Origin: Alphaproteobacteria bacterium
GTDB lineage: Bacteria > Pseudomonadota > Alphaproteobacteria > Bin65
Direction of reading: 5' to 3'
Assembly (NCBI GenBank): GCA_021776685.1
Contig: JAJFFJ010000034.1
Location: 1 to 36,986 of the forward strand
DNA: 36,986 bases
Position 1 is the first letter of the stretch. Every line of letters begins with the position of its first letter. Both the position numbers and the translations under genes were made by a program. Under the pieces are notes generated by a model that did not search any database, was not told the DNA's origin, and worked only from the letters and a program-made list of their open reading frames with translations. Shown here piece by piece: positions 1 through 36,986 of this stretch.

Positions 1-1351
1 CGATGATGCTGATGCCGCGGCCCAGGACCTCCTGTCCGACGCCGGTGCCGAACCACCCGACGATGTTGATCTGCCAAGCCTGAAGCAGCGCCAGAAAGCC
101 AAGGAAGTAGACCAGGATTTGGGCTGCCGACTGCGCCGGGCCGGTATAGCGCTGGACCAGCAGGCGATCGTCAGCGTCCGGCCCTGAATGCACCAGGAAC
201 GCGACCAGGCGCTGGGCGGCGGAAAGCAGTAGCCGCACCGCCACCACAATCAGAATCGTGAAAATCAGCCCCTGGAACAGGAACGCAAAGCCACCCTCGA
301 TATCCAGAACCCAGGTGACATAACAGGCGATCAGCAGAGCGACCGCGAGAATGTGCCAGACATCGCCGACTCGGCCGACTGTGGTTTCCGCGAGTGTGTC
401 CGAGGCGTCGTCGCCGTCGTCCGCCTGCGCCTTCAACCATTGGCCCACCGGGCGCCGGGCCTTGAGGGTCGCGGAGATCAGCATGATCAGCACCACAAGG
501 CCGAGCAGTTTGACCAGCGCCGTGAAGGCCTCCGGGGTCAGCGCGAAGCCCATCGCCGCGACCAGCAGGAAGTAGGGGTAGACCATGACGTTCGCGAGCC
601 GCCGTATCCAACGGAACCAGGCCCGGGCGGTGGCGTCCTGCAGGTGGAACAGACGCAGCGTTGTCGCCTGGGGCGCAAACAGCATGCGCGCGATGCTGAC
701 GATTCCCCGGGCGATGACGCTGGCCAGGATCATCAGATCAGCGACGTCTCCCGGCACGATGCCGGGGTCGACCAGGTCAAGCGAGATCCAGCCGGCGACC
801 GCGAAGGCGCCGATAGGCAGAATGTCGAGCACCGTACGGACGCCCAGATACAGGGCGCGGATAATCCAGGTTTCGCTGGCTTTGCTTTCCACGCGCCGCC
901 GGTAGGGCCGCAAAAGCAGCCGGGCCAGAAGCTCAGCCAGGATGCCGGCTATCAGCGCCAAGAACACTTTCCAGATGATTTCCCACCACAGGGCCCTGAG
1001 CGACGGCGAAGTGACCTGCCGGACCAGCCAGTCCCAGGCCGCCGGTGCTTCGACAATCGCCTTGGCGGCATAGACGAGATGGTTGCCCAGCTTTTCGAAG
1101 CTTTTCTCCAGCGTCTCGATAAACGGATCGGACTTGGCTTTGGGCTTGGTGGTCGCCTTGCGGGCCTCGATCAGCTGTTTCAGGGTCCCCAGAAACTTCT
1201 TCCGCTCGGCGTCGGTCTCAAGCGTCTTGACCAGCTTCTTGAGCTCTTCAGCCGTGGGGCCGGTCTGTGCCGATACAGGGGCAGGGGTCAGCGCTCCTAC
1301 CAACAGCGCCGCGCCAGCAATGCGCAGCAGTCGCCAAAAATCGTGGATCAT
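1..1351 (-). CDS. MscS-family mechanosensitive channel-like membrane protein, partial (runs off left edge)
   Basis: The minus strand is open from an ATG at 1351 to the window edge, 450 codons with no stop, so the C-terminus is missing. The N-terminus has a signal peptide of about 28 residues ending in APVSAQ, then a soluble Lys-rich segment (about 30-110), then several hydrophobic segments (one contains VFLALIAGILAELLARLLL) separated by short charged loops. This is the architecture of the large YbiO-like members of the MscS family, which have a periplasmic N-terminal extension before the pore. The conserved MscS beta-domain would lie outside the window, so the family call rests on architecture. 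The gene is divergent from the arsC-like gene, with 57 bp between starts. Long ORFs on the plus strand here, including one of 338 codons, are antisense shadows. Confidence 0.7.
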   Translation of the reverse strand, partial: MIHDFWRLLRIAGAALLVGALTPAPVSAQTGPTAEELKKLVKTLETDAERKKFLGTLKQLIEARKATTKPKAKSDPFIETLEKSFEKLGNHLVYAAKAIVEAPAAWDWLVRQVTSPSLRALWWEIIWKVFLALIAGILAELLARLLLRPYRRRVESKASETWIIRALYLGVRTVLDILPIGAFAVAGWISLDLVDPGIVPGDVADLMILASVIARGIVSIARMLFAPQATTLRLFHLQDATARAWFRWIRRLANVMVYPYFLLVAAMGFALTPEAFTALVKLLGLVVLIMLISATLKARRPVGQWLKAQADDGDDASDTLAETTVGRVGDVWHILAVALLIACYVTWVLDIEGGFAFLFQGLIFTILIVVAVRLLLSAAQRLVAFLVHSGPDADDRLLVQRYTGPAQSAAQILVYFLGFLALLQAWQINIVGWFGTGVGQEVLGRGISII

Positions 1352-1408
1352 CGGGCTCCGGCTGGTTAGGTTTTGTGAAAGATCGATAACAGGATCAAAG
1401 AGGCGGCG

Positions 1409-1756
1409 ATGTCAGTCACGATATATCACAACCCCCGTTGCAGCAAATCCCGACAGACCCTGCAACTGCTGCAGGACAAGGGCATCGAGCCTGAAATTGT
1501 CGAGTATCTCAAGACACCGCCATCGGCGGGCGAGCTGAAAGATATACTCAGCCTGCTCGACCTGGCGCCCCGCGAGCTTATGCGCCGCGGCGAAGACGCC
1601 TACAAGGCAAATGGCCTCAGCAACGATGCATTAAACGAGGACCAGCTTGTTGGCGCCATGGTGGAGAACCCGATCCTCATCGAACGGCCCATCGTGCTTG
1701 CCAACGGCAAGGCCGCCCTTGGCCGTCCACCCGAGGATGTGCTGAAAATTCTGTAG
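1409..1756 (+). CDS. arsC: ArsC-family (glutaredoxin-type) arsenate reductase
   Basis: A 115-residue protein of the ArsC/YfgD thioredoxin-fold family. The catalytic motif HNPRCSKSR puts the reactive cysteine at residue 11. A later ERPIV segment and a GRPPE segment supply the arginines that bind oxyanion in this family. Such enzymes reduce arsenate to arsenite with glutathione and glutaredoxin, although chromosomal YfgD-like members outside ars operons may have another thiol role. No arsR, arsB or acr3 gene is nearby, so a general or unknown reductase role is as likely as arsenic resistance. The ATG start is preceded by GAGG about eight bases upstream. The next gene starts 46 bp downstream on the same strand. 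Confidence 0.85.
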   Translation: MSVTIYHNPRCSKSRQTLQLLQDKGIEPEIVEYLKTPPSAGELKDILSLLDLAPRELMRRGEDAYKANGLSNDALNEDQLVGAMVENPILIERPIVLANGKAALGRPPEDVLKIL

Positions 1757-1802
1757 GCCGGCAAGGTCGGCCAACGAATAGATTTCCCAGAGACAGGTTC
1801 CC

Positions 1803-3107
1803 ATGACCGATATGGATTATCGCCCTTACGTTCCCAGTGCAGAGGAAACGCGAATTTCAGGCGATACGGTCGAGGAGCATACCGCCGCCCGTTTGAGTTC
1901 GCCCAGACCGCAACAGCTGTTCAGCGAATGGGCCGCCCTGGCGGACAAGCCGTTTGTTGGAATGACGACAGGTGGCGTCAAAATGGAGGGCTTGTTCGGG
2001 CTCAAGCCGGAAGGCGCGCCCGTGGAGGCCATGGCGTCTGCCGCCTGGGCATTGCTCGACCAACTGTCGCCTGAAGAGCGCGCCCGGACCCACCATGCGG
2101 TGGGTTCGCCCCTGTGGCAGAAGTGGCAGAACACCGAGATGTTCGTTGAAGAACACGGGCTGCGGCTGGAAAAGGCCACCAAGCCGGCACGTGAACTTGC
2201 GATGGCCGTTGTCCGCGCGAGTCTCAGCGATGTCGGATATGACAGCAGTGTGGGCGTCATGCGGCTCAACGCCTTCCTCGGCGAAGTACTGAACGCGCCC
2301 GGTGTGCTGAACCAGTGGAGTTACAATTTCTGTCTGTTTGGTGAACCGTCGACTGAAGACCCCTGGGGCTGGCAGCTTTTTGGCCACCATCTGTCTCTGA
2401 GTTGTCTCACCCTGGGTGGTCAGATGGTTCTCACCCCCTGCTTCATGGGCGCGGAAATTACCCGGGCCGACCATGGCCCCCATGCCGGCGTGCAGATGTT
2501 TCAGGACCACGAGCGCCTCGGCCTGGAACTGATGAACGGCCTCTCACCGGAGCTCAAACAACAGGCGATTGTCGGCCACTCGATCATGGGGGATGACCTG
2601 CCGGAAGGCCGCCGGCATTTTGCGGATCATCTGCACCTGGGCGGTGCGTTTCAGGACAACCGGATCGTCCCCTACGAAGGCCTGGAGGCTGCCGGTTTGA
2701 ATGCCCGCCAGCGCCAGAGCCTGGCCGACCTGGTCGGCGCGTATGTGGGCACGCTTCCCGATGGCCCCCGACAGGCAAAGCTGGAGGCGTTCGAGCGGCA
2801 TCTGGCGGAGACTCATTTCTGCTGGATCGGCGGCACCGGCGAGGCAGACCCATTCTATTACCGTGTCCAGAGTCCGGTCATTTTCATCGAGTTCGATCAG
2901 CACGCCGGAGTGTTTTTAAACAATAAGGAGCCGGCGAAATTCCACGTCCATACCATCGTCAGGACGCCCAATGGCAACGACTATGGCGCTGATCTTCTGA
3001 AACAGCACTACCAGCAAGCGCGCGGCACCGGCCATGGACATGATGATGGTCATAGCCATGATCACGGTCATAGTCATGGCCACGACCACGACCATGAGCA
3101 CGACTAG
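1803..3107 (+). CDS. DUF3500-family protein with histidine-rich C-terminal tail
   Basis: A 434-residue protein resembling the DUF3500 family: Trp/His-rich blocks such as WGWQLFGHHLS, HFADHLHLGG and YYRVQSPVIFIEFDQH are spread through residues 60-390. I know of no firmly established activity for the family. The last 25 residues (410-434) are almost only Gly, His, Asp and Ser, with 11 histidines in alternating GH, DH and SH pairs, which looks like a metal-binding tail. No signal peptide is seen, so the protein is probably cytoplasmic. The downstream flavin hydroxylase starts 18 bp after the stop, suggesting co-transcription and a possible shared role in aromatic substrate metabolism. That link is inferred from position only. 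Confidence 0.75.
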   Translation: MTDMDYRPYVPSAEETRISGDTVEEHTAARLSSPRPQQLFSEWAALADKPFVGMTTGGVKMEGLFGLKPEGAPVEAMASAAWALLDQLSPEERARTHHAVGSPLWQKWQNTEMFVEEHGLRLEKATKPARELAMAVVRASLSDVGYDSSVGVMRLNAFLGEVLNAPGVLNQWSYNFCLFGEPSTEDPWGWQLFGHHLSLSCLTLGGQMVLTPCFMGAEITRADHGPHAGVQMFQDHERLGLELMNGLSPELKQQAIVGHSIMGDDLPEGRRHFADHLHLGGAFQDNRIVPYEGLEAAGLNARQRQSLADLVGAYVGTLPDGPRQAKLEAFERHLAETHFCWIGGTGEADPFYYRVQSPVIFIEFDQHAGVFLNNKEPAKFHVHTIVRTPNGNDYGADLLKQHYQQARGTGHGHDDGHSHDHGHSHGHDHDHEHD

Positions 3108-3125
3108 GCTGGCCGGGCGACAGCG

Positions 3126-4721
3126 ATGACCCACTACGATGCAATAATCTCCGGCTGCGGCCCCGTAGGCGCGACCTTGGCGAATCTGTTGGCGGCGCAG
3201 GGGCTGAATGTCTGCGTGGTAGAAAAATACCGCGAGGTCTACGACAAACCCCGGGCCATCACCTTCGACTGGGAAGGCATGCGGGTGATGCAATTCTGTG
3301 GCGTTGCCCATGAGCTTAGTCCCGGCACCAAGCCCCATCCCGGTACGGACTTCCGCGGCATCGACGGCCAGTTGATAAAGGTGTTCGACCCGTTGCCGCC
3401 GCCCTGGGATCTGGGGTGGCCGCCGACGCTCACATTCGTGCAGCCTGAAATGGAGCGGATCCTGAGGGCGGCGCTTGACCGGCGCGACAATGTCACGGTC
3501 CGGTATGGTCAGGCGGTCGGTGGCTTTGACGACCAGGGCGATCAGGTTGAAGTGACAGTCACCGATATGGACACCGGGGCGGAGGAGACCATCACCGGTG
3601 ACTTCCTCATTGGGTGCGATGGCGCGAATAGCGACATTCGCACCGCGCTTGGTTTTGGCCTTGAAGACTATGGCTTCGATGAGAATTGGCTCGTGGTCGA
3701 TGCCCACCAGTTGAGCGAAACTGAACTGCCGAGCAAGACCACCCAATATTGTTGGCCAAGCCGTCCCGCCACATTCCTAATCGGGCCAGGCACCTTGCGC
3801 CGCTGGGAACTGAAGATCATGCCCGGCGAGACGCTGGAGGAATTCACCGATCCGGCCAGAATCCGCGAGGCGATGACGCCCTATGTGGATATGGGCGCGT
3901 TTGAAATCTGGCGCAGCGCCACCTACCGGTTCAACGCCCGGGTCGGCATCGATTGGCGCAAGGGCCGGGTGATCCTGGCGGGCGACGCCGTGCACCAGAC
4001 GCCGCCCTTTCTGGGGCAGGGGCTTTGTGCCGGTATTCGCGACGCCGTCAACCTTGCCTGGAAAATCGTTCATATCCAGCGAGCCGGATACAATGACCGG
4101 TTGCTGGAAAGCTATCAGGAAGAGCGGCGTCCCCACGTCGGCACCTTGATCCAGCATGCCAAGGATTTCGGGAGAATCATCGGAGAGCTGGATGAATCCC
4201 GCGCCCGGCAACGGGATGCGGATCTGAGCGCGCAGCTGGCCGCCGGGCAGGTGGAGACCAAGCGCCAGGGCTTCATTCCAAATCTGGAAAACGGTTTGAT
4301 CGACCCGGCGCCGGGTGAAGACGGCGCAGAAACCTTTGCTGGCGCTCTGATGGTGCAGCCCACGGTTCTGGACCCGAGCGGCGCGGAAGTCCTGCTCGAC
4401 GATCACGCGCCGATGGAATTCCTGTTCATTACCGACAGCCCGAAGCAGCAAGCATGGATGGACGATGTTGCTGATGTCTGGGCGCAGCTCGGCGGCCTTC
4501 GAATGGTGATCGCCACGGAGGATGGGGCGGAACCGGCGCGGACGGAGAGTGGTATCGACTATTTGTGGGACACAGGCGATACACTGGCACGCTGGCGAGC
4601 CCGTACGAACGCCTCTGCGGTGCTGGTTCGGCCGGACCGCTACGTGTATGCGACCGTCGCCGATCAGGCCGATCTCGCCGAAAAAATTGGCCGGCTTGCA
4701 GACACCCTGCTGCCTTCCTGA
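3126..4721 (+). CDS. FAD-dependent aromatic monooxygenase, MhpA-like 3-(3-hydroxyphenyl)propionate hydroxylase family
   Basis: A 531-residue group A flavoprotein monooxygenase. The Rossmann motif GCGPVG (10-15) binds the ADP part of FAD, GCDGANS (163-169) is the DG motif, and GDAVHQTPP (286-294) is the GD motif contacting the FAD ribityl chain. A C-terminal thioredoxin-like domain (about 400-531) is typical of the phenol/MhpA branch. These enzymes ortho-hydroxylate phenolic acids with NAD(P)H and oxygen to give catechols for ring cleavage. MhpA is the best name by overall layout, but the substrate cannot be set from sequence alone. An extradiol dioxygenase gene is encoded about 11 kb away (15474). 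The 3-prime end is convergent with the acyl-CoA synthetase gene, 9 bp apart. Confidence 0.85.
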   Translation: MTHYDAIISGCGPVGATLANLLAAQGLNVCVVEKYREVYDKPRAITFDWEGMRVMQFCGVAHELSPGTKPHPGTDFRGIDGQLIKVFDPLPPPWDLGWPPTLTFVQPEMERILRAALDRRDNVTVRYGQAVGGFDDQGDQVEVTVTDMDTGAEETITGDFLIGCDGANSDIRTALGFGLEDYGFDENWLVVDAHQLSETELPSKTTQYCWPSRPATFLIGPGTLRRWELKIMPGETLEEFTDPARIREAMTPYVDMGAFEIWRSATYRFNARVGIDWRKGRVILAGDAVHQTPPFLGQGLCAGIRDAVNLAWKIVHIQRAGYNDRLLESYQEERRPHVGTLIQHAKDFGRIIGELDESRARQRDADLSAQLAAGQVETKRQGFIPNLENGLIDPAPGEDGAETFAGALMVQPTVLDPSGAEVLLDDHAPMEFLFITDSPKQQAWMDDVADVWAQLGGLRMVIATEDGAEPARTESGIDYLWDTGDTLARWRARTNASAVLVRPDRYVYATVADQADLAEKIGRLADTLLPS

Positions 4722-4730
4722 GACTTTTGC

Positions 4731-6458
4731 TCAGGCGGTGTGTGCCTCGTCGAGCTCGAGCTCTTCGACCATGACGTCGCGCATCTTGAACTTCTGTGCC
4801 TTACCGGTGACCGTCATCGGCAACTCGTCCCGGAAGCGCACGTAACGGGGCATCTTGTAGTGGGCGATCTGTCCCTGGCAGAAGGCCTTGATGTCGTCCT
4901 CGGTCGCGCTCTGGCCGGGCTTGAGGACGATCCAGGCGCAGATTTCCTCGCCGAACTTCTCGTCCGGTACGCCGAACACCTGCACCTGCTGAACCGCAGG
5001 GTGGCGATAGAGATATTCCTCCACCTCCCTCGGATAGACATTCTCGCCGCCCCGGATCAGCATGTCCTTCACCCGCCCGGTGATGTTGCAGTAGCCATCG
5101 TCGTCGATCGTGGCGAGATCGCCGGTATGCATCCAGCCATCTGCATCGATGGCCTCGGCGGTGCGCTCCGGGTCGTCCCAATAACCTTTCATCACGGAAT
5201 ATCCGCGGGTGCAGAGTTCACCCTGCACGCCGGGCGCGACCATGGCGCCGTCCTCGTCGATCACCTTGCACTCCACGTGCGGCAGGATGCGGCCCACAGT
5301 CGAGACACGCCGCTCAAGCGGATCGTCGGCAGCGGTCTGGAACGACACCGGGCTGGTTTCGGTCATGCCATAGGCGATGGTAATTTCGCCCAGGTGCATG
5401 TCGCTGACGCACCGCTTCATGATCTCGATGGGGCAGGGCGCGCCGGCCATGACGCCCGTGCGCAGGGATGAGAGATCGAACGAGCTGAGTTCCGGGTGGT
5501 CGAGCATCGCGACGAACATGGTAGGCACGCCATAAACTGCTGTGCACCGCTCCGCGGCCAGCGCCTTCAGCACGGAATCCGGCTCGAAGCCCTCGGCCGG
5601 AAACACCATGGTCGCGCCGGTGGAGACACAGCCCAGTGTGCCCATGACCATGCCGAAACAGTGATACAGCGGCACCGGGATGCACAGACGGTCGTCCTCG
5701 GTGAAATGCTGGGCCGCAACCACGTAGCGGCCGTTGTTGACGATATTCTTGTGGGTCAGGGTGGCGCCCTTTGGCGCGCCCGTGGTGCCGGAAGTGAACT
5801 GGATGTTGACCGCGTCGTCGGGATCCAGTTCTGCCGAGATCGCGTCCAGATCAACGCTGGTTGTGCGTCCCGCGTCCACAACCGCGTCAAAGGCAAGCGT
5901 GCCGGGAGCAACATCGCTTTCGGCAGCCATCTGAATCACGGTCTTCAGGTGCGGCAGCTTCGCCGACGCAAGGGCGCCGGGCGGGCAGGTCTCCAGCTCC
6001 GGCGCCAGGGTCTGCAGCATGCCCATATAGTCGCTGGTCTTGAAGCTGGTGGCCGTCACCAGCGCGGCGCAGGCCACCTTGTTGAGCACATATTCCACCT
6101 CTGCAAGCCGGTAGGCGGGATTGATGGTCACCAGGATCAGGCCCAGGCGGGCGGTGGCGAACTGGGTCAGCAGCCATTCGTACCGGTTGGGCGACCAGAT
6201 GCCGATCCGGTCACCGGTGCGGAGGCCCAGACCATGCAGCCCGGCCGCGAGGGCGTCCACTTCCCCGGCGAAGTCATCCCACGACCAGCGGACATTCTGT
6301 TCGACAAAGACTGCCGCTTCCCGGGCGCCGTGGGCGGCCACCGTCGCGTCGAGCAGGTCCGGGATGGTCCGGTGCCACAGCTCCGGCGCCGGTGCGCCAA
6401 TCACATGGGCCTGCCCGCCCCTGGGCGTCAGGTCGAAAACCGTTTCGGCATCGGGCAT
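4731..6458 (-). CDS. AMP-binding acyl-CoA synthetase (FadD/medium-chain-like)
   Basis: A 575-residue member of the ANL superfamily that activates a carboxylic acid as an acyl-AMP and then transfers it to CoA. P-loop [11 protein letters not shown] (221-231), motif YGMTETSP (363-370), hinge/loop region WMHTGDL (442-448) and [16 protein letters not shown] (461-476), and catalytic lysine 553 in the TGK motif are all present. Substrate (fatty or aryl acid) is not determined; the neighbouring feruloyl-CoA synthase and hydroxylase make an aromatic or phenylpropanoid-derived acid plausible. An upstream in-frame start exists at 6674, but it would overlap the divergent gene, so I choose the ATG at 6458, where family similarity begins. 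The gene is divergent from the feruloyl-CoA synthase gene across 145 bp. Confidence 0.88.
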
Positions 6459-6603
6459 GGGCCAATCCTCGCTACATCGCCAACCATGCGGTTCATGTCG
6501 GGTCTTTATCCCGGATTTGGACGGTACATGGCAACGCATTGGCACTTGTGGCGGAGATTTTGTAGATAGACATCGACACGGCGGCGCATTCGGAGAGGAT
6601 GGC

Positions 6604-8457
6604 ATGGCGAAATTCAGGGAAGTTCGCCTCGGTGTGAGGGGCAACGACATCGAGAGGATGGACGACGGCACCATTTTGTTGCGGTCGCCCGAGCCACTTG
6701 GTCCCTACAAGACGCGGTACACAGAGGCGCTGGAACAGTGGGCGGCGGCGGCGCCGGACCGCATCTATCTGGCCCAGCGGACGGCGGAAGGCGACTGGCG
6801 CTCGGTAACCTATGCCCAGGCCCTCGATCAGGTCCGGCGCCTGGCCCAGGCATTGATCGACCGCGGTCTCTCGGAGGAGCGGCCGCTGATGATCCTCTCC
6901 GGCAACAGCATTGAGCACGCGCTGCTCGGGCTCGCTGCGATGCACATCGGCGTGCCCTATTCGCCGATATCAGTCGGGTTCTCGCTGCTGTCCCAGGACC
7001 ACGCCAAGCTGCGCCATGCCTACGAGTTGCTGACGCCGGGGTTGGTCTTCGCGGACAACGGCGTCCTGTTTCAGCGGGCCATCCAGGCCGTTGTCGACGA
7101 TGAGGTGGAGGTGGCCATTGCCGGCGCGCCATTTGACGGGCGGGCGCTGACGGAATTCTCCGATCTCGCGGCGGCAATGCCGACCGGCGCGGTGGACGCC
7201 CGCGCCAGCGCGGTCACGGGCGACAGCATTGCAAAGCTGCTCTTCACGTCCGGCTCGACCGCCATGCCCAAGGGAGTCATCAACAGCCACCGCATGCTTT
7301 GCGCCAACCAGCAGATGACCGCCCAGGCATTTCCGTTCCTGACGGACGAGGCGCCGGTCATGCTCGACTGGTTGCCCTGGAACCACACCTTCGGCGGCAA
7401 TTTCGTCTTTGGCATGGGTCTGTTCAATGGCGCCAGCTGCTACATCGATGACGGCAAACCCTTGCCCGGAGAGGTGGAGAAGACCGTCCGCAACCTCATG
7501 GACGTGCGGCCGACCCTCTATCATTCCGTGCCACGGGGCTACGAGCTGCTGCTGCCCTTCCTTCGCGAGGATGCCGAGCTGCGCGACGCTTTCTTCGGGC
7601 GCATGAAGTACATGCTCTACGCCGCCGCCAGCCTGCCCCAACAGGTTTGGGCCGAGCTGCGCCAGATGGGCATCGACACCACCGGCGAGCGGATTTTCAC
7701 AACAGAGGCAATCGGTTCGACCGAGACGTCGCCCCTGGCCGTCACCTGCAACTGGGACGCGGATGAGCCGGGCATCCTCGGGTTGCCGATCCCCGGCCAG
7801 GAGCTCAAGCTGGTGCCCAGCGGCAGCAAGCTGGAGGTGCGGCTCAAGGGCCCGAATATCACGCCCGGCTATTGGCGGCAGCCAGAGCTGACTGCCAAAG
7901 GCTTCGACGAGGATGGTTGGTACTGCATCGGCGACGCCATGCGGCTGGCCGACCCTGACGATGTTGACCGCGGCCTGAAGTTCGATGGCCGGATCGCCGA
8001 GGACTTCAAACTCCTGACCGGCGTCTGGGTGAATGTCGGACCCCTGAGGGCCATCGCCAACGGCCATCTCTCGCCCCTCGTGCGGGATTGCGCGGTTACC
8101 GGCTCGAACCGGGACGACATCGGCCTGCTCATTTTCCCGGAGTTCGCGTTATGTCGGGAAATCGCCGGTCTCGACGACAGCGCAAGCGATGCAGACGTGG
8201 TTGCGCATCCAGCGGTGCGGGCTGAATTTCAGAAGCGTCTCGACCTGATTGCGGCGACGGGCAACTCAAGTAGCAACCGGATTATTCGCGCCATGGTCAT
8301 GGGCGAACCGCTTGCCGATGTGGAAGTCACCGACAAGAACACGCTCAGCTACAATCTGGTGCTTGAACGCCGGGCGGCAGATGTGGAGGAGCTCTATGCC
8401 GAGCCGCCCTCGGCGCGGGTGCTCCGGCCCTCGGCCGCTGCCCAGGCGGCGGAATAG
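6604..8457 (+). CDS. fcs: Feruloyl-CoA synthase
   Basis: A 617-residue ANL ligase. The N-terminus has the segment [15 protein letters not shown], typical of feruloyl-CoA synthases, followed by the P-loop [10 protein letters not shown] (215-224) and a [12 protein letters not shown] adenylate-binding motif. The enzyme would activate ferulate and related hydroxycinnamates to CoA thioesters, the first step of CoA-dependent lignin-monomer catabolism. The matching enoyl-CoA hydratase/aldolase (ech) and vanillin dehydrogenase are not in the window; the enoyl-CoA hydratase at 18154 is a generic crotonase, not an obvious feruloyl-CoA lyase. I choose the ATG at 6604, preceded by GGAGAGG; an in-frame extension upstream to 6121 only covers antisense sequence of the neighbouring ligase. 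Confidence 0.9.
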
Positions 8458-8462
8458 ACTCA

Positions 8463-8492
8463 CAAAAAAAAGCGCGCCTCCTGGGCGCGCTT
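8463..8492 (-). terminator. Rho-independent terminator of rpsT
   Basis: An 8-bp perfect stem, AGCGCGCC at 8471-8478 pairing with GGCGCGCT at 8484-8491, with a 5-nt loop. Read on the minus strand, it is followed by a run of nine T (A on the plus strand, 8463-8471). This is a strong intrinsic terminator 24 bp after the rpsT stop codon. On the plus strand only a weak TTCTTCCT tract follows, so it may also slow transcription leaving the feruloyl-CoA synthase gene. Confidence 0.85.
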
Positions 8493-8515
8493 CTTCCTGT
8501 CAGTGTAAGGGGTCG

Positions 8516-8776
8516 CTAGAGCCCTTTGACTGCCGCATTCAGGCGCGAAATCTTGCGCGAGGCGGTGTTTTTGTGAAGCACACCGCGGGTGATGCCGCGA
8601 TGGATCTCCGGCTGCGCTGCCTTCAGGGCAGCCGCGGCCGCGTCCTTGTCACCGGATTCGATGGCGGACTCGACCTTCTTGATGAAGGTGCGGATGCGTC
8701 CACGGCGGGCGCCATTGATAACTTCACGGCGCTCATTGCGCCGAATGCGTGTCTTAGCCGACTTGTGATTGGCCAT
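8516..8776 (-). CDS. rpsT: 30S ribosomal protein S20
   Basis: An 86-residue basic protein starting [17 protein letters not shown], the signature S20 N-terminus, and carrying the [13 protein letters not shown] segment near the C-terminus. It binds 16S rRNA early in 30S assembly. In many alphaproteobacteria rpsT lies between an enoyl-CoA hydratase gene and dnaA. Here it stands alone, with its own promoter (8836-8864) and terminator (8463-8492). The hydratase and mutM are found about 9.4 kb away on the same strand, and dnaA does not follow. Confidence 0.98.
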
Positions 8777-8835
8777 GCCGGTCGGGTCTCCAGAAAGAGA
8801 AGCTGCGGTATTCCACGGTATTTCGTGAAGCGCGG

Positions 8836-8864
8836 GATATAGCCGCGCCGGCCCACCGGGTCAA
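8836..8864 (-). promoter_or_regulatory. Sigma70-like promoter for rpsT
   Basis: On the minus strand, TTGACC (plus coordinates 8859-8864) is followed after exactly 17 bases by TATATC (8836-8841). The -35 box matches consensus at five of six positions and the -10 box at four of six. Initiation would fall near 8829, giving a leader of about 50 nt before the rpsT ATG. The position and spacing fit a housekeeping promoter that lets rpsT work alone. Confidence 0.6.
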
Positions 8865-9134
8865 CCCATCCGCTGGTTTCGCCCTGGTGCGCGATGCCGC
8901 AGGGGAGCGCCACTGGCATGGTGTGGGCTCGCGGTGTCTCTCACTGGGCGAGGCAATCGACGGGGCGCAGTATCATCAATTGATGCGGTCCAGAACCGCC
9001 ACTTGTGATCGGTTCAGTCGCCATCGACCACAATAGGTCTGGTTGCACCAGGGACCAAATTCACCCAAAATACGCAAATTGAGTGGGGCATGCCGAACAC
9101 CATTGACGGAACTGCACCGAAACGCGAGGCCATC

Positions 9135-9305
9135 ATGCAACACGATCAAAAGTCAAAGACCGCCTCTGACCAAGAGCTGGAATACAGCGAATTGCTCGGA
9201 TTGGATCAGGTTCATGCCGCATCACCGGACGCGGCAAAACCAACCCGGAAGGCAGCCGGGGCATTGCTTTCAAAGATTGGTGTGGGCGAGATTTCTCCCA
9301 ATTGA
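9135..9305 (+). CDS. Small peptide 1, candidate modified-peptide precursor
   Basis: A 56-residue peptide: a polar N-terminus (MQHDQKSK), an acidic stretch ELEYSELLGLDQVHA, then the basic and amphipathic block DAAKPTRKAAGALLSKIG, and a variable tail VGEISPN. It has no Cys, no signal peptide and no double-Gly processing site. A second copy of the same length starts 380 bp downstream. The ATG at 9135 has GAGG five bases upstream. An in-frame ATG at 9090 is not conserved in the second unit, so it is rejected. The position before a HExxH peptide-hydroxylase homologue and an adenylation-carrier-thioesterase protein suggests a ribosomally made precursor, with the acidic half as leader and the C-terminal part as core. 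The function is inference; I do not recognise the peptide family. Confidence 0.7.
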   Translation: MQHDQKSKTASDQELEYSELLGLDQVHAASPDAAKPTRKAAGALLSKIGVGEISPN

Positions 9306-9315
9306 TGCGGGCTCT

Positions 9316-9336
9316 GGGGGCCCCAGTGTGGCCCCC
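9316..9336 (+). terminator. Hairpin after peptide 1 (attenuator-like)
   Basis: GGGGGCC at 9316-9322 and GGCCCCC at 9330-9336 form a perfect 7-bp stem with a 7-nt loop, 10 bases after the peptide 1 stop codon. There is no T-tract, so it is more likely an RNA-stabilising or partial-attenuation element than a full terminator. A weaker hairpin sits at the same place after peptide 2. Confidence 0.35.
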
Positions 9337-9514
9337 GCATGACGCATGTATCCTGGCATTTGTATGAGGTCCGGAACCGGCATTTTTCGTTGGTCCGGTC
9401 GCCAACGCTCACGTTGCACCTGATTGCATTAGGGACCGAACTCGCCCAGACTACGTAAAGAAATGGGGCACGCCGGACACTGTTGGCGGAACTGCACAGA
9501 AACGCGAGGCCATC

Positions 9515-9685
9515 ATGCATAACGACCAAAACCAAAATTTGACGCCTGACAAAGAGCTGGATTACAGCGAATTGCTCGGACTGGATCATGTTCATGCGGT
9601 GTCTTCGGACGCGGCAAAACCAACCCGGAAGGCAGCCGGGGCATTGCTTTCAAAGATTGGTCTCTCCGAGACTCTTTCCGAATAA
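9515..9685 (+). CDS. Small peptide 2, paralogue of peptide 1
   Basis: A 56-residue paralogue of the peptide at 9135, exactly the same length. Conserved segments are DYSELLGLD, VHA and DAAKPTRKAAGALLSKIG; the N-terminus (MHNDQNQN) and the tail (LSETLSE) vary. The same GAGG ribosome-binding site lies five bases before the ATG. Amino-acid conservation is strongest in the middle and C-terminal helix-like block and weakest at both ends. Two near-identical precursors before one set of modifying enzymes is a common RiPP arrangement. The product could be a modified antimicrobial or signalling peptide, but no transporter, protease or immunity gene is recognisable in the window. Confidence 0.7.
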   Translation: MHNDQNQNLTPDKELDYSELLGLDHVHAVSSDAAKPTRKAAGALLSKIGLSETLSE

Positions 9686-9688
9686 TGC

Positions 9689-9706
9689 GGGCCCAGGTGG
9701 TCCTTT
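9689..9706 (+). terminator. Hairpin after peptide 2 (attenuator-like)
   Basis: GGGCC (9689-9693) can pair with GGTCC (9699-9703) through one G-U pair, followed by TTT. It lies at the position equivalent to the hairpin after peptide 1. It is short, so at most a weak attenuator that would let peptide transcripts exceed those of the downstream enzymes. Confidence 0.25.
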
Positions 9707-9728
9707 CATAGTCAGAGAATATTGTGAA

Positions 9729-9785
9729 ATGCGCTTGTTGATGGCCCCGAAGGCGCGTCCGCGTCTGCGAGGCATCGGCAAGTAA
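9729..9785 (+). CDS. Possible 18-residue basic micro-ORF
   Basis: An ATG-initiated 18-codon ORF rich in Arg, Lys and Pro (MRLLMAPKARPRLRGIGK) ends 15 bp before the GTG of the HExxH gene. No clear Shine-Dalgarno sequence precedes it. It could be a translational leader for the downstream gene or chance. I see no second copy, and confidence is low. Confidence 0.15.
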   Translation: MRLLMAPKARPRLRGIGK

Positions 9786-9800
9786 TTGTGAGGGTAGCTT

Positions 9801-10781
9801 GTGGGCGTCGATCTCTTAGTTTCAGGGGAAAGCCTGGAAGAACTCGACGCCGGTATTCGTGACCGTCTGGCCCAGAGCCTTGAACACGTGGTTGCCAGGT
9901 CAGGGCCTTCGCTGGGGGCAGATCCTGCGCGGTGTCAGTCAGCTTTCAACCGCATCAGACAGCATCGACAGCATCCCCGGGTCTTCGCCCATTACTACGA
10001 AATGGTGTTTGCGATCGGCGAGGGCCGGCAGGATGATGCCGGCGCCCATCTTGATGTCATTCTTGAGCAAAGCAGGCAGCCGGTCAGCTTTTCGATAGAC
10101 GCCTATTCGCAAGAGACGTTGGGGCCCGACTACGAGCTATTCCCCCGTCTTTTGTTTGCCGAGAAGGCCGGCGCCAACCCGATGACGCCACCGCCTCCCG
10201 CGCTGTTCAGGGAAAGCACACAAAATCTTGAAGACGCTCTGGAGATTGTCGAACGCGTCGACCCCGTGATTTTCGACCAGATCAGGGCGCTGTTTTCCAA
10301 GATTTACATAACCTGCGGCGCGAGCAACTCCGGCGACATGGCATATGCGGGCGCCACATCCTTTATGGTTTGGGGTGCCACCTTCCTGAACGCGAACGAG
10401 TATGCGAGCCAGTGGAAGGCGGTTCAGTTTTTGGTGCACGAAGCGACCCACGCCCTGTTGTTTGCGCTGTGCAGTACTGAGCCGGTGGTGACCAATCCAC
10501 CGGACGAACTCTTCAAGTCTCCCTTGAGGTCTGACCTGCGCCCGATGGATGGAATCTTCCACGCCACCCTGGTCTGCGCGCGCATCACATGGTTCAACCG
10601 GAAATGGCTCGAAAATTGCGAACTGGATCCCGCCGGGATGGACCATATGGAGGTCTATACAAACCTCCATGCCCAGGCCTGTCTGGATGGGATTGACGTT
10701 GTGAAGCGGCACGGGGTCCTGACGGACAGCGGCCGCCGACTGCTTGAACAGGCTCAGACGGCCGATGTTGCAACGGCATGA
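9801..10781 (+). CDS. HExxH-type putative peptide beta-hydroxylase (alpha-ketoglutarate dependent family)
   Basis: A 326-residue protein. HEATH at 213-217 is an HExxH metal-binding motif, followed by SPLRSDLRPMDGIFHATLVCAR in outline: Arg247, Pro248, Asp250, Gly251 and His254 match the conserved RPxDGxxH block of the HEXXH RiPP-associated family now described as alpha-ketoglutarate-dependent peptide beta-hydroxylases. His213, His217 and His254 are the likely iron ligands. In that family the fold resembles a metallopeptidase but the reaction is oxygenation of a precursor peptide side chain. A GTG start with GAGGG six bases upstream is used; no ATG fits. The stop overlaps the next start by 4 bp (ATGA), implying translational coupling. 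The alternative is a true zinc peptidase that cleaves the leader. Confidence 0.75.
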   Translation: MGVDLLVSGESLEELDAGIRDRLAQSLEHVVARSGPSLGADPARCQSAFNRIRQHRQHPRVFAHYYEMVFAIGEGRQDDAGAHLDVILEQSRQPVSFSIDAYSQETLGPDYELFPRLLFAEKAGANPMTPPPPALFRESTQNLEDALEIVERVDPVIFDQIRALFSKIYITCGASNSGDMAYAGATSFMVWGATFLNANEYASQWKAVQFLVHEATHALLFALCSTEPVVTNPPDELFKSPLRSDLRPMDGIFHATLVCARITWFNRKWLENCELDPAGMDHMEVYTNLHAQACLDGIDVVKRHGVLTDSGRRLLEQAQTADVATA

Positions 10782-13438
10782 ATGCGGAAATAGAGACGCC
10801 GACGGTTGAGAAGCCGGAGGCGCTTCCGGACACCCTGTCCGGCCTCCTCAAGCACTTTGTAACGGCGATGCCGCACGGCCGGTTGGTGGAGGTGACGCTC
10901 GATGGCCGGCTTGGATCTGCCCGCCATGATGAGATGTACCGGCAGGCCGTGAGCCTTGCGCGGCATCTGGATGCCGTCGGTACCTCCCCCGACGCGACGC
11001 TGATCCTCTGTTTTCAAAGCGTGCTCGATTTTGTTCCGGCGGCCTGGGCGGCCATCATCGGAAATTACTCGCACATACCTGTACAGATTCTCTCAACCGC
11101 CAAGGCCGATGAGGAACTTGCCGCAAGGCTGCCACAGCTGAAGGAGCGGCTTAACCCTGACCTGATTGTGACAAGTGATTCTTTGAAGCGTCGCATCCTC
11201 GCCAGGGGCGATCTCTGGTGCGCGAAGACAATTGTTTCCATTGACGAGCCCGGCGCATCGCCAGCGGTGTCCGCGCCTGAACGCGAAGAAATTGCGGCCG
11301 CACGACAGGGTAAACTGTTGCTGGCGACATCCGGCACGACGGATCAGCCCAAAATTGCCTGTATCGGATTCGAAACACTGTTGCAGCGGTATTTCGCGAA
11401 CCATGCCCTGCTATCCAGGTTTTCCGGTCTGAACGCGTCCCCGTTCGATGGCACCACGGGCCATGCTGTCATTTTTCCAAGCCATTCCAGCCGGGTCTAC
11501 ATACATCCAGCCCGCGCCCTGAACGCACCGGCCGATCTGCTCGCCGCAATCGGAAAATACAAAATCCAGTTGATTGGTGCGTCCACGTCACTGGCGGCAA
11601 AAATCTGTGATGCGGCTGAGACATCAGACGGGCAAGGCGATCTGTCCTCCATAAGACATGTTGCAATGGGCGCGGAAATGATTGTGCCGGCGGTCGTAAG
11701 CCGGCTGGTCGACAATCTGGAGCGATCCGGCGCCACCGGCTACACAATGACCCTATCCTATGGCTCCACCGAGAGTGGTGGCATTTGCAGGACCCGGGAC
11801 ATGAGTGGGTCTGAGACGCTCCGGCATCTGGAAGCGAGCCCCACTGCTGTTTCCCTTGGGGGGTGCCGCCCCGGCTGCGCCCTTCGCATCGTCGATGGTG
11901 GCGATCTGCCTTTGCCCGTGGGATCTGTAGGCAATATCCAGATTAAATCGCCGCAAAAACTCTTCGATGGCTATGTCGGCGCGTCAGGTCTGGATCGATC
12001 TTCCTTTACCTCGGACGAATGGTTTCGGACCGGTGATCTCGGTTTGATCGAAGATGGCGAGCTGAAAATTACCGGCCGCGAGAAATCGACGATCATCATC
12101 AACGCGCAGAATATCTCACTGGAGCAAATAGAGGGCGCGCTTCGGCAGGTTGAAGACGTTGGGGAAATTGTTGCCTGCGCCGTGCGGTGGCCCGAGGCGC
12201 TGACCGACGATCTGGCCATTTATTTTGTGCAGCTGGAGGGGGACACGGCGCATCTTGACGATCTATGTCAGGAAATAGCGAAGGAGGTGAGCCATCAGTT
12301 CGGCATTCTCCCCCGGCACCTGATTCCGATCGCAAGCAGCGAAATCAAACGCACTCCCGGCGGCAAAGTGCAACGAGACGCCCTGTCCGCAGGGTACCTC
12401 GCGGGCCAATGGCCTGCCCATGATCCCCTGTTGCACGCCCATACCGAATCACCGCCTGTTGCGGGCGACCTTGAACCCTGGCTGGCCGGGCTTTGGAAAT
12501 CCCTTTTGAAGCTCGATGCCGATCCACGGCCTGACGAAAACTTCTTCGACCTGGGCGGTGATTCGCTCGCTGCCGCAGAGATGCTTTTTTCGGTCGAGGA
12601 GCATTGCCGGGTGCGGTTGGCGCTGCCCATGTTTTTCGACGCGCCGACATTGACCACCCTCGCCGGGCTGGTGACCTCAACAGATCCTGCCTCCCCCGCG
12701 GTGCAAAGGCCGGCCAGCGTGGGCCAGCAGCAACCGGACATCATGCGGACACTCGAGCGATTTGCAGCAAGCTGGCGGGGCGCGCGAAAATTCCCTGAAG
12801 CGATGATCGTGGGGCACAACACCGCCGGCTCTGCGACCCCACTGTTCTGGGTTTTCCAGACTGACTACGAACTGGCGCAGCTTGCGCGGCATCTCGGTCC
12901 TGACCAACCGCTCTACGGTATGCGCTCGCTGGATCATATCGTTGCGCCGAAGGACTACACGCGGGAACTCCTCGGGCCCGTTTGTGATCGGTATCTTTGG
13001 GAGATGTTGGCGCTGGGACTTCCGGACCCCATTGCGATTGGAGGCAATTGCCAAGGCGCGATTGTCGCGCTCATGCTCGCCCAGCGGCTGACGATGATCG
13101 GACGTCCGCCCGGGGCGCTGGTCTTGATGGAGTGGTCCTATTCCCATGGGCCCTATGATGGGCCGACGCTGATCATCTATGGCGAGGAGAGCTATACGGC
13201 GAAGTTCTACCAGGAAGACCTGGAAATCGGCCCCCGCTGGCGGCGGGATTTCAAGCAGGTGGAGGCGGCGGCGATCGGTGGTCCCCACGGGCAATTCTTC
13301 GATGAACCGGGGGTTAGCGAGCTCGCAGGCATATTGGGCGACTATCTGGGATCACCAATACCGAGAAGGCCCTGTTCGCCAGCGTCGGCCACAAGAGGCT
13401 TCAGGCTTCCTTGGCTCCGCAGGAGGCGTGGGGCGTAG
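10778..13438 (+). CDS. NRPS-like adenylation / carrier / thioesterase protein (A-T-TE), no condensation domain
   Basis: An 886-residue, three-domain protein. Adenylation domain about 20-540: P-loop TSGTTDQPK (184-192), SYGSTESGG (327-335), FRTGDL (416-421), GREKSTIIINAQN (433-445) and catalytic Lys530. The hinge region resembles fatty acyl-AMP ligases as much as amino-acid domains, so the substrate may be an acyl or an amino acid. Carrier domain about 565-635: DLGGDSL, with phosphopantetheine Ser596. Thioesterase about 685-858: GGNCQG places Cys758 where Ser is usual, and GPHGQF gives His837. A basic tail (about 862-886) follows. It would activate one building block, hold it on the carrier and release or transfer it, possibly to the peptides or to a small molecule. 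Overlap with the HExxH gene suggests one pathway. Confidence 0.85.
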   Translation: MNAEIETPTVEKPEALPDTLSGLLKHFVTAMPHGRLVEVTLDGRLGSARHDEMYRQAVSLARHLDAVGTSPDATLILCFQSVLDFVPAAWAAIIGNYSHIPVQILSTAKADEELAARLPQLKERLNPDLIVTSDSLKRRILARGDLWCAKTIVSIDEPGASPAVSAPEREEIAAARQGKLLLATSGTTDQPKIACIGFETLLQRYFANHALLSRFSGLNASPFDGTTGHAVIFPSHSSRVYIHPARALNAPADLLAAIGKYKIQLIGASTSLAAKICDAAETSDGQGDLSSIRHVAMGAEMIVPAVVSRLVDNLERSGATGYTMTLSYGSTESGGICRTRDMSGSETLRHLEASPTAVSLGGCRPGCALRIVDGGDLPLPVGSVGNIQIKSPQKLFDGYVGASGLDRSSFTSDEWFRTGDLGLIEDGELKITGREKSTIIINAQNISLEQIEGALRQVEDVGEIVACAVRWPEALTDDLAIYFVQLEGDTAHLDDLCQEIAKEVSHQFGILPRHLIPIASSEIKRTPGGKVQRDALSAGYLAGQWPAHDPLLHAHTESPPVAGDLEPWLAGLWKSLLKLDADPRPDENFFDLGGDSLAAAEMLFSVEEHCRVRLALPMFFDAPTLTTLAGLVTSTDPASPAVQRPASVGQQQPDIMRTLERFAASWRGARKFPEAMIVGHNTAGSATPLFWVFQTDYELAQLARHLGPDQPLYGMRSLDHIVAPKDYTRELLGPVCDRYLWEMLALGLPDPIAIGGNCQGAIVALMLAQRLTMIGRPPGALVLMEWSYSHGPYDGPTLIIYGEESYTAKFYQEDLEIGPRWRRDFKQVEAAAIGGPHGQFFDEPGVSELAGILGDYLGSPIPRRPCSPASATRGFRLPWLRRRRGA

Positions 13439-13579
13439 CATCGCCAGCCTGTCGGTGAATTCGCCGCTCTGGCGCAAATGCCTGCAAAGTGTGTGGGCGT
13501 CGCTGATACTAAAATACCTCAGCCCAAATGGGCCAGACCGACTGTCAGCAGGGCAATGAGAGAGACTTGGGTACACAGA
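13439..13579. other. Gap between the A-T-TE gene and the aromatic operon promoter
   Basis: About 140 bp with no convincing gene. A small GCCC/GGGC inverted repeat near 13525-13536 is too weak to call a terminator. This gap separates the peptide locus from the aromatic operon, which has its own promoter. Confidence 0.4.
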
Positions 13580-13608
13580 TTGACTCCGTGCTAGATGGTA
13601 TTTAATAA
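13580..13608 (+). promoter_or_regulatory. Candidate sigma70 promoter of the ring-dioxygenase operon
   Basis: TTGACT (13580-13585, five of six consensus positions), 17 bases, then TAATAA (13603-13608, three of six). A better -10-like TTTAAT overlaps at 13601 but gives only 15-bp spacing. The palindrome at 13609-13626 starts right after the -10 box, where a repressor would block initiation. The leader to the first ATG is about 60-70 nt and contains a small AGGGG/CCCCT hairpin (13646-13659). Confidence 0.45.
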
Positions 13609-13626
13609 ACCGTCTGGACGGACGGT
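13609..13626. promoter_or_regulatory. Probable TetR-family operator
   Basis: ACCGTC, six bases, GACGGT: a perfect inverted repeat. A nested palindrome CCGTC-TG-GACGG at 13610-13621 is also perfect. It lies directly downstream of the -10 box of the dioxygenase operon, whose last gene encodes a TetR-type regulator, so negative autoregulation is the simple reading. Confidence 0.5.
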
Positions 13627-13679
13627 AAGTAGATACGGCCCATCCAGGGGTAGGCCCCTCATGATTGCGGGAGGAAGAA

Positions 13680-14960
13680 ATGACCGGGACCAACGGCAGC
13701 TATGTGCAGGTCAACGAAAACCTGAAAACTTTCAAGGTCTCTCGGCAGGCCTTCGTGGATCCGGCGGTGACGGAGGCCGAGTATGCAGAGATATTCGACA
13801 AGTGCTGGCTGTATCTGGGCCACGAGTCTGAGCTTGAAAAGCCGCATGATTTCCTGACCCGCAAGGTCGCCAAGCGCAATATCCTGTTCACGCGGGACGC
13901 GGACGGGGAATTCCAGGCTTTTCTCAACACCTGTCCGCATCGGGGCGCCTCTGTCTGCCGGGAGCGCAATGGCAACGCCAAATCCTTTCAATGCATGTAT
14001 CACGGCTGGGTCTTTGGCAATGACGGCGGCCTGAAACACCTGCCGGGCGAAGAGTCGTATCCTGAGGGCTTCCGGGAAAATGGAAGCGGCAACCTCACGC
14101 CGGTAGCCCATCTCGACAGTTGCGCGGGATTCTGGTTCGTCTGCTTCGATCCCAACGCACCCAGCCTGGACGACTATCTGGGCGACGCGAAGCCCTATAT
14201 CGAACTGGTGTCGCTGCATTCGAAGCACGGAATGGAGATTGTCGGCGGCACCCAGGAATACGCCATCCGGTCAAACTGGAAGTTACTGACCGAAAACAGC
14301 GTCGACGGCTATCACGCCGAATCCACCCATGCGACCTATATGGACTACCTGCTGAATGTGAACGGCGGCCTGATCAAACAGCCCCTGGAAGGGCGGGAAT
14401 TCGACCTGGGCAACGGCCACGCGGTGCTGGAGTACAAGGCCCCCTGGGGCCGGCCAATCGCCCAGTGGGTGCCCATGTGGGGTGAGGAGGTGCAGGCGGA
14501 GCTGGAGATCGTCAAGGCGGAGCTGGTGGAGAGGCTGGGAGAGGATCGGGCGGAACGCATCGCCCACTACAACCGCAATCTGCTTATCTTCCCGAATCTG
14601 GTTATCAACGACATCATGGCGATCACCGTGCGCACCTATTACCCGGACGCGCCGGATTACATGAATGTCAATGCCTGGGCGCTGGCGCCCCGCCAGGAAG
14701 TAGACTGGGCACGGGAATATCGCCTGTTCAATTTTCTCGAATTTCTGGGCCCCGGCGGCTTCGCGACACCCGACGACGTGGAAGCCATGGAGAAGTGCCA
14801 GATCGGCTATCAGAATCTCAAGGAGGCTGGCTGGAACGACATTTCGAAAGGTATGGGCCGGGCCGAGCCGTCTTATGACGATGAGGCGCAGATGCGCGCC
14901 TTCTGGACCGAATGGCAGTCGCGCATCGACCGCGCGGCCGCCGTTGGTTTGGCGGCCTGA
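13680..14960 (+). CDS. Aromatic ring-hydroxylating dioxygenase, alpha subunit (Rieske)
   Basis: A 426-residue large oxygenase subunit. Rieske [2Fe-2S] ligands are Cys85, His87, Cys105 and His108 (CPHRGA and CMYHGW). The mononuclear iron site is [12 protein letters not shown], with Asp209, His212 and His217, and a distal acid lies in the [11 protein letters not shown] region. All catalytic residues appear intact. The enzyme would add dioxygen to an aromatic ring, giving a cis-dihydrodiol, using electrons from a Rieske ferredoxin (gene at 17172). The substrate is unknown; the family spans benzoate, biphenyl, cinnamate and related compounds. An upstream TTG at 13665 is in frame but lies within the GGGAGGAAGAA ribosome-binding region of the ATG at 13680, so the latter is used. 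It starts a six-gene operon. Confidence 0.92.
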
Positions 14961-14974
14961 GGGGAGGGCGAAAA

Positions 14975-15463
14975 ATGACTTTCCAGATAACCCGTGACGA
15001 AGCGGAAGACTTTATCTTCGCCGAGGCCGATATGCTCGACGACTGGGAGCTTGAGGACTGGTTGGCGCTTTTCGTCGATGACGCTGTCTACAATGTGCCG
15101 TCGACCGACCTCGACAAGTCCGCCCAGGCTGCAAACAACCTGTTCTACATCGCGGACGACCGGGGCCGACTGGAAGAGCGGGTGACGCGGCTGAAGAAGA
15201 AAACCGCGCATGCCGAATTTCCACGATCCAAGACCCGGCATCTGATCAGCAACGTCCGCGTCCGCGAGACCGACGCCGACTCGGCAACGGTGACAACGGC
15301 CTTTGCCACTTTTCGTTCAAAAGACGGGATAACCGATACCTACATCGGCAGTACCAGATACAAGCTGGTCCGGCCGAACGGCACCCTCAAAATTGCTGAA
15401 AAATGGTGTTTCCTGGACATGGACGGCCTTCGTCCCCAGGGCCGCATCAGCATCCTGCTGTAG
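14975..15463 (+). CDS. Aromatic ring-hydroxylating dioxygenase, beta subunit
   Basis: A 162-residue small subunit of the Rieske oxygenase, of the SnoaL/NTF2-like fold: an N-terminal helix with EAEDFIFAEADMLDDWELEDWLALF and a C-terminal strand block ending in GRISILL. It lacks cofactors and completes the alpha3beta3 oxygenase with the preceding gene. The ATG at 14975 follows a strong GGGGAGGG site; earlier in-frame starts overlap the alpha gene and are not used. The gap to the alpha gene is 14 bp. Confidence 0.9.
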   Translation: MTFQITRDEAEDFIFAEADMLDDWELEDWLALFVDDAVYNVPSTDLDKSAQAANNLFYIADDRGRLEERVTRLKKKTAHAEFPRSKTRHLISNVRVRETDADSATVTTAFATFRSKDGITDTYIGSTRYKLVRPNGTLKIAEKWCFLDMDGLRPQGRISILL

Positions 15464-15473
15464 AGCGCTGGCG

Positions 15474-16376
15474 ATGACGGTGAACTATCGGTACAGGCGG
15501 CTGGGCTATGCGGCGTTGAATGTTACGGACCTTGCACGGACCGTCGCCTTCTACACAGACATCGTTGGCCTCGACATCTCAGTAGTTGAGGAGGGCAGGC
15601 AGGCGGCATTGCGCTGCGGGCCCGATCACCACAACATCCTGCTGACACAGGCCGCCGAGCCGGGGTTGAAGCGTGTCGGATTCGAGCTTGAGTCAGACGG
15701 CGATCTTGATCGGGCCCATGCCCATCTGGCGGGGCAGGGCTATGCGCCGGTCTGGGTGGATGACGCGGAGACGGCTGCGCTGGGCCAGGGGCGAACCTTG
15801 CGCTTCCGGCATCCCGGCGCGGGACTGCAGCTTGAGTATTTCGTGGGCATGACGCAGATGGATGCGCCGTTTGAAGGCCGGCTGGCGAAGATTGCGCGCC
15901 TGGGTCACGTGGTCGTCTGCGCCACCGATCCGGCGGCCATGCGCGATTCGCTGGTCAGCGATCTGGGCTTTCTCGTATCTGACGAGGTCGACGGGCTGGT
16001 CTCGTTTCTGCGCTGCTTCCCCAACAAGTATCACCACTCCTTTGCCGTGGCCCGGGGCGACGAGAATCGCCTGCACCATGTGAACTTTATGGTCACGGAC
16101 ATCGACGATGTGGGCCGGGCCCTGAACCGGCTGAAGGAAAACAACATTGAGATTGTCTATGGGCCGGGCCGGCACCCACCTTCCGGCAGCATCTTTGTCT
16201 ATTTTCTGGATCCGGATGGCATGACGGTCGAATACAGCTTTGGCATGGAGGAGTTTGGCGAGACCGGCGCACGGGAGCCGCGGACCTTGCCCCCTCTACC
16301 TGAATCACTCGACTTTTGGGGCGGTGTTCCCAGTCCCGCCTTTGCCAAGGTTGGCCGGTTTGAGGTGGCGTCATGA
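15474..16376 (+). CDS. Extradiol ring-cleavage dioxygenase (two-domain VOC, type I)
   Basis: A 300-residue vicinal-oxygen-chelate protein with two tandem domains. The N-terminal domain begins LGYAALNVTDLARTVAFY; the C-terminal domain carries the expected Fe(II) ligands His145 (LGHVVV), His202 (LHHVNF) and Glu253 (VEYSF). It resembles 2,3-dihydroxybiphenyl/catechol 2,3-dioxygenases and would open the catechol formed by the dioxygenase plus dehydrogenase. Start ATG 15474 lies 10 bp after the beta-subunit stop. Its stop overlaps the SDR start by 4 bp. The true catechol is unknown. Confidence 0.88.
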   Translation: MTVNYRYRRLGYAALNVTDLARTVAFYTDIVGLDISVVEEGRQAALRCGPDHHNILLTQAAEPGLKRVGFELESDGDLDRAHAHLAGQGYAPVWVDDAETAALGQGRTLRFRHPGAGLQLEYFVGMTQMDAPFEGRLAKIARLGHVVVCATDPAAMRDSLVSDLGFLVSDEVDGLVSFLRCFPNKYHHSFAVARGDENRLHHVNFMVTDIDDVGRALNRLKENNIEIVYGPGRHPPSGSIFVYFLDPDGMTVEYSFGMEEFGETGAREPRTLPPLPESLDFWGGVPSPAFAKVGRFEVAS

Positions 16377-17167
16377 GCCCCGTGCCGGCATCTGATTTCG
16401 GTTTTTCCAATGAGTGGATGAAGGACCGGGTGGCGATCGTTACCGGCGGCGCCAACGGCATCGGTTATGTGATCGCGGAGCGCCTGGCCCGGGACGGCGC
16501 GAAGCTGGCGTTGGGAGATGTGGATGAGACGGCGCTCGGCCAGGCGGCGGCCAGGCTCGAGGAGATTTCCGGACATCCGGTTCCAACCGCTGCCGGCGAT
16601 CTGGCGGAGGAAGCACATGCGACCGCGCTCATCGCTGCTGCGCAGGGTGCCTTCGGGCGTATCGATATTCTGGTGAATAATGCCGGCGGCGGGGTCATCA
16701 GTCCTTTCCTGGAGCACACGCCTGAAACGCTCAAGACTACGATCGACCGGAACCTGTGGACGGCGATCTGGTGCTGTCGTGCTGTACTGCCTGTCATGAT
16801 CGATCAGGGGTATGGCCGCATCGTCAACATCGGGGCGGACTCCGTGCGGAACGGTCTGTGGGATCACGCCGCCTACAATGCCGCCAAGGGCGGCATGCAT
16901 GGACTGACGACTGGCCTGGCGCGGGAATTTGCCGACAGGGGAGTCACGGTGAATACAGTCGCTCCCTGCGCCACACGCACCCCGCAGCTGGACGACTACA
17001 TCGAGAAAAGCCCGGATGTGGCTCAGAAGTTCATCGACATTATCCCCACGGGTCGGCCCGCTGAAATGGCGGAAATCGCCTCCATGGTGTCCTACCTCGC
17101 GTCCGCCGAAGCCGCTTTCGTCACCGGCCAGGTGATCAGCGTCAACGGCGGCAGCACGATGCTGTAG
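16373..17167 (+). CDS. SDR-family dehydrogenase, probable cis-dihydrodiol dehydrogenase
   Basis: A 264-residue classical short-chain dehydrogenase. The NAD(P)-binding motif TGGANGIG (24-31), NNAG (102-105), catalytic Ser157, Tyr168 and Lys172 (YNAAK) are present. In this operon the natural role is to oxidise the cis-dihydrodiol made by the ring dioxygenase to a catechol, the substrate of the extradiol enzyme. Sequence alone cannot exclude another alcohol substrate. It overlaps the upstream gene by ATGA. Confidence 0.85.
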   Translation: MSPVPASDFGFSNEWMKDRVAIVTGGANGIGYVIAERLARDGAKLALGDVDETALGQAAARLEEISGHPVPTAAGDLAEEAHATALIAAAQGAFGRIDILVNNAGGGVISPFLEHTPETLKTTIDRNLWTAIWCCRAVLPVMIDQGYGRIVNIGADSVRNGLWDHAAYNAAKGGMHGLTTGLAREFADRGVTVNTVAPCATRTPQLDDYIEKSPDVAQKFIDIIPTGRPAEMAEIASMVSYLASAEAAFVTGQVISVNGGSTML

Positions 17168-17171
17168 GCCG

Positions 17172-17501
17172 GTGAGCAGCAGGATAAAAGTTTGCGACGT
17201 GGCGGACATGGATCCGGGCGAAATGCGTCAGGCTGAGCTGCCCGGTGGCCACAAAGTGGCGGTCTACAACGTGGATGGCGACTTCTACGCGACGGATGAT
17301 CTCTGCACCCACGGGCAATCCTCCCTCAGCGATGAAGGGATGCTCGACGGCAAGGTTGTTGAGTGCAGCTGGCACTTCGGCGCCTTCGATGTGACCACCG
17401 GCGAGGCGATGCAGATGCCTTGCCGTGAGCCCCTGAAGACCTGGCCGGTGACGGTGCTCGATGGCGTTGTCTGCGTTGTCCTGGAGGAAGAACCCAAATG
17501 A
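17172..17501 (+). CDS. Rieske [2Fe-2S] ferredoxin
   Basis: A 109-residue ferredoxin with the Rieske cluster motifs Cys45-Thr-His47 and Cys65-Ser-Trp-His68. It would pass electrons from a reductase to the ring-hydroxylating oxygenase of the same operon. A GTG start is inferred just after the SDR stop (5 bp) with no strong ribosome-binding site; the family N-terminus fits. No ferredoxin reductase is encoded in the operon or elsewhere in the window. Confidence 0.9.
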   Translation: MSSRIKVCDVADMDPGEMRQAELPGGHKVAVYNVDGDFYATDDLCTHGQSSLSDEGMLDGKVVECSWHFGAFDVTTGEAMQMPCREPLKTWPVTVLDGVVCVVLEEEPK

Positions 17502-18112
17502 CGGCCCAGCTCAAACCCCGCCGCACCCAGCAGGAGCGACGCGAGGAAACCAGCGAGCGAATCATCAACGCCGCGTTCGACGTGATCAAGCGGCGCGGCT
17601 ACTCCGGCTTTCGGATCGCCGAGGTTCAGGATGTGGCCGGTGTGTCCCGCGGCGCGCTGCTCCATCATTTCCCGACCAAGGAGACTCTGGCGCTGGCGGC
17701 TCTGGAATATGCCTTCGCTGAATCACGCGCCGACGCCGAGGCGCGGGCGGCGCAACTGGAAAGCGCGGATGATCCGATCGGTGAAATCATCCGCAACAGC
17801 GAGGCCTTCTTCTTTGGCGACCATTTCCTGGTTGCGCTGGATATCCTCATGTCTGCGGGCAAGGACCCGTCGATCCGGTCGAAGGTCCAGTCGATATCCC
17901 GTACGCACCGGCTGCCTGTGGAGATGGCGTGGCTGGATGTGCTGCGCGCGGCCAAGGTCCCGGAGGATGTTGCCGAGGATATCCTTTGGCTCACCATCAG
18001 CATGGTCCGCGGCATGGCGATCCGCGCCTTCTGGCAGGATGAGCCTGCCCGGTTCCAGCATCTGTATGCCCGCTGGCAGGATATGGTCAGGACCTACCTG
18101 AAAGCAGTGTGA
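17498..18112 (+). CDS. TetR/AcrR-family transcriptional regulator
   Basis: A 204-residue regulator. The N-terminal helix-turn-helix (about 12-60) contains ERIINAAFDVIKRRGYSGFR and the recognition region VAGVSRGALLHHFPTKE. The C-terminal helical ligand-binding domain is variable. It overlaps the ferredoxin gene by 4 bp and is the last gene of the dioxygenase operon, so it probably represses the operon through the palindrome at 13609 until the aromatic substrate or a metabolite binds. The effector is unknown. Confidence 0.9.
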   Translation: MTAQLKPRRTQQERREETSERIINAAFDVIKRRGYSGFRIAEVQDVAGVSRGALLHHFPTKETLALAALEYAFAESRADAEARAAQLESADDPIGEIIRNSEAFFFGDHFLVALDILMSAGKDPSIRSKVQSISRTHRLPVEMAWLDVLRAAKVPEDVAEDILWLTISMVRGMAIRAFWQDEPARFQHLYARWQDMVRTYLKAV

Positions 18113-18118
18113 TCCTGG

Positions 18119-18165
18119 ACAAACCGCAGTCGAATGGGGTCAGGCTTCCGCCCCTAGCGGTTTGT
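18119..18165. terminator. Bidirectional stem-loop at the tetR / enoyl-CoA hydratase junction
   Basis: A perfect 9-bp inverted repeat, ACAAACCGC at 18119-18127 and GCGGTTTGT at 18157-18165, with an inner GGGG/CCCC pair. It lies between two convergent genes and includes the hydratase stop codon. There is no clear T-run on either strand, so it is a candidate bidirectional terminator rather than a textbook one. Confidence 0.4.
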
Positions 18166-18930
18166 GAAACTGGGCTCGCGCTTGTCGATAAAGGCTTCCA
18201 TGCCTTCGGTGCGGTCGTCCAGGGCGAAGGCAGAATGGAAATTGCGGCGCTCGAACAAAACGCCTTCCCGCAAGGTTGTCTCGAATGCGCGGTTGACGCT
18301 TTCCTTGGTCATGTAGACCGACGGACGGGACAGTTTGGCGATGGTCGCGCCGGTCTTGACCGCCTCGTCCACCAGCGCTTCCAGCGGAACAATACGGCTG
18401 ACCAGGCCGGAGCGCTCAGCTTCCTCCGCATCCATCATGCGGCCGGTGAGGCACATTTCCATTGCTTTTGATTTGCCGACGGCGCGTGTCATGCGCTGGG
18501 TGCCGCCAGCGCCAGGCAGGATGCCGAGGTTGATCTCCGGCTGGCCGAACTTGGCGTTGTCGGCGGCCAGGATGAAGTCGCACATCATGGCCATCTCGCA
18601 GCCGCCGCCCAGTGCGTAGCCGGCCACTGCAGCGATCACCGGCTTGCGGATGGTCGTTACATGCTCCCAGCCGTTGGTGATGAAGTCTTCCAGATAGACA
18701 TCCTGGAAGCTTTTCGCCTGCATCTCCTTGATATCGGCGCCGGCGGCGAATGCTTTGTCGCTGCCGGTGATGACCACTGCGCCGATGGCGTCGTCCCCTT
18801 GAGCCTGGTCGAGCGCCTGGCCCATTTCGCTGACGATCTGCGAATTCAGCGCGTTGAGCGCTTTCGGACGGTTGAGCGTTATAAGCGCGACCGCGCCACG
18901 GGTTTCAAAGATGATGGTCTCGAAGGCCAT
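18154..18930 (-). CDS. Enoyl-CoA hydratase (crotonase family)
   Basis: A 258-residue crotonase. The oxyanion hole region ([15 protein letters not shown]), Glu112 in GGGCEMAM and Glu132 in [16 protein letters not shown] are the two acid/base glutamates of true enoyl-CoA hydratases, so hydration of trans-2-enoyl-CoA in beta-oxidation is likely. The ATG at 18930 has GGGAG seven bases upstream; the upstream extension to 19026 is not needed. In many alphaproteobacteria this gene is found between mutM and rpsT, as on the same strand here, except that rpsT is now separated by about 9.3 kb. Confidence 0.93.
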
Positions 18931-19076
18931 TGAATTCTCCCACAGGCCGCCAATGTTCCCCGGCGGCAATCTTGATTGGCATCCCTGTAGCAGCCGGGCG
19001 CCCTGCGAGGTTGGGCATGACGCCATCAGGTAGCGGGCTGCTGGGGGTCGAATCTCTTGTCGGGCGGGGTTTTACC

Positions 19077-19919
19077 TCAGCGCTGCCGCCGCGAACAATA
19101 GAAAGTCGAACGGCTGGCCTGGACTATTCGCTGCACGCCGCCTGTCCGCGCGATGTCGCAGTCACAGCCGGGGCAGGCTTCTCCCTCCCGCCCATAGACC
19201 GCCCATTGATGCTGGAAATAGCCGAGTTCGCCTGAGGGCTGCACGTAATCGCGCAGGCTCGACCCGCCGGCGGCGATCGCACGGGCCAGAACCTGCTGCA
19301 CGGCCGAGGCCAGCTTTTCCGCCCGGCTGCCTTGGACGGCGCCGGCTAGCCGTTTGGGCGAAATTCCCGACTCGAACAACGCTTCAGAGATATAAATGTT
19401 GCCCAGCCCTGCGACCACGCGCTGGTCCAGCAAAGCCGCCTTGATGGCGCATTTCTTGCCCTTAAGGGCGGCGGCGAGCGCCGGGCCGTTGAACCCGTTG
19501 CCGGTGGGGTCGGGGCCCAGGTGGACAAAAAATCGATGCTGGTCGAGAGCGTCAGTTCGGTCGATCTCGACCAGGCCAAAGCGTCTTGGATCGTTCAGGC
19601 GAATCTGCGTGCCGTCCGCCATGGTAAACACGATATGATCGTGCTTGCCTGGCGGTTCGGGGTTCTGGGGCTCAATGAAAATGCGGCCGGACATGCCCAG
19701 ATGGGCCAATGCCGTGTCGCCGCTTGCAAGCTCGATCAGGACATATTTTGCGCGCCGCCGCACCTGCGCCACCTGCTGGCCTTCAAGGCGCCGGGCGAAG
19801 TCCTTCGGAATCGGGATGCGCAGGTCCGGGCGGCGCACGTCCACCTTTGCGATGGTCTGGCCGGTCATCACCGGCTGTAGACCGCGCACCACAGTTTCCA
19901 CTTCAGGCAGTTCGGGCAT
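19077..19919 (-). CDS. mutM: Formamidopyrimidine-DNA glycosylase (Fpg/MutM)
   Basis: A 280-residue bifunctional 8-oxoguanine glycosylase/AP lyase. The N-terminus is MPELPEVETV with Pro2 nucleophile (after Met removal) and Glu3; Lys58 and the H2TH region follow. The C-terminal zinc finger is unusual: Cys249, Cys252 and Cys275 are present, but the fourth expected cysteine is Arg278 (FYCSRRQR in place of FYCxxCQR). An extra Cys254 (CPGCDC) is nearby. Base excision repair of oxidised guanine is the role. It is divergent from the deacetylase-like gene, 59 bp apart. Confidence 0.95.
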   Translation of the reverse strand: MPELPEVETVVRGLQPVMTGQTIAKVDVRRPDLRIPIPKDFARRLEGQQVAQVRRRAKYVLIELASGDTALAHLGMSGRIFIEPQNPEPPGKHDHIVFTMADGTQIRLNDPRRFGLVEIDRTDALDQHRFFVHLGPDPTGNGFNGPALAAALKGKKCAIKAALLDQRVVAGLGNIYISEALFESGISPKRLAGAVQGSRAEKLASAVQQVLARAIAAGGSSLRDYVQPSGELGYFQHQWAVYGREGEACPGCDCDIARTGGVQRIVQASRSTFYCSRRQR

Positions 19920-19978
19920 CGTGAAAAATCAGGTTGTTGACGCTGGCGCTGGCCGGGCGGGCCCCATACCTTTCTATC

Positions 19979-20770
19979 ATGGAGCGCGACGCCCGCCATG
20001 ATCTGCAAACCGACCCCTGGGGACATCTGGCCGGGGAACTTGATGCTTGGACAACTGGGGCGACCGGCGCCGCCACATTCTGGTGGCGGGACGATGATGC
20101 GGTCGCGGATGGGCCGAAGCTTCAACGCCTGCTGACCCTGGCGACGAATGCGCCTCTGGCTCTGGCGGTCATCCCGGCCCGGCTGGACAGCAGCCTCGCC
20201 GCCGCCCTTGGCGCTACATCCGCGCCGGTTTCCGTCCTGCAGCATGGCTTTGCCCACCTCAATCATGCGCCGCGGGGGCAAAGGCTGGGCGCGTGGGAAC
20301 TAGGGCTGCACCGAGGGGAGGCCGCAGTGCTGGATGATCTGGTCACGGGGCGAGAGATTCTCGAGGGCGCGATCGATAAGTTTTTGCCGGTAATCACGCC
20401 ACCCTGGAACCGTATCGATACGCAGCTCTACGCGGCTTTGCCTGGGCTCGGCTATCGGGGCGTCACGGCCTTCGGCCCGCGTGAAGTGGCTCAGCCGGTG
20501 GCGGGTTTGACCCTCAACCATGCCCATTGCGACCCGGTGAATTGGAAGAAAGGCGGGCTCTTCACCGGTGAGGCCAAAGCGATTGGCCAGATCGTGGCCC
20601 ATCTCACCGCCCGCCGCAGTGGGGATGCAGATGCCGCGGAGGCCACTGGCCTCCTGACTCATCATCGCGATATGGACGCGGGTGCGTGGGCCTTCACTGC
20701 ACGTCTGATCGACACCCTTCAGGCCCACCCGGCAGCCCGCATCGCCGCTGCACCGGAGCTGTTTCCGTGA
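19979..20770 (+). CDS. NodB-like polysaccharide deacetylase family protein
   Basis: A 263-residue protein with the outline of carbohydrate esterase 4: an acidic DDD (38-40) after WWR, an HxxxH motif at 89-93 (HGFAH) and PPWNR (141-145) where NodB enzymes have a PxR block. These would hold a divalent metal for removal of acetyl groups, though the fold has been reused for other substrates. The natural substrate is unknown. The start ATG 19979 is chosen over an in-frame TTG at 19934. Its stop overlaps the GTG of the acetyltransferase gene (GTGA), suggesting the two act together. Confidence 0.65.
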   Translation: MERDARHDLQTDPWGHLAGELDAWTTGATGAATFWWRDDDAVADGPKLQRLLTLATNAPLALAVIPARLDSSLAAALGATSAPVSVLQHGFAHLNHAPRGQRLGAWELGLHRGEAAVLDDLVTGREILEGAIDKFLPVITPPWNRIDTQLYAALPGLGYRGVTAFGPREVAQPVAGLTLNHAHCDPVNWKKGGLFTGEAKAIGQIVAHLTARRSGDADAAEATGLLTHHRDMDAGAWAFTARLIDTLQAHPAARIAAAPELFP

Positions 20771-21615
20771 TCATCCGCCCAGCACATGAGGGCGATGTGG
20801 AGCCGGTGGTGGCGCTGCTCCACGCGCAGATGAATCGGAAGATCGCGCCCGAGCGGTGGCGTCGCCTCATGACCTATGGCTGGCTGGTGGACAAACCCAA
20901 TCTCGGCTATGTGGCTGAGGCGGCAGGGCGCATCGTCGGCTATGTGGGCGCGGTCTATTCCGACCGGGAAATCGGCGGCCACACCGAGCGGCTGGTCAAC
21001 ATCTGCGCCTGGTATCTCGACCGGGATCACCGTGGACAGGGCGGCGGTGAGCGGCTGATGGCCGAGGCCACCGCAAATCCGGCCTGGCATTACAACATCA
21101 TGACCAGTTCCAGCCGGACCCTGAAGATCCTCGCCAATGTGGAATATCGCGTTCTGGACGATACCCGCTATGACTGGCAGCGGACTGAGGGGCCGGCGCT
21201 AATGCTCGAAAGCCGGCCCGACGAGATAGCGGCCGCAGTTTCGCCAGCCGAGCGGAAGATTCTTGCCGACCATGCCGACCTGCCGGTGACGCCCGTGCTC
21301 GCCACCCACAACGGCCTCAAAACCCTGGCGATTTTCTCGGTGACGCAAAAAGGTGAGGACCAGCCCTGGTTTGACCTGCTGTATGTGGGCGATACGGCAT
21401 TGATGGCGGAGGGGCAGGCCCTGGCTAATGCCCTGCTGCCAGCCGACGACGCGGTATTGTCCGCAGATGCCAGGTTTTGCGGGGATGCCGCGCCTGTGGG
21501 TGCAAGGGCAGTGGTGCTGCCCGTCCCTCGATTCGTAAAATCATCCAGCCTGTCGGGTGCCGCGGTCGATCACCTCTATACTGAATTGCAGTTGATGGGC
21601 CTGAAGCTGGACTGA
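20767..21615 (+). CDS. GNAT-family acetyltransferase-like protein
   Basis: A 282-residue protein whose N-terminal half (1-140) is a GNAT domain: RGQGGG (89-94) fits the acetyl-CoA pyrophosphate loop (Q/R-x-x-G-x-G/A) after strand 4. The C-terminal half does not match a family I recognise. The start is GTG 20767, within the stop of the deacetylase-like gene. A paired deacetylase and acetyltransferase could edit a sugar or cell-surface polymer; this is inference from overlap only. Confidence 0.7.
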   Translation: MIIRPAHEGDVEPVVALLHAQMNRKIAPERWRRLMTYGWLVDKPNLGYVAEAAGRIVGYVGAVYSDREIGGHTERLVNICAWYLDRDHRGQGGGERLMAEATANPAWHYNIMTSSSRTLKILANVEYRVLDDTRYDWQRTEGPALMLESRPDEIAAAVSPAERKILADHADLPVTPVLATHNGLKTLAIFSVTQKGEDQPWFDLLYVGDTALMAEGQALANALLPADDAVLSADARFCGDAAPVGARAVVLPVPRFVKSSSLSGAAVDHLYTELQLMGLKLD

Positions 21616-21739
21616 CCTTGGCCGGAAGCTGGACCCACAGGCGGGCCCGGAGAGGCGGCGCGTCAGCGCGCCACAGGAAGCCGTCATGCGGCTCTGATAG
21701 CCTTTGAACCGAATTGAGCAGGTGCCCACAGAAGCGGAC

Positions 21740-22507
21740 ATGCAGGCAGAAAACGGTCAATCTTCCGGCGTTGGCGATGGTGTCGACTTCGGTTTCGAAC
21801 AGGTGGATCCGGCGGAGAAAACCCGCCGGGTTCATGGCGTGTTCGAACGGGTTGCCCGCCGCTATGACCTGATGAATGACCTCATGTCCGGGGGCATTCA
21901 CCGGTTGTGGAAGGAAAGCCTGGTGGACCAGGTGCGTCCCCGGGATGACATGCACATCCTGGACGTTGCCGGCGGGACCGGTGATATTGCCTTCCGCATG
22001 CTGCGCCGTGCACCAGAGGCGCGGGTGACCATCTGCGATCTTACCGAAGACATGTTGCGGGTGGGCCGCGACCGGGCGCTCGACCGGGGCCGGGTAGGCG
22101 TTGACTGGGTCACCGGCAATGCCGAGGCGCTGCCTTTCCCGGACATGAGCGTCGACGCCTACACAATCGCGTTCGGCCTGCGCAACGTTGCCGACCGCCC
22201 TGCTGCGTTGGCGGAGGCACGGCGGGTCCTGCGGCCCGGCGGGCGGTTTTTCTGCCTGGAGTTCAGCCGCATCACCACGCCGATGATAGAGCGCCTTTAC
22301 GAGCGCTATTCCTTCGAGGTGGTGCCGCGGGTCGGCCGCATCGTTGTCGGCGACGGCGCGCCCTATCAGTATCTGGTGGAAAGCATCCGCCAGTTTCCGG
22401 ACCAGGACGCGCTGGCTGGGTTGATGGGCGCTGCGGGGCTGGAGCAGGTCGCGTGGCGCAATCTCTCCGGTGGCATCGCCGCCATCCATTCGGGCTGGCG
22501 TCTGTAG
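21740..22507 (+). CDS. ubiE: Ubiquinone/menaquinone C-methyltransferase UbiE
   Basis: A 255-residue SAM-dependent methyltransferase of quinone synthesis. Family signatures include RYDLMNDLMSGGIHRLWK (42-58) and the SAM motif DVAGGTGD (75-82). It methylates C2 of the demethoxyquinol ring. Start sites are uncertain: ATG 21740, GTG 21722 and TTG 21704 are all in frame with weak ribosome-binding sites; I choose ATG. It is followed 9 bp later by ubiB, the usual alphaproteobacterial order. Confidence 0.95.
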   Translation: MQAENGQSSGVGDGVDFGFEQVDPAEKTRRVHGVFERVARRYDLMNDLMSGGIHRLWKESLVDQVRPRDDMHILDVAGGTGDIAFRMLRRAPEARVTICDLTEDMLRVGRDRALDRGRVGVDWVTGNAEALPFPDMSVDAYTIAFGLRNVADRPAALAEARRVLRPGGRFFCLEFSRITTPMIERLYERYSFEVVPRVGRIVVGDGAPYQYLVESIRQFPDQDALAGLMGAAGLEQVAWRNLSGGIAAIHSGWRL

Positions 22508-22516
22508 GCCGCCGCA

Positions 22517-24022
22517 ATGCGCAGCATTCGCAATATCTGGCGGCTGATTCGTATTTGCCGCATCCTGGCCCGCCACAACGCGCTGTTCCCGCTGGAGCGG
22601 GCGGGCGTCGCCGCGCCCATCGTCTGGTTTGCGCGGCTGATCTCGCGGCGGCGGGCACCCGGCCGGCCCGGCCAGCGCCTTGCCCGGGCGCTGCAGCAAC
22701 TGGGTCCCTCCTTCATCAAGCTCGGTCAGATGCTGTCCACCCGGCCGGACCTTATGGAGGAACCGGTTGCCGCGGACCTAACTGAACTGCAGGACCATCT
22801 GCCGGCGTTCGACTGGCAGGACGCCAAGAAAATCATCGAATCCGAACTGGGTGGGCCGGTCGAGCAATTCTTCGTTAGCATCGACGAGAAACCCATCGCC
22901 GCCGCTTCCATCGCCCAGGTGCACTTCGCCGTTACGCCGGAAGGTCGGGAGGTGGCGGTCAAGGTCTTGCGCCCCAATGTGGAGGCGGCCTTCAAGCGCG
23001 ACCTCGACCTGCTCTACTGGATTGCGGAATTCATCCACCGGGCTCGGCCGGACCTGCGCCGGCTCAGGCCGATTGATGTGGTCAAGACATTTGCCGACTC
23101 TGTTGAGATGGAGATGGACTTCCGAATGGAGGCCGCCGCGGCCTCAGAACTGGGCGAGAATTTCAAGGACGACACGACCTTCCGGGTGCCTGATATCGAC
23201 TGGGACCGAACCACCAGGCGAGTGCTGACCCTGGAGCGGATCTACGGCATCCCGGTGGATGAACGGGAAAAGATTATCGAGGCCGGCCACGACCCCACGC
23301 AGATTCTGGCCAATGCGGCGGCGGTATTTTTCAACCAGGTGTTCCGCGACGGCTTTTTCCACGCGGACCAACACCCTGGCAACGCCTTCGTCGACAAGGA
23401 CGGCGCCATCGTCGCCATCGACTTCGGCATTATGGGCCGGGTGGACAGACCCCACCGGCACTTCCTTGCGGACATGCTGATCGCTGTGCTGCAACGGGAC
23501 TATGAAGCTGCGGCGGAGGTCCATTTCCGCGCCGGTTTCGTCCCGCCGGACAAATCAAAAGAGCTGTTCACCCAGGCGCTGCGGTCGATTGCGGAACCGA
23601 TTTTTGACAAGCCCTTGAACGAGATTTCAATCGCACGGCTGCTGGGGCAGCTTTTCCAGGTGACCGAAACTTTCGAGATGGAGACCCAGCCACAGTTGCT
23701 GCTTTTGCAGAAGACCATGCTGGTAACCGAAGGGGTGGGGCGCAAGCTGAACCCGGAGGAGAATATGTGGCTGCTGACCCGGCCGCTGATTGAGGGCTGG
23801 ATCCGCCGTAACCGGGGCCCAGGCGCCCGCGTCGCCAACGCGGCCCGGGAGATCTTCCACACAATCGAGCGGGTGCCGCGCGTCCTCGAAAAACTCGATC
23901 ATGCACTGGATCGCATCAACGACCTGCCGGACCCGCGCCGCAATGGCGGCCTGAACCCGAAATGGTACTTCCTGGGCGCGGTTGGCCTTCTCGCCATCGC
24001 GATTGTGGTGGCTGCGGCGTAA
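22517..24022 (+). CDS. ubiB: UbiB atypical kinase, ubiquinone biosynthesis accessory factor
   Basis: A 501-residue ABC1/UbiB family protein. The KxGQ motif (Lys68-Leu-Gly-Gln71), the Ala-rich loop AAASIAQVH (128-136), Lys149 and the HADQHPGN and DFG motifs identify it. The C-terminus has a hydrophobic anchor (LGAVGLLAIAIVVAAA). It supports the hydroxylation steps of ubiquinone synthesis and associates with the inner membrane. It forms an operon with ubiE. Confidence 0.96.
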   Translation: MRSIRNIWRLIRICRILARHNALFPLERAGVAAPIVWFARLISRRRAPGRPGQRLARALQQLGPSFIKLGQMLSTRPDLMEEPVAADLTELQDHLPAFDWQDAKKIIESELGGPVEQFFVSIDEKPIAAASIAQVHFAVTPEGREVAVKVLRPNVEAAFKRDLDLLYWIAEFIHRARPDLRRLRPIDVVKTFADSVEMEMDFRMEAAAASELGENFKDDTTFRVPDIDWDRTTRRVLTLERIYGIPVDEREKIIEAGHDPTQILANAAAVFFNQVFRDGFFHADQHPGNAFVDKDGAIVAIDFGIMGRVDRPHRHFLADMLIAVLQRDYEAAAEVHFRAGFVPPDKSKELFTQALRSIAEPIFDKPLNEISIARLLGQLFQVTETFEMETQPQLLLLQKTMLVTEGVGRKLNPEENMWLLTRPLIEGWIRRNRGPGARVANAAREIFHTIERVPRVLEKLDHALDRINDLPDPRRNGGLNPKWYFLGAVGLLAIAIVVAAA

Positions 24023-24154
24023 ATCTCGCGGTCGGGCGGCCGAGTGGGCTGCAGAAGGGCTGACTTGCCGCGGGTTTTGCAGTAAATTACCTAATTACAC
24101 GAAATTCGCGTAAAATCTGATCCAATCCACCCCAAACCTGATTGCGGGGCGTCC

Positions 24155-25366
24155 ATGCTGACGGGCAAGCAGATCCTGTTGGTGATCTCTGGCGGGATCG
24201 CCGCCTACAAGAGCCTGATTTTGATCCGCCGCCTGCGGGAGCGGGGGGCCGTGGTGCGCTGCGTCCTGTCGAAGGGGGGCGCGCAGTTCGTGACGCCGCT
24301 TTCGGTCTCAGCGCTCAGCCATGAAAAGGTCTATGGCGATATTTTCTCCCTCACGGACGAAGCGGAGATGGGACACCTGCGCCTGAGCCAGGAGGCGGAT
24401 CTGGTGGTGGTGGCGCCGGCGACAGCGGACATCCTCGCCAAAATGGCCAGCGGTCTGGCGGACGAGCTGGCGACAACTGTGCTGCTCGCGTCGGATGCGC
24501 CTATTCTTGTTGCGCCGGCCATGAACCACCGCATGTGGCAACATCCGGCGACCCAGTCGAATATGGTTTTGCTGGCGCGGCGTGGCGTCCGCCGTATCGG
24601 CCCGGAGGCCGGATCGCTGGCAGAGGACGAGAGCGGGGTTGGCCGGATGGCGGAGCCGGAGGACATCGTCGCCGCGATCGAGGCCCACTTCGCGGGCGCG
24701 GGCCGCCTGGCGGATTTTCGCGCGGTGGTCACCAGTGGCCCGACCTTTGAAGCAATCGACCCGGTGCGGTTCATCGGCAACCGTTCGTCCGGCAAACAGG
24801 GACATGCCATCGCCGCGGCGTTGGCCAACCTTGGGGCCGAGACGACCCTGGTTTCCGGCCCGACCGCCTTGCCGGACCCTGCGGGTGTGTCGGTGGTCCA
24901 TATCGAATCCGCACGGGAGATGCTGGCGGCTTGCGAGGCCGCACTGCCGGCCGACATCGCCGTTTGCGCCGCCGCTGTCAGCGACTGGCGCGCCGCGACC
25001 GCTGCCGAGCAAAAGATGAAGAAAGATGGCAACGGTCCGCCGGATCTGCAGCTCGCGGAAAATCCGGATATCCTCGCGACCCTTGCTGTCGACTCCAACC
25101 GCCGGCCGCGGCTGGTCGTCGGTTTTGCGGCGGAAACCGAGAATGTCATCGCCCACGCCCAGGCGAAGCGGGACCGCAAAGGCTGTGACTGGATCGTGGC
25201 CAACGACGTGGCGCCGGCTACGGGCACCTTCGGCGGTGACAGCAACACTGTGCATCTGGTGACACCGGGTGCGGTCGAGGACTGGCCGCGCATGACCAAG
25301 CAGCAGGTCGCGGACGCGCTGGCGGCTCGCATCGCCGACGAGTTGCGCCCGCGCGCCGCCGAATAA
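24155..25366 (+). CDS. coaBC: Bifunctional phosphopantothenoylcysteine decarboxylase / phosphopantothenate-cysteine ligase
   Basis: A 403-residue fused CoaBC. The N-terminal FMN-dependent decarboxylase domain (1-185) has His74 and the PAMN motif (121-124). The C-terminal ligase domain (190-400) has [21 protein letters not shown] in outline and the AAVSDWR and KMKK segments. It makes 4-phosphopantetheine for CoA, and so also feeds the carrier arm needed by the A-T-TE protein. It lies 132 bp after ubiB and is followed 1 bp later by dut. Confidence 0.97.
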
Positions 25367-25367
25367 C

Positions 25368-25823
25368 ATGGTCCAGATCGACATTCAGCGTCTGCCCCAC
25401 GGCGACGGCCTGCCGCTCCCGGACTACGAGACCGCTGGCAGCGCCGGCATGGACCTGTGCGCCGCAGTGGATACGCCGGTCAGCCTGGCGCCGGGCGCCC
25501 GCGTGCTTGTACCCACGGGTCTCGCGATCGCCCTGCCGTCAGGCTACGAGGCGCAAATCCGGCCTCGCTCCGGTCTGGCGCTCAAGCAGGGGGTTACCCT
25601 GCTCAACACCCCTGGCACCATCGACAGCGACTATCGCGGCGAGATCGGCGTCATAATGGTGAACCTGGGCGATGCGCCAGTGGAGATCACCCGCGGTATG
25701 CGCATCGCGCAGATGGTCATCGCGCCGGTCATCCAGGCCCAGTGGCGGGTGGTTGAAGATTTGGATGAAACTGACCGGGGCGCCGGCGGATTTGGCTCCA
25801 CCGGGACGGGGGCTGCCCAATGA
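25368..25823 (+). CDS. dut: dUTP diphosphatase (dUTPase)
   Basis: A 151-residue trimeric dUTPase. All five motifs are visible: [38 protein letters not shown] and the C-terminal [11 protein letters not shown] arm. It hydrolyses dUTP to dUMP, keeping uracil out of DNA. The start is ATG 25368, next to coaBC, and the stop overlaps the Rrf2 gene start (ATGA). Confidence 0.97.
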
Positions 25824-26275
25824 TTGGCGCGCCGCCCAAACTGGTGCACGCCATCGAGGCAGTTCTCGATATCGCCTACAATGGTGGCGGTCAGCCGGTG
25901 CAGAGCCGCGATATTGGCGAGCGTCAGGGCATCCAGCCGCGGTATCTGGAGCCGGTCCTGCAAGCGCTGGTGCGCGACGGCATTCTGGTTGGCGTGCGCG
26001 GCCCCCGCGGCGGTTACCGGCTGGCACGGGAACGGCGCAAGGTGACGCTCGGCGACGTGGTGCGGGTGTTGCAGGCGTTGGAAACCAGTGACGACTTGCT
26101 GCATCGGCCGGCCCGTTCGCCGCTCGGCGACCGGGTTGTGCGGCCGACCCTGCGCAGCCTTCAGGAAGAATGGCTGGTACGGCTGGACCAGATCACGTTC
26201 GACGATCTCTGCGCCGAGGCACATCGCGGCGGATTGGAGAGTGACGTGGTCCGCCGGCTGGACTTCTCGATCTGA
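25820..26275 (+). CDS. Rrf2-family transcriptional regulator
   Basis: A 151-residue Rrf2 regulator with a winged helix (about 8-70: [39 protein letters not shown]). The three clustered cysteines that bind Fe-S in IscR/NsrR are absent; only Cys131 is present. It is therefore more like CymR, which senses cysteine status together with CysK. The cysK gene follows 7 bp later, supporting a cysteine-metabolism role. Confidence 0.88.
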
Positions 26276-26282
26276 GGCGGCC

Positions 26283-27269
26283 ATGAACAACACCGCGCCC
26301 CAGGATCGCCCCGACAAAAGAGCGTCGGAGTTTCGCGGCCGCATCTACGACAATATCGTCGACACCATCGGCGCAACGCCCCTGGTGCGGATGAGCCGGC
26401 TCGCGGCAGCGCGGGGCTGCGCAGCCGAGCTGTTGGGCAAGTGCGAGTTCTTCAACCCCGCAGGCTCGGTCAAGGACCGTATCGGCCTCGCCATGATCGA
26501 GGCCGCGGAGCATGCCGGGCGTCTTTCCCCGGGCGATGTCATCATCGAGCCCACTTCCGGCAATACTGGCATCGCGCTCGCATTTGTATGTGCGGCCAAG
26601 GGCTATCGCCTGATCCTGACCATGCCAGAGAGCATGTCCGTTGAGCGGCGCAAGATGCTCAAGCTGATGGGCGCTGAACTGGAGCTGACACCCGCCAGCG
26701 AGGGCATGAACGGCGCCATCGCCCGGGCGGAGCAACTGGCCCGGGAAATCGACCGCGCCTTCGTCCCCCAGCAGTTCGACAATCCGGCCAATCCGGCGGT
26801 GCACCGGGAAACGACCGCAGAGGAAATCTGGCGTGATACGGGAGGCCGCGTGGATGTGCTGGTCTCCAGTGTCGGCACCGGCGGCACGCTGACTGGCGTC
26901 GCCGGCCTGCTCAAGGACCGCAATCCGGCGCTGCAGGTGATCGCCGTGGAACCCGATGACAGCCCGATCCTTTCCGGCGGCATGCCGGGCACACATAAGA
27001 TCCAGGGCATCGGCGCGGGCTTCGTGCCATCCATCCTCGACACGGGCCTCATCGATCAGATCATCCGCATCTCGAACGACGTGGCATTCGAGACAGCGCG
27101 CCAGGCCGCCAGCGTGGAGGGCATTCCCGTTGGTATCTCCAGTGGCGCGGCGCTGGCAGCAGCCCTCGGTGTCGGCAGCGCTTCCGCCATGGCGGACAAG
27201 CGCATGGTGGTGATCCTGCCCTCCTTCGCCGAGCGCTATCTCACCACTGAACTGTTCGACGGGCTGTAG
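26283..27269 (+). CDS. cysK: Cysteine synthase A (O-acetylserine sulfhydrylase)
   Basis: A 328-residue PLP enzyme of fold type II. Lys64 in NPAGSVKDR binds PLP, TSGNTG (91-96) contacts the substrate carboxylate, and GTGGTLTG holds the phosphate. It converts O-acetylserine and sulfide to cysteine. The start ATG 26283 lies after the Rrf2 stop. It probably shares an operon with the Rrf2 gene and moeB, linking sulfur supply to sulfur-transfer chemistry. Confidence 0.95.
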
Positions 27270-27274
27270 GCGCC

Positions 27275-28060
27275 GTGATTACCGACCAACAACTGGAACG
27301 CTATGCCCGTCATGTGATCCTCGACGAAGTGGGTGAGGAAGGGCAGGAGAAGCTGCTTGCCTCCCGCGTGCTTGTGGTGGGCGCGGGCGGCCTGGGCGCC
27401 CCGGCGCTGCTCTATCTTGCGGCCGCCGGCATAGGCCAGCTGGATATCGTCGACGACGACACGGTGGACCTCACCAATCTGCAGCGCCAGGTGATCCATA
27501 CAACAGCCCGCGTGGGCACCCCCAAGACGGAAAGCGCCGCGACAGCGATTGCAGCGCTTAACGGGGAGGTGCGGGTCCACAGTCACGATACGCGCCTTTC
27601 TGCTGGCAACGCCCTCGACCTGATCGGACCTTGCGATCTGGTGATCGACGGCAGCGATAACTTCGCAACCCGCTATCTGCTGAATGACGCCTGCTATCTG
27701 GCGCGAACGCCGCTGATTTCCGGTGCATTGCTGCGGTTCGAGGGGCAACTCTCCACCTACCGTGCGTGGGAGGGCACGCCCTGCTATCGCTGCATGTTCC
27801 CGACACCGCCACCGCCGGGCGCCGCGCCCCGCTGCGACGAGGCTGGCATTTTGGGCGCGGTGGCAGGTGTGCTGGGCACACTGCAGGCGACCGAAGCGCT
27901 GAAGGAGTTATTGGGTCTGGGCGAAAGTCTGGCTGGGCATCTGTTGATCTATGACGCACTCGACACAGGCTTCCGCCGCATGACTGCCAAGCGCAATCCT
28001 GACTGCGCGCTTTGCGGTGATGTCCCGACGATCACCGATCTGTCGGCCCATCAGGCATAA
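27275..28060 (+). CDS. moeB: MoeB/ThiF/HesA-type adenylyltransferase
   Basis: A 261-residue E1-like protein. It has an ATP-binding GAGGLGAPAL motif (36-45), catalytic Cys187 (RCDEAGIL) and a Zn site of Cys170, Cys173, Cys244 and Cys247. It would adenylate the C-terminus of a ubiquitin-like sulfur carrier (MoaD or ThiS). Sequence cannot separate MoeB from ThiF; location after cysK fits sulfur metabolism. GTG 27275 is used, 5 bp after cysK. Confidence 0.88.
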   Translation: MITDQQLERYARHVILDEVGEEGQEKLLASRVLVVGAGGLGAPALLYLAAAGIGQLDIVDDDTVDLTNLQRQVIHTTARVGTPKTESAATAIAALNGEVRVHSHDTRLSAGNALDLIGPCDLVIDGSDNFATRYLLNDACYLARTPLISGALLRFEGQLSTYRAWEGTPCYRCMFPTPPPPGAAPRCDEAGILGAVAGVLGTLQATEALKELLGLGESLAGHLLIYDALDTGFRRMTAKRNPDCALCGDVPTITDLSAHQA

Positions 28061-28089
28061 GCGGCCACCGGCGCGGCGGGGCAAGGGTT

Positions 28090-28111
28090 GGAGCTCTAAG
28101 CTCCTTCTTCT
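28090..28111 (+). terminator. Candidate terminator after the cysK-moeB operon
   Basis: GGAGCT (28090-28095) pairs with AGCTCC (28099-28104) across a 3-nt loop and is followed by TTCTTCT. The loop is the gpsA stop codon of the opposite strand. The stem is short, so it is a moderate candidate. Confidence 0.4.
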
Positions 28112-29091
28112 CGAATCGGACGGGAGAGCAAGGCGGCAATGGTGCTGTCGATGTCCGCGCCTTCGTGCAGGATGGCGTTAACCGCGGCGGAGATTGGCAT
28201 GTCGATGCCCAGGCGCGCGGCCAAAGCCGTCACTGATGGCGCCGTCCAGACCCCTTCCGCAACAGACGTACGGGCGTCCAGCACCGCCGTCAGGGTTTCC
28301 CCTTTGCCCAACGCCGCGCCCAGCGACATGTTGCGCGACTGCAGTGAGTTGCAGGTCAGGGTCAGGTCGCCAAGGCCGGAAAGACCCATCAATGTCTCCA
28401 GCTTCGCGCCCCGGGCCAGGCCCAGACGGGTGATCTCCGCCAGGCCACGGGTAATGAGTGCGGCTTGCGCGTTAGCGCCCAGCGCGCGTCCGTGGACGAT
28501 GCCGCAGGCGATGGCGATGACATTCTTGACCGCGCCGGCAACCTCCGCGCCCACTGGATCGGGAGACAAATAGGGCCGGAAGGCAGGCGTGCCGAGGGCG
28601 GTCGCCAGACCTTCCCGCAGCAGCGCATCGTCGGCGGCCAGCGTCACGGCCGTGGGCAGGCCGCGCGCGACCTCGATGGCGAATGTCGGACCGGAGAGCA
28701 CGGCCAAGGGCCGGTCCGGCATGGTCTCGGCAATCACCTCCGTCATCAGCGCGCCGGTGTCCTGCTCGATACCCTTGGCGCAGATTACGGCCGACGCGCC
28801 GGACGGCGCATGTTGCTGGACTGTTTGGCTGACCGAACGGAGATGCTGGGCCGGGGCCACCAGCAACAGCACTTCGGCGTCTGCGACCGCGGTGGCGAGG
28901 TCAGCCTCGGCGCGTATGGCCGGGTCCAGTGGCGCACCGGGCAGGAAAGGCCGGTTCTCGTGGCCGGTATTGATGGCCTCGACAACCTCCGCTTCGCGCG
29001 CCCACAGGCACACATCGCGGCCCGCCCGCTGGGCGACGGTTGCCAGCGCCGTACCCCAGGCGCCCCCTCCGATAACGGTGATCCTTTGCAT
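28096..29091 (-). CDS. gpsA: Glycerol-3-phosphate dehydrogenase [NAD(P)+]
   Basis: A 331-residue enzyme starting MQRITVIGGGAWGTALA, with the NAD-binding glycine motif (8-13), and later segments SGPTFAIEVARGLPTAV and GAVKNVIAIACGI with the catalytic lysine. It makes sn-glycerol 3-phosphate for phospholipid synthesis. It is on the minus strand 9 bp after tsaD, the usual alphaproteobacterial pair. Confidence 0.97.
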   Translation of the reverse strand: MQRITVIGGGAWGTALATVAQRAGRDVCLWAREAEVVEAINTGHENRPFLPGAPLDPAIRAEADLATAVADAEVLLLVAPAQHLRSVSQTVQQHAPSGASAVICAKGIEQDTGALMTEVIAETMPDRPLAVLSGPTFAIEVARGLPTAVTLAADDALLREGLATALGTPAFRPYLSPDPVGAEVAGAVKNVIAIACGIVHGRALGANAQAALITRGLAEITRLGLARGAKLETLMGLSGLGDLTLTCNSLQSRNMSLGAALGKGETLTAVLDARTSVAEGVWTAPSVTALAARLGIDMPISAAVNAILHEGADIDSTIAALLSRPIREEGA

Positions 29092-29100
29092 GCCTGAAAC

Positions 29101-30150
29101 CTATCTGCCCGCGGCTGCGGAATCGAGGGGCCAGCGGGGTCGCGGCTTGAAATCCAGTGGGTCGGTCACGCCGGTGTCCAGGCGTTCCAGCCCGGCCCAG
29201 GCGATCATTGCGGCGTTGTCCGTGCAATATTTGAGGGGAGGCGCCGTGAAGTGCAGGCCGGAGTCCGCGGCCAAATCCGTCAACCGCGCGCGCAGCACCT
29301 GGTTGGCGGCCACGCCGCCTGCCACCACCAGGTCGCGCCCGTTGGGTCTCGCTTCCCGGAACAGGTCGATGGCGTTGCCGGTACGGTCTGCCACCACATC
29401 TGCCACGGAGTCCTGGAAGGCGCGGGCCATATCGGCGGCGTCTTGCTCGGTCAGCGCCTCGGGCAGGCGGTCCAATGCGTGGCGTACGGCGGTCTTGAGT
29501 CCGGCGAAGGAGAAGTCACAGCCCTTCCGTCCTTTCATAGGCCGCGGCAGCGTGAAGCGCGCCGGGTCGCCGGCTGCTGCCGCCTGTTCCACCGCCGGGC
29601 CGCCGGGATAGCCAAGGCCGGTCATCTTCGCCACCTTGTCGAAGGCTTCACCGGCGGCATCGTCCAGGGTTGTGCCCAAGCGCTGAAACCGGCCGATGCC
29701 GTCGACGATCAGCAACTGGCAATGACCGCCGGAGATCAGCAGCAGCAGATAGGGAAAGGCCACGTCATCGGTTAGTCGAACGCTGAGCGCATGTCCCTCC
29801 AGATGGTTCACAGCCAGGAAAGGCAATCCGTGCACCGAGGCGATGGCCTTCGCCGTCATCACGCCGACCATGACGCCGCCAATCAGCCCGGGCCCGCCGG
29901 TGACCGCAATGGCGTCCAACGCCTCATAGCCGAGGTTGGCCTCCGCCATGGTCTCCGCGATCAGCCGGTCCAGATGGTCCAGATGGGCACGGGCGGCGAT
30001 TTCCGGCACCACGCCGCCATAGGGGCGGTGGTCATCCAGTTGCGAGAGCAGCCGTTCTGCCAGCACGACGCCGTCGCCGCGCACAACGGCGGCGGCGGTC
30101 TCGTCGCAACTGGTCTCGATGCCCAGAACGATGGACGATGGCTCGGGCAT
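29101..30150 (-). CDS. tsaD: tRNA N6-adenosine threonylcarbamoyltransferase
   Basis: A 349-residue ASKHA-fold protein. It has GIETSCDETAAAVV (10-23) and the metal ligands His116 and His120 in VNHLEGH, plus a conserved GGVAANQVLR segment. Together with TsaB, TsaC and TsaE it makes t6A37 in tRNAs reading ANN codons, including the tRNA-Thr encoded later in this window. It starts 3 bp after the small basic ORF and is followed by gpsA. Confidence 0.97.
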   Translation of the reverse strand: MPEPSSIVLGIETSCDETAAAVVRGDGVVLAERLLSQLDDHRPYGGVVPEIAARAHLDHLDRLIAETMAEANLGYEALDAIAVTGGPGLIGGVMVGVMTAKAIASVHGLPFLAVNHLEGHALSVRLTDDVAFPYLLLLISGGHCQLLIVDGIGRFQRLGTTLDDAAGEAFDKVAKMTGLGYPGGPAVEQAAAAGDPARFTLPRPMKGRKGCDFSFAGLKTAVRHALDRLPEALTEQDAADMARAFQDSVADVVADRTGNAIDLFREARPNGRDLVVAGGVAANQVLRARLTDLAADSGLHFTAPPLKYCTDNAAMIAWAGLERLDTGVTDPLDFKPRPRWPLDSAAAGR

Positions 30151-30152
30151 GG

Positions 30153-30320
30153 CTAATCCGATTCCTCTTGCTGATTCCTGATATCTGCACGCTTCTGATC
30201 CCGGCGATAGGCCTTGGCACTGGCGACCTTGCGCTCACCCAGCACCCGCCGAGCGCGCCAGAAAGGGTCACGCGGACGCGGTATGCGCTTGGCTTTCTTC
30301 TTTTTGCGCTTGCGGGCCAT
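30153..30320 (-). CDS. Small basic protein, 55 residues, unknown
   Basis: An ATG-initiated minus-strand ORF of 55 codons. The sequence begins MARKRKKKKAKRIPRPRD, then PFWRARRVLGERKVASAKAY in outline and an acidic tail (QQEESD). About half the residues are Lys or Arg in the first 20. It ends 2 bp before the tsaD ATG, tight enough for co-translation. No ribosome-binding site stands out and I recognise no domain. It may bind nucleic acid. Conservation in relatives would decide whether it is real. Confidence 0.5.
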   Translation of the reverse strand: MARKRKKKKAKRIPRPRDPFWRARRVLGERKVASAKAYRRDQKRADIRNQQEESD

Positions 30321-30415
30321 GGTGCGAAATCAGCCGATTTGGCGCTCCGTCCGCGATGTCGCATTGCCGGAGCGCAGGCTTCCCACTCAATCAGGCCCAC
30401 GCTAGACCTGCAAGT

Positions 30416-31372
30416 GTGACTGCAACACCCACCCCTCTGCCGGACCGTTTCGGGCAACCGCTTCGAATTGGCACCCGCGGCAGCGCTTTGGCGCGCAAAC
30501 AGACCGACCTGGCCGTAGCCCGGTTGCAAGCTGCTGTACCTGGATTGCCGGTGCCCGAGGTCATCGAGATTACCACCACCGGCGATACGGTGGTCGACCG
30601 GCCGCTGGCGGATATCGGCGGCAAGGGGCTGTTTGCCAAGGAAATCGAGAGCGCCCTGCTTGCCGGATCGATTGACCTCGCGGTTCACTCGCTCAAGGAC
30701 CTGGAGACCGTGCTGCCCGAAGGCCTGGAAATCGCGGCGCTGTTGCCACGGGAAGATCCCCGCGATGCGCTGGTGTGCAGCGATGCCCAATCCATCGAGG
30801 ATCTGCGGGAGGGCGCGACGGTCGCCACATCATCGGTGCGGCGCACGGCCGTGCTCAAGGCGCTTCGCCCGGATTTGCAGGTCATACCGATGCGCGGCAA
30901 CGTCAACACCCGGTTGGCAAAGCTGGCCAAGGGCGATGCCGACGCGCTGATCCTTGCCATGGCGGGGCTCAGGCGGCTGGGCATCGACAGCCCGGATATC
31001 GCACCCATTCACGTGGCGACGATGTTGCCGAGCGCCTGTCAGGGCGTGGTTGCGCTGCAATGCCGGGAAAACGACGATGATTTGCGCGGATTGCTGTCTG
31101 CTGCAAATGACCCGGACACTCATGTGACGTCTATCGCCGAAAGGGCGCTTCTGGCGGCGCTCGATGGCTCCTGCCGGACCCCAATCGGCGCGCTGGCGCA
31201 GCTGGAGGACGGGGAGTTGTGGCTGCGGGCCGAGGTTGCGCAGCTGGATGGCAGCCAGGTCTGGCGCACGGATGCCCGGGGCGGCATCGCGGATGCGGTG
31301 GTTTTGGGGGCAGACCTGGGCGCCGATCTGCGCAGTCGTGTGCCTGACGATCTGTTCGAAGACGCGGCCTGA
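30416..31372 (+). CDS. hemC: Porphobilinogen deaminase (hydroxymethylbilane synthase)
   Basis: A 318-residue enzyme joining four porphobilinogens into hydroxymethylbilane. Substrate-binding motifs include RIGTRGSALA (17-26), GDTVVDRPLADIGGKGLF in outline and TSSVRR (138-143); Cys253 (LDGSCRTP) holds the dipyrromethane cofactor. Start GTG 30416 is inferred from family length; the 20-residue upstream extension is not family-like. No strong ribosome-binding site is visible. It is divergent from the tsaD block and heads the hemC-hemD-mitofilin-hemY operon. Confidence 0.95.
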   Translation: MTATPTPLPDRFGQPLRIGTRGSALARKQTDLAVARLQAAVPGLPVPEVIEITTTGDTVVDRPLADIGGKGLFAKEIESALLAGSIDLAVHSLKDLETVLPEGLEIAALLPREDPRDALVCSDAQSIEDLREGATVATSSVRRTAVLKALRPDLQVIPMRGNVNTRLAKLAKGDADALILAMAGLRRLGIDSPDIAPIHVATMLPSACQGVVALQCRENDDDLRGLLSAANDPDTHVTSIAERALLAALDGSCRTPIGALAQLEDGELWLRAEVAQLDGSQVWRTDARGGIADAVVLGADLGADLRSRVPDDLFEDAA

Positions 31373-31376
31373 GGCG

Positions 31377-32105
31377 GTGCGCCTGCTGGTAACCCGCCCT
31401 CAGCCTGACGCCGACCGTTTTGCGGCTGCACTGGCGGGAATCGGGGTCGACGCGCTGGTGGCGCCCCTTATGTTTATCGACCTGGACCGAACAATTGATC
31501 CGGACCTGTCCGGCTGCACCGCACTCGCCTTTACCAGCGCCAATGGCGCCCGGGCGTTCGCGCAACTGAGCAATATTCGTGACCTGCCGGTCTACACGGT
31601 GGGTTCGGGCTCTGCCCGGGCTGCTACTGAGCTGGGCTTTTTCCTTGCCGGAACAGGCGCCGGCACAGTCGAAAGCCTGGCTGCGGTGTTGTCCGGCGCG
31701 GAGAAGACTGGTGCCCGGATATACCATGCGGCAGGGGCCGATATTGCGGGTGATCTGGCGGCGCTGCTTGAGGCGGAGGGCATCGCTTGCCGCCGGCAGG
31801 TGCTCTACAAGGCGCAAATACCGGACATTTTGCCTGAAAAAATCAGCTTGGCCTTGTCCGCTGGGGATGTGGACGGTGCGGTATTTTTCTCTCCCCGCTC
31901 GGCAGGCACGTTTGTTAGACTCGTCACAAATGCGGGGCAGGCGTCGGCCTGCGCGGGGCTTGATCTTTACAGCCTGAGCCCGGCGGTGACCGAAGCAGCC
32001 TGCGGGACAATCGCCTGGCGGCGGGTTCGGGAGGCCCGGACGCCAATGCAGGAGGCGTTGATCAACACCATTCGTGCGGAAGTTCCCGCCGGCAATGCCG
32101 GTTAG
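31377..32105 (+). CDS. hemD: Uroporphyrinogen-III synthase
   Basis: A 242-residue HemD, low in conserved motifs as usual. The N-terminus LLVTRPQPDA and the segments ALAFTSANGARAF and VFFSPRSAGTFVRLV are characteristic. It cyclises hydroxymethylbilane with ring D inversion. Start GTG 31377 lies 4 bp after hemC. The position directly after hemC is the main support beyond those motifs. Confidence 0.9.
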   Translation: MRLLVTRPQPDADRFAAALAGIGVDALVAPLMFIDLDRTIDPDLSGCTALAFTSANGARAFAQLSNIRDLPVYTVGSGSARAATELGFFLAGTGAGTVESLAAVLSGAEKTGARIYHAAGADIAGDLAALLEAEGIACRRQVLYKAQIPDILPEKISLALSAGDVDGAVFFSPRSAGTFVRLVTNAGQASACAGLDLYSLSPAVTEAACGTIAWRRVREARTPMQEALINTIRAEVPAGNAG

Positions 32106-32142
32106 AAATCAGCAGCCGCAACAGGTGTGACGGCCATCCCGG

Positions 32143-33696
32143 ATGACGGACCCGATTCACGACAGCGCAGAAGATATCATCGCCGCCTTCGGCGGGATTC
32201 GTCCCATGGCGAAAAAACTGGGCGTGGCGGTGACAACCATCCAGGGCTGGAAGGCGCGCGGCAGCATTCCCCTGGCCCGGCTGGAAGAAATCCGCGCCGC
32301 CGCGGCACGGGAGGACATTGATCTTTCCGGTGGGACCCCTGATCAAATGCACCAAGACCAGACGCCAGAAAGCCAGACGCCAGAAGGCCAGACACCGGGA
32401 GATCGGGGTGACCGGATTGAAGAGGTCGAGGCAGAGCCCGTGCGGCCGAAGCCGGACGCAGGTGTGCGCGCCTCCGGCAGTGGCCCCAAATCACCTCCAG
32501 TGATCGACCAAACCAGCCGCCGGCCACGTGATCCGAACCGACAGCGGCAGATCCTGGTCCTTGCAGCCTGTGTAGTGGGTGCGGCGCTTCTCGGCGCCAT
32601 CCTGACCTATATCTGGGTGGGCGCGCCGCCTGCGGGTGATAGTGGCGCCCTGGCCGGGCGGATCGAAAAGCTGGAGCGTCGTGTTGATGTCGCCGAACGC
32701 GCCGCACGCGAGGCTACAGCGAAGGCGGCCGCAGCGGACGCAAGTACCCGCGAACTCAGCCGCCTGGCGCGGGCGCTGGGCGGCCTGGAGGCCCGGCTGG
32801 CGGCACTGGCGCAACAGGTGAAAAGCGCCGGTGACCCGAAATCCCTTAAGGCCGAGTTGGCGCGTGTCGATGCCGCCGAGAAATCCTTGACGCGACTGGC
32901 CCAGGAAGTGGCGGCGGTCACGCGGAAGGCTGCTGCGACGGCGGCGGCAACCGGCGACCCCAAGGCGATTGCCCGGCTGATTGCCCAGACCGAGACACTG
33001 CAGAAGGCGCTGGCGGCCCAGACCACGGATCTGAAGGCGGCAACGGCAAAGTTGGCGGCGTCTACCGACAAGGCAATGGCGGCGCTGCGTCAGCGGGTGA
33101 CCCGGTTGGAATCCCGAACCCGCGCGCTTGCCGAAAATGCCAGCCGCACCTCGTCATTGCTTCTCGCACTGGGCCAGCTGCGCCAGGCGGCGTCCGGTGG
33201 CCGGCCGTTCCGCGCCGCGCTTGAATCTGCTGCAGGCCTTGCCACCAAGGAAGCGGCGATCAAGGCCACCCTTCAGCGGCTGGACACCTTTGCCAACAAG
33301 GGCGTGCCCAGCCTGCGCGCCCTTCGGGAGCGGTTCGACCCGCTAACAGCGCGGCTGCTGCGCGCGGCGGCAGTCCCCAGCGATGGCGATTGGATGGACC
33401 GCATGTGGGCGCGCATCAGCTCGCTGGTGGTGGTGCGCCGTACCGGGCGGCAGGTTGCGGGTGACACCCTGCCGGCATTGGTTGCCCGCGCCGAAGTTGC
33501 ACTGCGCGACGGCAAACTGGCGGATGCCGTCGCATTGGTGGGGCAGATGCCACCCGTCGCACAAAAATCGGCTGCTGCCTGGTTGAAGGATGCCCGTGCC
33601 AGGTTGGTGGTGGATACCGCCTTGAATGAATTGGCGCGCCTTGCCGTTCGGCTGGTAGCCGGCCGCGGCAGGCAGGCGCCCGGCGCGGCGGAATAG
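32143..33696 (+). CDS. Mitofilin/Mic60-like inner-membrane protein with N-terminal HTH-like segment
   Basis: A 517-residue protein of the COG4223 type found after hemD in alphaproteobacteria. Layout: an unusual N-terminal helix-turn-helix-like segment (8-57: AAFGGIRPMAKKLGVAVTTI then QGWKARGSIPLARLEEI), a Pro/Gln/Thr/Glu-rich linker with short tandem repeats, one transmembrane helix (137-159), a long coiled coil (about 170-345) and a mitofilin-like C-terminal domain (350-517). Mic60 shapes inner membranes and contacts outer-membrane proteins from the periplasm. The N-terminal segment would be cytoplasmic. Confidence 0.85.
   Translation: MTDPIHDSAEDIIAAFGGIRPMAKKLGVAVTTIQGWKARGSIPLARLEEIRAAAAREDIDLSGGTPDQMHQDQTPESQTPEGQTPGDRGDRIEEVEAEPVRPKPDAGVRASGSGPKSPPVIDQTSRRPRDPNRQRQILVLAACVVGAALLGAILTYIWVGAPPAGDSGALAGRIEKLERRVDVAERAAREATAKAAAADASTRELSRLARALGGLEARLAALAQQVKSAGDPKSLKAELARVDAAEKSLTRLAQEVAAVTRKAAATAAATGDPKAIARLIAQTETLQKALAAQTTDLKAATAKLAASTDKAMAALRQRVTRLESRTRALAENASRTSSLLLALGQLRQAASGGRPFRAALESAAGLATKEAAIKATLQRLDTFANKGVPSLRALRERFDPLTARLLRAAAVPSDGDWMDRMWARISSLVVVRRTGRQVAGDTLPALVARAEVALRDGKLADAVALVGQMPPVAQKSAAAWLKDARARLVVDTALNELARLAVRLVAGRGRQAPGAAE
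32359..32401 (+). repeat. Imperfect 15-bp tandem repeats in the mitofilin linker
   Basis: Three consecutive copies of a CAGACGCCAGAA-type unit (third copy degenerate) encode QTPES, QTPEG and QTPGD in the disordered linker of the mitofilin-like protein. Such repeats are prone to length change between strains. Confidence 0.7.
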
Positions 33697-33710
33697 CCCC
33701 GGGTGCGCCC

Positions 33711-35120
33711 ATGCCGCTGAGCCTTCGCGCCCTTCTGACGCTTCTGGTCATCGTCGCATTCGCCGCTGCGGCTGCGTGGCTGGCGTCCACCTCCGAGCCC
33801 TTGACCCTTCAGGTGGGCGACTGGCGGGTGGACACGTCCCTCGGCGTCCTCATCGGTCTGGCCGTAGGGCTGTTCCTGCTGGGCGCGTTGATCCTGTGGA
33901 TTTTGCGGGCAACGGGCGCAGTGCCGGCGCGACTGCGCCGTCGCAGGGACCGCCGCCGCCGGGAAGAAGGTTACCTGGCGCTGACCCGCGGTATGGTTGC
34001 GATCGCCGCCGGCGACCCGGCCGATGCGCGCCGCTATGCCAGCCGGGCGAACGATCTGCTGGAGAACCCCGCAGGGGCGTTGCTGATCGCAGCTCAGGCC
34101 GCCCAGATGGAGGGCGACGACGGTACAGCCCACCGCTTCTATACCGCCATGCGCGGGAAGCCAGAGACCGAGCTGCTGGGACTGCGCGGCCTGGTGACCC
34201 TGTCTGAACAATCCGGTGACCTGAATGCAGCGCTGGCCCATACGGAAGAAGCCCACCGCCTGAGCCCGAAGACGCCCTGGGTGCTGACCAAGCGTTTTCA
34301 TCTGCACTTGGCAGCGCGCCGCTGGGAACAGGCGGAGGCTGCCTTGCGTGAAGCCATGAAGGCGCGGGCGGTCGAGGATCGAACCGGCCGGCACGAAGAC
34401 GCCGTGCTTCTGGTGCAGCTGAGCCTAATGGCAGAGCGTACCGGCGACCGCCGTCAGGCCATCGAGCGGGTGCGGCGTGCGACGTCGCTCGACCCGCAAT
34501 TGCTGCCGGCGTCTCTGCAACTGTCAGCGCTGCTCCACGCGGAGGGGCGCAACCGGCAAGCGGCGCGGGTGATCGAGGACGCGTGGAAATTCGCGCCTCA
34601 TCCCGATCTGGCGCGTCTCTACGGCCTGGTCGCGGGCGCGGGTGGCGCCCTGGGCCGCCTACGGGCGGTGGAAAAGCTGGCCGCGACCCACAGCGAGCAT
34701 CGGGATACCCGCGCCAGTCTGGTACAGGCGGCGCTGGACGCTGAATTGTGGGGCGAGGCGCGCCGCCATCTGGACGCTGTGGGCGACGATCCGGATGCGG
34801 ATTTCTGCCGGCTGCATGCTGAGCTTGAGGAGCGCGAAGACGGGAACGCCTCCGCGGCGCGCGCCTGGCTGGCACGGGTTACGGACGCGCCACCGTCACC
34901 GGCCTGGCTGTGCGGCGCCTGTGGGGCGGCGGCCCGCGACTGGTCTGCGCTCTGTGGTCACTGCGGCGCCTTTGACGGGCTTACCTGGACCGTACCGCCC
35001 CGGGTGCAGCGTCTGGCGGCCAACGATGCCCCGGACCGCGCCCCCGTGGTGGAGGCAGAGACGGAACCCGCCGGCGCTGCGCCCCGGCTGCCGAAGCCCG
35101 AGACCAGCAGCGCCGGATAG
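33711..35120 (+). CDS. hemY: HemY-like TPR membrane protein
   Basis: A 469-residue protein. Two N-terminal transmembrane helices (about 5-25 and 43-66) are followed by TPR-like helices (85-370) and a C-terminal zinc-ribbon-like knuckle, Cys401-x2-Cys404 and Cys415-x2-Cys418 (WLCGACG and LCGHCG), similar to that of LapB. This is the HemY of hem operons, a membrane scaffold thought to organise heme synthesis enzymes, not the unrelated protoporphyrinogen oxidase HemY of Gram-positives. A Pro/Glu-rich tail ends the protein. Confidence 0.92.
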   Translation: MPLSLRALLTLLVIVAFAAAAAWLASTSEPLTLQVGDWRVDTSLGVLIGLAVGLFLLGALILWILRATGAVPARLRRRRDRRRREEGYLALTRGMVAIAAGDPADARRYASRANDLLENPAGALLIAAQAAQMEGDDGTAHRFYTAMRGKPETELLGLRGLVTLSEQSGDLNAALAHTEEAHRLSPKTPWVLTKRFHLHLAARRWEQAEAALREAMKARAVEDRTGRHEDAVLLVQLSLMAERTGDRRQAIERVRRATSLDPQLLPASLQLSALLHAEGRNRQAARVIEDAWKFAPHPDLARLYGLVAGAGGALGRLRAVEKLAATHSEHRDTRASLVQAALDAELWGEARRHLDAVGDDPDADFCRLHAELEEREDGNASAARAWLARVTDAPPSPAWLCGACGAAARDWSALCGHCGAFDGLTWTVPPRVQRLAANDAPDRAPVVEAETEPAGAAPRLPKPETSSAG

Positions 35121-35135
35121 CTGCAGATTGGTACG

Positions 35136-35579
35136 CTACCGCCGACGCCAGTTCTCGCTGAGAATGCGCGTGCCCCGCATTGTCGTCCAGCGGCCCCTCA
35201 TCCCATTGGGTGTGATCTGATAGACAGCCAGCCCGCTCTGATAGGCAACGGAGAGCGTGCTGCCGGTTCGGATGCCTACGCCCCAGTAGGTGCTGCGGCC
35301 AATCTTCCAGACCACCCGATAGACGTCACCCACACGGCGCACGGCGGCTGCGCCCCGGTAGGTCTGACCGCGCCCGTTGCTCCCCACCACGACCCATACG
35401 CCTGTGATTGGGCCTGCTGTCGGCATAGTGCCGCCGCCTGGCATCTTGCCCGACTTGTCATCGGTCATGCCCTTGCCGCCGTCAGCGGGAGGCTGCTTGT
35501 TCTGTTCCAGATCGTCTTTTTGCGCGGCGGCGGGGCCCGCGAGGAACAGCAGGGCCACAAGGCAGGTCAGCAATTTCAT
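35136..35579 (-). CDS. Small secreted protein with beta-rich repeats, unknown
   Basis: A 147-residue protein with a clear signal peptide (MKLLTCLVALLFLAGPAAAQ, cleavage near residue 19) and a polar, Gly/Lys-rich linker. The mature part alternates short segments of the form GVWVVVGSNGRGQTYRG, VYRVVWKIGRSTYWGVG and LSVAYQSGLAVYQITPNG, suggesting several similar beta hairpins. I do not recognise a named family. ATG 35579 is preceded by AAGGA and starts the signal peptide; a longer reading frame to 35750 has no support. It converges with hemY, 15 bp apart. Confidence 0.75.
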   Translation of the reverse strand: MKLLTCLVALLFLAGPAAAQKDDLEQNKQPPADGGKGMTDDKSGKMPGGGTMPTAGPITGVWVVVGSNGRGQTYRGAAAVRRVGDVYRVVWKIGRSTYWGVGIRTGSTLSVAYQSGLAVYQITPNGMRGRWTTMRGTRILSENWRRR

Positions 35580-35943
35580 AACGATTCCTTTACCATGTTC
35601 ATTTATGCAGGCTGCAACCCGAACGCGTGTCCGGCGCGAATCACCATAGACAGAAGGTGCCGTCGGATCATGTCCGTTTCGGGGCGAATCCTGGTGGGTG
35701 GCGGGGTTAATTGGCGCAGCACGCGCCATGCATTTGACGCCCAGATACACCGGGTGTAGAAGGCCGGTCCGGCGGAGGGCGCAGACAGCCTACCCGAATT
35801 CGCCACTGGGACTCGGTCACTGGGACGATGAGCTCATTTGGCAGAGCGATGGCGTCGTAGGACGTTGGGATGAGGAAGACGTCAGTGAAACTAAGCGGTT
35901 AGGATTGCCCTGACCGGAATATTGCAACAAGTTTGCAACATGT
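35580..35943. other. Intergenic region upstream of tRNA-Thr
   Basis: A 364-bp gap between the secreted-protein gene and the tRNA. No convincing ORF is seen. A direct repeat TTGCAACA occurs at 35922-35929 and 35933-35940, 11 bp apart and ending 4 bp before the tRNA. It could belong to tRNA promoter control, but no clear sigma70 boxes fit, so I leave it unassigned. Confidence 0.5.
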
Positions 35944-36019
35944 GCCGCCTTAGCTCAGTTGGTAGAGCATCGCATTCGTAATGCGGGGGTCGCGTGTTCG
36001 AGTCACGCAGGCGGCACCA
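35944..36019 (+). tRNA. trnT: tRNA-Thr (anticodon CGT)
   Basis: A full cloverleaf of 76 nt with an encoded CCA. The acceptor stem GCCGCCT (35944-35950) pairs with AGGCGGC (36009-36015). The D arm (GCTC/GAGC), the anticodon loop TTCGTAA with anticodon CGT (35977-35979), and a T arm around TTCGAGT are present. It reads ACG (Thr) codons. A minus-strand ORF covering it is the usual tRNA artefact. Confidence 0.97.
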
Positions 36020-36185
36020 TTTTCCCAATCCGAGTTCATTGATCCGCGGTGCGCCGGCATTGCCGCGCGTCGATGCTGCCATGCGCCAATCGCGGTTTCA
36101 GACCGCCTATGGCTTGGGCTATTGAACACCCAACTCCAATTGGAACGCCGCGCTGGTCGCGGTCATTGTTTGAAAGGACCGATCT

Positions 36186-36986
36186 ATGACCCGATTGACG
36201 GCAGAAGGCGCGAATGCGCCACAGATTGAGTATTGGAACGGCGCTGCTGGTGACCGATGGGCGCGGCTGGCGGATACCCAGGACCTGATGATCGGCGAAC
36301 TGGGCATGGCCGCCATGGACGCCTGCGCGATCGATGCGGGCCAGTCGGTGCTGGACATCGGCTGCGGCTCAGGATCAACGACGCTGGAGATCGCACGGCG
36401 CGTGGGTCCGGGCGGTCGCGTGCTGGGTATCGACATCTCGACACCCATGCTCGAGGTGGCGGAAGCCCGCCGTCGCGACGCGGGGCTGGATACCATTGCA
36501 TTCGAGAATCGGGATGCGGCGACCTATGCTTTCGAGCCGGCGGCGTTCGATCGGCTCTTTTCCCGCTTTGGCGTCATGTTTTTTATCGATCCCGTCGCAG
36601 CCTTCGCCAACATGCGCATCGCGGCGAGAATGGGCGCCCGCCTGGCTTTCGTCTGCTGGAAGGCGCGCACGCAAAATCAATGGATGGACTTTCCATTTTC
36701 CATCGCGCTCCGCCACGTGCCCGCGCCCGCGCCGCCGCCGCCAGGCGAGCCCGGCCCCACCGCCTTTGCCGACCCGGACAGGGTGCGGGGCATCCTGGGA
36801 GACAGTGGCTTTGGCGATATCGCGATTGACCCCATCGAAGTGCCGATCATCCTGGGCCCTGACACGGAAATTGCCGTGGAACGGCTGGTCGAGTTGGGCC
36901 CCACCGGCCGCCTTTTGCGCGACGCATCCGATGACACGAAGGCAGCGATTGCCGGCGACCTGCGTGCCGAAATCTCGCAGTTTCAG
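36186..36986 (+). CDS. Class I SAM-dependent methyltransferase, partial (runs off right edge)
   Basis: 267 codons are open to the window edge with no stop, so the C-terminus is cut. The SAM-binding motif VLDIGCGSGSTTLEIA and VLGIDIS (about 55-85) identify a Rossmann-type methyltransferase; FSRFGVMFFIDP is a later motif. It resembles UbiE/Methyltransferase 11-type proteins, with unknown substrate. ATG 36186 has AAAGGA seven bases upstream. Confidence 0.85.
   Translation, partial: MTRLTAEGANAPQIEYWNGAAGDRWARLADTQDLMIGELGMAAMDACAIDAGQSVLDIGCGSGSTTLEIARRVGPGGRVLGIDISTPMLEVAEARRRDAGLDTIAFENRDAATYAFEPAAFDRLFSRFGVMFFIDPVAAFANMRIAARMGARLAFVCWKARTQNQWMDFPFSIALRHVPAPAPPPPGEPGPTAFADPDRVRGILGDSGFGDIAIDPIEVPIILGPDTEIAVERLVELGPTGRLLRDASDDTKAAIAGDLRAEISQFQ

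Follow-up and report, generated by a model that had tools for sequence, protein, structure and literature searches.

A candidate RiPP cassette joining an aKG-HExxH enzyme to a stand-alone adenylation-carrier-thioesterase protein in an alphaproteobacterium

Introduction

Members of the aKG-HExxH-type peptide hydroxylase family (TIGR04267) whose activity is proven in the work cited here act on precursor peptides, in which the residues hydroxylated are Asp, His, Gln, Phe-type or Pro (PMC12636437, PMC13060819, PMC12707348). ChlH/ChlBH, BipH of biphenomycin, PflC/PosC and PesO of the nitrilobacillins belong to this family, and in their pathways a short precursor gene lies alongside that of the enzyme, which acts on residues of the peptide. 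PflC and PosC combine Gln hydroxylation with oxidative cleavage of the backbone at ARMD, yielding an amide, in clusters without a protease (PMC12636437), whereas other HExxH members of known activity hydroxylate without cutting (PMC13060819).

Acyl transfer to a ribosomal peptide has been described for nosiheptide. NosI serves to activate an indolic acid, which is carried on NosJ, and NosK, a protein of alpha/beta-hydrolase fold, releases the acid so that it can be transferred to the peptide (PMC5585349). Furthermore, the work on SulM describes cysteine as the less common thioesterase nucleophile, and the Cys enzymes SulM and ObiF close four-membered rings (PMC11298585).

Here we describe a locus in which a HExxH enzyme is combined with an adenylation-carrier-thioesterase (A-T-TE) protein. 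The window, by which we mean the whole stretch of DNA analysed, is the 36,986-nt contig JAJFFJ010000034.1 of Alphaproteobacteria bacterium (GCA_021776685.1). On balance, we favour the reading of this locus as a RiPP cassette, in which the precursors would be oxidised at their core while the A-T-TE protein would load an acid that its Cys-thioesterase transfers to the peptide.

The cassette and its genomic setting

The cassette runs from two peptide ORFs through an aKG-HExxH gene to an overlapping A-T-TE gene, and within it neither a protease nor a transporter or exporter nor a condensation domain is encoded. Relatives keep mutM, echA and rpsT in a tight order, in which echA and rpsT are about 100 bp apart; at this point the window carries a 9.4-kb insert (8777-18153) with the peptide cassette and, at 13680-17164, an operon for a Rieske ring-hydroxylating dioxygenase. 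The G+C content is 0.56-0.60 inside the cassette compared with 0.63-0.65 outside, and a HExxH gene is absent from all ten other genomes examined of the window's order. Given the split gene order, the low G+C and the lack of HExxH genes in these ten genomes, the cassette looks acquired.

A plasmid search returned no matches with the peptide query and only distant family members with the HExxH query. Promoter and terminator scans of the locus gave nothing useful, and terminator-like sites within the peptide twins were rejected as being the coding repeat itself. The genome has one phosphopantetheinyl transferase match, and the product could serve as primer of the carrier domain.

Precursor peptides

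The two peptide ORFs, both of 56 aa with an ATG start on the forward strand, lie at 9135-9305 (MQHDQ...YSELLGLD...AAGALLSKIGVGEISPN) and 9515-9685 (MHNDQ...YSELLGLD...AAGALLSKIGLSETLSE). Each holds a counterpart of the leader motif LDxSKLLGF, which reads LEYSELLGLD in the first (9177-9206) and LDYSELLGLD in the second (9557-9586), and a core motif LLSKIG (9264-9281 and 9644-9661, respectively), and neither peptide contains Cys. The tandem pair of paralogous 56-codon ORFs recorded in the initial annotation is indeed present, the two being 71% identical. Since the DNA upstream of both ORFs is also alike, the twins look like the result of a tandem duplication of about 380 bp.

Chance open frames in duplicated DNA could resemble such a pair, and the twins themselves leave some room for this explanation: the ORFs have no database family match, and their 23 changed codons comprise four synonymous and 19 non-synonymous ones, so that dN/dS is near 1 and, on so few changes, the pair alone is no proof of coding. 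That they are not genes is nevertheless highly improbable, because conservation across genomes proves their coding status, the motif and its position being shared across dozens of loci. In a blind test, a peptide profile built only from loci without A-T-TE (ATP-grasp-type peptides of other genomes) put the window's two peptides and seven relatives encoded in A-T-TE loci in the first nine places among 1,241 ORFs; all nine are expected peptides, with no intruder, and the E-values are modest (0.0002 to 0.7). Within the window, the profile from other genomes' peptides selects exactly these two ORFs.

The wider precursor family was collected by using an HExxH alignment as query in a single scan across 84,980 species genomes, which yielded 80 relatives. 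Most of these have a small ORF directly upstream of the HExxH gene, with the leader LDxSKLLGF and a core of K-x-G motifs, often in the form of GAKVG-type repeats. A regular expression for the leader matches 53 of 257 small ORFs directly upstream of HExxH as against 11 of 7,849 that lie at a distance of over 2 kb, and the cores of 49 leader ORFs, picked regardless of K-x-G, contain this motif 167 times, compared with 51 +/- 6 in shuffled cores. Related peptides adjoin the HExxH enzyme in about 50 loci, and across loci the core carries one to nine copies of K-x-G. In agreement with a RiPP assignment, an encoded precursor is thus conserved beside a modifying enzyme across genomes, and a conserved leader is combined with a more variable or repeated core. 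In Histidinibacterium lentulum (L046:8889-9992), five precursor-like ORFs stand in tandem, followed by one HExxH gene. Missing D/E residues in the cores were considered as an argument against graspetide-type rings; this argument was dropped because D/E is absent after the first K-x-G in only 16 of 44 ATP-grasp-type peptides.

The HExxH enzyme

The gene of the aKG-HExxH-type peptide hydroxylase (9801-10781, forward strand, GTG start) encodes 326 aa that match TIGR04267 at E=3.7e-30 (105.2 bits, cut-off 40). Alignments place the HEATH metal-binding motif at 10437-10451 and the RPMDGIFH block at 10539-10562, of which RPMDG and the H are invariant in the A-T-TE clade. The family assignment first made from the HExxH motif and the RPxDGxxH block is therefore secure on both counts, profile score and the pairing of HExxH with an RPxxGxxH block. 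In addition, the family profile matches the solved ChlH structure 8s5f (1.9e-19), with both blocks aligned.

Because related peptides accompany both enzymes in five more genomes and the HExxH enzyme in about 50 loci, they are very likely the substrates of this enzyme, as originally proposed. The short core of the precursors has the motif [LA][LF][SN]K[VIR]G. Since no functional side chain of the core is conserved except that of the lysine, preceded by Ser or Asn in the A-T-TE branch, we infer that this lysine or the residue just before it is the likely site of oxidation.

No protease is encoded nearby, and for this reason another function of the enzyme is a live rival, in which it would mainly cut the peptide oxidatively at K-x-G to give a C-terminal amide, the A-T-TE protein then acting on the released fragment. 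This would parallel PflC and PosC, which cleave at ARMD to give an amide in clusters that also come without a protease (PMC12636437), and repeated cores (two K-x-G copies in Amylibacter kogurei, up to nine elsewhere) would be converted into several short products. Other family members, however, hydroxylate without cutting (PMC13060819), and we regard cleavage as the main activity as unlikely compared with hydroxylation of the core.

Recurrence of the three-part unit

The co-occurrence of the peptides with HExxH and A-T-TE genes in related genomes holds true in five further cases, namely Bauldia (L018), Panacagrimonas (L019), Amylibacter kogurei (L020), Xanthobacter autotrophicus AM3 (L021) and a Hyphomicrobiales MAG (L024). 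In all five, an A-T-TE homologue of 28-38% identity lies directly 3' of the HExxH gene; that of Panacagrimonas is cut by the contig end, and that of the Hyphomicrobiales MAG is read in two frames, one on either side of an ambiguous base. Related peptides are likewise found in each of these five A-T-TE loci outside the window, so that the refutation named in the initial annotation, peptides without conservation beside the two enzymes, did not come about. Bauldia has twin peptides as in the window, A. kogurei carries the core twice inside one peptide, and in X. autotrophicus and the Hyphomicrobiales MAG the peptides lie on the opposite strand. The six HExxH proteins of A-T-TE loci form one clade (support 99/95), and the core tracks the HExxH tree, being SK[VIR]G in the window, Bauldia, Panacagrimonas and A. 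kogurei and NKRG in the other two.

The Hyphomicrobiales locus has two further peculiarities, both on the reverse strand. At L024:8598-9065, the leader and NKRG core of one precursor are fused to a Peptidase_S74 (endosialidase chaperone) domain that scores above the Pfam cut-off; domains of this type cut themselves off, which could release the peptide. Beside the precursors, a small ORF (L024:9550-9705) contains three near-identical repeats, MVKTEEGPTMVRTEEGPAMVRTEEGPV.

Exchange of ligases beside the HExxH gene

An ATP-dependent carboxylate ligase is encoded no more than 4.5 kb from the HExxH gene in 76 of 81 loci. It is of the ATP-grasp type in 69, an A-T-TE protein in six and a lone AMP-ligase in one, a stand-alone 472-residue protein directly 3' of HExxH in a Rhodospirillales MAG (L096:1575-2993). 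The five loci with none in range include one with an ATP-grasp gene 7 kb away, one cut by a contig end, and that of Tabrizicola (L097), where an A-T-TE gene with a TE of the same kind lies at a distance of about 8 kb. In 53 of the 81 loci the ligase within 4.5 kb is a protein of about 320 residues that scores above cut-off with no Pfam model; its structural model (pLDDT 91) resembles RimK, LysX/ArgX and D-Ala ligases (Foldseek 3e-10). Another 16 loci encode a longer, RimK-like ATP-grasp ligase of about 600 residues. A-T-TE and ATP-grasp genes never occur together within 4.5 kb among the 81 HExxH loci, and the window has no ATP-grasp match. On the HExxH tree, the ligase labels need at least 16 changes, compared with 28 when shuffled.

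A carboxylate-activating, ATP-dependent enzyme is a near-constant partner of HExxH, and unrelated folds fill the same place; this exchange of A-T-TE and ATP-grasp ligases is observed directly, as are the genes, their domains and their conserved linkage. Because the partner is near-constant and unrelated folds take its place, the A-T-TE protein presumably has a function in the peptide pathway rather than being a passenger. The cassette of the window represents one branch of this broader family of peptide, HExxH enzyme and ligase.

The A-T-TE protein and its acid

The A-T-TE gene (10778-13438, forward strand, 886 aa) starts with an ATG at 10778, and the HExxH gene ends with its stop at 10781, which confirms the 4-bp overlap (ATGA) of the two genes. 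The adenylation domain (10928-12412) has McyG (4r0m) and then 6ulw as its nearest solved counterparts, and the carrier domain (12479-12670; PF00550, 7.1e-14) holds the phosphopantetheine serine of an LGGDS motif (12563-12565). The remainder (12734-13435) comprises a predicted thioesterase-fold domain and a C-terminal tail. AMP-binding and PP-binding are above the Pfam cut-offs and Thioesterase (PF00975) is below; the thioesterase fold is supported by an AlphaFold2 model (pLDDT 76, from an alignment of only four sequences) that Foldseek matches to NRPS thioesterase domains at E=1.2e-9.

Cysteine (CQG) replaces the usual Ser in every one of the five A-T-TE proteins in which this region is retained. 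In the window its codon lies at 13049-13051 (GGNCQG), as placed by the A-T-TE alignment and the model, in which the residue follows strand 101-105, leading to the nucleophile elbow. The window protein retains the adenylation-domain motifs including PGGK, the LGGDS serine, and the Cys and His of the thioesterase; the thioesterase of X. autotrophicus is without the catalytic histidine. As to the acid, the adenylation domain gives similar scores for the amino-acid, acyl-CoA and fatty-acyl types, in each case far below the cut-offs. Its nearest solved counterparts, McyG and 6ulw, which we take to select acids other than standard amino acids (a small acid in the case of McyG), hint by analogy at an acid outside that set.

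RimK and LysX ligases activate a protein's own carboxylate, RimK acting in such a way on ribosomal protein S6, and adenylation domains activate an external acid, so that the ATP-grasp analogy leaves donor and acceptor unfixed. The ligase might thus activate the carboxylate of the peptide itself, at the C-terminus or a side chain, for tagging or ring closure. The modelled RimK/LysX-like fold of the ATP-grasp counterpart is consistent with such a role, as is the activation of carboxylates by both enzyme types. An adenylation domain that feeds its own carrier arm, however, is better suited to a small acid than to a peptide of 56 residues, and the one in the window is nearest to the presumed small-acid loader McyG, which makes activation of the peptide's own carboxylate quite doubtful.

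Glycan-associated loci and the acceptor

Sister HExxH loci are found among genes of surface-polysaccharide type in L029 and L097 (checked with Pfam) and, by inspection, in L022, L025, L040, L045, L053, L055 and L087, the gene types there being glycosyltransferases, a flippase-like ABC transporter, UDP-glucose dehydrogenase and a TupA ATP-grasp.

The A-T-TE gene of Tabrizicola sits in such a glycan cluster, and on a plasmid of Rhodobacter sp. CZR27 (L110:2591-6478, WP_096788080.1) a C-A-T-TE protein with the same Cys-TE (GGNCQGG) adjoins a glycosyltransferase, with no HExxH gene nearby; because of these two cases, A-T-TE proteins may act on other acceptors. In Bauldia, a sulfotransferase and a mannosyltransferase-type gene lie nearby. 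Release of the acyl group as a free small molecule, or its transfer to a cell-surface glycan, would fit the Rhodobacter and Bauldia settings as well as the related HExxH loci in polysaccharide clusters (two by Pfam, six of those found by inspection). The genes annotated beside the cassettes of the window, A. kogurei and X. autotrophicus, however, are not glycan genes, and both the 4-bp overlap with HExxH and the replacement by ATP-grasp argue for a shared substrate. We consider an acceptor other than the peptide improbable, if worth keeping in mind.

Proposed pathway and its implications

In our preferred reading, with the peptide as acceptor, the leader (LxYSELLGLD, the counterpart of LDxSKLLGF) would be read by the enzymes, and the HExxH protein, as an Fe(II)/alpha-ketoglutarate oxygenase, would oxidise the core, most likely at the conserved lysine or at its immediate N-terminal neighbour. 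The A-T-TE protein would adenylate a carboxylic acid, load it onto its own carrier domain and hand it to the thioesterase cysteine, from which the acyl group would be moved to the lysine amine or the new hydroxyl of the peptide. Leader removal and export would fall to proteins encoded elsewhere, or else the HExxH enzyme may also cut the chain. The substrate link is strong and the acylation plausible; which reactions take place, which group accepts which acid, and in what order, is inferred. We advance more tentatively, at slightly less than even confidence, the full claim that a stand-alone A-T-TE protein with a Cys thioesterase directly (amino)acylates a hydroxylated ribosomal peptide at K-x-G, this module and several ATP-grasp ligases having been repeatedly swapped in one slot.

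If this is correct, ribosomal and thiotemplated logics would be joined in one three-part unit that is small enough to be rebuilt in E. coli, and an NRPS-like acyl donor would be added to the partners of HExxH oxygenases. Furthermore, the LDxSKLLGF leader and K-x-G core would identify many unannotated small ORFs beside HExxH genes, and the loci would offer a clean test of how ligases of unrelated folds, ATP-grasp and adenylation, share one biosynthetic role.

Comparison with known systems

The clusters of ChlH/ChlBH, BipH, PflC/PosC and PesO differ from the present one in their precursors and in their partners (radical SAM, MNIO or nitrile synthetase), and the available parts of their descriptions mention no LDxSKLLGF leader, K-x-G core or A-T-TE partner. 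Graspetides and RimK-type peptide ligases have an ATP-grasp gene beside a precursor, as most sister loci do. The window cassette is set apart from graspetides by having no ATP-grasp gene and with it no graspetide macrocyclase, and the main ATP-grasp family of the sister loci by matching no Pfam model above cut-off and by its oxygenase partner.

SulM and ObiF likewise have a thioesterase fold with Cys at the nucleophile elbow, but their role is to form a beta-lactam or beta-lactone ring in an NRPS assembly line, whereas the A-T-TE protein has no condensation domain. Since closure of a four-membered ring has no obvious substrate here, transfer to an amine or hydroxyl of the peptide is the simpler proposal.

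The initial annotation knew of no described class with these parts. This stands in so far as the open-licence literature gave no matching description of HExxH with ATP-grasp, or with adenylation and thioesterase functions in a RiPP setting. What is new is the precursor family with its NRPS-like partner, which we did not find described in the open literature, while the RiPP kind itself is known. The statement needs qualification with regard to logic, in which NosI-NosJ-NosK of nosiheptide and LclJ-LclI-LclK of lactocillin run parallel, both combining an adenylating enzyme, a carrier and an alpha/beta-hydrolase fold in a RiPP pathway (PMC5585349), a likeness in domains only. The nosiheptide-type systems attach an indolic acid to a thiopeptide cysteine, whereas the peptides of the window are free of Cys; and NosI, NosJ and NosK are separate proteins, with two of the functions fused in NocK of nocathiacin, whereas here all three reside in one polypeptide.
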